A DNA stretch of 64,000 nucleotides from Nocardioidaceae bacterium (lineage in GTDB: Bacteria > Actinomycetota > Actinomycetes > Propionibacteriales > Nocardioidaceae). The stretch covers positions 372,001-436,000 of the forward strand of contig JAGIBL010000001.1 of NCBI GenBank assembly GCA_017744365.1. The letters run 5' to 3'. A program made the position numbers and the translations under genes. Under the pieces are notes generated by a model. It was not told the DNA's origin and searched no databases. It worked only from the letters and a program-made list of their open reading frames with translations. This document shows, piece after piece, positions 1 to 64,000 of this stretch; the first letter of the stretch is position 1, and each line of letters begins with the position of its first letter.

Positions 1-2093
1 CTAGCGCCGGTGCGGGTGCAGGTCGTCCGGGCGCGCCCGGTCGTGCCGGTGCCGGTGCGCCCGGCCGCGGTGGCTTCGGTGGTGGCCCCGGCGGCGGTCC
101 CGGTGGGGGTCCCGGTGGCGGCGGTCGACCGGGCGGCCCCGGCGGTCGTCCCGGCCAGCGCGGTAGCACCCAGGGTGCGTTCGGCCGTCCCGGCGGTCCG
201 TCGCGTCGCGGTCGCAAGTCGAAGCGTGCGCGTCGCCAGGAGTTCGAGCAGATGGAGGCCCCGACGATCGGCGGCATCCGCGTCCGCAAGGGCAACGGCG
301 AGACCATCCGCCTGCCGCGCGGCGCCTCGCTGACCGACTTCGCGGAGCGGATCAGCGTCGACCCGGCCTCGCTGGTGCAGATGCTGTTCCACCTCGGCGA
401 GATGGTGACCGCGACCGAGTCGGTCAACGACGCCACCCTGGAGCTGCTCGGCGAGGAGCTCAACTACGTGGTCGAGGTCGTCTCGCCCGAGGACGAGGAC
501 CGCGAGCTGCTCGAGTCCTTCGACCTGGAGTTCGGCTCCGACGAGGGCGACGACGAGGACCTGGTCGTCCGGCCGCCGGTGGTGACCGTGATGGGTCACG
601 TCGACCACGGTAAGACCAAGCTCCTCGACGCGCTGCGCAACGCCAACGTGGTCGACAAGGAGGCCGGAGGCATCACCCAGCACATCGGCGCGTACCAGGT
701 GCACGCCGACGTGGACGGGCAGGACCGCCGGATCACCTTCATCGACACCCCGGGTCACGAGGCGTTCACCGCCATGCGTGCCCGTGGTGCGCAGGCGACC
801 GACATCGCGATCCTGGTGGTCGCGGCCGACGACGGCGTGATGCCGCAGACGGTCGAGGCGCTCAACCACGCCAAGGCCGCCGGCGTCCCGATCGTGGTCG
901 CGGTGAACAAGATCGACAAGCCGGAGGCGGACCCGACCAAGGTCCGCGGCCAGCTGACCGAGTACGGCCTGGTGCCCGAGGAGTACGGCGGCGACGCGAT
1001 GTTCGTCGACGTCTCCGCCAAGTCGAACCTCAACCTGGACAAGCTGCTCGAGGCCGTCATCCTCACCGCGGACGCGTCCCTGGACCTGCGGGCCAACCCG
1101 CACCAGGACGCCCAGGGTCTGGTCGTCGAGGCGCACCTGGACCGCGGTCGCGGCCCGGTCGCCACGGTGCTCGTCCAGCGCGGCACGCTGCGGGTGGGTG
1201 ACTCGATCGTCGCCGGTCCGGCCCACGGCCGCGTCCGGGCGATGCTCGACGAGCACGGCGACAACATCGAGGTCGCCGACCCGTCGCGGCCGGCGATGGT
1301 GCTGGGCCTGTCCGGGGTCCCGGGCGCGGGCCAGAACTTCATCGTGGTCGAGGACGACCGGATGGCGCGTCAGATCGCGGAGAAGCGCGAGGCTCGCGAG
1401 CGGGCCGCGCTGCAGGCCAAGCGCCGGGTGCGTCGTTCGCTGGAGGACTTCATGGCCTCCATGGAGAAGGGCGAGAGCCAGGAGCTCAACCTCATCCTCA
1501 AGGGCGACGTCTCCGGTTCGGTCGAGGCTCTCGAGGACGCGCTCGCCAAGATCGACGTCGGCGACGAGGTGTCGCTGCGCGTCATCGACCGCGGTGTCGG
1601 TGCGATCACCGAGACCAACGTCGACCTGGCCGCCGCCTCCGACGCGATCATCATCGGCTTCAACGTCCGCCCGCAGGGCAAGGCGACCGAGATGGCCGAG
1701 CGCGAGGGCGTCGAGATCCGCTACTACTCGGTGATCTACCAGGCCATCGAGGAGATCGAGGCCGCGCTCAAGGGCATGCTCAAGCCGGAGTACGAGGAGT
1801 CCGTCCTCGGCCAGGCGGAGATCCGCGCGATCTTCCGGTCCTCCAAGATCGGCAACATCGCGGGCTGCATGGTCACCAGCGGCGTGATCCGGCGCAACGC
1901 CAAGGTGCGCCTGATCCGGGACGGCTCGGTCGTCCTCGACAACGCCGACCTGGCCTCGCTGAAGCGCGAGAAGGACGACGCCTCCGAGGTCCGCGAGGGC
2001 TTCGAGTGCGGTCTGGTCATCAAGGGCTTCAACGACATCAAGGAAGGCGATGTCGTGGAGGCCTTCGAGATGCGGGAGATTCCGCGCAGCTGA
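1..2093 (+). CDS. infB: Translation initiation factor IF-2 (5' end outside window)
   Basis: IF-2 is the GTPase that brings fMet-tRNA to the small subunit and drives subunit joining. The frame is open from base 3, so the first ATG at 252 is internal and the N-terminus lies outside the window. The visible protein begins with a Gly/Arg/Pro-rich linker (bases 3-210), typical of actinobacterial IF-2, then a basic stretch, the IF2-N like region and the G domain. G1 (GHVDHGKT, about base 595), G3 (DTPGHEAF) and G4 (NKID) are all intact. Domain II, the IF-2 domain and the C-terminal fMet-tRNA binding domain follow, to the TGA. It is the first gene of the infB-rbfA-truB block. Identity is certain. Confidence 0.98.
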
Positions 2094-2098
2094 GTCGA

Positions 2099-2150
2099 AG
2101 GTCGTTCGGTCGGTTTCCCGAGGGAACATGTGAAACCGACCGAACGATCT
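2099..2150 (+). terminator. Strong stem-loop after infB
   Basis: A 19-bp inverted repeat (left arm 2099-2117, right arm 2132-2150) encloses a 14-nt loop. One position is a G-U wobble in RNA. No U-tract follows, so it may be an attenuating or mRNA-stabilising hairpin between infB and rbfA rather than a simple intrinsic terminator. Its inner 26 nt recur at 48539-48564. Confidence 0.6.
2112..2137 (+). repeat. 26-nt stem-loop repeat, copy 1
   Basis: GGTTTC and GAAACC arms flank a 14-nt core that contains ACATGT. The reverse strand of 48539-48564 matches it at 24 of 26 positions. A shorter related piece, CACATGTGAAACC, lies at 2185-2197 just upstream of rbfA. Confidence 0.75.
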
Positions 2151-2214
2151 GAAACTTCGGATCGATCTGCAGGAATCCCCACGTCACATGTGAAACCTGA
2201 GGCAGGAGTGAAAC

Positions 2215-2709
2215 GTGAGTAACCCCCGCGTTCGCAAGATCGCGGACCGGATCCAGGTCGTGGTGGCGGAGATGCTGGAGCGGCGGATCAAGGATCCCCG
2301 CCTCGGCTTCGTCACGGTGACCGACGTCCGGGTCAGCGGCGACACCCAGCAGGCGTCGATCTTCTACACGGCACTGTCCATCGACGGTCACAGCGGTGAG
2401 TCCGAGGATCTGGCGGCGACGGCGGCGGCGCTGGAGTCGGCCAAGGGGCTGATCCGCTCCGAGGTCGGCAAGCAGCTCGGGATGCGGCACGTCCCGACGC
2501 TGGAGTTCATCCACGATGCGCTCCCGGAGTCGGCGCGGCAGATCGACGACCTGCTGGCGAAGGTCCGCGAGTCGGATGCCGCGGTGGCCGCGGCGGCCAG
2601 CGGTGCGGCGTACGCGGGCGAGGCCGACCCCTACAAGAAGCCGCGCGCCGAGGGCGAGGGCCCGGAAGAGGACCCGGAACAGGACGCCGAGACCGACGAG
2701 GACGCGTGA
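2215..2709 (+). CDS. rbfA: 30S ribosome-binding factor A
   Basis: RbfA binds the 16S rRNA helix 1 region and is needed for late 30S maturation. The 164-residue protein starts with [19 protein letters not shown] and carries the family [16 protein letters not shown] stretch, making a single KH-type domain over roughly residues 1-115. A family-typical acidic, poorly conserved tail rich in E and D follows. The GTG start is supported by an AGGAG-type ribosome binding site about 8 nt upstream (2203-2207). It lies downstream of infB as in most bacteria, and its stop overlaps the truB start by four bases. Confidence 0.96.
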
Positions 2710-3590
2710 GCGCACCCTCCGGGCTCGTCGTCGTCGACAAGCCGGCGGGGATCACCTCGCACGACGTGGTCTCCCGCGTACGACGGCTCGCCGGCACCCG
2801 CAAGGTCGGCCACGCCGGCACCCTGGACCCGATGGCGACCGGAGTCCTGGTCGTCGGGGTCGAGCGCGCCACCCGGCTGCTCGGTCACCTGCTGCTGACC
2901 GACAAGGCGTACGGCGCCACCATCCGCCTCGGCGCGAGCACGACCACCGACGACGCCGAGGGTGAGGTCGTCGCGACCGCGCCGGCCGACGCCGTCACCG
3001 AGGAGGCGATCCGTGCCGGCCTCGCCGCGATGGTCGGCGAGATCGACCAGGTGCCGTCGGCCGTCTCGGCGATCAAGGTGGGGGGCAAGCGCGCCTACCA
3101 GCGGGTGCGCGAGGGCGAGCAGGTCACCCTCGAAGCCCGCCGGGTGCGGATCGACGCGATCGACGTGCACGCGGTGACCCGCGTCGAGGGGTTCGTGGAC
3201 GTCGAGGTGAGCGTGCGCTGCTCCAGCGGCACCTACATCCGCTCGATCGCCCGGGACCTCGGCACCGGGCTCGGCGTGGGCGGGCACCTGACCGCGCTCC
3301 GTCGTACGGCGGTGGGGCCGTTCGGGATCGACGTGGCCCGGACCCTCGACGCGCTCGCCGAGGACTTCGAGGTGCTGCCGATCGCCGGCGCGGCCCGGAT
3401 CGGCTTCCCGTCGTACGAGCTCGACGAGACCCAGGCGGCCTTCGTCCGCGTCGGTCGCAAGCTGCCGCTGGACCTGCCCGCCGACGGGCCGGTGGCGGTG
3501 TTCGCCCCGGACGGTGAGTTCCTGGCCCTGTACGAGAGGGCCGGACGACAGCACGGCGAGCTCGCCCGGCCGATCGCGGTGTTCGTGTGA
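2706..3590 (+). CDS. truB: tRNA pseudouridine(55) synthase
   Basis: TruB makes pseudouridine 55 in the T-loop of elongator tRNAs. The protein has 294 residues. The catalytic Asp is in [15 protein letters not shown] near residue 40, and the conserved [16 protein letters not shown] motif is in the centre. The C-terminal part is a short actinobacterial-type extension rather than a full PUA domain. The GTG start overlaps the rbfA stop as GTGA, and the next gene overlaps its own stop in the same way, so the three are probably translated in a coupled fashion. Confidence 0.96.
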
Positions 3591-3913
3591 TCACCCCGAT
3601 GAGCGCGATCTACCACCTGGCGCTCGCCTCCGACTGGGCCGCCGCCGTCGAGGCGGGGGAGTACACCGTCTCCACGCTGGGGCGCACCCTTGCCGAGGAG
3701 GGCTTCATCCACGCCTCGACCGCCGAGCAGTGGCCAGCCACCCGGGATCGGTTCTACTCCGGCGTCTCCGAGCCGCTGGTGCTGCTCGTCATCGACCCGG
3801 CGCTGCTGACCAGCGAGCTGCGGGTCGAGTACGTGCCCGAGGCGGACCAGGAGTTCCCGCACCTCTATGGGCCGCTGAACCTCGACGCGGTCACCGAGGT
3901 CAGGCCGATCTAG
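3587..3913 (+). CDS. DUF952 family protein
   Basis: This is a 108-residue cytosolic protein (104 if it starts at ATG 3599). The opening IYHLALASDW, the GFIHASTAEQ segment and LYGPLNLDAV near the end are the hallmarks of DUF952, a small glutathione-S-transferase-like fold of unknown activity. The GTG at 3587 overlaps the truB stop, suggesting translational coupling. ATG 3599 is the alternative, but I see no good ribosome binding site for it. It is often found in operons of unrelated housekeeping genes, so the context gives little functional information. Confidence 0.85.
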   Translation: MITPMSAIYHLALASDWAAAVEAGEYTVSTLGRTLAEEGFIHASTAEQWPATRDRFYSGVSEPLVLLVIDPALLTSELRVEYVPEADQEFPHLYGPLNLDAVTEVRPI

Positions 3914-4011
3914 CCGGCAGGTGTGGGCTCCCGGACAACGGGGTACCTTCTCGGGCGGAAGGGGTTCGGCGCCGGTCCCGGTGTCGTCGAGCGATCGAGG
4001 GAGCCCCCGAC

Positions 4012-5031
4012 ATGTCCCACCACCCCACTGCGAGAGCGCGCTGCCTCGGCGCGCTGACCGTCGCGGCCGCGCTAGCCGTCTCCATGCTGCTCGGCCTGGC
4101 GGGTCCCCAGCCCGCCGGCGCGGCCAGCTCCGCCTTCTGCGACGGGGGCGGCTACACCGTGCTCGGCCAGTCCGGCACCTTCGCGGGCACCGTGCCCGCG
4201 CCGAGCGGGACCTTCGTCGTCCAGGGCAGGTACACCCGCTTCGAGGTCGTGCCGGCCACCTTCGCCGTCGAGAACCAGACCTTCACCGGGGCACCGAACC
4301 CGGGTGACATGACCGGCGGACAGCCACGCGTCGTGTACGCGAGCAAGGTGCCCGACCACCGCGGCCTGACCCTGACCAGCCCGATCAGCCTGCAGCTCTC
4401 GGGCAGCGGCCTGGTCATCTCGCGCACCGGTCCGGGCCTGAGCATGAAGCTCCAGGCCAGCGACTGCGCGCAGGGCGGTGTCTTCCAGATCGAGCCGTCG
4501 CGTGCCGACGGCACCCGGACCCGGATCGTGCACACCCTGGGACCGGACGTCTTCTACTACGACAACCCGAACTTCCGCGCGCGGCTCGGCGATTTCGTCG
4601 GCTCCGGCTGCACCGACCCGCAGACCGGGCCGGCGGGTCAGTTCTGCGTGCGGGTCACCCCGCGGGTCAACATCGGCAGCGACCTCGCGCCGCGACTCGT
4701 GCTCCGGGACAGCCCGCAGGTGGCCACCCGGATCCGGCAGGCCGAGTGCGGGCCCGACTTCACCAACGACCTCGGGCTCACCGAGACGCGCGACCACTGC
4801 GGTGGCATGTCGATCTGGGACGTCGCCAGTGGCGGCCGGATGGGCATGGTGACCGGCGAGGACGCGACCGAGGTCGCCAACCCGTCCAGCGCGTGCACCC
4901 AGAACTGCCAGGCCCGGGACCGGGTCCGCGGTCGGCTGGAGGTGCTCGGCAGCCCGGACGTGGTGCCCGCCGGCAGCCGGCTCACCCCGCGCTTCTCCAC
5001 CGACGGACTGAACGCCCCGCTGACGCCGTAG
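4012..5031 (+). CDS. Secreted protein of unknown function
   Basis: The 339-residue product starts with a clear Sec signal peptide: basic MSHHPTARARC, a hydrophobic run and a probable AGA cleavage site near residue 40. The mature part is Ser/Thr/Gly-rich and predicted mostly beta, with several cysteines (SAFCDGGG, ASDCAQGG, GSGCTDP, QFCVRV, AECGPD, DHCGG, ACTQNCQ) that could form disulfides outside the cell. I do not recognise the family. The ATG is chosen because GGGAG precedes it by a suitable distance and the signal peptide begins there; an open frame further upstream is only GC-driven. It stands alone between the truB cluster and ribF. Confidence 0.8.
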   Translation: MSHHPTARARCLGALTVAAALAVSMLLGLAGPQPAGAASSAFCDGGGYTVLGQSGTFAGTVPAPSGTFVVQGRYTRFEVVPATFAVENQTFTGAPNPGDMTGGQPRVVYASKVPDHRGLTLTSPISLQLSGSGLVISRTGPGLSMKLQASDCAQGGVFQIEPSRADGTRTRIVHTLGPDVFYYDNPNFRARLGDFVGSGCTDPQTGPAGQFCVRVTPRVNIGSDLAPRLVLRDSPQVATRIRQAECGPDFTNDLGLTETRDHCGGMSIWDVASGGRMGMVTGEDATEVANPSSACTQNCQARDRVRGRLEVLGSPDVVPAGSRLTPRFSTDGLNAPLTP

Positions 5032-5044
5032 GGAGGCGGAACAG

Positions 5045-5050
5045 TAGCCT
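5045..5050 (+). promoter_or_regulatory. -10 box of ribF, leaderless
   Basis: TAGCCT lies 6 nt before the ribF ATG, so transcription probably starts at the A of the start codon. There is no ribosome binding site in the short gap. Confidence 0.6.
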
Positions 5051-5056
5051 CCACTC

Positions 5057-5998
5057 ATGCGCGTGTGGCATTCGCTGGAGGAGGTGCCGGCCGACCTGGG
5101 CCGGACGGTCGTCGTCATCGGCAACTTCGACGGCGTGCACCTCGGCCACCAGCACGTGGTCGGGCGCGCCCGCGAGCTCTGCGACGCCGGTCCCGGCCTG
5201 CGCCTGGTGGCGGTCACGTTCGACCCGCACCCGATGGCGGTGCTGCGACCCGAGCACGCGCCCCAGATGCTGTCCGACCTGGCCACCCGCAGCATGCTCC
5301 TGCGGGCCGCCGGGGCGGACGACGTCCTGGCGATCCCGTTCTCCCGGGAGATCGCGTCGTGGACCCCGCAGGAGTTCGTCGAGCGGGTGCTGGTGGGTGC
5401 GCTGCACGCGCGGCACGTCGTGGTCGGCGCGAACTTCCGGTTCGGCAACAAGGCCGCCGGCGACGTCTCCACGCTGGCCGAGTCCGGCCTGCGCGACGAC
5501 TTCGACGTCGAGGGCATCCCGCTCGACGGTGGACCGCAGGTGTGGTCCTCGACGTACGTGCGCACCTGCCTGGCGGCCGGTGACGTCGAGGGCGCCGCGG
5601 AGGCGCTCGGCCGTCCCTACGCGGTGATCGGGCACGTGGTCCAGGGCGACCGGCGCGGCCGCGAGCTCGGCTTCCCGACCGCGAACATCCCGGTCGGCCA
5701 GGTCGCTGTCCCGGCCGACGGCGTGTACGCCGGCTGGCTGCGCCGCCTCGACGAGCCCGGCTCCGACCCGTATCCCGCCGCGATCTCGATCGGCACCAAC
5801 CCGACCTTCGCCGGCGAGCGCGACCGGCGGGTGGAGGCGTACGTGCTCGACCGCGACGACCTCGACCTGTACGGCGCGCCGGTGGAGGTCTCCTTCGTCG
5901 CCCGGATCCGCGGCATGGTCGCGTTCGAGGGGGTCGACGCGCTCGTCGAGACGATGAAGGGCGATGTCGAGAAGACCCGAGAGCTCTTGAAGGCGTGA
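5057..5998 (+). CDS. ribF: Bifunctional riboflavin kinase / FAD synthetase
   Basis: This 313-residue enzyme phosphorylates riboflavin to FMN and then adenylylates FMN to FAD. The N-terminal adenylyltransferase domain opens with VVIGNFDGVHLGHQ (nucleotide-binding GxFDGxHxGH), and VVVGANFRFGNKAAGD follows. The C-terminal riboflavin kinase domain carries GHVVQGDRRGRELGFPTAN and SIGTNPTF. Length is normal for the bifunctional form. No FMN riboswitch is present in the 25-base gap upstream; a leaderless promoter is the likely driver. The stop overlaps the cobS start. Confidence 0.97.
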   Translation: MRVWHSLEEVPADLGRTVVVIGNFDGVHLGHQHVVGRARELCDAGPGLRLVAVTFDPHPMAVLRPEHAPQMLSDLATRSMLLRAAGADDVLAIPFSREIASWTPQEFVERVLVGALHARHVVVGANFRFGNKAAGDVSTLAESGLRDDFDVEGIPLDGGPQVWSSTYVRTCLAAGDVEGAAEALGRPYAVIGHVVQGDRRGRELGFPTANIPVGQVAVPADGVYAGWLRRLDEPGSDPYPAAISIGTNPTFAGERDRRVEAYVLDRDDLDLYGAPVEVSFVARIRGMVAFEGVDALVETMKGDVEKTRELLKA

Positions 5999-6744
5999 TC
6001 GCCGTCCGCGCGATCGTCGCCGCGTTCTCGTTCCTCACGATCCTGCCGTTCGGCCGCCTGGTCGCTCTCGACGGCCGCGACGTGGCCCGCGGGTCGGTGC
6101 TCTTCCCGGTGGTCGGCGCGACGATCGGCGCGCTCACCGGGGGACTGGCCTGGGTGCTCGGCGACCAGCTGCCGTCGCTGCTGGCCGCCGTGCTCGCGGT
6201 GGCCGCCGGGGTGCTGGTCACCGGCGCGCTGCACCTGGACGGCCTGGCCGACTGCGCGGACGGGTTCGGCGCACGGACGCCCGAGGACCGGCTGCGGGTG
6301 ATGCGGGACCACACCAACGGCACGTACGGCGGGAGCGCGCTGCTCCTGGACCTGATGATCCGGGTCGCCGCCCTCGCGGCCCTCGCGGGTTCACGCGACG
6401 CCCTGCTGATCTCGGTCGCGGCCGGCGCGCTGTCGAGGGTCGCCGGCCCGATCCTCGCGGCGCGGCTTCCCTACGCCCAGGGGAGGCCGGGGGCCGGGGA
6501 GGCGCTCAACGCCAACCCGAGTGGACCTCGAGCGGGGGTCACCTACGCGCTGGGAGCGCTGATCGCGTTCGCTGTGGTCGACGTCCGGCCGTGGAGCGCG
6601 AGCCTGCTCGCCACCGTCGTGGTCGTCGGCGCGGTCGGGTGGCTCGCGAAGCGTCGTCTCGGCGGCGTCACCGGCGACGTCATGGGCGCCGCCTCCGAGC
6701 TCGTCGAGCTCACCGTCCTCGTTCTCGCGGTGGCGCTGCTCTGA
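5995..6744 (+). CDS. cobS: Adenosylcobinamide-GDP ribazoletransferase (cobalamin synthase)
   Basis: CobS joins adenosylcobinamide-GDP to alpha-ribazole in the last steps of cobalamin assembly at the membrane. The 249-residue hydrophobic protein has the family start FSFLTILPFGR and the HLDGLADCADGFG and RDHTNGTYGG motifs, with about six to seven membrane segments. The GTG start overlaps the ribF stop (GTGA). No cobU, cobT or other cobalamin gene is next to it in this window, so the gene sits away from the rest of its pathway, coupled to flavin synthesis. Confidence 0.93.
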   Translation: MIAVRAIVAAFSFLTILPFGRLVALDGRDVARGSVLFPVVGATIGALTGGLAWVLGDQLPSLLAAVLAVAAGVLVTGALHLDGLADCADGFGARTPEDRLRVMRDHTNGTYGGSALLLDLMIRVAALAALAGSRDALLISVAAGALSRVAGPILAARLPYAQGRPGAGEALNANPSGPRAGVTYALGALIAFAVVDVRPWSASLLATVVVVGAVGWLAKRRLGGVTGDVMGAASELVELTVLVLAVALL

Positions 6745-6745
6745 T

Positions 6746-6938
6746 CCGCCGAGGCGCGCCAGTTGAACGCCTGAAACCCGCCGAGGCGCGCCAACTGAAC
6801 GCCTGAAACCCGCCGAGGCGCGCCAGTTGAAAGCCCAGAACACGCTGAGGCGTCTCACCTGAAAGTCAACTCAGCGAGTGCTCTTTCATCTGAGACGCCT
6901 CGGCGGGGTTTGCTTGTTCAGCTGCCGCGCCTCGGCGG
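6746..6938. repeat. Intergenic repeat cluster: tandem 32-bp units plus inverted copies
   Basis: Three direct 32-bp units (6746-6777, 6778-6809, 6810-6841) share CCGCCGAGGCGCGCCA followed by RYTGAA. A degenerate fourth unit follows (about 6842-6870), then two copies in the opposite orientation (about 6871-6906 and 6907-6938) that end in CGCCTCGGCGG. The array lies between the convergent ends of cobS and the response regulator and can fold into a large hairpin, so it may act as a bidirectional terminator. Confidence 0.75.
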
Positions 6939-7580
6939 TCAGGCGCGGAGGTAGGCGAGGACGGCGCGGACGCGGCGGTTGTCGTCGATGTCCGCGGGCA
7001 GGTCCAGCTTGGTGAAGATCGCGTTGGTGTGCTTCGCGACGGCCTTCTCGGTGACGAACAGCGCGCTCGCGATGCCCGCGTTCGACCGGCCCTCGGCCAT
7101 CAGCGCGAGCACCTCGCGCTCGCGCGGGGTGAGCCGGTCCACGGGCTCCTCGGGACGCCGGGCCATGATCGCCGCGATGACCTCCGGGTCGATCACGGTC
7201 CCGCCGGCCAGCACCCGCCGTACGCCGTCGACGAACTCGGTCACGTCGCTGACCCGGTCCTTGAGCAGGTACCCGACCGCGCCCTCGCCGCTGGCCAGCA
7301 GCTCGCGGGCGTAGAGCTGCTCGACGTACTGGGAGAGCACCATCACCGGGAACCCCGGTCGCCGCGACCGTGCGGTGATCGCCGCGCGCAGTCCCTCGTC
7401 GGTGAAGGTGGGCAGCAGCCGGACGTCGAGGACCGCCCCGTCGACCTGCGGGTCGGCCAGCGCACGGTCCAGCTCGGGAGCGTTGTCGATGGCGCCGACG
7501 ACGGTGAAGCCGCCGGAGGTCAGGATCCGGGTGAGTCCGTCGGCGAGGAGGGCATGGTCTTCGGCGAGGACAAGGCGCAC
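6939..7580 (-). CDS. LuxR/NarL-family response regulator
   Basis: The 213-residue protein has an N-terminal receiver domain (acidic LAEDHALLADGL, phospho-acceptor Asp in GAVLDVRLLP, conserved Lys in GYLLKDRV) and a C-terminal LuxR-type helix-turn-helix beginning RLTPREREVLALMAEGRSN. It should be phosphorylated by the kinase encoded immediately upstream. The GTG start lies inside the 3' end of the kinase gene; the two genes overlap by 61 bases, so they are transcribed and probably translated together. The divergent MMPL exporter is a likely target. Confidence 0.93.
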   Translation of the reverse strand: MRLVLAEDHALLADGLTRILTSGGFTVVGAIDNAPELDRALADPQVDGAVLDVRLLPTFTDEGLRAAITARSRRPGFPVMVLSQYVEQLYARELLASGEGAVGYLLKDRVSDVTEFVDGVRRVLAGGTVIDPEVIAAIMARRPEEPVDRLTPREREVLALMAEGRSNAGIASALFVTEKAVAKHTNAIFTKLDLPADIDDNRRVRAVLAYLRA

Positions 7581-8704
7581 GGCACCTCCAGCGTGACGAG
7601 GGTCGGCCCCCCGGCGGGGCTCGACACCCTCATCGTGCCGTCAAACGCCGACAGACGCCGCATCACCCCGCGCATCCCGGTGCCGCGGTCCGGGTCTGCG
7701 TCGCCGTGGCCGTCGTCGCCGACCACCGCGACCAGCACGCCCTCGCCGTACGCGAGCTCGACCCAGGCGTGCTCGGCCTCGGCGTGCTTGGCCACGTTGG
7801 CCAGGCACTCGGCGATCGCGAAGTACACCGCCGACTCCACCGGTGCCGGCGGGCGCCCGGGCAGCCGCTGGGTCACGCTCACCGGCAGCGCCATGTCCAG
7901 GGCGAGCGCGTCGACGGCCCCGCCGATGCCGCGGTCGGCCAGCACCGGCGGGTGGATCCCGCGGACGACGTCGCGCAGCTCGCCCAGCGCCGCGCTCGCG
8001 GTCTGCCGCGCCTCGGCCACCAGCCGGCGGGCCTCCTCGGGGTCCTCGGCCAGCAGCGAGTCCGCCAGCCCGAGGCTCATCCCGACGGAGACGAGACGGG
8101 CCTGTGCCCCGTCGTGCAGGTCCCGCTCGATGCGGCGCAGCTCCGCCGCGGAGTGGTCGATGGACTCGGCCCGGGTCTCGGTGAGCACCTGCACCCGCTG
8201 CTCGAGCCGCTCGGTGGTGCCGTAGGAGAGCAGCGCCCGGTCGAGCCGCGCCCGCGCCCGCATGATCGGCTCGGCGCCGTACCACCAGAGCCCGCCGGTC
8301 ACGATGACCACCAGCAGCAGGAAGGTCAGCAGGGACAGCACGAACCCGGCGGTCATCGACACCAGGCACCAGGCCAGCTCGCGCCAGGTCATCGGGTCCT
8401 TCGCCCAGACCAGGACGCGAGCGACCAGGTGCGCGTTCGCGGGCATCGGCCGGTAGTCGGCCGGGACCGGGGTGCCGAGGGTGCGCGCGGCGAAGGCGCG
8501 GTGCCGGCCGGTGATCCAGCGCAGCGCCGGCACGCTGACGAACAGGATGCCGAGACCGACCCAGGCCACCGCGACCACGCCGCCCACCACGGTCAGCACG
8601 AAGAACAGCAGCGTCGGCACCGCGAGCAGCACCTCGAGGAAGGCGTACCCGGTGAGCCGGAGCCGTCCCGCGAGGGGTGGGTTCGGTGTCGTCATGGCGT
8701 TCAT
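7520..8704 (-). CDS. Sensor histidine kinase (NarL-partner, HisKA_3 type)
   Basis: The 394-residue kinase has about four N-terminal membrane segments in two hairpins, a cytoplasmic linker, a HisKA_3 dimerisation motif with the phospho-His in RRIERDLHDGAQARL, and a HATPase_c domain with the N box (AECLANVAKHA) and a GTGMRGV glycine motif. ATG 8704 is taken as the start, with ATG 8695 as an alternative; upstream codons in frame lack any Shine-Dalgarno support and would run into the divergent gene. It resembles LiaS/DesK-type envelope-stress sensors. The tail overlaps the response regulator by 61 bases. Confidence 0.92.
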   Translation of the reverse strand: MNAMTTPNPPLAGRLRLTGYAFLEVLLAVPTLLFFVLTVVGGVVAVAWVGLGILFVSVPALRWITGRHRAFAARTLGTPVPADYRPMPANAHLVARVLVWAKDPMTWRELAWCLVSMTAGFVLSLLTFLLLVVIVTGGLWWYGAEPIMRARARLDRALLSYGTTERLEQRVQVLTETRAESIDHSAAELRRIERDLHDGAQARLVSVGMSLGLADSLLAEDPEEARRLVAEARQTASAALGELRDVVRGIHPPVLADRGIGGAVDALALDMALPVSVTQRLPGRPPAPVESAVYFAIAECLANVAKHAEAEHAWVELAYGEGVLVAVVGDDGHGDADPDRGTGMRGVMRRLSAFDGTMRVSSPAGGPTLVTLEVPCALSSPKTMPSSPTDSPGS

Positions 8705-8719
8705 TCTGGCCGACGGGGA

Positions 8720-8755
8720 CGTTCCGGACAGGGGTGCTAGGTCTACCCCGGAACG
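8720..8755. promoter_or_regulatory. Inverted repeat in kinase/MMPL divergent promoter
   Basis: CGTTCCGG (8720-8727) and CCGGAACG (8748-8755) form an 8-bp inverted repeat around a nested GGGGT/ACCCC pair (8731-8735, 8745-8749). Its position between the divergent genes makes it a candidate site for the adjacent response regulator. No binding evidence exists here. Confidence 0.45.
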
Positions 8756-8834
8756 GGTCCTGGCGCCCCTGACCGGGGGCCCGTGCGCGCCGAGGCTGGA
8801 AGCACCGAACTCCCAAGGTGCGAAGGAGACCCCG

Positions 8835-11003
8835 ATGTCCCCCCACAACAAGCTCGCCGCGGTGCCGTTGCGCGCCGCCCGCTGGAGCGCGACCCACCCG
8901 TGGCGCGCGCTCGGTGCCTGGTTCGCGTTCGTGCTCGTCGCCGTCGGCCTGGCGGTGGCGATCCCGACCCAGCAGACCAAGGACGCCGACTACGACCTCG
9001 GCGACTCCGGCAAGGCGGCCGCGATCATGCGTGCCGGCGGTCTGGACCCGCGGCCGGCCGAGGACGTGCTGCTCACCGCCGCGCCCGGCCACGACCTCGA
9101 CAAGGCCGAGGCCGAGCGGGCCGCCACCGCGGTCGTCGCGGGCATGAAGCCGCTGGCGAAGGTGGCGAGCGTCGCCGACCCGGCCTGGAGCCCGGACGGC
9201 ACCGCGCTGCTCGTCGACGTCCAGCTCGAGCGCGGCACCGACGACGTCGCCTCACTGCAGAAGGTCACCGACCGGGTGCAGCGCGAGCACCCCGGCCTGC
9301 AGGTCCGCCAGGCCGGCGACGTCAGCATCGACAGCGGCATCAACGACCGCGTCGCCGAGGACCTCTCCTCGGCCGAGGGGATCAGCCTGCCGGTCACGCT
9401 GGTGCTGATGCTGCTCGCGTTCGGCGCGCTGATCGCCGCCGGCCTGCCGGTGCTGATCGCGGCCAGCAGCGTGGCGGCCACCATCGGCATCACCGCGCCG
9501 CTCTCCCACCTCGTCCACGCCGAGCCCACCGTGAGCAGCATGATCGTGCTCATCGGCATGGCCGTCGGCGTGGACTACTCGCTCTTCTACCTCAAGCGCG
9601 AGCGCGAGGAGCGGGCGAAAGGCCACGGCACCGTGGACGCCGTCGAGATCGCGGCGCAGACCTCCGGTCACTCGATCCTGGTCTCCGGGTTCGCGGTGAT
9701 CGCGGCGATGACCGGCCTGTACGTCGTCGGCGGTGCCACCTTCAACTCGCTGGCCACCGGCTCGATCCTCGTCGTCGCGGTCGCCGTGCTCGGCTCGATC
9801 ACGGTGCTGCCCGCGCTGCTGTCCAAGCTCGGCCGCTGGGTGGACCGGCCGCGGGTTCCGCTGCTGTGGCGGCTGAACAAGCGGATCGGCCAGGGAGGGA
9901 TCTCCCGGCGGGTGCTCTCGCCGGTGGTCAAGCACCCGGTCGCCGCGCTGGTCGGTGGCGGCGCCGTGGTCGCCGCGCTCGCCGTCCCGGCCTTCGGGAT
10001 GACCGTCCACGAGGGCAACCTGAAGACCCTGCCGGCGGACATCCCGCAGGTGCAGACCCTGCGCGCGATCACCGCCGCGTTCCCCTCCGAGGGCGCCCAG
10101 GCGCTGGTCGTCGTCAAGGCGCCGGCGTCCTCGCGAGGTGACGTCGCCGAGGCGCTGAGCACGCTGCGCACCGACGCGACGAGGACCGAGGACTTCGTCG
10201 ACGAGATCGACGACCCGGTCGAGGTCTCCCGCGACGGGACCGTCTCGGTGCTGCACCTGGTGATGCCGTACGACGACAGCGACTCCCGCGTCGACGGTGC
10301 CATCGAGCGGCTGCGCGAGGACCTGGTGCCTGCGCACACCAACGGCCTGACGGCGTACGTCGGCGGCGGCAACGCCGAGTCGGTCGACAGTGCCGACCAC
10401 CTGCGCACCTACCTGCCGATCGTCGTCGGGTTCGTGCTGCTGCTGACCCTGCTCATGATGGGGATCGCGTTCCGCAGCGTGACCGTCGCGGTGGTCTCGA
10501 CGCTGCTCAACCTGGCCTCGGTCGGGGTGGCGTTCGGGGTGCTCACCCTGGTGTTCCAGCACGGCTGGTTCGCGGGTGCGCTCGACTTCACCTCGCCCGG
10601 CTTCGTCATCGACTGGCTGCCGATGTTCGTGCTGGTGGTGCTGGTCGGGCTCTCGATGGACTACCACGTCTTCGTCCTGGGCCGGGTCCGCGAGCACCTG
10701 CGCCGTGGACTGCCCGCCCGGCTGGCCGTCGAGCGCGGCGTCAGCGACACCGCCGGGGTGGTCACCAGTGCTGCTGCGGTGATGGTGAGCGTGTTCGCCA
10801 TCTTCGCGACGCTGAGCATGCTGGAGATGAAGATGATGGGTGTCGGCCTGGCCGCGGCGATCCTGCTCGACGCGACGCTGATCCGGCTGGTGCTGCTCCC
10901 CGCGGCGCTCGTCCTGCTGGGCGACCGGGCCTGGGGGCGCGGCGACCGGCGGCCGGTGGGGGAGAAGGTGGTCGAGACCGATCCCGCCTACGAGCTGGTC
11001 TGA
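8835..11003 (+). CDS. MMPL/RND-family transporter
   Basis: This 722-residue inner-membrane protein has the two-fold MMPL layout: one N-terminal membrane helix, an extracytoplasmic loop, five to six helices, then the same again. The signature GMAVGVDYSLFYLKREREER occurs in the first half and GLSMDYHVFVLGRVREHL in the second, each with the Asp-Tyr pair used in proton relay. Members export lipids or drugs in actinobacteria. ATG 8835 has AAGGAG 8 nt upstream. The gene is divergent from the two-component system, a common arrangement in which the regulator induces the exporter under envelope stress. Confidence 0.9.
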   Translation: MSPHNKLAAVPLRAARWSATHPWRALGAWFAFVLVAVGLAVAIPTQQTKDADYDLGDSGKAAAIMRAGGLDPRPAEDVLLTAAPGHDLDKAEAERAATAVVAGMKPLAKVASVADPAWSPDGTALLVDVQLERGTDDVASLQKVTDRVQREHPGLQVRQAGDVSIDSGINDRVAEDLSSAEGISLPVTLVLMLLAFGALIAAGLPVLIAASSVAATIGITAPLSHLVHAEPTVSSMIVLIGMAVGVDYSLFYLKREREERAKGHGTVDAVEIAAQTSGHSILVSGFAVIAAMTGLYVVGGATFNSLATGSILVVAVAVLGSITVLPALLSKLGRWVDRPRVPLLWRLNKRIGQGGISRRVLSPVVKHPVAALVGGGAVVAALAVPAFGMTVHEGNLKTLPADIPQVQTLRAITAAFPSEGAQALVVVKAPASSRGDVAEALSTLRTDATRTEDFVDEIDDPVEVSRDGTVSVLHLVMPYDDSDSRVDGAIERLREDLVPAHTNGLTAYVGGGNAESVDSADHLRTYLPIVVGFVLLLTLLMMGIAFRSVTVAVVSTLLNLASVGVAFGVLTLVFQHGWFAGALDFTSPGFVIDWLPMFVLVVLVGLSMDYHVFVLGRVREHLRRGLPARLAVERGVSDTAGVVTSAAAVMVSVFAIFATLSMLEMKMMGVGLAAAILLDATLIRLVLLPAALVLLGDRAWGRGDRRPVGEKVVETDPAYELV

Positions 11004-11028
11004 GAGACGCGCGTGGGGCGAGGGCGCA

Positions 11029-11034
11029 TAGCCT
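11029..11034 (+). promoter_or_regulatory. -10 box, leaderless promoter
   Basis: TAGCCT lies 7 nt before the ATG at 11042 with no ribosome binding site between, suggesting a leaderless transcript. Confidence 0.6.
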
Positions 11035-11041
11035 TCGCCCC

Positions 11042-12028
11042 ATGCGCGACGACGAGCAGGTGCTGCGGGAGACCGAGGTCTGGTTCGTGCGGCACGGGTT
11101 GCCGTACTTCGCCGACGGCCTCCGGACCCAGGTCGAGGCGGGACTGGCCAGGAAGGCCGTCGCCGGCGTCGGCGCGCTCACGGTACTGGCCGGCCTCCTC
11201 GCCGGGCTCCTGGTCGAAGCGGACTTCCCGACCCGGCTGCTGGCCGGGATGCTCGTGGCCGGCGTGGTCGTCGTCGGCTACGGCCTGGCGCGGCTGCGGG
11301 TGTGGCCGATGGCGCGCTGGGCGCTCGGACACACCTTCGACTCGCTCGGGCTGCTGTTCCCGCTGGCCACCCGGGCGCTGCCGCTGCTGCTGCTCTTCAT
11401 GACCTTCCTGTTCATCAACACCGAGGTCTGGCAGGTCGCCACCACGATGGACCACGGCGTGCTCTGGGTGGCGGTGCTGCTGTTCGCGGCGTTCGCGATC
11501 GGCTTCCTACTGGTCCGGCTGCCCGAGGAGGTGGACCGCGCCGACGACGCGATGGGTGGGGTGCGGCTGCTGCGCGGCTGCCAGGGCACGCCGGTCGAGG
11601 AGGTCGCCGAGCGGTACGCCGACGACGACGTGGCCGAGATCGCGCAGGTGCGCGGCTACGAGGCCGGCAACCTGGTCTTCGTGCTGCTGGTCACCCAGGC
11701 GGTCCAGGTGCTGCTGCTCTCGCTGGCGGTCTACCTGTTCTTCGTGATCTTCGGCGCGGTGGCGATCAACGAGCACGTGATGCTGACCTGGCTCGGCAAG
11801 GGCGAGGTGCACTGGCTGATCCCGGGCTGGCACGTGATCAGCCTGGAGCTGCTGCAGGTCTCGACCTTCCTGGCAGCGTTCGCCGGGCTCTACTTCACGG
11901 TGTACGCCGTCACCGACGAGACCTACCGGACCCAGTTCTTCGGATCGCTGCTCGACGACCTGCAGCGGGCGATCGCCGTCCGCGCGGTGTACCGCTTGCT
12001 CAGACGGTCGCCGGAACCAGAGCGCTGA
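11042..12028 (+). CDS. Integral membrane protein of unknown function
   Basis: The 328-residue protein has about seven to eight predicted membrane segments (around residues 40-60, 65-85, 110-128, 138-158, 215-242, 265-290) separated by a polar cytoplasmic block with EEVDRADDAMGG and VRGYEAGN. I do not recognise a characterised family, though conserved actinobacterial membrane proteins look like this. Its last 29 bases overlap the end of the convergent oxidoreductase gene. The leaderless -10 upstream supports the ATG chosen. Confidence 0.8.
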   Translation: MRDDEQVLRETEVWFVRHGLPYFADGLRTQVEAGLARKAVAGVGALTVLAGLLAGLLVEADFPTRLLAGMLVAGVVVVGYGLARLRVWPMARWALGHTFDSLGLLFPLATRALPLLLLFMTFLFINTEVWQVATTMDHGVLWVAVLLFAAFAIGFLLVRLPEEVDRADDAMGGVRLLRGCQGTPVEEVAERYADDDVAEIAQVRGYEAGNLVFVLLVTQAVQVLLLSLAVYLFFVIFGAVAINEHVMLTWLGKGEVHWLIPGWHVISLELLQVSTFLAAFAGLYFTVYAVTDETYRTQFFGSLLDDLQRAIAVRAVYRLLRRSPEPER

Positions 12029-14228
12029 CCGTCACCGGCACGCCGGAGAGCGCGGCGTTGCCGGACAGGTCCAGCCGCTCGGGGTCGGTGAGGTCGTTGA
12101 TCGAGACCCCGGGGACGGTGCGCGCGTGCCCGAGCCGGATGCCCTCGACCTGGTGCCCGTAGCCGTGCGGCAGCGAGACCACGCCCGGCATCATGTCCTC
12201 GGCCGCGGCCACCTCGACCTCGACCGAGCCGACGCGTGAGGCCACCGTCACCAGGGCGCCGTCGGCGATGCCGCGGGCGGCCAGGTCGGTGGGGTGCATC
12301 AGCAGCTGGTGCCGGGGCTTGCCGCGGGTCAGCCGCTCGGAGTTGTGCATCCAGGAGTTGCAGTCGGACTTGTGCCGGCGGCCGATCAGGACGAGCTCGT
12401 CGGCAGCGGGCACCTCGAACGAGTCGAGTCGGGCGAGGTCCGCGACCAGCGCCTCGGGGGCCAGGTCGATCCGCTTGGTCCTCGTCTCCAGCCGGGCCGG
12501 CATCGTCGGGCGCAGCGGACCCAGGTCGACGCCCTCGGGGTGCTTGCGCAGCGCGCGCAGCGAGGTCTTCCGCCCGGCCGCGAGCAGCGTGGTGACGATG
12601 ACCGTCGGGCTGGTCGAGAACCGGACCCGCTCGGCGATCCGCTGCCGCAGCGGCTTGGTCCGGTGCAGCCGGGCGTCGGTGCGGAAGACCAGCTCGCGGA
12701 AGATCTCCCAGTCGTGCATCGCGCCCGCGGGCTTGGCGAACACGGCCGGGGTGAAACGCGCGGTGTTGCGCACCGAGAGCATGTGGAAGACGACGTCGTA
12801 CTGGTCCCGCTCCAGCGCGGTCGTCGGCGGCAGGATCACGTTCGCGTGCCGGGTGGTCTCGTTGAGGTAGATGTCCACGCTGGCCATGAAGTCCAGCCCG
12901 CCCAGCGCCTCGCCGAGTCGGCGCCCGTCCGGGGTGGAGAGCACCGGGTTGCCGGCCAGGGTCAGCACGGCCTTGATCTGCCCCTCTCCCGGAGTCTCGA
13001 TCTCCTCGCGGAAGCACGCGACCGGCAGCTCGCCGCCGAACTCGGGCATCGTGCGGACCCGGCTCTGCCAGAGGTCGAAGTGGCCGCGGCCGATCAGCTT
13101 CTGCTTGACCCCGTCGATGGCGGGCTCGGGGAACAGCACGCCGCCTTCGCGGTCGAAGTTGCCGGTGAGCAGGTTGAGCAGGTTGATCGCCCACTGGCAG
13201 ATCGAGCCGTAGCCCTGCGTGGACAGGCCGATCCGGCCGTACGCCGCGGCCCCGTCGGCGGCGGCGAAGTCGCGGGCCACCTGCCGGATCACCTCCGCCG
13301 ACACCCCGCTCACGGCCGCGGCGCGCTCCGGCGTGTACGGCGCCACCGCGGCCTCGAGGGCATCGAGGTTGTCGACGTACGGCGGGGGAGTGACCAGCCC
13401 CTCGGCGAGCAGCGTGCTCACCATCGCCAGCAGCACCAGCGCGTCGGACCCGGGTCGCACGAAGTGGTGCTCGGTCGCGACCTTCGCGGTCTCGGTGCGG
13501 CGCGGGTCGAAGACGACCATCCGGCCGCCCCGCGCCTTGAGCTCGCGGACCCGGTTCGGGAAGTCCGGCACCGTCATCAGCGATCCGTTGGAGGCCATCG
13601 GGTTGGCGCCGAAGACCAGGAAGTACGAGGTCCGGTCGATGTCGGGGACCGGCAGCAGCAGCTGGTGGCCGAACATCAGCATGCCGACGTACATGTGCGG
13701 GATCTGGTCCACCGAGGACGCCGAGTACTTGTTGCGGGTCTTGAAGCTGCGGATCAGCCCGATGCCGTGGGTCAGCGCGCCCAGCGAGTGCGCGTTGGGG
13801 TTGCCCAGGTAGATGCCGAGGGCGTCGCGGCCGTGGTCGTTGATCGCGGCCGCGATGCCGTCGGCGGCCAGGTCGAGCGCCTCGTCCCAGGAGACCTCCT
13901 CCCAGCGTGCGTCCGGTCCGTCGCCCACCCGCTTGACCGGGCGGCGCAGCCGGTCGGGGTCGGTGTAGACGTCGGCGAGCGCGACGCCCTTGGGGCAGAT
14001 GTGCCCGCGGGAGAGCGGGTCGCCAGGGTTGCCGCGGATGCCGGTCACGTCACCGTTGTCGATGGTGAGCTCGATGCCGCAGATCGCCTCGCAGAGGTTG
14101 CAGACCCCGAGGCGGGTGCCGGTGTAGTCCTCGCCGACGGGGTTTCCGGCGCCGACGAGGGGGAGGGAGCGCGCGATCCGGTGGAGGTCCTGGGTGAGGT
14201 CCATGCCCTGCATCCTCACATCCGACAC
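12000..14228 (-). CDS. Molybdopterin-dependent oxidoreductase
   Basis: This 742-residue protein belongs to the DMSO reductase superfamily. An N-terminal [4Fe-4S] motif is present (CNLCEAICGIEL, then GHICPKG), followed by the molybdopterin domains (YLGNPNAHS, FGANPMASNG, TLAGNPVLSTPDGRR) and a C-terminal molydop-binding domain (WMHNSERL, LPHGYGHQ). There is no twin-arginine signal, so it should be cytoplasmic. No partner ferredoxin, NADH-binding subunit or chaperone gene is next to it, so the substrate cannot be told; formate dehydrogenase- or BisC-like enzymes are the nearest class. The start is GTG 14228, or ATG 14213 or 14204. Confidence 0.88.
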   Translation of the reverse strand: MSDVRMQGMDLTQDLHRIARSLPLVGAGNPVGEDYTGTRLGVCNLCEAICGIELTIDNGDVTGIRGNPGDPLSRGHICPKGVALADVYTDPDRLRRPVKRVGDGPDARWEEVSWDEALDLAADGIAAAINDHGRDALGIYLGNPNAHSLGALTHGIGLIRSFKTRNKYSASSVDQIPHMYVGMLMFGHQLLLPVPDIDRTSYFLVFGANPMASNGSLMTVPDFPNRVRELKARGGRMVVFDPRRTETAKVATEHHFVRPGSDALVLLAMVSTLLAEGLVTPPPYVDNLDALEAAVAPYTPERAAAVSGVSAEVIRQVARDFAAADGAAAYGRIGLSTQGYGSICQWAINLLNLLTGNFDREGGVLFPEPAIDGVKQKLIGRGHFDLWQSRVRTMPEFGGELPVACFREEIETPGEGQIKAVLTLAGNPVLSTPDGRRLGEALGGLDFMASVDIYLNETTRHANVILPPTTALERDQYDVVFHMLSVRNTARFTPAVFAKPAGAMHDWEIFRELVFRTDARLHRTKPLRQRIAERVRFSTSPTVIVTTLLAAGRKTSLRALRKHPEGVDLGPLRPTMPARLETRTKRIDLAPEALVADLARLDSFEVPAADELVLIGRRHKSDCNSWMHNSERLTRGKPRHQLLMHPTDLAARGIADGALVTVASRVGSVEVEVAAAEDMMPGVVSLPHGYGHQVEGIRLGHARTVPGVSINDLTDPERLDLSGNAALSGVPVTVSALVPATV

Positions 14229-14246
14229 GCGGGCAGTTCAGTGTCG

Positions 14247-14276
14247 TGGACAGTAGTGTGCAATGCGCAGTACCGT
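14247..14276 (+). promoter_or_regulatory. Promoter with palindromic operator for padR
   Basis: TGGACA (14247-14252) and TACCGT (14271-14276) are spaced by 18 bp, and the -10 lies 7 nt before ATG 14284, so the mRNA is probably leaderless. An imperfect palindrome, TGTGCA-A-TGCGCA (14257-14269), fills the spacer and is a good candidate for autorepression by PadR. Confidence 0.55.
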
Positions 14277-14283
14277 GCCACGC

Positions 14284-14610
14284 ATGGATACCACCCAGCT
14301 CCTCAAGGGAGTCCTCGACCTGGCCGTGCTCGCCGTGGTCGACGGCGAGGACGGCTACGGCTACGACATCGTGCGCCGGCTGCGCGACGGCGGGCTGAGC
14401 GAGGTCGGCGACGCCTCGGTCTACGGCACCCTGCGGCGGCTCTACTCGGCCGGTGCGCTCACGTCGTACGTGGTGCCCAGTGAGGCCGGCCCGCACCGCA
14501 AGTACTACGGCATCACGCCGACCGGCCACGCGCAGCTCAAGCAGCAGCGCGACGACTGGACCTCGTTCGCCACCACCGTCTCGGCCCTGCTGCAGGAGGT
14601 CCCCGCATGA
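14284..14610 (+). CDS. PadR-family transcriptional regulator
   Basis: The 108-residue protein begins MDTTQLLKGVLDLAVLAVV and shows the PadR winged-helix pattern GYGYDIVRRL, SVYGTLRRL and a beta-wing containing RKYYGITPTG. PadR proteins usually repress the gene that follows them. The ATG at 14284 is preferred over an upstream in-frame codon because it sits just behind a leaderless -10 box. Its stop overlaps the ATG of the next gene (ATGA), so the two form a coupled pair. The promoter spacer holds a palindrome that may be its own operator. Confidence 0.92.
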   Translation: MDTTQLLKGVLDLAVLAVVDGEDGYGYDIVRRLRDGGLSEVGDASVYGTLRRLYSAGALTSYVVPSEAGPHRKYYGITPTGHAQLKQQRDDWTSFATTVSALLQEVPA

Positions 14611-15620
14611 ACACCATCACCCTCGAGCCCGCGGTGCGGGACTTCCTCGACGTGGTCCGCGCCGACCTGGCCGACCTCGACCCCGAGGAGCGGCGCGAGA
14701 TCCTGGACGGGCTGGAGGCCGACCTCGGCGAGCTGGTCGCCGAGCAGGGGCCGGACGCGCTGGGCGACCCGCACGCCTACGCCCGCGAGCTGCGCGCGGC
14801 GGCCGGGCTGGACGAGTCCGCGGCATCGGCGCGCAAGCGGCCGATCCGCGAGGCGGTCACGGCGTTCCTGGACGCCTGCCACGCGCGCTTCGACGCGTTC
14901 GTCGAGCGGCTGCCGGCGGACGCGAAGCCGGTGCTCGGCTGGCTGCGGCCGGCCTGGTGGATGCTGCGGGCCTGGACGGCGGTGCAGCTCGTGGACGTGG
15001 TCGTCGGCGACGGTCCGCAGAGCGGGCTGAGCCTGGTGCCGACGCTCGGTGGTCCCGGTCTGCCGGTCCTGGCCGTCGCCGTCGCGCTGAGCGTGCTCTT
15101 GGGCGCGGGCCGGATCTGGCCCGGGGGCGAGGGCGTCGGCGCCCGGGTGCTGCTGCTCGGCCTGAACGCCCTCGGCGTGGTCGCGGCGACCTTCCTGGTC
15201 CCGATGGCGGCCAGCGGCTGGCAGGACCCGGCCTACGAGCGCGGATGGCAGGACGGGTCCTCCTCGCAGACCGCGAGCCCGTCAGACGGCCTGAGCGTGA
15301 ACGGCGAGCCGGTGCGCAACGTCTACCCGTACGACGCCCAGGGCCGCCCGCTCACCGGGGTCCAGCTGTTCGACAGCTCGGGTCATCCGCTGACCCTGAC
15401 CAACGACCCGTACAACGAGGGCGACGGTTGGGGAGACTTCCTGCTGGTGCCGTGGCTGAACGGCAAGACCGAGCAGTTCAACGTGTTCCCGCTCGCCGAG
15501 CAGCGCGAGGACCCGAGCACGCAGGAGCCGGTCGGCACGCCGGGGCTGCAGGCGCCGCCGTTCGCGAACGTCCCGCCGGTGACCCTGGCCGGGGTGACGC
15601 CGACCCGGACGGCCCGCTGA
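14607..15620 (+). CDS. HAAS-domain (DUF1700-like) membrane protein
   Basis: The 337-residue product begins with a cytoplasmic HAAS-type domain of about 90 residues (VRADLADLDPEERREILDG, then the LGDPHAYARELRAAAG motif). About three membrane helices follow (residues 112-130, 148-168, 180-200) and then a long, polar extracytoplasmic tail rich in Asn, Asp and Pro. PadR plus HAAS membrane protein is a widespread two-gene module, thought to be a transmembrane regulatory device in which the regulator controls the partner's synthesis. The activity of the external domain is unknown. Confidence 0.75.
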   Translation: MNTITLEPAVRDFLDVVRADLADLDPEERREILDGLEADLGELVAEQGPDALGDPHAYARELRAAAGLDESAASARKRPIREAVTAFLDACHARFDAFVERLPADAKPVLGWLRPAWWMLRAWTAVQLVDVVVGDGPQSGLSLVPTLGGPGLPVLAVAVALSVLLGAGRIWPGGEGVGARVLLLGLNALGVVAATFLVPMAASGWQDPAYERGWQDGSSSQTASPSDGLSVNGEPVRNVYPYDAQGRPLTGVQLFDSSGHPLTLTNDPYNEGDGWGDFLLVPWLNGKTEQFNVFPLAEQREDPSTQEPVGTPGLQAPPFANVPPVTLAGVTPTRTAR

Positions 15621-15637
15621 GTCCGGGCTGAGCCGAA

Positions 15638-15665
15638 TTGGGGAATGTCCACCTGCTGGGATAAT
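15638..15665 (+). promoter_or_regulatory. Promoter of rpsO
   Basis: TTGGGG (15638-15643) and GATAAT (15660-15665) are 16 bp apart, about 90 bases before the rpsO start. This is the best sigma-70-like promoter in the first third of the window. Confidence 0.65.
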
Positions 15666-15757
15666 CTTGGGCGTTGCCGTCTATCGGCCGCGGATCCCAG
15701 TGCCCGGAGGGACATGCCCCGGCGCGCCGCGCTGCGAGAAACCAGAGAGGAGTCGAC

Positions 15758-16033
15758 GTGTCCATCGGTACCGACGCGGAGACCAAGAAGAAGATCATCG
15801 CCGAGTACGCCACCGTGGAGGGCGACACCGGCTCCCCGGAGGTGCAGATCGCGCTGCTGTCGCACCGCATCGCCCACCTCACCGAGCACCTCAAGCAGCA
15901 CAAGCACGACCACCACAGCCGTCGTGGCCTGCTGCTCCTGGTCGGTCAGCGCCGCCGGCTGCTGAACTACCTGGAGAAGACGGACATCGAGCGCTACCGC
16001 TCGATCGTCCAGCGCCTCGGCCTGCGTCGATGA
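15758..16033 (+). CDS. rpsO: 30S ribosomal protein S15
   Basis: S15 is a primary 16S rRNA-binding protein of the 30S platform. The 91-residue sequence contains the diagnostic [29 protein letters not shown] and QRRRLLNYL stretches. The GTG start is chosen because GAGAGGAG lies 6-13 bases upstream and the protein then has the usual length; a longer frame upstream is not real. The gene has its own promoter and a hairpin after it, and is followed by pnp as in most bacteria. Confidence 0.97.
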
Positions 16034-16039
16034 CTTCCG

Positions 16040-16071
16040 CACGGCGGTCCACCACCCGGTGGGCCGCCGTG
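16040..16071 (+). terminator. Stem-loop terminator after rpsO
   Basis: A 14-bp GC-rich stem (arms 16040-16053 and 16058-16071, one U-G pair) with loop ACCC lies 7 bases after the rpsO stop. Only a weak T-rich stretch follows. It may end some rpsO transcripts or be an RNase III/PNPase processing site before pnp. Confidence 0.65.
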
Positions 16072-16282
16072 TGCTTGCATAAGCCTGACAACTGAACAGA
16101 AACCCACCAGGAGCGGCCCGCGAACGCCGGCCTTTGGTAGTGGCCTCCGGGTTGCGACGCGCGCTGCGCCGTCGAGAACCCGTGGGCCTCGATCGAAGAC
16201 CGGCCCCCAGCAGGGCAGGCGCCCCAGACTGGCAACAGCACTGCGGCTCGCGGCTCGCTCCGCGAAGAGAAAGGGAACCCCG
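16072..16282 (+). other. Long pnp leader region
   Basis: About 210 bases lie between the rpsO hairpin and the TTG start of pnp with no coding signal. Two short hairpins can form (16127-16150 with CCGG/CCGG and GGCC/GGCC pairs, and 16249-16264 with CGCGG/CCGCG). In other bacteria the pnp leader is the site of autoregulation by PNPase; whether that holds here is unknown. Confidence 0.4.
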
Positions 16283-18523
16283 TTGAACGAGGGCCCCGTC
16301 ATTTCCGCCGTTGAGACCGTGCTCGACAACGGCAAGTTCGGCACCCGTACCGTCAAGTTCGAGACCGGGCTGCTGGCCCGTCAGGCCGCCGGTTCGGTGT
16401 CCGCCTACCTCGACGACGACACGATGCTGCTCTCGGCGACCACCGCCGGCAAGCAGCCCAAGGACCACTTCGACTTCTTCCCCCTGACGATCGACGTCGA
16501 GGAGCGGATGTACGCCGCGGGCCGGATCCCCGGCTCGTTCTTCCGCAGCGAGGGTCGCCCGGGCGAGGACGCGATCCTGGCCTGCCGGCTGATCGACCGC
16601 CCGCTGCGGCCGACCTTCAAGAAGGGTCTGCGCAACGAGGTCCAGGTGGTCATCACCGTCCTCGCGCTCAACCCCGACGCCCAGTACGACGTGCTCGCGA
16701 TCAACGCGGCCTCGGCGTCCACCCAGCTCTCCGGCCTGCCGTTCTCCGGCCCGGTCGGCGCCACCCGGGTCGCCCTCATCGAGGGCCAGTGGGTCGCGTT
16801 CCCGTCGCACAGCCAGACCGAGAAGGCCGTCTTCGACATGGTCGTGGCGGGCCGGGTCACCGAGACCGGCGACGTCGCGATCATGATGGTCGAGGCCGAG
16901 GCGACCGAGCAGACCATCGAGCTGATCCGCGGCGGCGCCACCGCGCCGACCGAGGAGGTCGTGGCCAGCGGTCTGGAGGCCGCCAAGCCGTTCATCAAGC
17001 AGCTGTGCGAGGCCCAGGCCGAGCTGGCCAAGCAGGCCGCGAAGCCGGTCCAGGAGTTCCCGATCTTCCTCGACTACGAGGACGACGTGTACGCCGCCGT
17101 CAAGGCCGCCGCCGAGACCGAGACCGCCGCCGCGCTGACCATCGCCGGCAAGCAGGAGCGCGAGGACAAGCTCGACGACATCAAGGCGAGCGTGCTCGAG
17201 CGCCTCGCCGGTGAGTTCGAGGGTCGCGAGAAGGAGATCGGCGCCGCGTTCCGCTCGCTGAACAAGGCGCTGGTCCGTCAGCGGGTGCTCCGCGACAAGG
17301 TCCGCATCGACGGCCGTGGCCTCACCGACATCCGGTCGCTGACCGCCGAGGTCGAGGTCATCCCGCGGGTGCACGGCTCGGCGCTGTTCGAGCGCGGCGA
17401 GACCCAGATCCTGGGCGTCACCACGCTGGACATGCTCAAGCTGGAGCAGCAGCTCGACGGCCTCTCCCCGGAGAAGTACCGCCGGTACATGCACAAGTAC
17501 ATCTTCCCGCCGTTCTCCACCGGCGAGACCGGCCGCGTCGGCGCCCCGAAGCGCCGCGAGGTCGGCCACGGCGCGCTCGCGCGCCGCGCGCTGCTGCCGG
17601 TGCTGCCGAGCCGCGAGGAGTTCCCGTACGCCATCCGGCAGCTCTCCGAGGCGATGGGCTCCAACGGTTCCACCTCGATGGGCTCGGTCTGCGCGTCCAC
17701 GCTGTCGCTGCTGCAGGCCGGTGTGCCGCTGAAGGCGCCGGTCGCGGGCATCGCGATGGGCCTGATCTCCGACGAGGTCGACGGCAAGACCGAGTACGTC
17801 GCGCTGACCGACATCCTCGGCGCCGAGGACGCCTTCGGCGACATGGACTTCAAGGTCGCCGGCACCAAGGAGTTCGTGACCGCCCTCCAGCTCGACACCA
17901 AGCTCGACGGCATCCCGGCCGACGTGCTGGCCGGCGCGCTGACCCAGGCCCGCGAGGCCCGGCTGACCATCCTCGAGGTGATGGCCGAGGCCATCGACGC
18001 GCCCGAGGAGATGTCGCCGTACGCCCCGCGGATCATCACCGTGAAGGTCCCCGTGGACAAGATCGGCGAGGTCATCGGCCCGAAGGGCAAGGTGATCAAC
18101 CAGATCCAGGAGGACACCGGCGCCACGATCTCGATCGAGGACGACGGCACCGTCTACATCGGCGCCACCAACGGCGAGGCGGCCGAGGCGGCGCGGTCCG
18201 CGGTGAACAACATCGCGAACCCGACGATGCCGGAGGTCGGCGAGCGCTACCTCGGCACCGTGGTGAAGACGACGAACTTCGGTGCGTTCGTCTCGCTGCT
18301 GCCGGGCAAGGACGGCCTGCTGCACATCACCAAGCTGCGGTCGCTGGTCGGCGGCAAGCGGGTGGAGAACGTCGAGGACGTCGTCTCGGTCGGCCAGAAG
18401 ATCCAGGTCGAGATCGGCGAGATCGACGACCGCGGCAAGCTGTCGCTGATCCCGGTCGTGGAGGAGGACGCCAAGTCCGACGACGCCGCCGCCGACGACG
18501 CCGCGGAGTCGACCGAAGAGTGA
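16283..18523 (+). CDS. pnp: Polyribonucleotide nucleotidyltransferase (PNPase)
   Basis: PNPase degrades RNA 3' to 5' by phosphorolysis and adds heteropolymeric tails, acting as a trimer. The 746-residue protein has two RNase PH domains ([35 protein letters not shown]; then [13 protein letters not shown] and the [15 protein letters not shown] active-site region). An all-alpha linker, a KH domain ([20 protein letters not shown]) and an S1 domain ([20 protein letters not shown]) follow, with an acidic tail. The start is an uncommon TTG with a purine-rich GAAAGGGA upstream. Its last bases overlap the next gene. Confidence 0.98.
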
Positions 18524-19815
18524 CGCTCGCGGCTGAGCAGAAGCCCGGCACGACCCGCACCCTCGTCGAGGGGGTCCGCAGGACCGTCCTCCGCGGAGGG
18601 CTGCGGGTCGTGACCGAGCACGTCCCCGGTGTCCGCTCGGCGGCCATCGGGGTCTTCGTCTCCGTGGGGTCGCGGGACGAGACGCCGACGCTGAACGGCG
18701 CCTCGCACTTCCTCGAGCACCTGCTGTTCAAGGGCACCCCGACCCGTTCGGCGCTGGACATCTCGGCGTCCATGGACATGGTCGGCGGCGAGTTCAACGC
18801 CTACACCGCGCGCGAGTACACCTGCTACCACGCGCGGGTGCTCGACGAGGACCTGCCGCTGGCGGTCGACATCCTCGGCGACATGCTGACCTCCTCGCTC
18901 ATCACCCCCGACGATGTCGAGGCCGAGCGCGAGGTGATCCTCGACGAGATCGCCATGCACGACGACGACCCGGACGACGTGGTGCACAACCTCTTCGCCG
19001 CGACCGCCTGGGCCGGCTCGCCGCTGGCGCGACCGATCGCGGGCACCCACGAGTCGATCCGCGGCCTGTCCCGCAAGCAGGTCGACCGGTACTACCGGAC
19101 CCGGTACACCGCGCCGGCGACGACGGTCGCGGTGGCCGGCAACGTGCAGCACGCCGACGTGGTGCGGCTGGTGAGGAAGGCGTTCGCGCGCAACGACTTC
19201 CTGGCCGACGACGAGGCCCGGCCGCTGCCGCCCAAGCTGGCACTCTCGCCGCGCTCGACCAAGTCCGGCGACGTGCACACCACCCGGGCCTTCGAGCAGG
19301 TCAACCTCGTGCTCGGCATGCGCGGGCTGACCCGGTCCGACCCGCAGCGCTACGCCCTCGGCGTGCTGAACGCGGCCTTCGGCGGCGGCTCGTCCTCGCG
19401 GCTGTTCCAGGAGGTCCGCGAGCGCCGCGGGCTGGCCTACGCGGTGTACTCGTTCGCCACCAGCTACTCCGACGCCGGCATGGTCGGCGTCTCGGTCGGC
19501 TCGCTGCCGACCAAGTCCGCCGAGGTGCTCGACGTGGTCCGCGCCGAGCTGGCCCGGGTGGCCGGCTCCGGGCTGAGCAAGGACGAGCTGGACCGCGGTC
19601 GTGGCCAGATGCGTGGCGGGCTGGTGCTCTCCCTGGAGGACACCGTCTCCCGGATGACCCGGCTCGGCGAGGTCGAGCTGTTCCAGGACCGGCTGCTCTC
19701 GCTCGACGAGGTGCTGGCCCGGCTCGACAAGGTCACCCTCGACGACGTGCAGGAGCTCGCCGCGGACGTCTTCCGGCGCCCGGAGACGCTCGCGGTCGTC
19801 GGCCCGGCCGCCTGA
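18520..19815 (+). CDS. M16-family zinc metallopeptidase
   Basis: This 431-residue protease of the pitrilysin/processing-peptidase family has the inverted zinc motif HFLEH ([13 protein letters not shown], residues near 66-70) and the distal zinc-binding Glu in EREVILDEI. The second, catalytically inactive M16 half follows with the [21 protein letters not shown] signature. There is no signal peptide. The GTG start overlaps the pnp stop by four bases, an arrangement kept in many Gram-positive genomes, where the substrate remains unclear. Confidence 0.94.
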
Positions 19816-19825
19816 GCCCCGGGAG

Positions 19826-20350
19826 CTAGAAGCCTCCGCCGAGCCCGATCACCAGGGCGGCGCAGCCGGCCGCCCAGAGCACGCTGGCGAACGAGCCGAT
19901 CAGGAACCGCTCGGCCACGTTCTGGTGCTGGCTGAGCTCGGCGAACCGGCCCAGCCCCTTGAGCGCGAGCACCACCGCGAGCCCCTCGGGCCAGCCGGCG
20001 ACCAGCGTGCCGAAGATCGCGGCGCGCTCCATCGCCCCGATCCAGGCGCCGCCGCGCAGGATCTTGCGGGCGGCGTCGACCGTGCCGTTGTCGGCCTGGT
20101 CGGCCAGGTGCAGCACCGCGGCAGTGACCGTGCCGCCACCGAGGACGGCGAGCACGGCCAGCAGGATCGTGGCGAGCGCGAGCTCGTCGAGGTTCACCAT
20201 GTCGGGCGGCTCGAACAGGAACCGGATGCCGAGTCCGGCCACGGCGGCCGCGCCCACGACCGCGCCGAGCTGGTGCACGCGGGACCGGTCGCCGAGGAAC
20301 CAGCCGGGCAGGGTGCCGGCCAGGGCGAGCAGCAGGACCGCGGTGATCAC
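19826..20350 (-). CDS. DUF3307-like membrane protein, partner of the SatD-like protein
   Basis: The 174-residue hydrophobic protein has about four membrane segments (residues 1-20, 28-46, 58-82, 150-170) around a polar core with LADQADNG, GAWIGAMERAAIFG and FLIGSFASVLWA. The IG-x-x-ERAAI and FLIG patterns resemble DUF3307 proteins, which commonly sit next to satD genes; that assignment is from memory of the family and moderate. GTG 20350 overlaps the satD-like stop (GTGA) and has AAGGAG upstream. The pair therefore forms a coupled two-gene operon controlled from the palindrome array in front of the first gene. Confidence 0.7.
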   Translation of the reverse strand: MITAVLLLALAGTLPGWFLGDRSRVHQLGAVVGAAAVAGLGIRFLFEPPDMVNLDELALATILLAVLAVLGGGTVTAAVLHLADQADNGTVDAARKILRGGAWIGAMERAAIFGTLVAGWPEGLAVVLALKGLGRFAELSQHQNVAERFLIGSFASVLWAAGCAALVIGLGGGF

Positions 20351-20949
20351 GGAGGCTCCTTCCCGAGCATCTCGTCGGCCAGCTGGCCGAGCAGGTGGGC
20401 CGCGCGCACGCTCTCGACGTACCCGGCGGCCTGCGCGCGCTGCGAGACCGCCGGTTGGGAGATCCCGAGCCGAGCGCCCGCCTCGGCGTGCGAGAGCCCG
20501 GCGGCAAGGAGGTCGGCCACCTGCCAGCCGGCCTCGCTGCGCCGCGCGAGCAGGCCGCTCAGCAGCATCGCCACCGTCTCGGCCTGCTCGGCACGATAGA
20601 CGTCGGCACCGACGATCCCGACCCGCCCGGGGAGGGTCTTGGCCCGCCCGACCGCGGTCCGGGCGGCGACGAAGGCCGGACCTCGACCGGCCCGGGTGCT
20701 CGCCGGCAGTGGCGACTCGACCGCGTCGATGCCGACGCCGACCTGCCAGCGGCCGTCGCGGAGCAAGGCCTCGAGCACGGCGGCGAGGGTGGCGCCGTCG
20801 CCGAGCACGCCCTGGATCTCGTCGCCGGCGGTGCGGTCGAACGCGCGCAGGACGCCGGGACCGAGGTCCAGGCGCTCCAGGGCGGTGGGGACCGCGTCGG
20901 AGGCCGCCCGGCTGCCGCGCTGGTCCGCGGTCACGACGATGACGTTCAT
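20347..20949 (-). CDS. SatD-like protein with C-terminal helix-turn-helix
   Basis: The 200-residue protein has an N-terminal domain with AGDEIQGVL (residues 41-49), WQVGVGID (68-75) and GPAFVAARTAV, the three conserved patches of the SatD family. The GDE and GxGI pair recalls a cyclase/GGDEF palm, but that is only a resemblance. A helix-turn-helix follows (LSHAEAGARLGISQPAVSQRAQAAG, quoted here only as residues about 154-178). ATG 20949 is the start because AAGGAG lies 8 nt upstream; an upstream GTG at 20958 would bury that site. The start overlaps the first of three ATAAG-N8-CTTAT palindromes, so autoregulation is likely. Molecular function is unknown. Confidence 0.75.
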   Translation of the reverse strand: MNVIVVTADQRGSRAASDAVPTALERLDLGPGVLRAFDRTAGDEIQGVLGDGATLAAVLEALLRDGRWQVGVGIDAVESPLPASTRAGRGPAFVAARTAVGRAKTLPGRVGIVGADVYRAEQAETVAMLLSGLLARRSEAGWQVADLLAAGLSHAEAGARLGISQPAVSQRAQAAGYVESVRAAHLLGQLADEMLGKEPP

Positions 20950-20965
20950 AAGGCACACTCCTTAT
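20948..20965. promoter_or_regulatory. Operator 1 of three, ATAAG-N8-CTTAT
   Basis: ATAAGGCACACTCCTTAT covers the ATG and the AAGGAG ribosome binding site of the satD-like gene on the minus strand. A protein bound here would block initiation as well as transcription. Confidence 0.7.
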
Positions 20966-20975
20966 ACCCAGTCAG

Positions 20976-20993
20976 ATAAGTCTACGACCTTAT
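20976..20993. promoter_or_regulatory. Operator 2 of three, ATAAG-N8-CTTAT
   Basis: ATAAGTCTACGACCTTAT starts exactly 28 bp from operator 1. Confidence 0.7.
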
Positions 20994-21003
20994 GTCTCGT
21001 GAG

Positions 21004-21021
21004 ATAAGGCCGCAGCCTTAT
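21004..21021. promoter_or_regulatory. Operator 3 of three, ATAAG-N8-CTTAT
   Basis: ATAAGGCCGCAGCCTTAT starts exactly 28 bp from operator 2 and is the most symmetrical copy (ATAAGGC/GCCTTAT). Confidence 0.7.
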
Positions 21022-21045
21022 GAATCTCCGCGGGGCGCCGAACAC

Positions 21046-21059
21046 TAGAACAGGTTCTA
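21046..21059. promoter_or_regulatory. KstR-type operator
   Basis: TAGAACAGGTTCTA is a perfect 14-bp match to TnnAACnnGTTnnA, the motif of the TetR-family cholesterol repressor KstR in mycobacteria and rhodococci. It lies 11 bp before the -10 box of the SnoaL-like/SDR pair. No kstR gene is in the window. Confidence 0.65.
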
Positions 21060-21069
21060 CTTTCGCTGG

Positions 21070-21075
21070 TAGCCT
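21070..21075 (+). promoter_or_regulatory. -10 box, leaderless promoter
   Basis: TAGCCT lies 6 nt before the ATG at 21082 and just downstream of the KstR-type box, so a repressor there would cover the -35 region. Confidence 0.6.
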
Positions 21076-21081
21076 CCCGCC

Positions 21082-21540
21082 ATGCTGCTCAGCGACGGCG
21101 ACCGGATCCGGGGTCTCCTCGGCACCTACTGCCGGCTGATCGACGCCGGTGACTTCGCCGGTGTCGGTGCCCTGTTCGCCCGGGCCACGCTGCGGGACCC
21201 GTCCGGGACCGTGATCGCCACCGGGGCCGCCGAAGCGGAGGCGCTCTACGCCGCGATCACCCAGCGGCACCAGGACGGCACCCCGCGGACCCAGCACCTG
21301 GTCACGAACACGACCTTCGACGAGGGCACCGGCGAGGACGAGGCGGTCGCGCGGTCGTCGTACGTCGTGCTGCAGGGACTGCCCGGGGGAGCGCTGCAGC
21401 CGATCGTCGCGGGCTCCTACGTCGACACCTTCGCCCGCGACGCCGGCGGCTGGCACTTCACCGACCGCACCTTCACCGTCGGCCTGACCGGCGACCTCAG
21501 CCGGCACCTCACCATCGACCCCTCAGGAGCCCCGTCATGA
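21082..21540 (+). CDS. SnoaL-like / NTF2-fold protein
   Basis: The 152-residue protein has the cone-shaped NTF2-like pattern: an N-terminal helix pair (IRGLLGTYCRLIDAGDFAGVGALFA), LRDPSG, a helix with YAAITQRHQDG, TQHLVTNTTFD and a final beta hairpin with WHFTDRTFTVGLTGDLS. Members of this clan include SnoaL-type cyclases, ketosteroid isomerases and dehydratases. Position behind a KstR-type box and coupling to an SDR (ATGA overlap) suggest a role in steroid or related ring degradation, possibly as hydratase or isomerase. The substrate is not shown by the sequence. Confidence 0.8.
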   Translation: MLLSDGDRIRGLLGTYCRLIDAGDFAGVGALFARATLRDPSGTVIATGAAEAEALYAAITQRHQDGTPRTQHLVTNTTFDEGTGEDEAVARSSYVVLQGLPGGALQPIVAGSYVDTFARDAGGWHFTDRTFTVGLTGDLSRHLTIDPSGAPS

Positions 21541-22253
21541 ACCAGCGCATCGTCGTCGTCACCGGGGCCGGCTCCGGGATCGGGCACGCCACCGCGGCAC
21601 TGTTCCGTGACGCCGGCGACCTCGTCTACGGCCTCGACATCGCCGGGGCCGTGCCCGACGGGGTCGCCTCCCGCGAGTGCAACGTCGGTGACCGGGCCTC
21701 GGTCAAGGCGGTCATCGGTGCCATCGGCGAGGAGCACGGCCGGATCGACGTGCTCGCCAACGTGGCCGGCGTGGTGCAGTTCGGGCGCTTCGACACGATC
21801 ACCGACGAGCAGTGGGACCGGGTGCACACCGTCGACCTCAAGGGCCCGTTCATGACGATGCAGGAGGCGCTGCCGTACCTGCGGGTCGCCAAGGGCAACG
21901 TCGTCAACGTCTCCTCGGTGGCCGGCCGGGTGCCGCAGGCGTACACGGTCGCGTACTCGGCGGCCAAGGGCGGGCTCACCCAGCTGACCCGGTCGCTGGC
22001 CCTGGAGCTCTCGCCCGAGGGCATCCGGGTGAACGCCGTCTGCCCGGGCACGGTGGACACCCCGATCGTCTCCGAGGTGGCCGCGATGTTCCCGCCGGAC
22101 CTGGACCCGCGGGTCGCCGACCGGCTCATGATGATGCTGCCCGGCCCGGCGATCTCCCCGGCCGAGATCGGCGCCTCCATCGTCTACCTGGCCTCGCCGG
22201 CCGCCCGGATGATCACGGGTTGTGTACTGGCCCATGACGGCGGCATGTCCTAA
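21537..22253 (+). CDS. Short-chain dehydrogenase/reductase
   Basis: This 238-residue classical SDR has the cofactor motif TGAGSGIG near the N-terminus, NVAG, the catalytic Ser in NVSSVAG and Tyr-Lys in YSAAKGG, and a PG motif in VCPGTVDTP. An acidic residue after beta-2 (GLDIAG) suggests NAD(H) preference. It is translated as a pair with the SnoaL-like protein. Under a KstR-type operator a hydroxysteroid or hydroxyacyl dehydrogenase role is plausible but only inferred. Confidence 0.9.
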   Translation: MNQRIVVVTGAGSGIGHATAALFRDAGDLVYGLDIAGAVPDGVASRECNVGDRASVKAVIGAIGEEHGRIDVLANVAGVVQFGRFDTITDEQWDRVHTVDLKGPFMTMQEALPYLRVAKGNVVNVSSVAGRVPQAYTVAYSAAKGGLTQLTRSLALELSPEGIRVNAVCPGTVDTPIVSEVAAMFPPDLDPRVADRLMMMLPGPAISPAEIGASIVYLASPAARMITGCVLAHDGGMS

Positions 22254-23018
<765 letters not shown>

Positions 23019-23160
23019 CGGGTATGCCTCCGGTGACGTCCGGGGGTACGGACTGCAGGTTCGTGCAGCACAGGTTTTGACGGATTCCGTTACGACTCTC
23101 CGCCGCAGCAGGGTGACCCCTGGGCCTCGGCCCGTCATCCACATCTCGGAGAGGAACAGC
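23019..23160 (+). other. Non-coding region before the M4 protease
   Basis: This stretch holds a small hairpin (CTGCA-GGTTCG-TGCAG) and, near its end, GGAGAGG as ribosome binding site for the protease. I cannot place a convincing promoter. Confidence 0.3.
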
Positions 23161-24723
23161 ATGCGCACCCCTGCTCGCCTGATCGGGATCGCCTCGGCCG
23201 CCCTGGCCGTCGCCACGATCTCGTCGCTCGCGCAAGCCGCCCCGGCCGGCGCCGGCGGCTCGTCCCACGTCGACGCGGCCATCGCCGCGGCGAAGTCCCA
23301 CGCCGGCGCCACCAAGGCCGGCCAGGGCCAGGCCTTCCAGGCCACCGACATGATCGTCGACAAGAACGGCACCACGCACGTCCGGCTGCACCGCACCTAC
23401 CACGGCCTGCCCGTCGTCGGCGGCGACCTGGTCGTGCACCTGGCCAAGGGCAACACCTGGAAGGGCGCCAGCCTGACCCTCGACAAGGGCCTGGCGCTGG
23501 CGACCACGCCGTCGGTCGGCAGCAAGGCCGCGCAGAGCAAGGCCACGAACGCCGAGGCCGCCTCGCTCGTCGTCGACGCGACCAGCACCCCGCGGCTGGC
23601 CTGGAAGGTGCTCAGCTCCGGCACGCAGCACGACGGCACCCCGAGCCGGCTGGCCACCTACGTGGACGCGCGCACCGGCCAGGTGATCCGCACCGAGCAG
23701 GAGATCCAGACCGTCGACGGCAACGGCCAGTCCCTGTACGGCGGCACGGTGCCGCTGCAGCTGACGCTGTCGGGGTCGACGTACCAGCTCAAGGACCCGA
23801 CCCGGGGCAACACCTACACCACCGACATGGGCAACGCCACCGACTCGCTGCTGTGCCAGCTGTTCGGTGCGGGCTGCAAGACGGGCACGCTGTTCACCAG
23901 CCCGGACAACAGCTTCGGCAACGGCTCGACGAGCTCGCGGGAGTCGGCCGCGGTCGACGCCCAGTACGGCACCAACATGACCTGGGACTTCTACAAGACC
24001 ACGTTCGGGCGCAACGGCATCTTCGGCAACGGCACCGGCTCGTTCAACCGCGTGCACTACGGCAAGAACTACGTCAACGCCTTCTGGGACGGCACCAAGA
24101 TGACCTACGGCGACGGCGACGGCGTCAGCTACGGCCCGCTCACCTCGCTCGACGTGGCCGGCCACGAGATGTCCCACGGCGTCACCGAGAACACCGCCGG
24201 CCTGACCTACAGCGGTGAGTCCGGCGGCCTCAACGAGTCGACCTCGGACATCTTCGGCACCCTGGTCGAGTTCTTCGCCAACAACGCCAGCGACCCGGGC
24301 GACTACCTGATCGGGGAGAGGTTCGACCTGAAGAACCACCTCGGCCTGCGCCGGATGGACAACCCGGCCAGCGACGGCAAGTCGGCGAGCTGCTGGTCCA
24401 GCGGCGTCGGCAACCTGGACGTGCACTACTCCTCGGGCGTGGGCAACCACTTCTTCTACCTGCTCGCCGAGGGCTCGGGCCCGAAGACGTTCGGCGGCGT
24501 GGCGCACAACAGCACCACCTGCAACGGCTCCTCGGTCACCGGCATCGGCCGCGCCGCGGCGGGCGCGATCTGGTACCGCGCGCTGACGGTCTACATGACC
24601 TCGAGCACCAACTACTCCGGTGCCCGCACGGCCACCCTCAACGCCGCTCGTGACCTGTACGGCACGGGCAGCGTCAACTACAACGCGGTGGCGGCGGCCT
24701 GGAGCGCGGTCAGCGTGAGCTGA
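23161..24723 (+). CDS. Secreted M4-family (thermolysin-like) metallopeptidase
   Basis: This 520-residue zinc endopeptidase is exported by a Sec signal peptide (MRTPARLIGIASAALAVATI, cleavage near AQA-AP). A propeptide of FTP/PepSY type follows (HRTYHGLPVVGGDLVVHL, then LAWKVLSSG and TYVDARTGQVI). The peptidase domain has the zinc motif HEMSH (VAGHEMSHGVTENTAGL) with the third ligand Glu in GGLNESTSD. The C-terminal His of the active site is in LDVHYSSGVGNHFFYLL. The length and order are standard for the family, and no extra C-terminal domain is present. It probably acts in extracellular protein degradation. Confidence 0.95.
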   Translation: MRTPARLIGIASAALAVATISSLAQAAPAGAGGSSHVDAAIAAAKSHAGATKAGQGQAFQATDMIVDKNGTTHVRLHRTYHGLPVVGGDLVVHLAKGNTWKGASLTLDKGLALATTPSVGSKAAQSKATNAEAASLVVDATSTPRLAWKVLSSGTQHDGTPSRLATYVDARTGQVIRTEQEIQTVDGNGQSLYGGTVPLQLTLSGSTYQLKDPTRGNTYTTDMGNATDSLLCQLFGAGCKTGTLFTSPDNSFGNGSTSSRESAAVDAQYGTNMTWDFYKTTFGRNGIFGNGTGSFNRVHYGKNYVNAFWDGTKMTYGDGDGVSYGPLTSLDVAGHEMSHGVTENTAGLTYSGESGGLNESTSDIFGTLVEFFANNASDPGDYLIGERFDLKNHLGLRRMDNPASDGKSASCWSSGVGNLDVHYSSGVGNHFFYLLAEGSGPKTFGGVAHNSTTCNGSSVTGIGRAAAGAIWYRALTVYMTSSTNYSGARTATLNAARDLYGTGSVNYNAVAAAWSAVSVS

Positions 24724-24734
24724 GCCCGGCCGGG

Positions 24735-25286
24735 TCAGCCCAGGGCGGTGTGCAGCCGGACCTGCTTGACGGTGACGCTCTCGTCGCCGGTCAGGTCCAG
24801 GGTCCGGTGCGCACCGTCCGGGGCCCAGCCGGCTGCGGTCAGGAAGGCCCGGGTCTCGTCGTCGGTGGCCGGCAGCCAGGTCACCGCGCGGGTGAACCGG
24901 TCGGCGACCAGCGTGTCCACGCAGGCCTGCATCAGCCGGGACCCGTGCGCGTTGCCGCGCTGGTGCGGGTCCACGGTCAGGTCGCTGATCTCGCCGTCCG
25001 AGACCGGGTCGAGGTCCGGGTCGGAGGCCGGGCCGGTCACCGCGAACCCGGTGACCAGGTTGCGCTCCAGCGCGACCAGCACGCGGTTGCGCGCGTCCGG
25101 CGGCGCCTGCAGCGAGGCTCGCCAGCCGGCCGCGGCCTCGTTCACGTCGAGGGCGTCGAGGAGGTCGGCGGGCAGCAGGCCGGCGTACGACGTGCGCCAG
25201 GCCCGGACCTGTACCGCGGCGATCGCCGGCGCGTCGTCGGCCCAGGCCACCCGGCAGGAGACGTCAGCGTTCACCGGTTCATCCAA
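24735..25286 (-). CDS. GNAT-family N-acetyltransferase
   Basis: The protein of about 183 residues shows the GNAT acetyl-CoA motif in ISDLTVDPHQRGNAHGSRLMQA (residues about 95-116) and a conserved Trp-rich N-terminus (VQVRAWRTSYAGLLP) typical of GCN5-like acetyltransferases. TTG 25286 overlaps the upstream kinase gene; GTG 25274, four bases after that gene's stop, is equally possible. It is the last gene of a three-gene minus-strand operon with a kinase and a DMT transporter. The acceptor substrate is unknown. Confidence 0.85.
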   Translation of the reverse strand: MDEPVNADVSCRVAWADDAPAIAAVQVRAWRTSYAGLLPADLLDALDVNEAAAGWRASLQAPPDARNRVLVALERNLVTGFAVTGPASDPDLDPVSDGEISDLTVDPHQRGNAHGSRLMQACVDTLVADRFTRAVTWLPATDDETRAFLTAAGWAPDGAHRTLDLTGDESVTVKQVRLHTALG

Positions 25287-25860
25287 CCAGCAGCGCGTCG
25301 GCGTCGACCACCAGGTCCGCCCGGGCGGCGCTCGGGGCGACCAGCCGGGCGTTCGCCTCGTCGGAGCGGTCCACCCACGCGGTGGCTTCGGCGAGGGTGC
25401 GGCCGTGCCGGACGTGCCGCGCGATCAGCCGCTCCCGCCGTACGGCGTCGTCGCCGGTGAGGAACCAGCACAGGTCCAGCAGCCCGCGTACGTCGCGCCA
25501 GCCGGGCTCGTCGAGCAGCAGGTAGTTGCCCTCGGTCACCACGACCCGGTGCTCCGCGCGCACCTCGATCGCCTCGGTCACGACCAGCTCGCGGTCGCGG
25601 TCGAAGGCCGGGGCGTAGACGGTCTCCTCGGCGCCGCGCAGCCGGCGCAGCAGCGCGACGTAGCCCGCGACGTCGAAGGTGTCGGGCGCGCCCTTGCGGT
25701 CGGCGCGGCCCAGCGCGGCGAGCGCGTCGTCGTGCAGGTGGAACCCGTCCATCGGCACCAGCACCGCCCCGGGGCCCAGCGCGGCGACCAGGCGTGCGGC
25801 GACCGTCGACTTGCCCACGCCCGGGGCGCCGCACAGGCCCAGCAGGACCCGGTCAGCCAC
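25279..25860 (-). CDS. P-loop nucleoside/nucleotide kinase-family protein
   Basis: The 193-residue protein has a Walker A motif GAPGVGKST near the N-terminus, the PMDGFHLHDDAL motif of the pantothenate/uridine kinase-like group, and VVVTEGNYLLLD as a Walker B-like strand with RRERLIARHV as lid. These fit the nucleoside/nucleotide kinase or fructoselysine/sugar-kinase-like branch of the phosphoribulokinase superfamily. The GTG at 25860 overlaps the end of the transporter gene by 8 bases; an open frame upstream encodes residues unlike the family. The substrate could be carried by the adjacent DMT transporter, but this is a guess. Confidence 0.85.
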   Translation of the reverse strand: MADRVLLGLCGAPGVGKSTVAARLVAALGPGAVLVPMDGFHLHDDALAALGRADRKGAPDTFDVAGYVALLRRLRGAEETVYAPAFDRDRELVVTEAIEVRAEHRVVVTEGNYLLLDEPGWRDVRGLLDLCWFLTGDDAVRRERLIARHVRHGRTLAEATAWVDRSDEANARLVAPSAARADLVVDADALLVG

Positions 25861-26701
25861 GGACCTGCGGCTCGTCGTGCTCGGGTTCGAGCAGGTCCAG
25901 CCGCGCCTCCGCACCGCAGAGCACGATGCTGGCCGCCAGGCTGACCGCGAAGGCCGCCGCGGCGAGCGGCCACCAGCCGTCGCGGACCTCGTCGCCGAAG
26001 GTGACCAGCCCGACCACGGCCGGGATCACCGTCTGCAGGAAGACCAGCGGCGAGGTCGCCGCGGTGACCGAGGTGCGCTTCATCGCCACCGAGTAGAGGA
26101 CGAAGCCGAGGGCGCCGTACAGCCCGATGCTCGCGGCGGGGAGCAGGGTGGCGGCGTCGAAGGGACGGTCGGTGAGCACCCGGGTGGCCACCGGCGAGCC
26201 GCCGTACGCGCACCCGGCGAGGATGCCGAGCGCGACCCCGCTCCACGAGCTCTGCCAGCGGTAGGCGAGCCAGCCCAGCAGCGTGTTCAGCGCCAGCAGC
26301 GCGTAGAGGACGATGGTGCTGCGGTTGCGGAACTCGGTGTCGCCGACGTCGCCGGACGCGACCGCGAGCACGCCCAGCCCGATGACCATCCCGGCGACCG
26401 CGGCCCAGTGCTCGGTGCGCAGCGGCTCGCCCATCACGAACGCCGCGACGAGGGCGGTGAAGACCAGCGAGGCGCCGACGCCGACCTGGGCCAGGTAGAG
26501 GGGGAGCTGGTCGATGGCGACCAGGTGCAGCAGCCAGCCGACCAGGTAGGCGACCAGGACGCCGCCCATCATCGGCGAGAACAGCCCGTGCCGGCGGATC
26601 ACCGACGCTTGGAAGACGGCGATGACCCCGAAGAGGGCAGCCGCCAGCAAGGCGGTGGTGAGTCCCAGAACCACGCCGTGAGTCTGACACGCCGTGTCCA
26701 T
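25853..26701 (-). CDS. EamA/DMT-family membrane transporter
   Basis: The protein of about 282 residues has ten predicted membrane helices in two EamA-like repeats. The start is ATG 26701, or GTG 26674 if the first nine residues are not translated. The helices are short and Ala/Leu/Val-rich, ending in a polar tail ([11 protein letters not shown]). Exporters and importers of small metabolites belong to this superfamily. The gene is divergent from thyA with only a short gap and begins the operon transporter-kinase-acetyltransferase. Confidence 0.83.
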
Positions 26702-26710
26702 CGAAAAAGG

Positions 26711-26716
26711 TAGGTT
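26711..26716 (+). promoter_or_regulatory. -10 box of thyA, leaderless
   Basis: TAGGTT lies 7 nt before the thyA ATG; no ribosome binding site fits in between. Confidence 0.6.
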
Positions 26717-26723
26717 GGGCGCC

Positions 26724-27533
26724 ATGCAGCCCTACCTCGACCTGGTCCGCCGCATCCTGGACGAAGGCGTGGAGAAGACCGATCGCACCGGCACCGGCAC
26801 CCTCAGCGTCTTCGGCCACCAGATGCGCTTCGACCTGAACGAGGGCTTCCCGCTGGTCACCACCAAGAAGATCCACACCCGGTCGGTCTTCGCCGAGCTG
26901 CTCTGGTTCCTGCGCGGGGACACCAACGTGAAGTGGCTGCAGGACCGCGGCGTCACCATCTGGGACGAGTGGGCCGACGAGAACGGCGACCTCGGTCCGG
27001 TCTACGGCTACCAGTGGCGGTCGTGGCCGACCCCGGACGGCCGGCACGTCGACCAGATCGCGCAGATCGTGGCGCAGCTGGCCAAGGACCCGGACTCGCG
27101 CCGGCACATCGTGTCGGCCTGGAACGTCGCGGACATCCCGGACATGGCGCTGGCGCCCTGCCACACGATGTTCCAGTTCTACGTGGCGCCCTCGGCCGAC
27201 GGCCCGGGGAAGCTGTCCTGCCAGCTCTACCAGCGCTCGGGCGACGTGTTCCTGGGCGTCCCGTTCAACATCGCCTCCTACGCGCTGCTGACGCACATGG
27301 TCGCCCAGGTGGCCGGGCTCGGCGTCGGCGACTTCGTGCACACCCTCGGCGACGCTCACCTCTACCTCAACCACCTCGACCAGGCCCGGCTGCAGCTGAC
27401 CCGCGAGCCACGGCCGCTCCCGACCCTGCACCTGGACCCGTCGGTGACCGCGCTGGACGCCTTCGACCTCGAGCACATCAGCATCGAGGCCTACGACCCG
27501 CACCCCGGGATCAAGGCGCCCATCGCCGTATGA
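26724..27533 (+). CDS. thyA: Thymidylate synthase (ThyA type)
   Basis: ThyA methylates dUMP to dTMP with methylene-tetrahydrofolate, producing dihydrofolate. The 269-residue enzyme shows the N-terminal phosphate-binding RTGTGT loop, [14 protein letters not shown], the catalytic Cys146 in [10 protein letters not shown], the [17 protein letters not shown] motif and the C-terminal IKAPIAV. The dihydrofolate reductase that recycles the cofactor is encoded 10 bases downstream. This organism thus has the classical ThyA here; whether it also has ThyX cannot be told. Confidence 0.98.
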
Positions 27534-27543
27534 AGACGGCTCT

Positions 27544-28011
27544 GTGACAGTCACGCTCGTTGCGGCCGTTGCGGACAACGGCGTGATCGGCGCGGACGGC
27601 GACATCCCCTGGCGCATCCCGGCCGACTTCGCGCACTTCAAGGCACTCACCCTGGGCGGCGTGCTCGTCATGGGCCGGGCGACCTACAACTCCATCGGGC
27701 GGCCGCTGCCGGGGCGGACCACGATCGTGCTGACCCGGGACCCCACGTGGACCGCCGAGGGCGTGCGGACCGCGCGCACGCTGGACGAGGCTCTCGAGCT
27801 GGCCGCGGGCGACGTGTTCATCGCCGGAGGCTCGGCCGTGTACGCCGCGGCGCTCCCGATCGCCACCCACCAGGTGCTCACCGAGGTGCACGCCTCGCCG
27901 GCGGGGGACACCCTCTATCCGGCGTTCGACCGCAGCGAGTGGATCGAGACGCGCCGCGAGGCCCACGACGGCGAGCCGCCGTACGAGTTCGTCTGGCTCG
28001 AGCGCGCCTGA
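27544..28011 (+). CDS. folA: Dihydrofolate reductase
   Basis: DHFR reduces dihydrofolate with NADPH. The 155-residue protein has the family start [18 protein letters not shown], the FKALTLGG helix, [19 protein letters not shown] for cofactor binding and the [12 protein letters not shown] motif. GTG 27544 follows the thyA stop closely, so the two genes form an operon in which product and recycling enzyme are made together. Confidence 0.97.
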
Positions 28012-28023
28012 GCCGAGGAGGAA

Positions 28024-29274
28024 TCACCCGCCGGGTGGGTCGACGGGTCGTGGGGTGAGGTCGCGGGTGCCGGTGCCGTCGCGCCGATAGACGTGGTTCA
28101 TCGGACTTCGCCACAGGTAGGACCCGGGCTGCAGCATGGTGTAGGTCCAGGCGCTGAAGGTCTTGGCGCGGTGGTGCTTGCGGCACAGGGGAGCCAAGGT
28201 CACGTCGTCCGTGCAGCCGCCGAGGATCCATTCGAGGATGTGGTCGATGTCGGCTTGCCGGGCGCGCTTGGCGCAGAAGGGCGCCACGCACCCGAGGTCT
28301 CTGAGGATGACGTGTTCGCGGAGCCGCTCGGGGATCTCGTAGGACTCCACGCTCACGTGCTGGTTGAGATCGATGACCGGGCGGACGATGACCTGGGTCT
28401 CCGGGGCGCCGCACCAGGCGGCGATCTGTCCGGCGGTGACCAGGATGTTGGGAGACTCCACCCGGCCGACGCCGTGGGGCTCTCCCACGGCGCGCTCGGA
28501 GAGGTGGACGTAGAGGACAACCTGACGCCGAGCCGGTGGTGGAGGAGCGCCCTCGGGGCGCATCTCGAACCCAGCGCCAGGTCCCCGCGAGATGGGTCGC
28601 CGGTGATGGCTGAGGCAGGTGCCGAGGCGCCGACCCGGCAGAGATTCCCTCCCCCGCTTCGCTCCTCCGAGAATTTCGGCCGGGTCGGCTACATCGGCTT
28701 GCGCCGATGCCTGCTGGTGGTTGATCGTCACGTGCCGCCCGTCGGCTGCGCGTTCGGCCATCTCGGCGGCGGCCTCCGGCATGAACCGGGCGATCGCCTC
28801 ATCGACCAGCCGGTCCAGCGCGGCGTTCCCGATCCGGGGCGCATACCGGGCCACCTGAGCGTCCACGAACGCGGCTGCCTCGGGGGAGAGCGCGATGGTC
28901 TTGTCCGCCACCCGCCTGGCCCGCCACGCCGGCAGCGAACTGGACTGCACCCGCTCCCACAACCGCGGCAGCCGGTGGAACAGCTCCACCGCGTGCGCGA
29001 CCAGGTACCGACCAGCCTCCGGCGTCAGGCCCAGCGCGGCGGCGATCTCGAGGAGGCAGAACTCCGAGACCAACGGGGCACCTTCACCGGCGATCGGGAC
29101 CGGCGAGTCACCCCACGTCGCCACCCCACCCTCGTCCAGCGACACGACCTCGTGAATGTGAGCCCACTCCAGTGCCCCCGCAAGGATCCGAGCCTCGGCG
29201 GCGTCGGCCTCGGCACGATCACGACGTACGGAAGCAAGAACCGCTGCCGCATCGAGAGTCGCCGTCGAGGTCAT
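28024..29274 (-). CDS. DUF222/HNH endonuclease-like protein with altered centre
   Basis: The 416-residue protein belongs to the large actinobacterial 13E12/DUF222-HNH group. N-terminal DUF222 helices (VRRDRAEADAAEARI to EAIARFMPEAAAEMAER) end at VTINHQQASAQ. A Gly/Arg/Pro-rich block of about 60 residues (roughly 186-247) then replaces the usual longer DUF222 middle. The normal VVLYVHLSE segment and a C-terminal HNH (DHILEW, TLAPLCRKHH) follow. The HNH Asn normally before LAPLC is Thr here, so nuclease activity is doubtful. A TAGGTT box 6 nt before the ATG supports the start. Confidence 0.8.
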   Translation of the reverse strand: MTSTATLDAAAVLASVRRDRAEADAAEARILAGALEWAHIHEVVSLDEGGVATWGDSPVPIAGEGAPLVSEFCLLEIAAALGLTPEAGRYLVAHAVELFHRLPRLWERVQSSSLPAWRARRVADKTIALSPEAAAFVDAQVARYAPRIGNAALDRLVDEAIARFMPEAAAEMAERAADGRHVTINHQQASAQADVADPAEILGGAKRGRESLPGRRLGTCLSHHRRPISRGPGAGFEMRPEGAPPPPARRQVVLYVHLSERAVGEPHGVGRVESPNILVTAGQIAAWCGAPETQVIVRPVIDLNQHVSVESYEIPERLREHVILRDLGCVAPFCAKRARQADIDHILEWILGGCTDDVTLAPLCRKHHRAKTFSAWTYTMLQPGSYLWRSPMNHVYRRDGTGTRDLTPRPVDPPGG

Positions 29275-29280
29275 ACCGAA

Positions 29281-29286
29281 AACCTA
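29281..29286 (-). promoter_or_regulatory. -10 box, leaderless promoter of DUF222/HNH gene
   Basis: TAGGTT on the minus strand lies 6 nt before the ATG at 29274. Confidence 0.55.
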
Positions 29287-29344
29287 GACGCGACCACCGA
29301 CAGAGAAAGGCCGAGAAGCCCTCAAAACAAGGAGATCTGCTCCG

Positions 29345-31186
29345 TCAGCGCGTCCAGAGATCCAGGTACGACGGGCTGGTCGCGTTGTTCTGGATGCCGT
29401 AGACCCCGAGCAGCAGCTCGGCCTGCCTCATCGGCGGCGGCAGCAGGTGCGGGGTGTCCCCGGTCTTGAGCACCAGCCGCAGCCGGTGGCCGGCCGGGAT
29501 CGTCACGAACGAGGGTCGGATCTCGATGTCCTGGCGGCCGACCCCGCTGGTCGGCACCGGGCTGGCCGACTCCTTCGTGTACGGGTGGTGCGCGTACAAC
29601 CAGGAGCCGTCGGCCGACGCCCAGGAGCGGGAGGCGTCCACCGCACGCAGGCTGCCGAGCATGCCGCCGCCGGTGACCAGGTTCCGGGAGCCGTCCGGCG
29701 CCACGTCCCAGAGCTCGGAGACGATCATCGTCTCGGGCCGGTTGGACGTCACCCGCAGGGTGAGCCCGATCGGCCCGGCCAGTCGCAGCGGCGCGGCCAG
29801 CGGCGCGGTGTCGTACGAGACGTCGCCCGGGCTGAGCAGGTCGAGCACCTTGTTGATGCCGTCGCAGGAGGCCAGGAACGAGCGGAACGTGCCCGCGCCC
29901 CACTGGTTGATCGACTGCGAGCAGAGCAGCGACAGGCCCTTGTAGTAGACCTTGCTGGACCCGGTGGTCGCCGTCGGCGCGGCCGGCTGCAGCCGGCGGC
30001 TCGGCGCCAGGTAGAGCCGGGTCAGGGCGCCGTCCTCGTTCGGGTAGGTGCGCAGCCGGTAGTCGTCGCCGCCGGGCTCGATGACGTGCATCGGCCGGTC
30101 GGTGTCGGTGATGCCGGTGTCGACGCCCTTGAGCCAGTGGTCGAACCAGGCCAGCTCGATTCGGTTCAGGTCCAGCCCGGCGCCCTGGTTGCCGTGGTCC
30201 CACGGACCCCAGAGCAGCTGGTAGCGCGAGGTGACCTGCTGGCCCGGCTCCATCGGCGCGGTCACCGGGCGGCCCGCCCAGGCGTTCTGCAGGCCGGAGT
30301 AGAGGAACGGCTCGCCGCGCTGGAAGACGTCGTACTGGCCGCCGACGACGTACGCCGGGATGCCGTTGGCCACGACCTTGTCGAGGACCCGCTGCGGGGC
30401 GCGCTCCTGCCAGTACGGCGAGTCGTAGACGCGGCCCTGCTGGAGCAGCGCGTCCAGCCCGGTGGTCAGCTCGAACGGGATGCCCGCCAGGCCGTGCTCG
30501 ATCGAGAGCCGCAGGGCGTCGAACGGGTCGGTCCAGCGCTCCTCGAACGGCGTGAACGTGCGCAGCCCGAAGTAGCCGGCGATCAGCCCGAGCGAGGACT
30601 CCATGTTCACCAGGCCGCCGCTGACGAAAAGGTCGCGGTACGGGTCGGCCGCGGTCGCGATCGGGAAGATCGCCTTGAGCGGCGAGCCCGGCCCGACCTC
30701 GGCAGCGGTGAACACCTGGTCGATGCCGAGGTAGGAGAGGCCGAGCAGCCCGACCTCGCCGGTGCTTCGCGGGAGCGCCGCGGCGTAGTCGACCAGCTCG
30801 GCGCCGTCCTTGGCCTCGGCGTCGCCGAAGAGCATCGACTGCCCCTCGGAGCCGCCGGTACCGGCCACGTCCACGACCAGGGTCAGGTAGCCGCGCTTGA
30901 CCAGGTAGGCGTTGACCGAGCCGTCCACGCTCTTCCCGTACGGCGTCTGGACGAGGATCACCGGGAACGGGCCGGGCGCGGGCGTCGTGGTCCCCTTGAT
31001 CGCGGGCGCGTGCAGGGCACCGCGCAGCACGCGTCCGTCGCGCATGGTGATCGGGATGTCCTTGGTGACCACCACGTCGTAGAGCTCAGGCCCCGGCTCC
31101 CACGAGCTCGGCTCCGCGTGGGCCGGGACGACGCCGAGCGCGAGCAGGGCGAGCGCGATCGTGACGAGCCTGGTGAGCAGACGCAT
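29345..31186 (-). CDS. Secreted CocE/NonD (X-Pro dipeptidyl-peptidase S15) hydrolase
   Basis: The 613-residue alpha/beta hydrolase carries a Sec signal peptide (MRLLTRLVTIALALLALGVV, cleavage near AHA). The S15 domain contains the nucleophile Ser in GLLGLSYLG, an oxyanion region VQTPYGKS, and a WDHGNQG segment providing the likely His. The C-terminal half is the jelly-roll domain of CocE/X-Pro peptidases (APLRLAGPIGLTLRVTSN). Such enzymes split esters, amides or N-terminal X-Pro peptides; the substrate is not predictable. It is monocistronic and divergent from the TMEM175 gene. Confidence 0.88.
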   Translation of the reverse strand: MRLLTRLVTIALALLALGVVPAHAEPSSWEPGPELYDVVVTKDIPITMRDGRVLRGALHAPAIKGTTTPAPGPFPVILVQTPYGKSVDGSVNAYLVKRGYLTLVVDVAGTGGSEGQSMLFGDAEAKDGAELVDYAAALPRSTGEVGLLGLSYLGIDQVFTAAEVGPGSPLKAIFPIATAADPYRDLFVSGGLVNMESSLGLIAGYFGLRTFTPFEERWTDPFDALRLSIEHGLAGIPFELTTGLDALLQQGRVYDSPYWQERAPQRVLDKVVANGIPAYVVGGQYDVFQRGEPFLYSGLQNAWAGRPVTAPMEPGQQVTSRYQLLWGPWDHGNQGAGLDLNRIELAWFDHWLKGVDTGITDTDRPMHVIEPGGDDYRLRTYPNEDGALTRLYLAPSRRLQPAAPTATTGSSKVYYKGLSLLCSQSINQWGAGTFRSFLASCDGINKVLDLLSPGDVSYDTAPLAAPLRLAGPIGLTLRVTSNRPETMIVSELWDVAPDGSRNLVTGGGMLGSLRAVDASRSWASADGSWLYAHHPYTKESASPVPTSGVGRQDIEIRPSFVTIPAGHRLRLVLKTGDTPHLLPPPMRQAELLLGVYGIQNNATSPSYLDLWTR

Positions 31187-31236
31187 GTTGTCCCAACGAG
31201 CCCGCCGGGTTCCGGTTATCGAGCTGGGCTAGGCCG

Positions 31237-31242
31237 TAGCCT
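31237..31242 (+). promoter_or_regulatory. -10 box, leaderless promoter of TMEM175 gene
   Basis: TAGCCT lies 7 nt before the ATG at 31250. Confidence 0.6.
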
Positions 31243-31249
31243 GCGGTCC

Positions 31250-31843
31250 ATGACCACCGACCGGCTCGAGGCGTTCAGTGACGGAGTGCTCGCGATCATC
31301 ATCACGATCATGGTGCTGGAGCTGAAGCCTCCGCACGGCGAGGACCTGCACGCCCTCTGGGACACCACCGGCACCGGGCTGCTCACCTACGTGCTCAGCT
31401 TCGTGTACGTCGGCATCTACTGGAACAACCACCACCACATGTTCCAGCTGGTCGGCCGGGTCAGCGGTGGTGTCCTCTGGGCCAACCTGCACCTGCTCTT
31501 CTGGCTCTCGCTGTACCCGTTCACCACGGCGTGGATGGACGAGAGCGACTTCGCCCGCACGCCGGTCGTCGTCTACGGCGTCAACCTGCTCGGCGCGGCC
31601 GTCGCGTACTACGTCCTGCAGCTGCTGATCTTCCGCGCGGAGGGTCCGGACTCGCTGCTGCATGAGGCCGTCGGCTCGGACTGGAAGGGCAAGATCTCGC
31701 CGGTCCTCTACGTCCTCGGCATCGTGCTCGCGTTCGTGCACCCGGCGCTGGCGATGGTGCCGTTCGGGGCGGTCGCGCTGATCTGGCTGGTGCCGGACAA
31801 GCGGGTGGAGCGGGTCTACACGCAGCGGGACGTCGAGGCCTAG
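31250..31843 (+). CDS. TMEM175-family (DUF1211) potassium channel-like protein
   Basis: The 197-residue membrane protein starts with the family filter motif RLEAFSDGVLAIIITIMVLE and continues with YVGIYWNNHHHMF, HLLFWLSLYPFTTAWM and about six membrane helices. Bacterial TMEM175 proteins are potassium-selective leak channels that assemble as tetramers of single six-helix units, matching this length. The leaderless -10 box upstream fixes the start. The 3' end overlaps the convergent SRPBCC gene by four bases (stop codons interlocked). Confidence 0.9.
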   Translation: MTTDRLEAFSDGVLAIIITIMVLELKPPHGEDLHALWDTTGTGLLTYVLSFVYVGIYWNNHHHMFQLVGRVSGGVLWANLHLLFWLSLYPFTTAWMDESDFARTPVVVYGVNLLGAAVAYYVLQLLIFRAEGPDSLLHEAVGSDWKGKISPVLYVLGIVLAFVHPALAMVPFGAVALIWLVPDKRVERVYTQRDVEA

Positions 31844-32346
31844 TGTCCTGAGCCGGCGCTCGCCCGGGCGAGCAGGCCGTCGATCTGCGCGGCAGCCTGG
31901 CTCAGCCCTTCCTCCTGGCCCATCGCCTCGATCTGCTTCAGGTGCGGAAGGCTGTCGAACCGGCACAGCAGGGTCATCCGGGTCCCGGTCCCGATGGTCT
32001 CCAGGGTGACCGTGTTCCGGGTCGGTGCCGGGTCGTCGAGCCGGTGGCCGTCCGCGTCGGCGAAGCCGTCGGTGTACTCCAGCCGGTGCGGCGCCTCGAT
32101 GGCGGTGATCGTCCACCAGGCCGGGTAGCGGGTCCCGTCCGGGCCGGTGGCGTGGTACTCGGCGGTCCCGCCGACCTCGAACTCGTACGTCGTGAAGGTG
32201 GCCGGGAACTCCGGCGGGCAGTACCAGGCCTCGAGCAGGCGCGGGTCGGCCCACACCTGCCAGACCTGCTCGACCGGTGCCGCGAACTCCGCGACGAGGG
32301 TCAGTGTCAGGGCGTCGGTGTCGGTCGTCGTGCTGATGACGGTCAT
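31840..32346 (-). CDS. SRPBCC/AHSA1-family protein
   Basis: The 168-residue protein shows the START-like AHSA1 pattern: EFAAPVEQVWQVWADPRLLEAWYCPP, then GGTAEYHATGPDG, AWWTITAIEAPHRLEYTDGF, and a C-terminal helix preceded by GTRMTLLCRF. Such proteins hold small hydrophobic ligands in a helix-grip fold. Its GTG/ATG region overlaps the stop of the ArsR gene, so it is translated with the repressor. ArsR plus AHSA1 is a common actinobacterial gene pair whose physiological trigger is mostly unknown. Confidence 0.9.
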   Translation of the reverse strand: MTVISTTTDTDALTLTLVAEFAAPVEQVWQVWADPRLLEAWYCPPEFPATFTTYEFEVGGTAEYHATGPDGTRYPAWWTITAIEAPHRLEYTDGFADADGHRLDDPAPTRNTVTLETIGTGTRMTLLCRFDSLPHLKQIEAMGQEEGLSQAAAQIDGLLARASAGSGH

Positions 32347-32687
32347 GGTGCCTCTCCTGTCTCGTTCAGCAGGCCGGCGATGCGCGCGGCCCGTCCGCGC
32401 CAGATCCGCTCGTAGGCCGCGAGCACCTCGGCGGCCCGCCGTACGGTCGGCAGGTGGCCGCGCACCAGCTGCTCCCGGCCGCGGCGCTCCTTGGTCACCA
32501 GGGCGGCCCGCTCGAGCACGGCCACGTGCTTCTGCACCGCCGCGAAGCTCATCGCGTACTCGGCGGCGAGCGCGGAGACCGACTGCTCACCGCGCAGGGT
32601 GCGGGTCAGGATGTCGCGCCGGGTCGCATCGGCCAGGGCCTGGAAGACCCGGTCGACCTCGGCGGGGGAAAGCTGATCTACAACCAT
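32343..32687 (-). CDS. ArsR-family helix-turn-helix repressor
   Basis: The 114-residue winged-helix protein begins with VDRVFQALADATRRDILTRTL, followed by SVSALAAEYAMSFAAVQKHVAVLERAALV (quoted by its two halves: SALAAEYAMS and AVQKHVAVLE) and the wing KERRGREQL. No metal-binding Cys cluster is visible, so it probably senses something other than arsenic. A 20-bp palindrome covers its start codon, which suggests strict autoregulation of the pair with the SRPBCC gene. Confidence 0.92.
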   Translation of the reverse strand: MVVDQLSPAEVDRVFQALADATRRDILTRTLRGEQSVSALAAEYAMSFAAVQKHVAVLERAALVTKERRGREQLVRGHLPTVRRAAEVLAAYERIWRGRAARIAGLLNETGEAP

Positions 32688-32697
32688 TTGGTTGTAG
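32678..32697. promoter_or_regulatory. Palindromic operator over the arsR start codon
   Basis: CTACAACCATTTGGTTGTAG has 9-bp perfect arms and a 2-bp centre. The start codon and the transcription start lie within it, so bound ArsR would block both. Confidence 0.7.
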
Positions 32698-32724
32698 GTT
32701 AGGCCGCGAGCGCACCATCCGCAA
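32696..32724 (-). promoter_or_regulatory. Promoter of arsR-SRPBCC operon
   Basis: On the minus strand TTGCGG (32719-32724) and TAACCT (32696-32701) are 17 bp apart, and the -10 box lies 8 nt before the ATG, predicting a leaderless or nearly leaderless mRNA. Confidence 0.6.
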
Positions 32725-32735
32725 GAGGGGAGGGC

Positions 32736-33401
32736 TCAGCCGGCCTGGCTGACGACGAGGCGGAGCAGGGCGACCAGGCGGTCGCGGACCTGTGCGCGCG
32801 GCAGGCCCTTCTCCTGGTTCAGCGCCACGCCGACGACCTGGCTGCCGATCCGCACCGCGCCCGCGGCCTGCACGTCCGCGCCGCCGAACATCGTGCCGGT
32901 GACCACGAACGCCTCGCTGCCCACGCCGGGCAGGTTCTCCGGGGTGCCCTCGACGGCCGAGGTGGCCTCCGCGCGCGCCGCGGCCATCGTCTTCGCGGGC
33001 GTGATGGTGGCGCCGTACGCGCGCGCGTCGGCCTGGGTGAAGGTGCACCCGAGAACGCCGCCCAGCGCCTTGCCGGTCACCGTGCCGCCCAGCACCTGGC
33101 CGACCTCCGCGGCGTCGAGCTTGCCGCAGATGCCCCCGCCCGCGGTGGCGGGACCGGCAGTCTCGTCCGCGTCGCCGTTGCCGCCCTGGCCGGCCGGGGT
33201 CGGGGTGGGCGCCGGTGTCGGCGTCGGCGTCGGGGCGAGGGAGGGCGTGGGTGTCGGGGTGGATGTCGGGGTGGGTGTCGGGGTCGAGATCGTGATGTGC
33301 CCGTCGTCCGGGGACGCATCGGGTCCCGGGTCGCTGCCGCCGCAGCCGGCGGTCAGGCCCAGGGCGAGCAGCGGTACGACGAGAAGAGCACGGGGAAGCA
33401 C
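32736..33401 (-). CDS. Lipoprotein with Pro-Thr-rich linker
   Basis: The 221-residue protein has a type II signal peptide with lipobox LTAGC near residue 20, so it should be anchored to the outer face of the membrane. A low-complexity linker of TP, SP and AP repeats follows (about residues 40-70), probably spanning the cell wall. The globular C-terminal part of about 130 residues contains two cysteines (GICGKLD, LGCTFTQ) and resembles DUF3558-like small actinobacterial lipoprotein domains, though I am not sure of the family. GTG is the start, with TACCGT 6 nt upstream. Confidence 0.8.
   Translation of the reverse strand: MLPRALLVVPLLALGLTAGCGGSDPGPDASPDDGHITISTPTPTPTSTPTPTPSLAPTPTPTPAPTPTPAGQGGNGDADETAGPATAGGGICGKLDAAEVGQVLGGTVTGKALGGVLGCTFTQADARAYGATITPAKTMAAARAEATSAVEGTPENLPGVGSEAFVVTGTMFGGADVQAAGAVRIGSQVVGVALNQEKGLPRAQVRDRLVALLRLVVSQAG
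33184..33290. repeat. Low-complexity repeat coding for the PT linker
   Basis: Tandem GGTGTCGGGGT-like 6-12 bp units encode the Thr-Pro linker of the lipoprotein. Length variation between strains is likely. Confidence 0.6.
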
Positions 33402-33407
33402 GGGTCG

Positions 33408-33413
33408 ACGGTA
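33408..33413 (-). promoter_or_regulatory. -10 box, leaderless promoter of the lipoprotein gene
   Basis: TACCGT on the minus strand lies 6 nt before the GTG at 33401. Confidence 0.55.
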
Positions 33414-33487
33414 CCGGCGGGGCCCGCCCGAGCCCGGTTGGCGCGCCCGAGGGCGAATCTGGCTGCGTCCCCGGTGCGCGGGCGCAC

Positions 33488-33493
33488 TAACCT
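33488..33493 (+). promoter_or_regulatory. -10 box of dapA, leaderless
   Basis: TAACCT lies 7 nt before the dapA ATG, with no ribosome binding site between. Confidence 0.6.
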
Positions 33494-33500
33494 AGACCGC

Positions 33501-34412
33501 ATGAGTCTGCCTGCAGCCCCGTTCGGCCGTGTGCTCACCGCGATGGTGACGCCCTTCAAGGAGGACGGGTCGGTGGACCTGGACGCGGTGGCGCGGGTGG
33601 CGAGCCACCTGGTCGACCACGGCAACGACGGCCTCGTGGTCAGCGGGACCACCGGCGAGGCGCCGACCACGTCGGTCGCCGAGGACGGCGAGATCCTGCG
33701 CGCGGTCATCGACGCGGTCGGGGACCGCGCCACCATCGTCGCGGGCATCGGTACCAACCACACCGAGCACTCGGTCGAGCTCAACGAGCAGGCCCAGAAG
33801 GTCGGCGCGGACGGCGTCCTGCTGGTCTCGCCGTACTACAACAAGCCCACCCAGGCCGGGCTGGCGGCGCACTTCGAGGCCGTCGCGGCGGCCAGCGAGC
33901 TGCCGATCATGCTGTACGACATCCCCGGCCGCACCGCGGTGACCATCGCACCGGAGACGTACGTGCGGCTGGCCGGCAACGAGAAGTTCGTGGCCGTCAA
34001 GGACGCGGTCGGCGACCTGTTCCGGGGCACCCAGATCATGGCCGAGACCGGCCTGACCTTCTACTCCGGCGACGACGTGCTCAACCTCGGCTGGCTGACC
34101 CACGGCGCTGCCGGCGTGGTCTCCGTGGTCGGTCACGTGGCCGGTGTCCAGTACGCCGAGATGGTGGCCGCGATCGAGCGCAACGACCTGGACCGCGCGC
34201 TGGCCATCCACGTCGAGCTGATCCCCGTGGTGGACGCGATCATGGGTCACGCGCCCGGGGTGATGACCGCGAAGGCGGCGTTGCAGCTGCTCGGCGTCCT
34301 GGAGAACAGGTCGGTCCGGCTGCCGCTGGTCGAGGCCGACGACGACCTGGTCGGGCTGGTGCACGAGGCGCTGGCCTCGGCGCACCTGCTGCCGGCGGAA
34401 GGGGACTCGTGA
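33501..34412 (+). CDS. dapA: 4-hydroxy-tetrahydrodipicolinate synthase
   Basis: DapA condenses pyruvate with aspartate semialdehyde at the head of the lysine/diaminopimelate branch. The 303-residue TIM-barrel protein has the GTTGEAPT loop, VSPYYNKPTQAGLAAHF, Tyr139 in MLYDIPGRT and the Schiff-base Lys167 in FVAVKDAVGD. ATG 33501 follows a leaderless -10. The gene is coupled to rnj by a GTGA overlap, the usual actinobacterial arrangement. Confidence 0.97.
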   Translation: MSLPAAPFGRVLTAMVTPFKEDGSVDLDAVARVASHLVDHGNDGLVVSGTTGEAPTTSVAEDGEILRAVIDAVGDRATIVAGIGTNHTEHSVELNEQAQKVGADGVLLVSPYYNKPTQAGLAAHFEAVAAASELPIMLYDIPGRTAVTIAPETYVRLAGNEKFVAVKDAVGDLFRGTQIMAETGLTFYSGDDVLNLGWLTHGAAGVVSVVGHVAGVQYAEMVAAIERNDLDRALAIHVELIPVVDAIMGHAPGVMTAKAALQLLGVLENRSVRLPLVEADDDLVGLVHEALASAHLLPAEGDS

Positions 34413-36100
34413 GTCACGCGCACCCGGAGCTGAGCGCGCCTGGCCCGCTGGCCCGGGGCGGTCTGCGCGTGGTCGGGCTGGGCGGCCTCGGCGAGGTCGG
34501 CCGGAACATGACCGTCTTCGAGTACGACGGGCGGCTGCTCATCGTCGACTGCGGCGTGCTGTTCCCGGAGGAGAACCACCCCGGCGTCGACCTGATCCTG
34601 CCCGACTTCGACTTCATCCGGGACCGGCTGGACACCATCGACGCGCTGGTCCTGACCCACGGTCACGAGGACCACATCGGCGCCGTGCCGTACCTGCTCC
34701 GCGAGCGCGCCGACATCCCGCTGGTCGGCTCCCAGCTGACCCTGGCGCTGGTCGACTCCAAGCTGCGCGAGCACCGGCTCAAGAACACCGTCAAGGCGAT
34801 CGTCTCCGAGGGTGACCGGATCACCTTCGGCCCGTTCGACCTGGAGTTCGTGGCGGTCAACCACTCCATCCCGGACGCGCTCGCGGTGGCGATCCGCACC
34901 GGTGCCGGGCTGGCCCTGCACACCGGCGACTTCAAGATGGACCAGCTCCCGCTGGACAGCCGGATCACCGACCTGCGCGCGTTCGCCCGGCTCGGCGAGG
35001 AGGGCGTGGACCTGTTCCTGCCGGACTCGACCAACGCCGAGGTGCCCGGGTTCACCACCGCCGAGCGGGACATCGCCCCCGTCCTGGACCGCGTCTTCTA
35101 CCAGAGCAGCCAGCGGCTCATCGTGGCCTGCTTCGCCTCGCACGTGCACCGCGTCCAGCAGGTGATGGACGCCGCTGCCGAGCACGGCCGCAAGGTGGCC
35201 TTCGTCGGTCGCTCGATGGTGCGCAACATGGGCATCGCCAAGGACCTCGGCTACCTCGACGTACCGCCGGGGCTGCTGGTCGACGCCAAGGCGCTGGCCG
35301 ACATGCCGCCGGAGAAGCAGGTGCTGATCTCGACCGGCTCCCAAGGCGAGCCACTCTCCGCGCTGAGCCGGATGGCGCAGCGCAACCACTCCTTCGTGCA
35401 GATCGAGGAGGGTGACACGGTCGTCCTGGCGAGCAGCCTGATCCCGGGCAACGAGAACGCGGTGTACCGGGTCATCAACGGCCTGACCCGCCTCGGCGCC
35501 CGGGTGGTGCACAAGGGCAACGCGCTCGTGCACGTCTCCGGTCACGCCAGCGCCGGCGAGCTGCTCTACTGCTACAACATCATCAAGCCGCGCAACGTGA
35601 TGCCGGTGCACGGCGAGGTCCGGCACATGAAGGCCAACGGCGATCTCGCAGTGCTCTCGGGTGTCCCCGCCGACCGGGTGGTGCTGGCCGAGGACGGCGT
35701 GGTCGTGGACCTGGTCGACGGCAAGGCCACCATCGCCGGCAAGGTCGACTGCGGCTACGTGTTCGTGGACGGCTCCTCGGTCGGCGACATCACCGAGAGC
35801 AGCCTCAAGGACCGCCGGATCCTCGGCGAGGAGGGCTTCGTCTCGGTCATCGTGGTGGTCGACTCGCAGACCGGCAAGGTGGTCAGCGGGCCGGAGATCC
35901 ACGCCCGCGGCTTCGCCGAGGACGAGGGTGCCTTCGACGACATCCGCCAGCCGATCGTCGACGCGCTCACCAAGGCGGTCGCCGACGGCGTCGACGACAC
36001 CTACCAGCTGCAGCAGACGATCCGCCGCGTCGTCGGGCGCTGGGTCAGCAACACCCACCGCCGGCGGCCGATGATCATCCCGGTCGTGCTGGAGGCGTGA
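34409..36100 (+). CDS. rnj: Ribonuclease J
   Basis: RNase J is an endo- and 5'-3' exoribonuclease involved in rRNA maturation and mRNA decay. The 563-residue protein has the metallo-beta-lactamase motif HGHEDHIGA (residues about 84-92), LHTGDFKMD and the beta-CASP motifs (PDSTNAEVPG, TGSQGEPLSAL, HVSGHAS and NVMPVHGEVRHM). A C-terminal RNase J domain follows. Length is normal. GTG overlaps the dapA stop, and its own stop overlaps the next gene, making a three-gene coupled unit. Confidence 0.96.
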   Translation: MSHAHPELSAPGPLARGGLRVVGLGGLGEVGRNMTVFEYDGRLLIVDCGVLFPEENHPGVDLILPDFDFIRDRLDTIDALVLTHGHEDHIGAVPYLLRERADIPLVGSQLTLALVDSKLREHRLKNTVKAIVSEGDRITFGPFDLEFVAVNHSIPDALAVAIRTGAGLALHTGDFKMDQLPLDSRITDLRAFARLGEEGVDLFLPDSTNAEVPGFTTAERDIAPVLDRVFYQSSQRLIVACFASHVHRVQQVMDAAAEHGRKVAFVGRSMVRNMGIAKDLGYLDVPPGLLVDAKALADMPPEKQVLISTGSQGEPLSALSRMAQRNHSFVQIEEGDTVVLASSLIPGNENAVYRVINGLTRLGARVVHKGNALVHVSGHASAGELLYCYNIIKPRNVMPVHGEVRHMKANGDLAVLSGVPADRVVLAEDGVVVDLVDGKATIAGKVDCGYVFVDGSSVGDITESSLKDRRILGEEGFVSVIVVVDSQTGKVVSGPEIHARGFAEDEGAFDDIRQPIVDALTKAVADGVDDTYQLQQTIRRVVGRWVSNTHRRRPMIIPVVLEA

Positions 36101-36777
36101 GCGTGGCCTCGGGCGAGATCCCGTCGGCGGACGAGTACGTCTCCTACCAGCAGTGGGGCGTGGACTTCTTCGCCGAGGCCGTGAGCGAGCAGCGCATCCT
36201 CGGCGCGGTCAACAACATCGCCGGGCAGCCGATCGACTTCGGCCCGATGGGCGTGGGGCCGGGCAAGATCGCCAAGGTCCGGGCGTACGGCGAGATCGGT
36301 GCCGCCACCGCGACCCGGCTGGACAGCGCCGAGATCGCCTACCGGGTCGAGCTGCCGGTCACGCTGACCTTCGAGCTCGACCTGCAGGTCGAGACGCACG
36401 TCTTCCACGCTGAGCTGCTGGTCCCGCTGACCCTGACCGCGCGCGCCGTCGAGGGGGTCCGGATCTTCATCGAGATCGACCCGCCGCGTACCGCCGACGT
36501 CGAGGTGAAGGTGACCGCCGAGGGCCTGCGCGCCTCGATCATGCAGCGGGTGGCGAACGTCGAGGGGGAGCTGCGCCGGTTCGTCGCCAAGTACGTCGCC
36601 CGGGAGACCGGCAAGCCGCACATCGCCGCCGCCCGGGTCATCGACGTCTCCGCCGCCATCGACAAGGCCTGGTCCTCGATCGGCCCGCGCCCCAGCCGGG
36701 AGCGCGTCACCGACGACCTCAACGAGGCCCTGGAGAGCGAGATCCGCCAGAACGAGGACACCTTCCTCGAGATGTGA
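36097..36777 (+). CDS. Conserved protein of unknown function after rnj
   Basis: The 226-residue soluble protein has no signal peptide. The central part (about residues 55-140) is rich in alternating beta strands (YRVELPVTLTFELDLQVETH, VRIFIEIDPPRTADVEVKV) and is followed by helices (MQRVANVEGELRRFVAKYVA, DDLNEALESEI). I cannot name the family. Its GTG start overlaps the rnj stop by four bases, so expression must track RNase J; a lipid- or membrane-associated beta-domain is conceivable but not supported by any motif. Confidence 0.75.
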   Translation: MSVASGEIPSADEYVSYQQWGVDFFAEAVSEQRILGAVNNIAGQPIDFGPMGVGPGKIAKVRAYGEIGAATATRLDSAEIAYRVELPVTLTFELDLQVETHVFHAELLVPLTLTARAVEGVRIFIEIDPPRTADVEVKVTAEGLRASIMQRVANVEGELRRFVAKYVARETGKPHIAAARVIDVSAAIDKAWSSIGPRPSRERVTDDLNEALESEIRQNEDTFLEM

Positions 36778-36789
36778 GGCCTCCGGTGT

Positions 36790-36906
36790 GACGCCGACCC
36801 GGCTCGAAGGTGCACGTATCGACGCTGACCCGGCGCAAATGTGCACGTGCACTCGCACTTTTGCGCCAGGTCAGCGCGAACACGAGAACTTTTGCGCCGG
36901 GTCGCG
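36790..36906. repeat. Intergenic repeat cluster: two direct and two inverted 22-28 bp copies
   Basis: Copies at 36790-36817 and 36821-36848 run forward (GACGCYGACCCGGC core, ending GTGCACGT), and copies at 36855-36877 and 36884-36906 run backward (cores TTTTGCGCCAGGTC and TTTTGCGCCGGGTC). The second and third copies pair over 22 bp with two mismatches, giving a strong hairpin. The sequence is unrelated to the cluster at 6746-6938, but the plan is the same. Confidence 0.7.
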
Positions 36907-36939
36907 TATCAGGGGGGTGGGTGCGGGCTCCTGAGGGAC

Positions 36940-37452
36940 ATGAGCACCTTGCACCGATTCGCCGAAGCAGCGGTCCGCCGGGACCTGAGCCGCGCTCGGG
37001 TCGTGATGGCCAGCGGGGTCCGGCTCAGCGCCGAGCGCCGCTACGCCCTCTCCGACCACCTGGCCTGGATGTCGGGGATGGTCGAGTCCGACGACGAGCG
37101 GATCGGCGACGCGGCGTACGCGGTCTTCACCACGGCCTGCGCGTTCTGGGTGCACGGCGACCGCGCCCATCGGATCGAGCTGCTCACCGCGGTCAGCGGA
37201 TTGCTCCGGGCCACCGCGCACACCGAGGACTGGACCTCGGCCGAGGCGCTGCGCAGCCTGGGCGAGTACGTGCCCTGGCTGCTCGACGGGGTCGCGGTGC
37301 CGATCGGGACCGGCCTACAGGTCAGGCAGAGCGGCGGTGCCGACGAGCGCCGGATGCGGGCCGCGGCGTACCGGCAGGCCAAGGCGCAGCTGTGGGGCCC
37401 GGTCGGCCTGAGCGCGCGACCTCCCGGGCATGAGGTCGCGGCGTCGGCTTGA
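36940..37452 (+). CDS. Small protein of unknown function
   Basis: The 170-residue, mostly helical, cytosolic protein starts at ATG 36940 with GAGGG just before it. An in-frame extension to 36841 would run through the repeat cluster and is rejected. It has two similar Leu/Ala-rich helical segments (YALSDHLAWMSGMVESDDERI, IELLTAVSGLLRATAHTEDW, each quoted in part) and a basic C-terminus with RRMRAAAYRQAKAQLW. I recognise no family or catalytic motif. It stands between the repeat cluster and the DinB-like gene. Confidence 0.6.
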   Translation: MSTLHRFAEAAVRRDLSRARVVMASGVRLSAERRYALSDHLAWMSGMVESDDERIGDAAYAVFTTACAFWVHGDRAHRIELLTAVSGLLRATAHTEDWTSAEALRSLGEYVPWLLDGVAVPIGTGLQVRQSGGADERRMRAAAYRQAKAQLWGPVGLSARPPGHEVAASA

Positions 37453-37518
37453 AGCGGGTTCACCCGCACGTAAGGTTCCCGGCTTCCGCTGCACGCGGAC
37501 CAGGAGCACAGTGGCCTC

Positions 37519-38025
37519 ATGGATGTCGATGCGGTGCTGGCGGACACGATCGAGCGCGTGCGGGAGCAGGTGCCCACGATCGTCGACGGCCTGAGCGAGG
37601 AAGACCTGGCCTGGCGGCCGGACCCGGGGGCGAACTCGATCGCCTGGCTGGTCTGGCACCTGACCCGGGTCGCGGACGACCATGTCGCCGAGGTGGCGGG
37701 GTCCGACCAGGTGTGGACGGCGGCCGGGTGGTACGACAAGTTCGCACTGCCGTTCCCGCCCGAGGCGCACGGCTGGAACTTCGACGCGGACCAGGTCGCC
37801 CAGGTGCGCGCGTCCGGCGAGCTGCTGGCCGGCTACCACGACGCGGTCTGCGAGTTCGTGCTCGACTACCTGGGCACCCTCAACCCCGACGGCCTGGACC
37901 GGATCGTCGACGAGCGCTGGGACCCGCCGGTGAGCCTCGGGGTACGGCTGGTCAGCGTGGTCAACGACATGACCCAGCACGCCGGGCAGGCGGCGTATGT
38001 GCGGGGGATGCTCGACCGCCGCTGA
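37519..38025 (+). CDS. DinB-like / DUF664 protein
   Basis: The 168-residue four-helix-bundle protein shows the DinB/DUF664 pattern: LAWRPDPGANSIAWLVWHLTRVADDH with a metal-binding His in WHLTR (given here by its parts SIAWLVWHLTR and VADDH), and a C-terminal NDMTQHAGQAAYVRG containing the second conserved His. In mycothiol-using actinobacteria, relatives are metal-dependent thiol S-transferases. The ATG is close to a coding-strand gap of 66 bases; no partner gene is obvious. Confidence 0.8.
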   Translation: MDVDAVLADTIERVREQVPTIVDGLSEEDLAWRPDPGANSIAWLVWHLTRVADDHVAEVAGSDQVWTAAGWYDKFALPFPPEAHGWNFDADQVAQVRASGELLAGYHDAVCEFVLDYLGTLNPDGLDRIVDERWDPPVSLGVRLVSVVNDMTQHAGQAAYVRGMLDRR

Positions 38026-38109
38026 ATTCACTGGTCAACACGTGAATTTTCGAGACTCCTGGGACGTGCGACACGGCGTGTGACGTCTGGGGCTGGTGGG
38101 ATGACGTCG

Positions 38110-38115
38110 TACAGT
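38110..38115 (+). promoter_or_regulatory. -10 box of ftsK, leaderless
   Basis: TACAGT lies 7 nt before ATG 38123; this also decides the ftsK start against an in-frame codon 9 bases earlier. Confidence 0.6.
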
Positions 38116-38122
38116 GCGGAGC

Positions 38123-40657
38123 ATGGCGACCCGCACGTCTTCCCCGCCGGCGTCGCGCAGCAGGAGCACCAGCAGCAAGGGTGGCTCCGGTTCGCGGACC
38201 CGGTCGTCCGGTAGCCAGGGCAAGCGCAAGCCTGCCGCGAAGAAGAGTGCCTCCAAGGCGAGGCGCCCCGCTCCGCGCGCGGTCCGCAACGGCCCTGGTC
38301 CCGTCTCGCGTACCTTCGGCGCGCTCGGCCACGGCGTCGCCGCCGTCTGGCTCGGCGTGGCCGGGGGAGTCGGTGCCGGTGCGCGCCGGGTCGGCCAGGG
38401 CGCCCGCGACCTGGAGCCCGAGCACCGTCGCGACGGTGCCGGACTCTTCCTGATCGCGTTCGCGGTCGTCGTCGCCGCCTCGGTCTGGTGGCAGCTCCCG
38501 GGCAACGTCTTCGACGGCGTCCGCGCGATGGTGGCCGGCTCGGTGGGCCTGCTGGCCTGGTTCGTGCCGCTGATGCTCGTCTACATCGCCTGGCGCAACC
38601 TGCGCGACCCCGACGCCAACGGCCCGGCCGGCCGCCAGGTGGTCGGCTGGGGCGCGCTCACCTTCGGCGTGCTCGGCATCGTCCAGATCGCGAACGGTTC
38701 CCCGGAGCCCAAGCTCGGCGACACCTCCGACCTGCAGCAGGCCGGCGGCGCGCTCGGGTTCGTGGTGGCCAAGCTGCTCACCGACCTGCTGCACAGCCCG
38801 TACGTCGTCGTCCCGCTGCTGGTGCTGCTCGCCGTCTTCGGCCTGCTCGTGGTCACCGCGACGCCGGTCTACCAGATCCCCGCCCGGCTGCGGCACGCCC
38901 GCGACCGGATGCTCGGCCGCGTCGTCGAGCCGGAGCCGGCCGAGGAGCCGGTCGCGGTCAAGCGCAAGCGCCGCAAGCGGCTCGCCGACGACATCGACCC
39001 GGAGATGGGCGACCTGCCCTACGACTCGCCCGTATTGGACGAGCACAGCCTCGAGGGTCGTGAGTTCTCCAAGCGCGGCAAGAAGAGCGCCGCACCGGAG
39101 CCGGAGCCGGAGGAGGACAAGGCAGAGCTCGAGCCGCCGCCGCACACCCCGCTGCCGCAGCGCGTCGAGCAGCTGAGCCTCTCCGGCGACATCACCTACA
39201 CGCTTCCCGAGGGCGACATCCTCAAGGCGGGCAGCGCGCACAAGGCGCGCACGCCGGCCTCGGACGCGATCGTCGAGCGGCTCCAGGCCGTCTTCGAGGA
39301 GTTCGACATCGACGCCCAGGTCACCGGCTACACCCGGGGTCCGACGGTCACCCGGTACGTCGTCGAGGTCGGCTCGGGCGTCAAGGTCGAGAAGATCATG
39401 AACATCCAGAAGAACATCGCGTACGCCGTGGCGAGCGCCGACGTTCGGATCCTCAGCCCGATCCCGGGCAAGTCCGCGGTGGGTGTCGAGATCCCCAACA
39501 CCGACAAGGAGATCGTCTCCCTCGGCGACGTGCTCCGCTCGAACACCGCCCGCGGCGACCACCACCCGATGATCGCCGGCCTCGGCAAGGACGTGGAGGG
39601 CGGGTTCGTGGTCGCGAACCTCGCCAAGATGCCGCACCTGCTGGTCGCCGGTGCCACCGGCTCGGGCAAGTCGTCGTTCATCAACTCGATGATCACCTCG
39701 GTGCTGATGCGGGCGACCCCCGACGAGGTGCGGATGATCATGGTCGACCCGAAGCGGGTCGAGCTGAACGCCTACGAGGGCGTGCCGCACCTCATCACGC
39801 CGATCATCACCAACCCGAAGAAGGCGGCCGAGGCGCTGCAGTGGGTCGTGCGCGAGATGGACATGCGCTACGACGACCTGGCCAACTTCGGCTTCCGGCA
39901 CATCGACGACTTCAACAAGGCGGTCCGGGCCGGCAAGGTGCAGGTGCCCGCCGGCAGCGAGCGGCAGCTGGCGCCGTACCCGTACCTGCTGGTGATCGTC
40001 GACGAGCTCGCCGACCTGATGATGGTCGCCCCGCGCGACGTCGAGGACTCGGTCGTCCGGATCACCCAGCTCGCCCGTGCGGCCGGCATCCACCTGGTGC
40101 TGGCCACCCAGCGGCCCAGCGTCGACGTGGTCACCGGCCTCATCAAGGCCAACGTGCCCTCCCGGCTGGCCTTCGCGACCTCGTCGCTGGCGGACTCCCG
40201 GGTCATCCTCGACCAGCCGGGCGCGGAGAAGCTGGTCGGTCAGGGCGACGGGCTCTTCCTGCCGATGGGCGCCTCCAAGCCGGTGCGCGTGCAGGGGTCG
40301 TGGGTCACCGAGGCCGAGATCCACCAGGTCGTGAAGCGCTGCAAGGACCAGCTCGCGCCGACGTACCGGGAGGACGTGACCGCCCCGGCCGCCTCCAAGC
40401 GCGAGCTCGACGACGACATCGGTGACGACCTCGACCTGGTCGTCCAGGCCATCGAGCTCGTCGTGTCCACCCAGTTCGGCTCCACCTCGATGCTGCAGCG
40501 CAAGCTGCGGGTCGGATTCGCCAAGGCCGGACGACTGATGGACATCATGGAGAGCCGGGGCGTGGTGGGCCCCAGCGAGGGTTCCAAGGCTCGGGACGTG
40601 CTGATCAAGCCCGATGACCTCGACGCGGTCATCGCGACCCTGCAGGGGGAGATGTGA
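38123..40657 (+). CDS. ftsK: DNA translocase FtsK/SpoIIIE
   Basis: FtsK pumps chromosomal DNA through the division septum as a hexamer. The 844-residue protein starts with a basic Ser/Arg/Lys-rich tail, has four predicted membrane helices (residues about 100-260), a charged linker of moderate length, and the alpha/beta motor domain with Walker A GATGSGKSS (about residues 510-518) and Walker B LLVIVDELADLMM. The C-terminal gamma winged helix (QRKLRVGFAKAGRLMDIMES) reads polar DNA sequences such as KOPS. The stop overlaps the next gene by four bases. Confidence 0.97.
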   Translation: MATRTSSPPASRSRSTSSKGGSGSRTRSSGSQGKRKPAAKKSASKARRPAPRAVRNGPGPVSRTFGALGHGVAAVWLGVAGGVGAGARRVGQGARDLEPEHRRDGAGLFLIAFAVVVAASVWWQLPGNVFDGVRAMVAGSVGLLAWFVPLMLVYIAWRNLRDPDANGPAGRQVVGWGALTFGVLGIVQIANGSPEPKLGDTSDLQQAGGALGFVVAKLLTDLLHSPYVVVPLLVLLAVFGLLVVTATPVYQIPARLRHARDRMLGRVVEPEPAEEPVAVKRKRRKRLADDIDPEMGDLPYDSPVLDEHSLEGREFSKRGKKSAAPEPEPEEDKAELEPPPHTPLPQRVEQLSLSGDITYTLPEGDILKAGSAHKARTPASDAIVERLQAVFEEFDIDAQVTGYTRGPTVTRYVVEVGSGVKVEKIMNIQKNIAYAVASADVRILSPIPGKSAVGVEIPNTDKEIVSLGDVLRSNTARGDHHPMIAGLGKDVEGGFVVANLAKMPHLLVAGATGSGKSSFINSMITSVLMRATPDEVRMIMVDPKRVELNAYEGVPHLITPIITNPKKAAEALQWVVREMDMRYDDLANFGFRHIDDFNKAVRAGKVQVPAGSERQLAPYPYLLVIVDELADLMMVAPRDVEDSVVRITQLARAAGIHLVLATQRPSVDVVTGLIKANVPSRLAFATSSLADSRVILDQPGAEKLVGQGDGLFLPMGASKPVRVQGSWVTEAEIHQVVKRCKDQLAPTYREDVTAPAASKRELDDDIGDDLDLVVQAIELVVSTQFGSTSMLQRKLRVGFAKAGRLMDIMESRGVVGPSEGSKARDVLIKPDDLDAVIATLQGEM

Positions 40658-42381
40658 GCACCGACGCGACGTACGACGACACCGACTTCGACACCGACCT
40701 CGGCACCGACCTCGACACCGACACCGGCGAGGAGGACCAGGGCGACCTGGTCGCCATCCGCCGCAACCTGCTGCTCAGCGGCGTGGTCGGCGGGCTCTCC
40801 GTGCTCATCGGCGCGGCCTTCCTGGCCCGCGGCTCCTGGGCCCTGGACGGCCTGCTGGGCGTGCTGCTGCTCGCCCTCGGCGCGGTGCACCTGGCCGCGC
40901 TGGCCTCGTGGCGGGTCCCCGTGCTGGTCGCGGACGAGCAGGGCATCCGGCTGCGGCTGGGCATGTCCTGGCGCGGGCTGCCGTGGGCGGCCGTCCGCCA
41001 GGTCGTCGTCGAGCACCCGGAGTCCCCGCTGCGCGAGGGCCGGCTGGTCGTCGTCCCGCGCGACCTGACCGCCGTCAGCGACGGGGTGGACGCACTTGCC
41101 GGGCTGCACCTGCGCTGGAACCGGCTCTGGTACGGCTCCCCGCTCAGCGTCCCGCTGGGAATGACCACCTACACCGACACCCCCGACCTGGCCGCCGACC
41201 TGCGGGCCCTCTCCGACGGGCGGGTCGACGTGGCCGACCTGCGCGGCAAGCAGCTGGCCAACCTCGACGAGGTGCCGGCGCGCGCGCCGGAGCATGCGGC
41301 GCAGGCCGGCGAGGACCCCGCGTCCGAGGAGCCCCCGGTCGAGGAGCCCCCGGTCGAGGAGCCCCCGGTCGAGGAGCCCGACGCTCTCTTCGACCAGGAC
41401 AGGGACGAGCTGCCCCCGCCTCCCGAGGACGACCTGCTCCCGGAGCCGGTCTCGCCGCTGCGCGAGATCCGCCGCCCGAGTCGTGTGGAGGTGCGCCTGG
41501 ACCGCCCGGCCGTCCAGCCCGCGACCCACGACGAGCACGGGGACGCGGACGAGGACACCGGCCCGGTGATGGCGATCCCGGCCCAGCGCCGTCCCGGCGA
41601 GATCGCCGAGCTGCTCGCCGGTGGCGAGGTGCACGAGCCTGAGCCAGTCGTCGAGGAGGCCCCGAAGCCGGTCATCGGCACCAAGATCGCGCACGCCCGG
41701 GAGATGCTCGACATGAGCATCGACGAGCTCAGCCAGCGCACCCGGATCCGGCCGCACGTGCTCGAGGCGATGGAGCGCGACGACTTCGTGCCCTGCGGCG
41801 GCGACGTGTACGCGCGCGGCCATCTGACCTCGGTCGCCCGGGTGCTCGGGCTGAGCCTGGACCCGCTGCTGGCGACGTACGAGGAGAGGTACGCGCAGGG
41901 CCCGATCAACGCGCGCCGCGTCTTCGAGGCGGACCTGTCCACCTCGATGTCCGGCGGCATGCGCGCCAGCATCGGCGGCCCGCGGTGGAGCCTGCTGATC
42001 TCCGCGGTGCTGTGCCTGGCGATGGTGTGGGGCCTGGCCCGGATCTTCGCCGGTGACGGCGAGCACCTCAGCGCCGCGCCGAACCCGGACTCCCAGATCG
42101 CCGGCCTGTCCGGCAACCACCAGCCGATCACCTCGCCGCTGACCAGGACCAGCACCATCACCGTCAGCGCCGCGCACGCGCCCACGCACGTGGTGGTCCG
42201 CGACCGGTCCGGGCGGATCCTCTGGTCGGGCAACCTGAGGATCGGGCACAAGCGCACGGTCGCGGGCGTGGCGCCGTTCACGGTCGAGGCCGACAACGCC
42301 GGTGCCGTGGAGGTGCTGCGCAAGGGCAAGTCCTTGGGCACCGTCGGGATGGCCGGGGAAGCGGGCAGCAAGAAGTTCTGA
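40654..42381 (+). CDS. RodZ-like protein with extra N-terminal membrane/PH-like module
   Basis: The 575-residue protein has two parts. Residues 1-210 hold an acidic leader, two membrane helices (about 40-80) and a beta-rich PH-like domain (VLVADEQGIRLRLGMSWRGL). A low-complexity linker with EEPPV repeats follows. Residues about 340-420 form a HTH_25 domain (IAHAREMLDMSIDELSQRTR, VYARGHLTSVARVLG). A single membrane helix (about 447-465) and a C-terminal DUF4115-like beta domain end it. RodZ links the HTH to MreB and cell shape; here the HTH half is fused to the ftsK-coupled membrane module. The start overlaps the ftsK stop. Confidence 0.85.
   Translation: MSTDATYDDTDFDTDLGTDLDTDTGEEDQGDLVAIRRNLLLSGVVGGLSVLIGAAFLARGSWALDGLLGVLLLALGAVHLAALASWRVPVLVADEQGIRLRLGMSWRGLPWAAVRQVVVEHPESPLREGRLVVVPRDLTAVSDGVDALAGLHLRWNRLWYGSPLSVPLGMTTYTDTPDLAADLRALSDGRVDVADLRGKQLANLDEVPARAPEHAAQAGEDPASEEPPVEEPPVEEPPVEEPDALFDQDRDELPPPPEDDLLPEPVSPLREIRRPSRVEVRLDRPAVQPATHDEHGDADEDTGPVMAIPAQRRPGEIAELLAGGEVHEPEPVVEEAPKPVIGTKIAHAREMLDMSIDELSQRTRIRPHVLEAMERDDFVPCGGDVYARGHLTSVARVLGLSLDPLLATYEERYAQGPINARRVFEADLSTSMSGGMRASIGGPRWSLLISAVLCLAMVWGLARIFAGDGEHLSAAPNPDSQIAGLSGNHQPITSPLTRTSTITVSAAHAPTHVVVRDRSGRILWSGNLRIGHKRTVAGVAPFTVEADNAGAVEVLRKGKSLGTVGMAGEAGSKKF
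41326..41379 (+). repeat. 15-bp tandem repeat in the RodZ-like gene
   Basis: GAGGAGCCCCCGGTC occurs three times in perfect tandem (41326-41370) plus 9 bases of a fourth copy, coding for EEPPV units. Identical units suggest recent slippage. Confidence 0.85.
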
Positions 42382-42421
42382 TTAGGGCGGGTATGGCCGT
42401 GGCGGTCATACTTGGCCGGTC

Positions 42422-43885
42422 ATGAGCTCTCCTGCCCACACGGTTGCCCTGGTCACCCTCGGCTGCGCCCGCAACGAGGTCGACTCCGAGGAGCTGGCCG
42501 GCCAGCTGGAGGCGGGCGGGTTCCTGCTCGTCGAGGACCCGGCCGACGCCGAGACCGTGGTGGTGAACACCTGCGGCTTCGTCGAGGCCGCCAAGAAGGA
42601 CTCCGTCGACACGCTGCTGGCCGCCGCCGACCTCAAGGATCACGGCACCAAGTCGGTGGTGGCCGTGGGCTGCCTCGCCGAGCGGTACGGCGCCGAGCTC
42701 GCCGACTCGCTGCCCGAGGCGGACGCCGTGCTCGGCTTCGACGACTACCCGGTGATCGCCGACCGGCTGCGCTCGATCCTGGCCGGCGAGAAGCTGCACC
42801 CGCACACCCCCTCGGACCGCCGCAAGCTGCTGCCGATCAGCCCGGCGGACCGCGTCGAGGCAGCTGATGTCGTCATCCCCGGACACGGTGTCGAGCAGAT
42901 CGGTCAGGGCGCTCCCGCGACCGGCCCGCGCACCGTCCGCCGCCGCCTCGACGCCAACCCGACGGCACCGCTCAAGCTGGCCTCCGGGTGCGACCGGCGC
43001 TGCTCCTTCTGCGCGATCCCGTCCTTCCGCGGCTCGTTCGTCTCCCGCCGTCCCAGCGACGTGCTCGCCGAGGCGCGCTGGCTGGGGGAGCAGGGAGTCA
43101 AGGAGCTGTTCCTGGTCTCGGAGAACTCCACGTCGTACGGCAAGGACCTCGGCGACCTGCGGCTGCTGGAGACGCTGCTGCCCGAGCTGGCGGCGGTCGA
43201 CGGCGTCGAGCGGGTCCGGGTCTCCTACCTGCAGCCGGCCGAGACCCGTCCGGGCCTGGTCACCGCGATCGCGGCCACGCCCGGCGTGACGCCGTACTTC
43301 GACCTCTCCTTCCAGCACGCGGCCGGGACCGTGCTGCGCCGGATGCGCCGGTTCGGCGACCCGGAGTCGTTCCTCGGCCTGCTCGCCGACATCCGCCGGC
43401 AGGCCCCCGAGGCCGGCGTGCGCTCGAACTTCATCGTCGGCTTCCCGGGCGAGACCGAGGAGGAGTTCGCCACGCTCTGCGACTTCCTCGCCGAGGCCCG
43501 GCTCGATGCCGTCGGCGTGTTCGGCTACTCCGACGAGGACGGCACCGAGGCTGCGTCGTACGGCGAGAAGCTGGACGAGGACACCATCGCCGAGCGCGTC
43601 GAGCACCTGACCGCGCTGGCCGACGAGCTCACCGCGCAGCGGGCCGCCGAGCGCGTCGGGGAGACCGTGCAGGTGCTGGTGGAGAGCATCGAGGACGGCG
43701 TCGTCGAGGGCCGGGCCGCGTGCCAGGGCCCGGAGGTGGACGGCACCACGACCGTCAACGTGGCCGCGGACGCCGTACGGGTGGGTGACATGATCGAGGC
43801 CGTGGTGGTGGCCTCCGACGGAGTCGACCTGGTCGCCGATCCGATCTCTGCGCCCATCTCCGGGCCCGTCGAGAGGGAGCGATGA
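42422..43885 (+). CDS. rimO: Ribosomal protein S12 methylthiotransferase
   Basis: RimO is a radical-SAM enzyme that methylthiolates Asp89 of ribosomal protein S12. The 487-residue protein has the N-terminal UPF0004 cluster with three cysteines ([32 protein letters not shown]), the radical-SAM CxxxCxxC in [12 protein letters not shown], and a C-terminal TRAM domain ([14 protein letters not shown]). These distinguish it from MiaB. A CATACT box 9 nt before the ATG suggests a very short leader. It is coupled to pgsA by an ATGA overlap. Confidence 0.96.
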
Positions 43886-44484
43886 GCGAGCAGGCGCCGG
43901 TCAGCAACTGGAACGTGCCGAACGCGCTCACCACCCTGCGCATCCTGATGGTCCCGTTCTTCGGGTACGCGCTGCTGCACGACGGCGGCGAGAGCCAGGG
44001 CTGGCGCTGGGTCGCCTACGTGCTGTTCGCCGTCGCCATGGTCACCGACAAGATCGACGGCGACCTGGCCCGCAAGCACGGCCTCATCACCAACTTCGGC
44101 AAGATCGCCGACCCGATCGCCGACAAGGCGATCACCGGGATGGCCTTCATCGGGCTCTCGGTGATCGGCGCGCTGTGGTGGTGGGTCACCATCGTGGTGC
44201 TGATCCGGGAGTGGTCGGTGACCTTCGCGCGGCTCTCGGTCGCCAAGCAGGTGGTGATCCCGGCCAAGCAGAGCGGCAAGGTCAAGACGATGGCGCAGGC
44301 GCTCGCGCTCGGCGGCTTCGTGGCCCCGTTCAAGGACCTGACCGGCGGGTGGGACGCGTTCGGCGACGTGGTCTGGTGGGCCTCCGCGATCCTCATGGGT
44401 GTCGCCGTGGTGCTGACCATCACCTCGGGGCTGGAGTTCGCCCGCGACGTGCTGCGGCACCAGCGCGCCGGCGCGATCCGCTGA
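43882..44484 (+). CDS. pgsA: CDP-diacylglycerol-glycerol-3-phosphate 3-phosphatidyltransferase
   Basis: PgsA makes phosphatidylglycerol phosphate at the membrane. The 200-residue protein has about five to six membrane helices and the CDP-alcohol phosphotransferase motif, read here as DGDLAR, then [10 protein letters not shown] (pattern DGxxAR-x8-GxxxDxxxD). The start [12 protein letters not shown] is standard. It follows rimO and precedes the cinA region, as in other actinobacteria. Confidence 0.94.
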
Positions 44485-44511
44485 GCCTCCCTCGGGCCCA
44501 GCGGCGCGTCC

Positions 44512-45219
44512 TCACCGGTTGTAGCGGCGCTCGCGGTCCCGGAGCTCGCGTGCGGCGACCTCGCGGTAGTAGGTGACCACGGGCGCCAGCTCGGCGGCGT
44601 CCACGTTCGCCGAGGTCAGCTCGACGTAGCGGGCGCCCAGCGCCTCCAGGGTCAGCCGCCAGCTGCTGCTGCGCGGGTCGCCGGTCATCTCGACCAGGTG
44701 CGTCGGGTCGGCGAGGTTGAAGGTGTCCACCTGCCCGTCGCGGCGCACCTTGAGGGTGGCGCCCTTGAGCTCGACCGTGGTCACGCTCGCCGACATCAGG
44801 GCGCCGCGGAAGATCACCGCCACGATCGCGCACGCGGCCAGGCCGGCGATGGCGCCGACCGACTGGGTGGTGATGGTGAGCACCAGGCAGGCGACCACAC
44901 CGAGCAGGGACAGGACGAGCAGGGTGCCCGCGAACACCCGTGGCCGGGCCCGCTCGGTCCAGTGGCCCTCGCCGAGGATCGCGATGTCGCGGGTCGGCTT
45001 CGGGGGCGGCGGCGGGGTGTAGGTGTCGTGGCCGGGTGAGCCCTGCGCCGGGATCGAGGGCGCCTCGGCCCCGCGGCGGGAGGGGCCGAGCCACGACGGC
45101 GTGTCGAAGTGCTCGCGGGCCTCGTAGACCGCCGGTGTCTCGTGCTCGTCGCGCTGGCTCGGGATCGGCGGGACGGGCGGCGCGTCGGTGGCGCCTTCCA
45201 GGCTGTCGTACTCGCTCAT
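44512..45219 (-). CDS. Membrane protein of unknown function
   Basis: The 235-residue protein has a Pro-rich acidic N-terminal tail (PPVPPIPS, TYTPPPPPKP) of about 85 residues, two membrane helices (about 98-118 and 122-143), and a C-terminal cytoplasmic beta-rich domain reading like a PH-like fold (TVELKGATLKVRRDGQVDTF). I do not recognise the family. ATG 45219 has GGGAG 8 nt upstream. It is transcribed opposite to pgsA, whose end it faces. Confidence 0.75.
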   Translation of the reverse strand: MSEYDSLEGATDAPPVPPIPSQRDEHETPAVYEAREHFDTPSWLGPSRRGAEAPSIPAQGSPGHDTYTPPPPPKPTRDIAILGEGHWTERARPRVFAGTLLVLSLLGVVACLVLTITTQSVGAIAGLAACAIVAVIFRGALMSASVTTVELKGATLKVRRDGQVDTFNLADPTHLVEMTGDPRSSSWRLTLEALGARYVELTSANVDAAELAPVVTYYREVAARELRDRERRYNR

Positions 45220-45345
45220 GGAATCTCCCGATTTGGGCTATTGGTCCGCTGTGGCCGTTGGGCACAGTGTGGCTCCGCGCGGCCGTTTGAGCACGGGTCC
45301 TGAGCGGGCTCGGAATCACCGGTCTGGACCAGCGAGGCGGTGCGG

Positions 45346-47136
45346 CTAGACCACCGGCTCGTCGCGCGGCGTGAGCGCCCGCGCGGCCTGGACCAGTGCC
45401 AGGTGGGAGAGCGCCTGCGGGAAGTTCCCCGCCATCCGGCTCCCGGCGACGTCGTACTCCTCCGAGAGCAGCCCGACGTCGTTGCGCAGCGCGAGCAACC
45501 GCCGCATCAGCGCGTGCGCGTCCTCGGTCCGGCCGGCGCGCGCGTACGCGTCGACCAGCCAGAACGAGCAGGCCAGGAACGGGTGCTCGTCACCGGTCAG
45601 CCCGTCCACGCCGGTCTGGGTCCGGTACCGCATCACCAGGCCGTCGCGGAGCAGGTCGCGCTCGACGGCCTCGATGGTGGCGAGCATCCGAGGGTCGTCA
45701 CCGGACACGAAGCCGACCGCGGCCGCGACCAGCATCGAGGCGTCGGTCTCGTCGGTCTCGTAGTGCTGGCGGAAGGCACCGGACGGACCGACGCCGTGCT
45801 CGAGGATCTCGGCCCGTACGGCGTCGCGCAGTGACTGCCAGCGCTCCACCGGACCGTCGAGCCCGTGCTCCTCGACCGCGCGCACGGCCCGGTCGAAGGC
45901 CACCCAGACCATCATCCGGCTGTGCGTGAAGTGCCGCAGCGGCCCGCGGATCTCCCAGATGCCGTGGTCGGGCAGGTCCCAGGTCTCGGCCAGCCCGTTG
46001 ACCAGCGAGCGCTGCAGCGACCAGCTGTCCGGGGTCTCGTCCAGGCCGGCGTCGCGCGCGGTGGCGAGCGCGCCGATCACCTCGCCGACCACGTCCGTCT
46101 GGCGCTGGTCGACCGCCGCGTTGCCGATCCGCACCGGCAGCGACCTGGCGTACCCGGCGAGGTGGTCGAGCTGGGTCTCCGGCAGGTGCCGGCCGCCGTC
46201 GACGGTGTACATGATCTGCAGGTCCTCGGGGTCGCCGGCGACCGCGCGCAGCAGCCAGTCCCGCCACGGCCCGGCCCGGTCCGGTCGCGAGGTCCCCGTC
46301 ATCGCCTCGACGGCCAAGGCAGCGTCGCGCAGCCAGGAGTAGCGGTAGTCCCAGTTGCGCTCGCCGCCGAAGTCCTCGGGCAGCGACGTGGTCGGCGCCG
46401 CGACGATGCCGCCGGTGTCCTCGTGGGTCAGGCAGCGCAGGGTGTGCAGGCTGCGCAGCACGGCCTCGTGGTACGGGCCGTCCTCCTCGTACTCGGAGGC
46501 CCAGGCCTGCTGCTCGGCGATGGTCCGCTCGATCCGGCTGTCGATGTCCAGCGGGGGCGGTACGTCGCGGTGCGAGGGCACCCAGGTGAGGCTGAAGTCG
46601 AGCCGCTCGCCGGCCTTGACCTCGAGCTCGTCGTGGTGACGGCCGTCCTCGGCCCCGGGAAGCCGGTGCCCGGCGAGCACGATCTTGTCCGGACCGGCGA
46701 CCGCGACGATGACCTCCTCGCCGTCCCGCTTCTCCCGGTGCACCCAGGGCCGGATGGTGCCGTAGTCGAACCGGACGACCAGCTCGTGCAGGATCCGCAC
46801 CGACCCCGTCAGGCCCTCGATGCGGCGGACCAGGTCGGCGCGGCGGTCGCCGATCGGCATCACGTCGGTGATCCGGACGCTGCCGGTGGGCGTGGTGTAC
46901 GTCGACTCCAGGACGGTCGTCGCGTCGACGTACCGGCGCTCGACGGTGACCGGCCCGTGGTCTGGGTCGGGGCCGAGCAGCCAGCGGCTGCCGTCCGGGT
47001 CGCCGAGCAGGTGCGAGAAGCAGGCAGCCGAGTCGTAGCGCGGGAGGCAGAGCCAGTCGACCGAGCCGTTGCGGCCGACCAGGGCGACCGTGTGCCGGTC
47101 GCCGACGATCGCGTAGTCCTCGATGGGCAGAGCCAC
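45346..47136 (-). CDS. Glycoside hydrolase family 15 protein (glucoamylase/trehalase-like)
   Basis: This 596-residue cytoplasmic enzyme has the N-terminal beta-sandwich with IEDYAIVGDRHTVALVGRNG, a linker, and the (alpha/alpha)6 barrel. The catalytic region NWDYRYSWLRDAA and the second acidic site LSEEYDVAGSRMAGNFPQA are both intact. In actinobacteria, enzymes with this layout are often trehalases or alpha-glucan hydrolases. GTG 47136 is the start; a longer open frame upstream crosses cinA and the shared divergent promoter and is rejected. A TAGTGT -10 box 7 nt upstream predicts a leaderless mRNA. Confidence 0.92.
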   Translation of the reverse strand: MALPIEDYAIVGDRHTVALVGRNGSVDWLCLPRYDSAACFSHLLGDPDGSRWLLGPDPDHGPVTVERRYVDATTVLESTYTTPTGSVRITDVMPIGDRRADLVRRIEGLTGSVRILHELVVRFDYGTIRPWVHREKRDGEEVIVAVAGPDKIVLAGHRLPGAEDGRHHDELEVKAGERLDFSLTWVPSHRDVPPPLDIDSRIERTIAEQQAWASEYEEDGPYHEAVLRSLHTLRCLTHEDTGGIVAAPTTSLPEDFGGERNWDYRYSWLRDAALAVEAMTGTSRPDRAGPWRDWLLRAVAGDPEDLQIMYTVDGGRHLPETQLDHLAGYARSLPVRIGNAAVDQRQTDVVGEVIGALATARDAGLDETPDSWSLQRSLVNGLAETWDLPDHGIWEIRGPLRHFTHSRMMVWVAFDRAVRAVEEHGLDGPVERWQSLRDAVRAEILEHGVGPSGAFRQHYETDETDASMLVAAAVGFVSGDDPRMLATIEAVERDLLRDGLVMRYRTQTGVDGLTGDEHPFLACSFWLVDAYARAGRTEDAHALMRRLLALRNDVGLLSEEYDVAGSRMAGNFPQALSHLALVQAARALTPRDEPVV

Positions 47137-47140
47137 GAGG

Positions 47141-47156
47141 CTGACACTAGTGTCAG
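47141..47156. promoter_or_regulatory. Palindrome with two overlapping divergent -10 boxes
   Basis: CTGACACTAGTGTCAG is a perfect 16-bp palindrome. It holds TAGTGT on each strand (plus 47148-47153, minus 47144-47149), each exactly 7 nt before a GTG start (cinA at 47161, GH15 at 47136). The two promoters therefore share a central TA, and one regulator could silence both. Confidence 0.65.
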
Positions 47157-47160
47157 TCCG

Positions 47161-47619
47161 GTGAAGACCCCGGAGATCGCCGCGCGCTTGCACCAGCGGC
47201 TTCTCGCGCGTGGCGAGACGGCGGCGTGCGCCGAGTCGCTGACCGGCGGCGGGGTGGCCGACCTGCTCAGCGGGACGCCGGGCGCCTCGGCGACCTTCGT
47301 GGGCGGAGTGGTCTCGTACGCCACCAGGGTCAAGCGCGACCTGCTCGGGGTCACCGCGGCCCAGGTGGTCTCCGCGGACTGCGCGGCGCAGATGGCCGTC
47401 GGGGTGCGGACCCTGCTGGCCGCGGACTGGGCGGTGGCGACCACCGGCGTCGCCGGGCCGGAGCGGCAGGACGACAAGCCGGTCGGCACCGTGTACGTCG
47501 GCGTGGCCGGTCCGCGCGGGGTGCAGGTGCACCGGCTCTCCCTGCACGGGGACCGGACCGAGATCCGGCAGGGCGCCGCGCGCGCCGCGATCGAGGCGCT
47601 GGCCGATGAGCTCGCCTGA
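47161..47619 (+). CDS. CinA C-terminal domain protein (nicotinamide-nucleotide amidase-like)
   Basis: The 152-residue protein is the stand-alone CinA/PncC amidase domain: ETAACAESLTGGGVADLLSGTPGAS (quoted in part, the AESLTGG site), GGVVSYATRVKRDLLGV and TTGVAGPERQDDKPVGTVYV. PncC-type enzymes deamidate NMN in pyridine nucleotide recycling. Only this domain is present, not the N-terminal COG1058 half. The GTG start follows the shared palindrome promoter. The usual actinobacterial neighbours downstream, clgR and recA, are absent here. Confidence 0.92.
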   Translation: MKTPEIAARLHQRLLARGETAACAESLTGGGVADLLSGTPGASATFVGGVVSYATRVKRDLLGVTAAQVVSADCAAQMAVGVRTLLAADWAVATTGVAGPERQDDKPVGTVYVGVAGPRGVQVHRLSLHGDRTEIRQGAARAAIEALADELA

Positions 47620-48487
47620 TCTCGTCGAGGTGGCCGACGCGCTCTACGCCCTCACCGCCGCCGAGTTCACCAGCGCCCGTGACGCCGCCGCCAAGGCCGC
47701 GGCCGACAAGGACCTGGCCAAGCAGATCAAGGCGCTGCGCAAGCCGTCGGTCGCGGCCTGGGCGGTGAACCTGCTGGTGCGCCGCGAGTCCGAGCAGATC
47801 GACCAGGTGCTCGAGCTGGCGGCGGGCCTGCGCGCGGCCGCGGAGTCCTTGGACGGCGAGGAGCTCCGCACGCTGACCAAGCAGCGGCGGCAGCTGACCG
47901 CCGCGCTCACCACCACGGCCCGCTCGCTGGCCCGCGAGCACGACGTGAAGCTGACCGAGGCGACCGCCGACCAGGTCGAGGGCATGCTGACCGCGGCCAT
48001 GCTCGATCCCGTCGCCGCCGACGTGGTCCGCTCCGGCCTGGTGGTCACCGCGTTCACCTCGACGGGGGTCTCCGAGCTCGACGTACCGTCGGTGTGCGCC
48101 GTACCGGAGGCGCTCGGGCACCGGGCCTCGGCACTCGCCGAGCCCGAGCCCCCGGGTCCGCCCAAGCTGACCGTCGTGAGCGACGAGGCGGTCCGCCGCG
48201 CCGAAGCCCGCGAGCGGGTGCACGAGGCCACCCTGACCCGCGCCGCCGCGGAGGAGGAGGCCGAGCAGATCGCCGCCCGGATCGAGAACCTGCGCGCCCG
48301 GCGACTGCAGCTCGGTGGGGAGATCGACGAGCTGCGCCGCAGACTGGCCTCGCTCGAGGACCAGGTGGACGAGGTCGACGAAGATCTCGACGAGGCAGAA
48401 TCCGCCCACGACGATGCCCTCGCCGAGGTCGCGGACGCCGTACGGGAGCTGGACGCCGCCGAGGCAGCCCTGGCCGCCTTCGACTGA
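47606..48487 (+). CDS. Coiled-coil protein of unknown function
   Basis: The 293-residue cytosolic protein has an N-terminal helical domain with ALTAAEFTSARDAAAKAA, IKALRKPSVAAWAVNLLVR and LTKQRRQLTAAL. A Pro-rich break follows (EPEPPGPPK, about residue 180), then a long coiled coil from about residue 195 to the end rich in E, A, L and R heptads. Relatives occur widely in actinobacteria without assigned function. The start lies inside the cinA 3' end (14-base overlap), so the two are co-expressed. Confidence 0.8.
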   Translation: MSSPDLVEVADALYALTAAEFTSARDAAAKAAADKDLAKQIKALRKPSVAAWAVNLLVRRESEQIDQVLELAAGLRAAAESLDGEELRTLTKQRRQLTAALTTTARSLAREHDVKLTEATADQVEGMLTAAMLDPVAADVVRSGLVVTAFTSTGVSELDVPSVCAVPEALGHRASALAEPEPPGPPKLTVVSDEAVRRAEARERVHEATLTRAAAEEEAEQIAARIENLRARRLQLGGEIDELRRRLASLEDQVDEVDEDLDEAESAHDDALAEVADAVRELDAAEAALAAFD

Positions 48488-48490
48488 CTG

Positions 48491-48531
48491 CCGATCCGTT
48501 GCCTGCGCGTCCGATCCGTTGCATCGGATCG
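48491..48531. repeat. 12-bp direct repeat and hairpin after the coiled-coil gene
   Basis: CCGATCCGTTGC occurs at 48491-48502 and 48511-48522 (20-bp period). CGATCCG (48512-48518) also pairs with CGGATCG (48525-48531), forming a possible terminator between convergent genes. Confidence 0.55.
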
Positions 48532-48538
48532 AAGAGCA

Positions 48539-48564
48539 GGTTTCACATGTGCCTTCGGGAAACC
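48539..48564 (-). repeat. 26-nt stem-loop repeat, copy 2
   Basis: On the minus strand this matches 2112-2137 at 24 of 26 positions, including both arms and the ACATGT core. It lies just past the 3' end of glpK, between convergent genes. Confidence 0.75.
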
Positions 48565-48565
48565 G

Positions 48566-50047
48566 TCACGCCCAGCCCTTCGCCCGCTCCACCGCCTTTT
48601 GCCAGAGGGCGTAGGCGGCGGCGGAGCGCTCGGCGGCGGCCGGGTCGGGCTCGAAGGTCCGGTCCAGCTGCCAGGAGGAGCGCAGGTCGTCGGTGGAGCT
48701 CCAGACGCCGGTGCCCAGACCGGCCATGAAGGCGGCACCGAGGGCGGTGGTCTCGACGATCCGGGGGCGTTCGACCGGCACGCCGAGCAGGTCGGCCTGG
48801 AGCTGGCAGAGCAGGTCGTTCGAGGCGGCGCCGCCGTCGACCGCGACCGAGGTGAGCGCGGGCATCGTGTCGATGACGTCGCGGACCTCGAAGGTGATCG
48901 CCTCCAGGGTCGCCCGGACGATGTGCGCGCGGGTGGTGCCGCGGGTCAGGCCGAGGATCGCGCCGCGGGCGTGCGGGTCCCAGTGCGGGGCGCCCAGGCC
49001 GGTCAGCGCGGGCACGAACACGACCCCGTCGGTGGAGTCGACGGTGGCAGCGATCGCCGCGGTCTCCGCCGCCGTACCGACGATCTGGAGTCCGTCACGC
49101 AGCCACTGCACCGCCGCGCCGGTGACGAAGATGGCGCCTTCGAGGGCGTAGGTGATCGCGCCATCCGGGGTGCGCCAGCCGGCGGTGGAGAGCAGGCCGG
49201 CGTCCGAGCGCTCGACGGTGCCACCGGTGTTGGTGAGGATGAACGAGCCGGTGCCGTACGTGCACTTGGAGTCGCCCACGTCGAAGCAGGTCTGCCCGAA
49301 GAGGGCGGACTGCTGGTCACCGGCGATGCCCGCGATCGGCAGGTCCAGGTCGAGGAAGCTGCGCGGGTCGGTCCGGGCCAGCTCGCCCCAGCTGTCGACC
49401 ACCTCGGGCAGCGCGTCCGTCGGAACGCCGAACAGCTCGCACAGCTCGGGGGACCAGGCGCCCTTCTCCAGGTCGAAGAGCAGCGTCCGGGATGCGTTCG
49501 AGACGTCGGTGAGGTGCCAGGTGCCGCGGGTCATCCGGGCGACCAGGTAGGAGTCGACGGTGCCGATCGCGTAGCGCCCGGAGCCCACCAGGGCCCAGGT
49601 GTTCGGCTCGTGCTCGGCGATCCAGGCGAGCTTGGTGCCGGAGAAGTAGGGGTCCAGCCGCAGGCCGGTCAGCTGGGCCACCCGGTCCTCGTGGCCGGCG
49701 GCCTTGAGCCGCTCGCAGATCTCCGCCGTACGACGGTCCTGCCACACGATCGCGCGGCGCGGGGAACCGAGCGTCTCCCGGTCCCAGAGCAGGACGGTCT
49801 CGCGCTGGTTGGTGATGCCGATGCCGGCCAGGTCGGTCGCCTCGCCGGACCACGACTTGAGGCAGGCGCGGGTCGCCTCGAGGGTTGCCTGCCAGATCTC
49901 CTCGGGCGCGTGCTCGACCCAGCCCGGCTGCGGGAAGTGCTGGGCGAACTCCTGGTAGCCCTTGGCGGCGATGGCACCCTCCGGGGTGACGACCAGTGCC
50001 GTCACCCCGGTGGTGCCTGCGTCGATGGCGAGGATGCTGCGGCTCAT
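48566..50047 (-). CDS. glpK: Glycerol kinase
   Basis: GlpK phosphorylates glycerol to glycerol-3-phosphate. The 493-residue FGGY-family enzyme has the phosphate-1 loop ILAIDAGTTGVTALV, the VEHAPEEIW segment, IGITNQRETVLLWDRETG-like region (ITNQRETVLLWD), VIVWQDRRT-like IVWQDRRTAEIC, and the C-terminal adenosine motif VAVDGGAASNDLLCQLQADL. ATG 50047 gives the family start; the upstream frame to 50155 is rejected. No glpF or glpD is adjacent in the window. Confidence 0.95.
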   Translation of the reverse strand: MSRSILAIDAGTTGVTALVVTPEGAIAAKGYQEFAQHFPQPGWVEHAPEEIWQATLEATRACLKSWSGEATDLAGIGITNQRETVLLWDRETLGSPRRAIVWQDRRTAEICERLKAAGHEDRVAQLTGLRLDPYFSGTKLAWIAEHEPNTWALVGSGRYAIGTVDSYLVARMTRGTWHLTDVSNASRTLLFDLEKGAWSPELCELFGVPTDALPEVVDSWGELARTDPRSFLDLDLPIAGIAGDQQSALFGQTCFDVGDSKCTYGTGSFILTNTGGTVERSDAGLLSTAGWRTPDGAITYALEGAIFVTGAAVQWLRDGLQIVGTAAETAAIAATVDSTDGVVFVPALTGLGAPHWDPHARGAILGLTRGTTRAHIVRATLEAITFEVRDVIDTMPALTSVAVDGGAASNDLLCQLQADLLGVPVERPRIVETTALGAAFMAGLGTGVWSSTDDLRSSWQLDRTFEPDPAAAERSAAAYALWQKAVERAKGWA

Positions 50048-50152
50048 GCCCGGCATCCTGTCAGGAGCCGCCGCGTCGGTGCAGCGTCGGCATGCCTGCA
50101 CGTTGGAGGGACCCGAACGCCACCGAAGGTCCCTGAGCACCGCGCTGGATGG

Positions 50153-50158
50153 CATTGT
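50153..50158 (+). promoter_or_regulatory. Possible -10 box of the AbrB-like gene
   Basis: CATTGT lies 6 nt before ATG 50165, consistent with the leaderless pattern in this genome. Confidence 0.45.
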
Positions 50159-50164
50159 GGACCG

Positions 50165-50305
50165 ATGCGTGTGACCATCGACCAGTCAGGGCGTTTCGTC
50201 ATCCCGAAGGCTGTGCGAGATCGACTTCGGCTCGAGGCCGGGACGGCCGTGGAGATCGTCGAGGACGGTGCTGGTCTGCGGATCGAGCCCGTCCCTCCGG
50301 ACTAG
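50165..50305 (+). CDS. AbrB/MazE/SpoVT-domain protein, 46 residues
   Basis: This very small protein is a complete swapped-hairpin AbrB domain: VTIDQSGRFVIPKAVRDRLR, then the LEAGTAVEIVEDGAGLRIEP half (each given separately). The pattern DxxGRxxIPxxxRxxL is intact. Such domains act as antitoxins or transition-state DNA-binding proteins. No toxin gene (PIN, MazF) follows; the next gene is on the other strand. It is therefore an orphan antitoxin or a stand-alone regulator. Confidence 0.8.
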   Translation: MRVTIDQSGRFVIPKAVRDRLRLEAGTAVEIVEDGAGLRIEPVPPD

Positions 50306-50323
50306 GAGCCGAGGCGGCGCCGA

Positions 50324-51154
50324 CTACCGGCTGCTCGCCTGACGCAGGATCTCCAGCACCTTCTCGTCCACCCAGGAACCGTCCTCGGCCACGCGCATCT
50401 CGTAGTTCTCGGTGCCGACCCAGGCCAGGAAGGTCGGATGGCCGGCGGCCTGCGCCAGCGACTCCAGCTCGGCCTCCAGGTCGGGGGTGACCGCGACCTT
50501 CTCCGCCTCGGTCGAGGCGGTCAGGTACAGGTCGTTGAGGGCGAGCAGGCGGGCGAGCTCGGTCACCGGGTCCGCGTGGTCGTCGACGCGCAGGTCCACC
50601 GCGACGTCGTCGCCCCCGCCGTACCCGGCTCCTTCGCGGACCACCAGCAGCGCCGCGGACTGCCGGCCGCGCTTGTCGCCGCCGGCCCCGTCGCCGGCGG
50701 CCAGGGCGGCCAGCAGCCGGCGGGAGAGCGGCTCGCCCTCGGAGGCGTCCCAGGCCTCGCGCATCGCCTCGACGACCCCGGACCCGGCCAGGATGTTGCC
50801 CTGGATCGCGACACCCTCGCCGGTGTACCCGCCGGCCCACTCGAAGCAGGCGCTGCCCGTGTGCGAGGCGGCACCGCCGTCGGCGTCGACGATGCCGATC
50901 TGCCGGTGGTCGCGCTTGTCGTCCTCCTCGAGCATCCGCTGCAGCGCGACGTCGGCGGTGGCGCCCTCGTCGAGGAGGGAGAGGCCGATGCCCTTCCAGG
51001 CGACGTTCGCGTCGGCCTGGGTGGCGAGCGCGCCGACCCCGGCGACCGCGGCCGGGACCACGTTGCCGACGGCGAGGAACTTGGAGGCGACCGCGACGCC
51101 CCAGCTGGGCTCGCCGTCGGGGCCGATCGCGCGGCCGACGATGGAGAAGGTCAT
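50324..51154 (-). CDS. DUF1028 family protein
   Basis: The 276-residue protein opens with the DUF1028 signature TFSIVGRAIGPDGEPSWGVA, followed by SKFLAVGNVVPAA, GALATQADAN, HTGSACFEWAGG and GNILAGSGVV. The family has an Ntn-hydrolase-like fold and is sometimes annotated as a peptidase or peptidoglycan-binding protein, without proof. A TATCGT box 6 nt before the ATG supports the start and a leaderless mRNA. It is divergent from pfk. Confidence 0.88.
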   Translation of the reverse strand: MTFSIVGRAIGPDGEPSWGVAVASKFLAVGNVVPAAVAGVGALATQADANVAWKGIGLSLLDEGATADVALQRMLEEDDKRDHRQIGIVDADGGAASHTGSACFEWAGGYTGEGVAIQGNILAGSGVVEAMREAWDASEGEPLSRRLLAALAAGDGAGGDKRGRQSAALLVVREGAGYGGGDDVAVDLRVDDHADPVTELARLLALNDLYLTASTEAEKVAVTPDLEAELESLAQAAGHPTFLAWVGTENYEMRVAEDGSWVDEKVLEILRQASSR

Positions 51155-51160
51155 GGGCCG

Positions 51161-51166
51161 ACGATA
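51161..51166 (-). promoter_or_regulatory. -10 box, leaderless promoter of DUF1028 gene
   Basis: TATCGT on the minus strand lies 6 nt before ATG 51154. Confidence 0.55.
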
Positions 51167-51221
51167 GTCAGGTGCACTAGGGTGACCTGGGTCACTTGAA
51201 CGATCCAATCGAGGAGGAACC

Positions 51222-52250
51222 ATGCGCGTCGGAGTGCTCACCGGAGGTGGCGACTGCCCCGGGCTCAACGCCGTGATCCGCGCGGTCGTGCGCAAGGGCG
51301 TGACCGAGTACGGCTACGAGTTCGTCGGGTTCCGGGACGGCTGGCGCGGTCCGCTGGAAGGCATGACGATGCCGCTCGGCATCGACCAGGTCCGCGGCAT
51401 CCTGCCCCGCGGCGGCACCATCCTCGGCTCCTCGCGCACCAACCCGTTCAAGGTCGAGGGTGGCGTCGAGCAGATCAAGGCCAACATCCAGGCCGCCGGG
51501 GTGGACGCGCTGGTCGCCATCGGCGGCGAGGACACCCTCGGCGTGGCCACCAGGCTGCACGACCTCGGCGTCAACGTGGTCGGCGTCCCGAAGACCATCG
51601 ACAACGACCTCTCCGGCACCGACTTCACCTTCGGCTTCGACACCGCGGTCAACATCGCGATGGAGGCGATCGACCGGCTGCACACCACCGCCGAGTCCCA
51701 CCACCGGGTGCTCGTCGTCGAGGTGATGGGCCGGCACGCGGGCTGGATCGCCCTGCACAGCGGCATCGCCGGTGGCGCCAACGTGGTGCTGATCCCGGAG
51801 CGCCCCTTCGACATCGACGAGGTGTGCAAGTACGTGCTGCGCCGGTTCGAGTCCAAGTACGCCGTGATCATGGTGGTCGCCGAGGGCGCCGTCCCCGTCG
51901 AGGGCGGCGACATGACCCTGGTCTCGGGGGAGAAGGACGCCTTCGGGCACGTCCGGCTCGGCGGCATCGGCGACCGGCTGGCCAGCGAGATCGAGGCCCG
52001 GACGGGCAAGGAGGCCCGCGCGGTCGTGCTGGGGCACGTCCAGCGTGGTGGCACCCCGACGGCCTTCGACCGCTGGCTGGCGACGCGGTTCGGGCTGCAT
52101 GCGATCGCCGCGGTCCACGACGGCGAGTTCGGCACGATGATGGCGCTGCGCGGGACGAACATCGTGCGGGTGCCGCTGTCCGAGGGCACCGCGGAGCTCA
52201 AGCTGGTCCAGCCTTCCGAGTACGCGGAGGCCGAGGTCTTCTTCGGATAG
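51222..52250 (+). CDS. pfkA: 6-phosphofructokinase with PPi-type residues
   Basis: The 342-residue enzyme phosphorylates fructose-6-phosphate. The N-terminal TGGGDCPGLNAVIR, the PKTIDNDLSGTDFTFGFDTA catalytic loop and the EVMGRHAGWIAL substrate motif are intact. The key selectivity positions are Asp104 (IGGED) and Lys124 (VPKTID). In ATP-dependent enzymes these are Gly and Gly; Asp plus Lys is the signature of pyrophosphate-dependent PFK, as in Amycolatopsis. The ATG has a GAGGAGGA ribosome binding site. Function as a reversible PPi enzyme is an inference from these residues. Confidence 0.93.
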   Translation: MRVGVLTGGGDCPGLNAVIRAVVRKGVTEYGYEFVGFRDGWRGPLEGMTMPLGIDQVRGILPRGGTILGSSRTNPFKVEGGVEQIKANIQAAGVDALVAIGGEDTLGVATRLHDLGVNVVGVPKTIDNDLSGTDFTFGFDTAVNIAMEAIDRLHTTAESHHRVLVVEVMGRHAGWIALHSGIAGGANVVLIPERPFDIDEVCKYVLRRFESKYAVIMVVAEGAVPVEGGDMTLVSGEKDAFGHVRLGGIGDRLASEIEARTGKEARAVVLGHVQRGGTPTAFDRWLATRFGLHAIAAVHDGEFGTMMALRGTNIVRVPLSEGTAELKLVQPSEYAEAEVFFG

Positions 52251-52251
52251 C

Positions 52252-53181
52252 TCAGGGGAGCAGGACGATCTTCCCCGACGCCCGCCGGCTCGCCAGCAGC
52301 TCGTGCGCGGCGACCACCTCGGTCAGCGGGAACGTCGCCTCGACGAACACCCGCAGCCGCCCGGTCGCGGCCAGCTCGGCCAGCTCGGGGGCGGCGGCCT
52401 CGCGGATCTCCTTGCCCTCCTCGCCACCGGCGCCGAGCACCCGGATGCCCTCGCGCGGGCCGCGGTCGAAGTTGGCGATGGTCGCGATCCGGCCGCGCTC
52501 GGCGACCACGGCCAGCGAGACGTCCAGGGCCTCGTCAGTGCCGGCCAGGTCCAGGGCCGCGTCGATGCCGTCGGGCGCCGCCGCGCGGACGCGGTCGAGG
52601 AGGCCGTCGCCGTACGTGACCGGGACGGCGCCGAGCTCGCGCAGCAGGTCGTGCTGCGACGGCGCCGCCGTACCGACGACCCGGGCACCCCGCAGCACCG
52701 CGAGCTGGACCGCGACAAGCCCGACCCCACCCGCGGCGCCGTGCACCAGCACCGTGTCCCCGGCGCCGAGGTCGACGGCGGTGACGGCGTGCGCCGCCGC
52801 GGTGCCGGTGAGCATCAGGCCGCTGGCCTCGGGCCAGTCCAGGCCGGCCGGCTTGGCGACCACCGTGCGTACCGGCGCGACCACGTCGGTCGCGTAGCCG
52901 CCCCGCACCGGGTGCGCGATCACCTCGTCGCCGACGGCGTGCCCGGTGACGTCGTCGCCGACGGCCGTGACGACTCCGGCGACCTCGAAGCCGAGCGGGA
53001 TCGGGAGCTTCGCCGGGTCGGTGCCCCAGACGCCGGAGTACACCTTCATGTCGGCCTGGTTGACCCCGGCCGCGCGCACCTCGACGAGCACCTCGCCGGG
53101 ACCCGGGACCGGTGCGGACTCCTCGGTGATCGTGAGCACCTCGGGTCCTCCGTACGCCGCGGCACGCACCTGGGTCGTCAT
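52252..53181 (-). CDS. NADP-dependent quinone oxidoreductase (zinc-free MDR family)
   Basis: The 309-residue protein is a medium-chain reductase of the QOR type: VLVEVRAAGVNQADMKVYSG, PLGFEVAGVVTAVGDDVTGH and the cofactor motif VLVHGAAGGVGLVAVQLA. It has none of the zinc-binding cysteines of alcohol dehydrogenases. Members reduce quinones or enones with NADPH. A TAGGAT box lies 7 nt before the ATG. It ends 2 bases from the convergent pfk gene. Confidence 0.9.
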   Translation of the reverse strand: MTTQVRAAAYGGPEVLTITEESAPVPGPGEVLVEVRAAGVNQADMKVYSGVWGTDPAKLPIPLGFEVAGVVTAVGDDVTGHAVGDEVIAHPVRGGYATDVVAPVRTVVAKPAGLDWPEASGLMLTGTAAAHAVTAVDLGAGDTVLVHGAAGGVGLVAVQLAVLRGARVVGTAAPSQHDLLRELGAVPVTYGDGLLDRVRAAAPDGIDAALDLAGTDEALDVSLAVVAERGRIATIANFDRGPREGIRVLGAGGEEGKEIREAAAPELAELAATGRLRVFVEATFPLTEVVAAHELLASRRASGKIVLLP

Positions 53182-53188
53182 GGCCGCG

Positions 53189-53194
53189 ATCCTA
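53189..53194 (-). promoter_or_regulatory. -10 box, leaderless promoter of the quinone oxidoreductase gene
   Basis: TAGGAT on the minus strand lies 7 nt before ATG 53181. Confidence 0.55.
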
Positions 53195-53240
53195 GTGTTC
53201 GCGTCACGGCGTCCGGTCCGGGCCGTTCGCCGCGGGGACG

Positions 53241-53246
53241 TAGACT
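53241..53246 (+). promoter_or_regulatory. -10 box, leaderless promoter of class II DAHP synthase
   Basis: TAGACT lies 6 nt before the GTG at 53253. Confidence 0.6.
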
Positions 53247-53252
53247 CGTCCG

Positions 53253-54608
53253 GTGCAAGAACCCGCTTCCCTTCCCGGCGTCCCGAGCCTGGCCGAGCTG
53301 CACGCGCGTGGTGCCGCTCAGCAGCCGACGTACCCGGACACCGCCGCGGTCGACGCCGCCGTGTCCCAGCTGCGCTCCTACCCGCCGCTGGTCTTTGCGG
53401 GCGAGTGCGACGAGCTGAAGGAGAAGCTGGCCGCGGTCGCCCGCGGCGAGGCCTTCCTGCTCCAGGGCGGCGACTGCGCGGAGACCTTCGCGGGCGTCAC
53501 CGCGGACAACATCCGCAACAAGCTGCGGGTGCTGCTGCAGATGGCGGTCGTGCTGACCTACGCGGCGTCGGTGCCGGTGGTCAAGCTCGGTCGCTTCGCC
53601 GGCCAGTACGCCAAGCCGCGCTCCTCGGACTTCGAGACCCGCGACGGCGTGACGCTGCCGGCGTACCGGGGCGACGCGGTCAACGGCTACGACTTCACCG
53701 CCGAGTCCCGGGTGCCCGACCCGCAGCGGCTCGTCGACGTCTACCACGCGTCCTCGGCGACGCTGAACCTCGTGCGCGCGTTCACCACCGGTGGCTATGC
53801 GGACCTGCGCCAGGTGCACGCCTGGAACACCGACTTCGTGCTCGGCTCGCCGGTGGGCAACCGCTACGAGGCGATGGCCAACGAGATCGACCGCGCGCTC
53901 ACCTTCATGCGCGCGATCGGCGCCGACCCCGACGAGTTCCACCGCGTCGAGATGCACTCCAGCCACGAAGCACTGGTGCTGGAGTACGAGCACGCGATGA
54001 CCCGTATCGACTCGCGCACCTCGCTGCCGTACGACGTCTCCGGGCACTTCGTCTGGATCGGGGAGCGCACCCGCCAGCTCGACGGCGCGCACGTCGAGCT
54101 GCTCAGCAAGATCCGCAACCCGATCGGCGTGAAGCTCGGCCCGACCACCTCCGCCGACGACGCCATCGCCCTCGCCGGCCGGCTCAACCCGGAGAACGAG
54201 GCCGGCCGGCTCACCTTCATCACCCGGATGGGTGCGGGCAAGATCAACGAGCTGCTGCCGCCGCTGGTGGAGAAGGTCGAGGCAGCGGGCGTCAAGGCGG
54301 CCTGGGTCTGCGACCCGATGCACGGCAACACCTACGAGGCGTCCTCGGGCTACAAGACCCGCCGCTTCGACGACGTGATCGCCGAGGTGCAGGGCTTCTT
54401 CGACGTGCACCGTGCGCTGGGTACCTGGCCCGGCGGTCTGCACGTCGAGCTCACCGGCGACGACGTGACCGAGTGCGTCGGCGGCGGTGAGGAGCTGGCC
54501 GAGATCGACCTGGGCTCGCGCTACGAGTCGGTCTGCGACCCCCGGCTGAACCGGGTGCAGTCCCTGGAGCTGGCGTTCTTGGTCGCCGAGATGCTGCGCA
54601 AGGCCTGA
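53253..54608 (+). CDS. aroG: DAHP synthase, class II
   Basis: This 451-residue enzyme makes 3-deoxy-D-arabino-heptulosonate 7-phosphate, the first shikimate intermediate. It is the plant-like class II form: YPPLVFAGECDELKEKL, LLQGGDCAETFAG, GRFAGQYAKPRSSD, HSSHEALVLEYEHAMTR and WVCDPMHGNTYEASSGYKTR. The gene starts with GTG behind a leaderless -10 box and is followed 3 bases later by threonine aldolase. A second, unrelated DAHP synthase lies 3 kb away. Confidence 0.95.
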   Translation: MQEPASLPGVPSLAELHARGAAQQPTYPDTAAVDAAVSQLRSYPPLVFAGECDELKEKLAAVARGEAFLLQGGDCAETFAGVTADNIRNKLRVLLQMAVVLTYAASVPVVKLGRFAGQYAKPRSSDFETRDGVTLPAYRGDAVNGYDFTAESRVPDPQRLVDVYHASSATLNLVRAFTTGGYADLRQVHAWNTDFVLGSPVGNRYEAMANEIDRALTFMRAIGADPDEFHRVEMHSSHEALVLEYEHAMTRIDSRTSLPYDVSGHFVWIGERTRQLDGAHVELLSKIRNPIGVKLGPTTSADDAIALAGRLNPENEAGRLTFITRMGAGKINELLPPLVEKVEAAGVKAAWVCDPMHGNTYEASSGYKTRRFDDVIAEVQGFFDVHRALGTWPGGLHVELTGDDVTECVGGGEELAEIDLGSRYESVCDPRLNRVQSLELAFLVAEMLRKA

Positions 54609-54611
54609 GCC

Positions 54612-55610
54612 TTGATCGACCTGCGCTCGGACACGCTGACCAAGCCGACCGCCGGCATGCGGCGAGCCATGGCCGCGGCCGAGGTCGGCGACGACGTGTA
54701 CGGCGAGGACCCGACCGTCACGGCGCTGGAGGAACGGGTCGCGGCCTTGTTCGGCAAGGAGGCGGCGGTGTTCACGCCGACCGGCTCGATGGCGAACGTG
54801 CTTGCGGTCGGCTCGCTGGTCGCCCCCGGCCAGGAGGTGCTCTGCGAGGCCCGCGCGCACATCGTCCGGGCCGAGCTGGGCGCGCACGGTGCGCTGACCG
54901 GCATCACCACGCGGACCTGGTCGCACCCCGACGGGCAGATCGACCTGCCCGCGATCCAGGGCATGTTCGCCCCCGACATGGGCATGTACTTCGTCCGCAC
55001 CGTCGCGGTCTCGGTGGAGAACACCCACAACTTCGCCGGCGGCTCGGTGCTCCCGCTCGAGGACCTGCAAGCGCTGCGGTCCTGGACCGACGAGGCCGGC
55101 ATCGCCGTGCACCTGGACGGTGCCCGGATCTGGAACGCGCACGTCGCCACCGGCACGGCCCTGGCCACGTACGGCGACGTCGCCGACGTGCTCGCGGTCT
55201 GCCTGTCCAAGGGCCTGGGTGCTCCGATCGGCTCGCTCATGGTCGGGTCCGCGGATGCCGTGACCGAGGCGCGCGTACGACGCAAGCGGCTCGGCGGGGG
55301 CATGCGCCAGGTGGGCGTGCTCGCCGCGGCCGGGCACTACGCGCTGGACCACCACGTCGAGCGGATGGCCGAGGACCACGAGAACGCCCGGCTGATCGCC
55401 GAGGCCTGCGGCGTCGACCCGGCGAGCGTGCCCACGAACATCGTCGTCGTGGACGTGCCCTCGGCGCCGGCGGTCGTCGCCGCCGCTGCCGAGCAGGGCG
55501 TCAAGGTCGGGGCGGTCGGCCCGCAGCGGGTCCGGCTGCTGACCCACCTGGACGTCACCCGCGAGGACGCCGAGCAGGCCGCGAAGGTGCTCGCCTCGAT
55601 CCTGGCCTGA
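54612..55610 (+). CDS. ltaE: Low-specificity L-threonine aldolase
   Basis: LtaE splits L-threonine and allo-threonine to glycine and acetaldehyde using PLP. The 332-residue fold-type I enzyme has [29 protein letters not shown], the [16 protein letters not shown] region, [10 protein letters not shown] and the PLP-binding Lys in [16 protein letters not shown] rare TTG start is needed for the conserved N-terminus (IDLRSDT). It is probably co-transcribed with the DAHP synthase gene. Confidence 0.93.
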
Positions 55611-55651
55611 TCTGAGTAGCAGCACTCATGCCCGGGAGCGGGCCCGCGGCC

Positions 55652-55657
55652 TAGCCT
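55652..55657 (+). promoter_or_regulatory. -10 box, leaderless promoter
   Basis: TAGCCT lies 7 nt before ATG 55665. Confidence 0.6.
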
Positions 55658-55664
55658 CACGGAC

Positions 55665-56453
55665 ATGAAGTCTCCCTGGCTCGTCTCCGTCGTGATCGCC
55701 CTGGCGATGGGCGTTCTCGTGCTCGCGTCCGGGGGAGCGCGGGTGCTGAGCGACGCGTACCACTCGGCCGGCCTGTCCCTGCCGGGCAGCGCGCCTCGCG
55801 CGGACGAGACCGACCGCATCGCCGAGACCGTGGCCACCGCGGTCGGGTACCCGCGGCAGTCCTCGGCCGACGGATTCGCGCGCGCGGCGCAGGCGACCGC
55901 AGCGGCCCGGGACGGCCGGCTCGCGGTCGTCGAGTCGACCGCCCTGACGGCTCGTGACGCCTTGGACCCGCTGGCCCGCCTGGTGTTCCGGATCCACCTC
56001 GCCGGTACGGGTGACGGCTTCGGTGAGCAGCCCGAGGTGACCTACTGCTACCGGGCGGAGTTCAACCGGTACGGCGTCGTCGACGAGCCCGTGCGCGTCG
56101 ACTGCCCGCCCGGCGCGACGTCGGTCACCCCGCCGCCGGCACCCGCGCAGCGACGGGTCCCGGCCGGTGCCGACCGGGTCGTCGCCCGCGCGCTCGAGGC
56201 TGGGCATGTCGAGGCCCGGGTCACCACCGGCGTACGACGGCTGACCGCGGCCGCTGACCTGCCGCCGTCGGTCTCGGTCAACGCCGAGGGCACCGCCGTC
56301 GCGGTCAGCGCCCCGGGGACCTGCCTGCTCGGGCGCCGCACCGGCGGGAAGGTCGAGGTCTGGTACGTGCCGCCCGCGATGGCCCAGCCGGGGGAGCTCT
56401 CCTGCGACCCGGGCACCGCGCTCGCCGGCCTCGGGCAGCGCGCCCCGCACTGA
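55665..56453 (+). CDS. Secreted or membrane-anchored protein of unknown function
   Basis: The 262-residue protein has an N-terminal signal or anchor (residues 4-26: WLVSVVIALAMGVLVLAS). The exported part has a helical stretch (DRIAETVATAVGYPRQSSAD), a beta-rich portion with single cysteines in EVTYCYRAEFNRYG and VRVDCPPG, a PPPAPA linker and a second alpha/beta portion with GTCLLGRR and ELSCDPG. I do not recognise it. The leaderless -10 fixes the ATG. Confidence 0.75.
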   Translation: MKSPWLVSVVIALAMGVLVLASGGARVLSDAYHSAGLSLPGSAPRADETDRIAETVATAVGYPRQSSADGFARAAQATAAARDGRLAVVESTALTARDALDPLARLVFRIHLAGTGDGFGEQPEVTYCYRAEFNRYGVVDEPVRVDCPPGATSVTPPPAPAQRRVPAGADRVVARALEAGHVEARVTTGVRRLTAAADLPPSVSVNAEGTAVAVSAPGTCLLGRRTGGKVEVWYVPPAMAQPGELSCDPGTALAGLGQRAPH

Positions 56454-56454
56454 C

Positions 56455-56928
56455 TCAGGGACGACGGGTCTCGTCAGGCAGGTCGAGGGTGGCGATGAAT
56501 TCGGCCGCATTGCGGGCGCCCTCGTCGCGCGCCGCCGCCAGCCGCTCGCGCCGCTGCTGAGCCTGACGTCTCCGCGACGGAATCGTCGTGAAGCCGAGCA
56601 GGGCGGCCGTTAGGCCGGCGGCGAACCAGAGCACGCGGGACGGAGATCCGAATCCGTCATCGATGTTCCACGAGTAGAGCGCGACGAGACCCGCGACGAC
56701 CACGATCTGCACACCCACGAACCCCGCTGCCGTGCCGAGAGCGAATCCAAGCATCTGGGGGATCGGATGGCCGGACAGCCGCGCGGCGAGACCGGCGCAT
56801 GGCATCGCCAGTGCGATCCACATCATGTCGCGATCCGCCGCGGGCCAGACCTCGCGGATCACGGTCCAGGCGAGCACCGTGGGCGTGCCTAGGAGCACGA
56901 GGTACACGAGGAACCGCAGCACACGCAC
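56455..56928 (-). CDS. Small membrane protein of unknown function
   Basis: The 157-residue protein has four predicted membrane helices (about 5-24, 36-50, 57-83, 98-115) and a charged cytoplasmic tail (SRRRQAQQRRERLAAARDEG). It starts with GTG. Base composition in this gene is a little less GC-biased than in its neighbours. It ends 1 base from the convergent secreted-protein gene. No family recognised. Confidence 0.7.
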   Translation of the reverse strand: MRVLRFLVYLVLLGTPTVLAWTVIREVWPAADRDMMWIALAMPCAGLAARLSGHPIPQMLGFALGTAAGFVGVQIVVVAGLVALYSWNIDDGFGSPSRVLWFAAGLTAALLGFTTIPSRRRQAQQRRERLAAARDEGARNAAEFIATLDLPDETRRP

Positions 56929-56974
56929 CCGAGGAGTCTCTCAGGACCCGAGCCGGGCCGCCGATCAGGTTCTC

Positions 56975-57214
56975 GTGATCCTCAAGGCCTCGGGTGCGCT
57001 CGTCTGCGTCGTCACGCTGCTCGCCGCGCCCGCGCTCGCGGACGGTTCCGGACGGACGCCGGACGAGAAGGTCCCGCACCCCGCCAAGCCCTGCAAGCTG
57101 CTGCCGCCCTCGGCCCAGCCGAAGCAGGCGCCGCGCGCGGCCCGGCGGGACGACCCAGCGGACGGGACGCTGGTGGTCACGATCCCGCGCACCACCTGCA
57201 ACGCGGGCCGCTGA
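56975..57214 (+). CDS. Small secreted protein, 79 residues
   Basis: GTG 56975 opens a protein with a signal peptide (ILKASGALVCVVTLLAAPAL, cleavage near ALA-DG). A short Pro/Lys-rich mature part with two Cys (KPCKLLPP, RTTCNAGR) and an internal TLVVTIPR strand follows. The coding frame continues upstream, but the signal peptide marks the real start. It is divergent from the small membrane protein. Function unknown; the gene call itself is moderately sure. Confidence 0.55.
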   Translation: MILKASGALVCVVTLLAAPALADGSGRTPDEKVPHPAKPCKLLPPSAQPKQAPRAARRDDPADGTLVVTIPRTTCNAGR

Positions 57215-57229
57215 CCTCAGCCGCTGACC

Positions 57230-58276
57230 TCAGCCGCGGATGCGCTCCAGCGCGTCCACCCGGCCCAGCACCGGCGGCAGCTGCCGTACCGCCTGGGCCA
57301 GCGCCCGCAGCTCGGTGCCCAGCAGGGCCTGGGGGCCGTCGCAGAGCGCGTGCTCGGGGTCCGGGTGCACGTCGACGATGATGCCGTCGGCACCGACGCC
57401 GATCGCGGCCCGCGACAGCGGCACCACGAGGTCCTTGCGCCCGCCTGCGTGCGAGGGATCCACGATGACCGGCAGGTGGCTCCATGCCTGCACCACCGGG
57501 ACCGCGGAGATGTCCAGGGTGTTGCGGGTGGTCGGCTCGAAGGTGCGGATGCCGCGCTCGCAGAGCACCACGTCGAGGTTGCCGCGCTGGGCGACGTACT
57601 CGGCGGCCATCAGCCACTCCTCGATGGTGGCGGTCATCCCGCGCTTGAGCAGCACCGGCTTGCCGGCGTCGCCGACGGCCTGCAGCAGCCCGAAGTTCGC
57701 CATGTTCCGGGTTCCGACCTGGAGCATGTCTGCGTGCTCGGCGACCACGGCGACGTCGCGGGCGTCGACGATCTCGGTGACGATCGGCAGCCCGGTGGTC
57801 TCACGGACGTCGGCGAGGATCTCCAGGCCTTTCACGCCCAGTCCCTGGAACGCGTACGGCGAGGTCCGCGGCTTGAACGCACCGCCGCGCAGCAGGGTCG
57901 CGCCGGCGGCCTTGGCCATCTCGGCCGCCTCCAGCGTCTGGCTCGCCGTCTCGACCGCGCACGGGCCGGCGATGAAGGTGAACGTCTCCGGGCCGATCGG
58001 GACCTTGTTCCCTGCCGGGCCGACCCACACCGTGGACCGGTCGGGGTGGTGCTGGCGGCTGACCAGCTTGAAGGGGTCGGAGATGCGGTGCACGTTCGCG
58101 ACGCCCGGCATGCTGCGCAGGTTCAGGCCGTGGAAGGAGTCGATGTCGCCGACCAGGCCGATGATGGTGCGCACCACGCCGCGGCTCACGAACGCCTGAC
58201 CTCCGACGCTCTCCACCCGTTCGGTGACGTGCGCGATCTGCTCCTCGGTGGCGTCGGACGCCATCACCACGACCAT
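57230..58276 (-). CDS. aroF: DAHP synthase, class I beta (AroF/KdsA type)
   Basis: The 348-residue protein has an N-terminal ferredoxin-like regulatory domain (MVVVMASDATEEQIAHVTER to about residue 70) and a TIM barrel with FIAGPCAVETASQTLEAA, LLRGGAFKPRTSPYAFQG, QVGTRNMANFGLLQAV, LLKRGMTATIEEWL and PVIVDPSHAGGRKDLV. These are marks of the Thermotoga/Bacillus-type DAHP synthase fused to an ACT-like allosteric domain. It makes the same product as the class II enzyme encoded at 53253. TACCCT lies 6 nt before the ATG. Confidence 0.93.
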   Translation of the reverse strand: MVVVMASDATEEQIAHVTERVESVGGQAFVSRGVVRTIIGLVGDIDSFHGLNLRSMPGVANVHRISDPFKLVSRQHHPDRSTVWVGPAGNKVPIGPETFTFIAGPCAVETASQTLEAAEMAKAAGATLLRGGAFKPRTSPYAFQGLGVKGLEILADVRETTGLPIVTEIVDARDVAVVAEHADMLQVGTRNMANFGLLQAVGDAGKPVLLKRGMTATIEEWLMAAEYVAQRGNLDVVLCERGIRTFEPTTRNTLDISAVPVVQAWSHLPVIVDPSHAGGRKDLVVPLSRAAIGVGADGIIVDVHPDPEHALCDGPQALLGTELRALAQAVRQLPPVLGRVDALERIRG

Positions 58277-58282
58277 GATCCG

Positions 58283-58288
58283 AGGGTA
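58283..58288 (-). promoter_or_regulatory. -10 box, leaderless promoter of the class I DAHP synthase
   Basis: TACCCT on the minus strand lies 6 nt before ATG 58276. Confidence 0.55.
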
Positions 58289-58338
58289 GGGCGCGACGTC
58301 CAGCAGGTGGACCAGCTATCCGGCCCGCGAGACGGCCG

Positions 58339-58791
58339 CTAGTCGCAGTGCAGCTCGGTCGTGGAGGTGCCGTCCGTGAACGAGCAGTTGTCGAACTGTG
58401 AGGCCACCAGCCCGCCGATCGCGAAGATGGCGATCACCAGCACCACCGCGAGCACGGTGAGCACCGTGCTGATGATGCCGAGGATGTAGCCGGCCTGCGC
58501 GGTGCCGCGACCGCCGAGCCGGCCCTGGGAGGCATCGATCTCGCGCATCGCGTTGCGGCCGATGATCCAGGCGGCGATGCCGGCGGGCTGGCACATCACC
58601 AGGCTGACGATGCCGATGATGAGCGCCGTGGTCGCGCTGCTCGGGGTCGGCGGCGCCGGCTGGTAGTAGCCGGGCGGTGCCTGGTAGTAGCCCGGCGGAG
58701 GCGTCCCGTACGGCGGCTGCCCGGGCTGCTGCGGCGGCTGCTGCGGCGGCTGCTGCTGCGGATCGCCCTGCGGTGGCTGCTGCTCGCTCAT
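58339..58791 (-). CDS. DUF4190-domain membrane protein
   Basis: The 150-residue protein has a Pro/Gln/Tyr-rich cytoplasmic tail (QQQPPQQPPQQPG, YYQAPPGYYQPA) of about 55 residues, then the DUF4190 unit: helix ALIIGIVSLVMCQPAGIAAWI, IGRNAMREIDASQ, a GRGTAQAGYILG hairpin and a second helix. A short exported tail with two cysteines (NCSFTDG, ELHCD) ends it. A CATACT box 7 nt before ATG 58791 supports the start; the longer open frame is a shadow. Function unknown. Confidence 0.85.
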   Translation of the reverse strand: MSEQQPPQGDPQQQPPQQPPQQPGQPPYGTPPPGYYQAPPGYYQPAPPTPSSATTALIIGIVSLVMCQPAGIAAWIIGRNAMREIDASQGRLGGRGTAQAGYILGIISTVLTVLAVVLVIAIFAIGGLVASQFDNCSFTDGTSTTELHCD

Positions 58792-58832
58792 GCCCGGGAG
58801 TATGGCAGCGCGGCCAGCCCGGGGGAGGGGAG

Positions 58833-59300
58833 TCAGCGGACCCGGTGGGGCCGGCGCAGCTCGCCCGGCAGGTACGCGGCCCCGGCGGCGACGGTCCCGG
58901 CGATGTCGGCGGGGTTGGAGAACGCGCACCGCTGCAGGGAGAGGCAGCCGCAGCCGATGCACGAGTCCAGCCCGTCGCGCAGCCGCTCCAGCGCGGCGAT
59001 GCGCTCGTCGAGACGGCCGCGCCAGTGCCGGGAGATCCGCTGCCAGTCGGCCTTGGTGGGGGTCCGGTTGCTCGGCAGCTGCGCCAGCTCCTCGCGGATC
59101 TCGGCGAGGGTCAGCCCCACGTTGCTGGCGGCCCGGATGAAGGCGAGCCGGCGCAGCACGCTGCGCTCGTAGCTGCGGCGCCCGCCGGCCGAGCGACCGG
59201 CCTCGATCAGGCCCTGGTCCTCGTAGAAGCGCAGTGCCGAGGCGGCGTACCCGCTGCGCCGGGCGACCTCGCTCACCGAGAGCACGTCGTGACGGTCCAC
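58833..59300 (-). CDS. soxR: SoxR-type redox-sensing MerR regulator
   Basis: The 155-residue protein is SoxR: a MerR DNA-binding domain (LSVSEVARRSGYAASALRFYEDQGLI, quoted here as LSVSEVARRSG and SALRFYEDQGLI), a dimerisation helix, and the [2Fe-2S] cluster CIGCGCLSLQRC near the C-terminus. In actinobacteria it senses redox-active compounds and switches on nearby oxidoreductase or export genes. GTG 59300 keeps the conserved N-terminus and leaves the operator outside the gene. The divergent SDR is the obvious target. Confidence 0.94.
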   Translation of the reverse strand: MDRHDVLSVSEVARRSGYAASALRFYEDQGLIEAGRSAGGRRSYERSVLRRLAFIRAASNVGLTLAEIREELAQLPSNRTPTKADWQRISRHWRGRLDERIAALERLRDGLDSCIGCGCLSLQRCAFSNPADIAGTVAAGAAYLPGELRRPHRVR

Positions 59301-59311
59301 CGAAAAGCCCC

Positions 59312-59342
59312 TTGACCTCAAGTTCACTTGAACTTGAAGGAT
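59312..59342 (+). promoter_or_regulatory. SoxR operator and 19-bp-spaced promoter
   Basis: CAAGTTCACTTGAACTTG (59319-59336) is a palindrome with perfect 8-bp arms, close to the SoxR box. It sits between TTGACC (59312-59317) and AAGGAT (59337-59342), the long 19-bp spacing that MerR-family activators need. Confidence 0.7.
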
Positions 59343-59377
59343 GGCACGACCGGAACGATCCCTCAAGGAGAACCACG

Positions 59378-60100
59378 ATGCCTCTCGCCCTCGTCACCGG
59401 CGGCTCCGCCGGACTGGGCCGCGCCCTCGCCCACGGACTCGCCGACGCCGGCTGGACGGTGATCGCCGACGGCCGCGACGCCGACCGGCTCGCCGCCGCG
59501 GCCGACCGCCCCGGGATCGTCGCGATCCCCGGCGACGTCAGCGACACCGACCACCGCGCCGCCCTGGTCGCAGCGGTCCGCGAGCGCGGCCCGCTGGACC
59601 TGCTCGTGCACAACGCCAGCACGCTGGGCCCGCTGCGCGGCGACACCCGTCTGCCCCGGCTGGCCGACGTCACCGTCGACGACCTGCAGCACGTCTGGCG
59701 GCACAACCTCGGCGCCCCGCTGGTGCTGACGACCCAGCTGCTGCCCGACCTGCGCGCGGCCGGCGGCATCCTGCTCGCGATCTCCTCGGACGCCGCCGTC
59801 GAGCACTACGAGGGCTGGGGCCTGTACGGCGCCTCCAAGGCCGGCCTCGACCACATCGCGCTCACCTTCGCGGCCGAGAACCCCGAGATCACGTCGTACG
59901 CGGTCGACCCCGGCGACATGCGCACCCAGATGCACGCGGACGCCTTCCCCGGCGAGGACATCTCCGACCGGCCGCTCCCGGAGTCGGTGGTGCCGCACCT
60001 GCTCGCCCTGCTCGCCGAGCGGCCCGCCTCGGGACGGTACCGGGCGCGCGAGTTCTCGCTGCGGGCCGACATCGTCCGGGCGCTGCAGGGCGTGGTCTGA
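59378..60100 (+). CDS. Short-chain dehydrogenase/reductase, likely SoxR target
   Basis: The 240-residue SDR has TGGSAGLGRAL (cofactor glycine motif), ADGRDADRL for NADP-type recognition, NAST, SSDAAVEHYEGWGLYGASKAG with the catalytic Tyr and Lys (given in parts: AISSDAAVEHYEGW, LYGASKAG) and DPGDMRTQM. AAGGAG lies 8 nt before ATG. Position behind the SoxR box implies induction by redox-cycling compounds. It is one base from the QueA-like gene, so the two should form an operon. Confidence 0.9.
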   Translation: MPLALVTGGSAGLGRALAHGLADAGWTVIADGRDADRLAAAADRPGIVAIPGDVSDTDHRAALVAAVRERGPLDLLVHNASTLGPLRGDTRLPRLADVTVDDLQHVWRHNLGAPLVLTTQLLPDLRAAGGILLAISSDAAVEHYEGWGLYGASKAGLDHIALTFAAENPEITSYAVDPGDMRTQMHADAFPGEDISDRPLPESVVPHLLALLAERPASGRYRAREFSLRADIVRALQGVV

Positions 60101-60101
60101 C

Positions 60102-61154
60102 ATGCGCCTGATCGAGGAGCGCCCCGTGACCGTGTTCCCGGCGCCGCGCGAGACCACGGCACCGGCGCCCGCCGAGGCACGCGGGCTCGAGCGCGACCAG
60201 GTCCGGCTGCTCGTGGCCCGGCCCGACGGCGTCACCCACGCCCGGTTCCGGGACCTCGCCGACCACCTGGAGGCCGGCGACCTGGTCGTCGTCAACGACT
60301 CCGCGACCGTCGCCGGCGAGCTCGACGCCGCGGGCCCGTACGGCGCCGCGGTGCTGCACCTGGCCACCCCGCTGGACGACGGCTCCTGGGTGGTCGAGGT
60401 GCGCACCGCTCCCGACGGCGCCCGGGCCGTGCTCGACGCGGCGTCCGGGGCGGTCTTCGCGGCCGGTGCGGTCGAGGTGCGGCTGCTCGAGCCGTACCCG
60501 CGCTCCGGATCGTCGCCGACCGGTGCGGGCAACCGGCTCTGGCGGGCGGCGGTGACCGGCCCGCTCGAGGCGCGGCTGTCGTCGTACGGGCGGCCGATCG
60601 GGTACGGCTACCTGCCGCGGCGCTACCCGCTGGAGGCGTACCAGACGATCTTCTCGACGCGTCCCGGGAGCGCCGAGATGCCGTCGGCCGCGCGGCCGTT
60701 CACGCCGTCGCTGGTGACCCGGCTGGTGAGCAAGGGGGTGGCGGTCGCCCCGGTGACGCTCCACACCGGCGTCTCCTCGCAGGAGGCCGGCGAGGCTCCG
60801 CAGCCCGAGCGGTTCGCGGTGCCGGAGACGACCGCGCGGCTGGTGAACGCGGTCCGGGCCGGCGGCGGCCGGGTGGTCGCGGTCGGGACCACCGTCACCA
60901 GGGCCCTGGAGTCCGCGGTCGAGCGTGATGTCGTCGTCGCCACGCGGGGCTGGACCGAGCGGGTGGTCACGCCGGCCGACCCGCCACGCGTGGTGACCGG
61001 CCTGGTCACCGGCTGGCACGACCCGCAGGCCTCGCACCTGCTCCTGGTCGAGGCGGTCGCGGGCCGGGAGCTCAGCCAGCGCGCGTACGACGCCGCGGTG
61101 GCCGGCGGCTACCTGTGGCACGAGTTCGGCGACGCCGCCCTGCTGCTGCCATGA
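60102..61154 (+). CDS. QueA-like S-adenosylmethionine:tRNA ribosyltransferase-isomerase
   Basis: The 350-residue protein belongs to the QueA family: LEAGDLVVVNDSATV, YGRPIGYGYLPRRYPLEAYQTIF, PGSAEMPSAARPFTPSLV, VTLHTGVSSQEAGE and VVAVGTTVTRALES are family motifs. QueA makes epoxyqueuosine in tRNA. No other queuosine gene is in the window, and many actinobacteria carry QueA-like proteins without the full pathway, so the substrate may differ. It shares an operon with the SoxR-linked SDR. Confidence 0.85.
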   Translation: MRLIEERPVTVFPAPRETTAPAPAEARGLERDQVRLLVARPDGVTHARFRDLADHLEAGDLVVVNDSATVAGELDAAGPYGAAVLHLATPLDDGSWVVEVRTAPDGARAVLDAASGAVFAAGAVEVRLLEPYPRSGSSPTGAGNRLWRAAVTGPLEARLSSYGRPIGYGYLPRRYPLEAYQTIFSTRPGSAEMPSAARPFTPSLVTRLVSKGVAVAPVTLHTGVSSQEAGEAPQPERFAVPETTARLVNAVRAGGGRVVAVGTTVTRALESAVERDVVVATRGWTERVVTPADPPRVVTGLVTGWHDPQASHLLLVEAVAGRELSQRAYDAAVAGGYLWHEFGDAALLLP

Positions 61155-61156
61155 GG

Positions 61157-62062
61157 TCACACCGCGATGTGCTGCACTTCCCCCTCGATCTTGCGCCGGG
61201 GGACCAGCTCGACGATCAGCATCGCGGCCAGCACCATCCCGCCGCCCAGCAGCATCCGGGCGGTCACCGACTCGCCGCCGAGGAGCACGGCGAACAGCGC
61301 GGCGAAGACGGGCTCCATGCTCATGATGATGGCGCTGCGGGTCGGGGGCAGGTGGGCCTGCGCCCAGGTCTGCCCGAGCAGCGCCGCAGCCCCGGCGAAC
61401 AGGGCCATGTAGACCACCGCGAGCCAGTCGCCGCCGCCCTCGGGTAGCACGATCCCGCCCGGCGCGGCGGCGACCAGGCAGATCGCGCTGATCGTCACGC
61501 ACTGCAGGATGGACATGCCGATCGCGTCCGACGGCTTCGACCAGGCGCCCAGCCCGACGATGTGCAGCGCGTAGATCACCGCGGCGAGCAACGTCAGGCC
61601 CTCGCCGTACCCGACGGAGAAGCCGCGCAGGCTCAGAACCGCGAGCCCGCCGAGGGCGATCAGCACGGCGGCCCAGGTCAGCGCGGTGATCCGGGTGCGC
61701 AGGATCGCCGCGGCGAGCAGCGGGGTGAAGACGACGTACATGCCGGTCACGAACCCCGAGACGCTGGCCGCCGTGTGCGCCAGGCCGATGGTCTGCAGGA
61801 TCTGCGCACCGCCGTACAGGGCGCCGAGGACCAGCGCCTTGCGCCGGACGTCGGGGGAGAGCCGCGCGATCGCCCGGGGCGCGATCAGCAGCATCGCCGC
61901 GCTCGCCACGGTGAACCGCACCGCGAGGAAGTCGATCGCCGGCACCCGGTCGAGCAGGTCGTGGATGAGGAAGAACGTCGAGCCCCAGCAGGCCGTCATC
62001 GCGAGCAGGGTCAGCGTGGCCAGCAGCGGGACGAGTCGCTGGCGGCGGTCCGGAGCGCTCAC
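61157..62062 (-). CDS. EamA/DMT-family transporter
   Basis: The 301-residue membrane protein has ten helices in two EamA repeats (WGSTFFLIHDLLDRVPAIDF in the first, LFAGAAALLGQTWAQAHLPP in the second). Its start overlaps the nfo stop by four bases. It is convergent to the QueA-like gene with a 2-base gap. Substrate unknown. Confidence 0.88.
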   Translation of the reverse strand: MSAPDRRQRLVPLLATLTLLAMTACWGSTFFLIHDLLDRVPAIDFLAVRFTVASAAMLLIAPRAIARLSPDVRRKALVLGALYGGAQILQTIGLAHTAASVSGFVTGMYVVFTPLLAAAILRTRITALTWAAVLIALGGLAVLSLRGFSVGYGEGLTLLAAVIYALHIVGLGAWSKPSDAIGMSILQCVTISAICLVAAAPGGIVLPEGGGDWLAVVYMALFAGAAALLGQTWAQAHLPPTRSAIIMSMEPVFAALFAVLLGGESVTARMLLGGGMVLAAMLIVELVPRRKIEGEVQHIAV

Positions 62063-62928
62063 GCGGCGCGCTCGCGCAGCTTCTTCAGCAGCGGCAGGCA
62101 GGTGCCGGTCGGATCACCGGAGCCGGGCGTCTCCAGGATGAACGGCACGCCGTCGGTGGCCGGGTGCGCGAGCAGCGCGGCGAACGCGTCCTCGCCGATG
62201 TGCCCTTCGCCGATCCGCTCGTGCCGGTCGCGGAACGAGCCGCGCACGTCCATCGAGTCGTTCGCGTGGACCAGGCGCAGCCGGCCCGGCCCGGCGATCT
62301 CGACCAGCCGGTCCAGGGTCGCCGCCGCACCATCGGGCTCGTCGAGCGGTGCACCGGCAGCGAAGACGTGGCAGGTGTCCAGGCAGATGCCGACGCGCGG
62401 GTGCCGGTCGAGCGCGTCGAGGTAGGGCTCCAGGTCCTCGACGCCGGCGCACAGCGAGCGGCCCTGGCCGGCGGTGGGCTCGAGCAGCAGCCACGGCGAG
62501 TGGTCGTCCAACGTGTCCAGGATCGGCAGCAGGCCCTCGCGGATCTGGCGCAGCGCACCCGCGTAGCCGCCCTCGTCCACGCAGGACCCGGTGTGCACGA
62601 CGACGCCCTCGGCCCCGAGCGCGACCCCGCGCAGCAGGTTGTGCGCGACGCTGGCCACCGACTTCTCGTACGTGGCCGCGGTCGGCGAGCCCAGGTTCAC
62701 CAGGTACGGCGCGTGCAGGAAGGTGCGCATCGACCGGTCCGCGCAGGCCTCCCGGAACGCGGCGTCCCCGGCCGGCGTCCCGTTGCTGTGCGCCCAGCCG
62801 CGCGGGTTGCCCGCGAAGATCTGGAGGGTCTCGGCGCCGATCTCGTCGGCGGTCCGCAGCGCACCCTCGGCGAGTCCCCTGCCGACCTTGACATGGGTAC
62901 CGAGGGGCCGGGAAGGAGGGTTGCGCAC
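62059..62928 (-). CDS. nfo: Endonuclease IV (deoxyribonuclease IV)
   Basis: Endonuclease IV nicks DNA 5' to abasic sites in base-excision repair. The 289-residue AP2-family TIM barrel has the zinc ligands in LGTHVKVG, FLHAPYLVNLGSP, VVVHTGS, LLLEPTAGQG, ICLDTCHVFAAG, LVHANDSMDVRGS and the final HIGEDAF and ILETPG segments. GTG 62928 follows a TAGGGT -10 box by 6 nt. It is co-transcribed with the DMT transporter gene. Confidence 0.93.
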   Translation of the reverse strand: MRNPPSRPLGTHVKVGRGLAEGALRTADEIGAETLQIFAGNPRGWAHSNGTPAGDAAFREACADRSMRTFLHAPYLVNLGSPTAATYEKSVASVAHNLLRGVALGAEGVVVHTGSCVDEGGYAGALRQIREGLLPILDTLDDHSPWLLLEPTAGQGRSLCAGVEDLEPYLDALDRHPRVGICLDTCHVFAAGAPLDEPDGAAATLDRLVEIAGPGRLRLVHANDSMDVRGSFRDRHERIGEGHIGEDAFAALLAHPATDGVPFILETPGSGDPTGTCLPLLKKLRERAA

Positions 62929-62932
62929 CGGC

Positions 62933-63529
62933 TCACCCTACGCGGAGGCCGTCCATCACCACCGTGAGGATCCGCCGGGTCTGCGCGCGATCGAAGTTCG
63001 GCATCATCGTGCAGCCGCCGACCAGCCGGAGCACGTCGCCGGAGGTGACGTCGGTGCGGATCTGGCCGGCCTCCTGGGCGGCGCTGACCAGCGCCTCGGC
63101 GTTGTCGTAGATCACCGCGCGCGAGTGCGTCATCAGGTCGGACTCGCGGCCGACCGCCTCGACCAGCTCGGTGAAGATGTGCCGCTTGGTCGCCGCGTAG
63201 TCGACGAACGCCTCCAGCCACAGCGCGAGTGCGTCGACGGGGGAGCTGTTCGGGATCACCTTCTCGGCGGTCTCGCGGAGCACGTCGACCTCGTCGCGGT
63301 AGACGGCCTCGAGCAGGTCGAGCCGGGTGGGGAAGTGCCGGTACAGGGTGCCGATGCCGACGCCGGCGGCCTTGGCGATCTGCTCGAGGGAGGCCTGGCC
63401 GCCCTCGGTGGTGAACACCTCGCGCGCGGTCTCGACCAGCTTGGCGCGGTTGCGGGCCGCGTCGGCGCGCAGGCGGGGCGCTTCCTGGGGCGCTTCCTGG
63501 GTCGCTTCCTGGGTCGCGTCGTCAGTCAT
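62933..63529 (-). CDS. TetR-family repressor
   Basis: The 198-residue protein has an N-terminal TQEA-type repeat tail, then a TetR helix-turn-helix (AKLVETAREVFTTEGG, IAKAAGVGIGTLYRHFPTRL) and a helical ligand-binding domain. The start is ATG 63529. It is divergent from a DHA2 multidrug exporter with two palindromic operators between them, the standard repressor/exporter layout. The inducer is unknown. Confidence 0.92.
   Translation of the reverse strand: MTDDATQEATQEAPQEAPRLRADAARNRAKLVETAREVFTTEGGQASLEQIAKAAGVGIGTLYRHFPTRLDLLEAVYRDEVDVLRETAEKVIPNSSPVDALALWLEAFVDYAATKRHIFTELVEAVGRESDLMTHSRAVIYDNAEALVSAAQEAGQIRTDVTSGDVLRLVGGCTMMPNFDRAQTRRILTVVMDGLRVG
62935..62940 (-). promoter_or_regulatory. 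-10 box, leaderless promoter of nfo
   Basis: TAGGGT on the minus strand lies 6 nt before GTG 62928. It overlaps the end of the TetR gene. Confidence 0.55.
63478..63513. repeat. 12-bp tandem repeat in the TetR gene
   Basis: Three units of GCGCTTCCTGGG (third unit with T at position 1) encode the QEAP/QEAT repeats near the N-terminus of the TetR protein. The count may vary by slippage. Confidence 0.8.
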
Positions 63530-63542
63530 CGTCGTTTGTCCC

Positions 63543-63572
63543 TTGCATAACCGGAGGCTACCTCCGTATAGT
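63543..63572 (+). promoter_or_regulatory. Promoter of the MFS gene
   Basis: TTGCAT (63543-63548) and TATAGT (63567-63572) are 18 bp apart. The first TetR operator fills the spacer. Confidence 0.65.
63552..63566. promoter_or_regulatory. TetR operator A
   Basis: CGGAGGCTACCTCCG is a palindrome with 6-bp arms (CGGAGG/CCTCCG) between the -35 and -10 of the exporter promoter. Confidence 0.65.
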
Positions 63573-63574
63573 AA

Positions 63575-63591
63575 GTGGAGGCGCCCTCCAC
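63575..63591. promoter_or_regulatory. TetR operator B
   Basis: GTGGAGGCGCCCTCCAC has 7-bp arms and the same GGAGG-N3-CCTCC core as operator A, 24 bp from it, just downstream of the -10 box. Confidence 0.65.
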
Positions 63592-63626
63592 ATCATACGT
63601 TCTCTTTCGAACGGAGCACATCTCTC

Positions 63627-64000
63627 GTGTCCGACCAACTTATCGCCGACACCCCGGCGACCACCCGCGAGACGCGGGCCCCGCGCCAGGAGCGCAGGGG
63701 CCTCGTCCTCGCGGTCATCCTCATCGCGCAGCTGATGGTGGTGCTCGACATGAGCATCGTGAACGTCGCGCTGCCGCACATGCAGACCGCGCTCGGGTTC
63801 AGCCCCACCGGGCTCTCCTGGGTGCTCAACGCCTACAGCCTCACCTTCGGCGGGCTGCTCCTCCTGGGAGCGCGCGCCGGTGACCTGCTCGGTCGCCGGC
63901 CGACGTTCCTGGCCGGAATCGCGGTGTTCACGCTGGCCTCCTTCGCCGGCGGCTTCGCGCAGTCCGACACCACGCTGATCGCGGCGCGGGCGGTGCAGGG
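63627..64000 (+). CDS. MFS drug exporter, DHA2 (EmrB/QacA) type, 3' end outside window
   Basis: A GTG start with ACGGAG upstream opens a frame that runs off the window end after about 124 residues. It begins with a polar tail, then the first helix LVLAVILIAQLMVVLDMSIVN (quoted here as LIAQLMVVLDMSIVN) with the DHA2 motif LDxxIVNVALP, WVLNAYSLTFGGLLLLGARA, and motif A GDLLGRRPTFLAGI. Fourteen-helix drug/proton antiporters have this start. Control by the divergent TetR repressor is very likely. Confidence 0.9.
   Translation, partial: MSDQLIADTPATTRETRAPRQERRGLVLAVILIAQLMVVLDMSIVNVALPHMQTALGFSPTGLSWVLNAYSLTFGGLLLLGARAGDLLGRRPTFLAGIAVFTLASFAGGFAQSDTTLIAARAVQ

Follow-up and report, generated by a model that had tools for sequence, protein, structure and literature searches.

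Genes of the SatD family (PF16264) owe their name to the streptococcal ‘secretion and acid tolerance’ gene satD, and they figure chiefly as acid-tolerance genes about which little is understood. In regulators of the PucR/CdaR type, such as BAD_0249 and MabR (Rv2242), a GGDEF-like domain is joined to a helix-turn-helix (HTH). In classical multi-operator autorepressors, for example at OR of phage lambda, several palindromic operators lie over the repressor's own promoter. PMC11323703 describes satD as essential in emm1, emm28 and emm49 strains of S. pyogenes, though it is an accessory gene, and links the S. mutans satD to acid tolerance; in PMC5786311, satD appears in a table. A further candidate source on SatD, PMC4886424, was rejected: it deals with DUF2652, not with SatD. 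The literature matches listed, whose coverage leaves out most subscription papers and preprints, hold no description of a SatD operator or of DNA binding by SatD, in agreement with the original prediction, which knew of no described operator for this family.

The locus presented here lies in a window of 64,000 nucleotides (the whole stretch of DNA that was analysed) from a Nocardioidaceae bacterium. Its SatD-like protein shares with PF16264 SatD proteins the D..xS and GDE motifs and a C-terminal HTH, and the PF16264 paralog in the same genome likewise has a downstream membrane-protein gene and a 28-bp array; in contrast, the window protein has no Pfam SatD match, and its palindromes have a centre of 8 rather than 7 bases and other arms. 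With Rv1264 and Rv1900c, two adenylyl cyclases of class III, it appears to have in common the invariant Asp ending strand 1, the GDE in the strand 2–3 hairpin and the invariant Arg, whereas the fold similarity is E 1.6e-3 or worse with a TM score of ~0.4, and the Asn of N-x-A-A-R is found in 0 of 126 proteins. The combination of a degenerate palm domain and an HTH in a one-component protein recalls the PucR/CdaR-type regulators, which are among the fold matches of the window protein, but at an rmsd of 13.7–15.8 Å, with the domains not superposed as a unit. Unlike autorepressors of the phage lambda OR type, SatD features a fixed 28-bp step across families, arms and centre length.

We propose that the SatD-like protein is a one-component autorepressor, with dimers on phased operators over its own two-gene operon; on the sequence comparisons given below, the probability of this reading is put at roughly 0.8. 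With the conserved array, SatD-type proteins of actinobacteria gain a molecular function that can be tested and a likely direct target, their own operon with the membrane protein.

The palindrome array and the satD-like promoter region

Three exact ATAAG-N8-CTTAT palindromes, to which no strand is assigned, are arranged with a start-to-start step of 28 bp. Operator 1, the gene-distal one, is at 21004–21021 (ATAAGGCCGCAGCCTTAT); operator 2, in the middle, is at 20976–20993 (ATAAGTCTACGACCTTAT on the plus strand) and contains the predicted −10; and operator 3, the gene-proximal one, is at 20948–20965 and extends over the ribosome binding site (RBS) into the first letters of the start codon. In the 4,757,382-bp genome the exact pattern has three matches, all at the satD-like locus, and a scan allowing one mismatch returns again just the same three sites; the reversed control pattern gives 0 and 3 matches, respectively. 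The pattern search thus confirms the three palindromes and the exact 28-bp period that had been claimed, and adds that they are the sole matches in the genome.

The pitch of the DNA helix is 10.5 bp per turn. A step of 28 bp is then 2.67 turns and rotates adjacent sites by ~240 degrees; neighbouring sites are therefore not on one face of the DNA. Cooperativity between proteins lined up on one side of the helix, as suggested in the original prediction, is rejected on this pitch, as same-face sites would need a step of 21 or 31.5 bp. Dimers on the array would instead form a spiral round the DNA, not a row on a single face.

The satD-like gene (20347–20949, minus strand) encodes 200 amino acids, and its likely start codon, an ATG at 20949–20947 on the minus strand, overlaps the gene-proximal palindrome. 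An RBS, AAGGAG, was read directly at 20958–20963 (minus strand), 8 nt before the ATG and within the left arm of operator 3, so that one palindrome does cover the RBS and start codon, as originally described. Translation could also begin at a GTG at 20958, though less probably, because several relatives, L006, L007, L019 and L020 among them, lack an in-frame start ahead of the codon that corresponds to the ATG.

A candidate −10, TAGACT (20979–20984, minus strand), occupies the offset-9 register of the palindrome, in which TANNNT is commonest among the SatD-like relatives (20 of the 64 loci used). A weak candidate −35, TTATCT, read by eye, lies 17 bp upstream of it on the same strand, and a second TANNNT-type hexamer, TAAGGT, is found at 20992. 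A sigma-70 consensus scan of the array region reported no promoter. In 13 of the 64 relatives, TTG is followed after 16–18 bp by TANNNT, with the TTG at offset 14 of the preceding palindrome; with the TTG at offset 14 and the TANNNT at offset 9 one palindrome further on, the 28-bp step produces a 17-bp spacer. In the PF16264 type the TANNNT peak is at offset 6 (14/16 loci), and a TTG-type −35 is seen in just one of the 16. These register counts use 64 of the 109 SatD-like loci and 16 of the 17 PF16264 loci that are described in the following sections. As in an autoregulatory repressor, the palindromes lie over the gene's own promoter, here a predicted one, and they are kept with the gene.

Conservation of the array in SatD-like relatives

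SatD-like relatives are present in 11 of 24 genus genomes, 82 of 197 family genomes and, by profile search, 96 of 345 class genomes, the own genome being counted in each; at their weakest end the counts take in PF16264-type SatD or short HTH matches. Another 54 named SatD-like loci add to these, mainly from the genera Rhodococcus, Williamsia, Gordonia, Arthrobacter, Kocuria and Demequina. The upstream regions of the relatives have the same layout with other arms: TCAAG in Rhodococcus, Williamsia and Gordonia, ACAAG in Arthrobacter, and further types with GCAAG or GAAAG and with ATTAG or ATCAG.

Filtering at 65% identity reduced 125 SatD-like upstream regions to 109, and 20 PF16264 regions to 17; an earlier SatD-like set of 80 regions came down to 69. 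Rows left out were L001–L003 (copies of the window locus), L086 (a duplicate of L085), L011 (start mis-called), and L085 and L088 (short ORFs), together with the PF16264 loci L095 and L097 (no ORF found), L106, L140 and L141.

In the first set of 69 regions there are 106 exact N8 palindromes with 5-bp arms, compared with 17.0±4.0 after shuffling, and at least one is found in 58 of the 69; the 109-region set has 171, compared with 32.8±5.7 in shuffles. A pair with similar arms occurs at a distance of 28 bp in 69 of the 109 loci, of 29 bp in 12 and of 56 bp in 17, while shuffles give at most 1.3 per distance. A scan of periods from 20 to 39 over the same loci has a single sharp peak at 28, with a mean best score of 18.0 against 14.6–15.3 for the other periods; the mean score at period 56 is 15.9. 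A 28-bp phased pair, defined by a score of at least 18 of 20, is present in 76 of the 109 SatD-like regions (own included) and in 1 of 545 shuffles. Seven of the 33 regions below this threshold reach 18 at 29 bp, two are nested Kocuria arrays, and many others (L013–L034) are in the window's own family.

Together with 16 of the 17 scored PF16264 regions, these counts answer the comparison of ortholog upstream regions that the original prediction had set as its test, and its view of the palindromes as likely protein-binding sites for the satD-like operon gains the support of phased arrays in relatives. The array observation is real and stronger than first claimed. The comparative evidence gives good support to a role of the palindromes as operators for the satD-like operon.

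In the two nested Kocuria arrays (L081 and L084), the arrangement is ACAAG-N8-CCGGT-N10-ACCGG-N8-CTTGT, with the 28-bp step kept; outer ACAAG/CTTGT arms enclose inner CCGGT/ACCGG arms, and each array is self-complementary at 38 of its 46 positions.

PF16264 SatD genes and the paralog in the same genome

The sole PF16264 match in the own genome is a paralog on another contig (L089). It is followed by its own membrane-protein gene, whose product, when the two are aligned, is 35% identical to the membrane protein encoded in the window. At the start of the paralog an imperfect TTAAG-N7-CTTCA and a TGAAG-N7-CTTCA lie exactly 28 bp apart; since the arms of this operator (TGAAG) differ from those in the window, the two systems may avoid cross-talk.

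Among the scored non-redundant PF16264 loci, 16 of 17 have a phased pair with a 7-base centre at 28 bp, the exception being L103, compared with 0 of 85 shuffles; a second period peak is at 56 bp. With a centre of 7 instead of 8 bases the step is unchanged at 28, and the constraint thus appears to be on the step rather than on the palindrome. That both palindrome types retain the step suggests a fixed assembly of the protein along the DNA. Six distant PF16264 loci (L090–L093, L098 and L101), which were scored separately and are outside these counts, have no clear array: their period-28 scores are 15–17 with N7 and 15–18 with N8, the full score being 20, and the DNA of L090–L093 is A/T-rich. Upstream of L101, AGCA occurs twice, 28 bp apart, and a similar pair was seen by eye in L098, neither of them significant; both loci encode divergent SatD proteins of 279 amino acids as called.

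The SatD-like protein

The window protein is modelled as a class III cyclase-like domain (~residues 1–115) and a C-terminal HTH (~154–174). Although it has no PF16264 match in Pfam, its homology to the SatD family is found through close relatives: of the 45 sequences in the SatD-like alignment, the window's among them, 38 have a PF16264 match at E≤1, the best at 1.6e-7, and the SatD-like profile also recovers PF16264-type loci, for example G595, G292 and G707. The HTH assigned to the gene in the original prediction is seen as a modelled element at the residues given above, but not at the level of Pfam, where all HTH matches of the window protein fall below the curated cut-offs.

Across both groups, GDE is present in 126 of 126 proteins (these were partly located by GDE, and the count is not independent), D..xS in 123 of 126 and the AR motif, G.[AG][FYW]..AR, in 122 of 126. 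The alignment of 45 sequences shows no variation at D9, G42-D43-E44 and R97.

The structure model of the window protein (pLDDT 96.9) shows a cyclase-like domain followed by helices that include the HTH. In a Foldseek comparison with the PDB, Rv1264 and Rv1900c are among the best matches (probability 1.00, E 1.6e-3 to 8.6e-3, TM ~0.4), and there is no match at E≤1e-3; with this probability, and at E values of 1.6e-3 and above, the modelled domain appears to have the cyclase fold. Aligned by hhalign with five class III cyclases of the own genome, the protein gives a local E of 1.1e-4 (Prob 56%) over a segment that takes in the GD site and leaves out the first Asp; D9 is aligned with the cyclase Asp only in a forced global alignment (Prob 3.7). 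In the model, D9 and D43 appear at the expected secondary-structure positions. A search of PDB sequences with the SatD-like alignment gave 33 matches up to E 10, of which the best are HTH segments and none are cyclases.

None of the 126 proteins has the pattern of the transition-state Asn known from class III enzymes, and the Arg is retained (R97). The lack of the Asn pattern makes canonical cyclase activity doubtful. Nucleotide binding is plausible, and the cyclase-like domain would point to a nucleotide signal.

Recognition helix and half-site

The residues that open the recognition helix co-vary with the half-site. This was followed in 117 of 126 rows; in the rest, the half-site consensus does not end in AG or there is no helix match. 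At helix residue 1, Gln goes with A (26/30), Arg with G (15/16), and Lys, Pro, Ala, Glu or Val with T (67/71). Gln–A and Arg–G are classical residue/base pairing chemistry. At residue 2, Gln is accompanied by C in 69 of 76 rows (A in 5, T in 2), and Ser or Pro by T in 24 of 41 and G in 16, 15 of these 16 being PF16264-type rows.

A Fisher test on the 94 SatD-like rows (69/2 vs 1/22) gives p 4e-18 with kinship ignored. After allowing for descent the association is not significant: Gln/A is represented by 5 independent pairs on supported branches (median p 0.125), with a mean of 4.2 in the same direction and 0.1 in the opposite one, Arg/G by 2 pairs and Gln/C by 1, on a tree made by a quick method with a simple model and the HTH left out, which gives this test low power. 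The helix may follow a simple code in which Gln, Arg or another residue at position 1 reads A, G or T, and, in the SatD-like set, Gln at position 2 reads C and Ser or Pro reads T. The natural pairs of helix and half-site variants can be used for recognition studies.

The membrane protein and the divergent neighbours

The membrane-protein gene (19826–20350, minus strand, 174 amino acids) overlaps the satD-like stop by 4 bp at its start (ATGA), and this overlap is found in 68 of 81 loci. An ORF of at least 110 amino acids lies beside the satD-like stop in all 81, with at least three hydrophobic stretches, by a crude count, in 78; L031 and L078 score two stretches but have a similar C-terminal sequence, and at L059 an unrelated ORF was picked. 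The motifs GG..IG..ER, K.L.R and E.F..G are invariant in 39 aligned partner sequences, window included. A Pfam search with the membrane protein gave nothing up to E 5, and Foldseek of its model (pLDDT 82.8) against the PDB gave no convincing match, the best being helical bundles at E 0.59. A similarity of the protein to DUF3307/SatE was considered as well and gets no support from the Pfam scan. A reading of the locus as a defence system, with a Pycsar-like cyclase and a membrane effector, was considered and rejected: PADLOC has no match up to E 1 for the satD-like protein, its partner or the paralog pair.

On the other side of the array, divergent genes for a SnoaL-like protein and a short-chain dehydrogenase (SDR) occupy 21082–22253, between satD-like and dapB. 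At the same-family loci L005–L034, dapB is on the divergent side in 26 of 30, and SnoaL or SDR is present in 0 of 30 in the flanks examined; from this gene order, the pair is likely to be an insertion of a small catabolic pair. The array is retained while the divergent neighbour changes, which assigns it to satD-like rather than to the SnoaL/SDR pair.

A perfect 14-bp palindrome, TAGAACAGGTTCTA (21046–21059), lies between the array and the SnoaL-like gene and fits the KstR-type motif TNNAACNNGTTNNA. Close variants of it (GAACAGGTTCT) are found upstream of satD-like in the genus relatives L005, L006, L008, L010, L011 and L012, where the divergent dapB adjoins.

Proposed mode of action and alternatives

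The palindromic sites and their restriction to one locus, the phased conservation, the association with the HTH sequence, the coincidence with elements that resemble a promoter and the operon of two genes are seen in the sequences themselves. Binding, dimerisation, repression, cooperativity and a ligand are the parts that we infer in proposing an autorepressor. The N-terminal class III nucleotide-cyclase-like (palm) domain would probably sense a nucleotide-like ligand and bring about dimerisation, with the HTH at the C-terminus. One dimer would occupy each 18-bp palindrome, and two or three dimers, 28 bp apart, would be wound round the DNA, masking the −35/−10 region, the transcription start, the RBS and the start codon. 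The satD-like and membrane-protein genes would be kept off in this way until the ligand frees the operators. Bound operators would block the polymerase, the start site and the RBS, which makes autorepression the simplest reading; many actinobacterial relatives keep the same 28-bp array, and the protein therefore very probably represses its own operon. A wider picture is tentative and on balance improbable: SatD proteins would be widespread cyclase-fold repressors that sense or make nucleotides, and the 28-bp spiral of dimers and the co-transcribed membrane effector would be parts of a compact nucleotide-signalling switch.

The 28-bp period might be set only by promoter geometry (a −35, a 17-bp spacer and a −10), with independent dimers that do not touch each other. 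The SatD-like relatives offer some grounds for this, as TTG at offset 14 (13/64) and TANNNT at offset 9 (20/64) make exactly such a spacer. We nevertheless consider it rather unlikely, since third sites are common in the chains (58 of 109 SatD-like and 13 of 17 SatD loci, by a loose 6-of-10-letter criterion without a shuffle control), PF16264 loci have their second peak at 56 bp, and the 28-bp step is kept though the centre shortens from 8 to 7 bases and the register of the −10 moves.

That the array is occupied by a DNA-binding protein other than the SatD-like one is improbable, even if the HTH matches of the window protein all lie below the Pfam cut-offs and the association of helix and base is confounded with descent: the array goes with both satD-like and SatD genes in many actinobacterial groups, a scan of this genome with one mismatch allowed finds no further copies, and the arm sequences change along with the HTH encoded next to them. 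Control of the SnoaL-like and SDR genes at 21082–22253 would suit a position between two divergent genes; it is very improbable, given that the 30 loci L005–L034 lack both genes in the flanks examined, that genus relatives such as L005–L008 and L012 keep the array, and that the distal palindrome ends 60 bp from the SnoaL start codon. A secondary effect of the array on these genes is possible. One palindrome does lie over the RBS and start codon, which might suggest RNA hairpins acting as an attenuator or in translational control. With arms of just five A/T-rich pairs, two sites at or upstream of the predicted promoter and an arm sequence that varies with the HTH, this idea is hardly credible, and autorepression by the SatD-like protein is preferred.

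Individual records

Two of the records sampled are unusual. In L042, from a record named Kitasatospora arboriphila, the satD-like protein and its upstream region are nearly identical to those of Williamsia muralis (L040 and L041), possibly through contamination or a mislabelled record. In Demequina litorisediminis, the same upstream sequence is found near both ends of one contig (L085 and L086), with a satD-like ORF of 138 amino acids; this is possibly an assembly overlap plus a frameshift.
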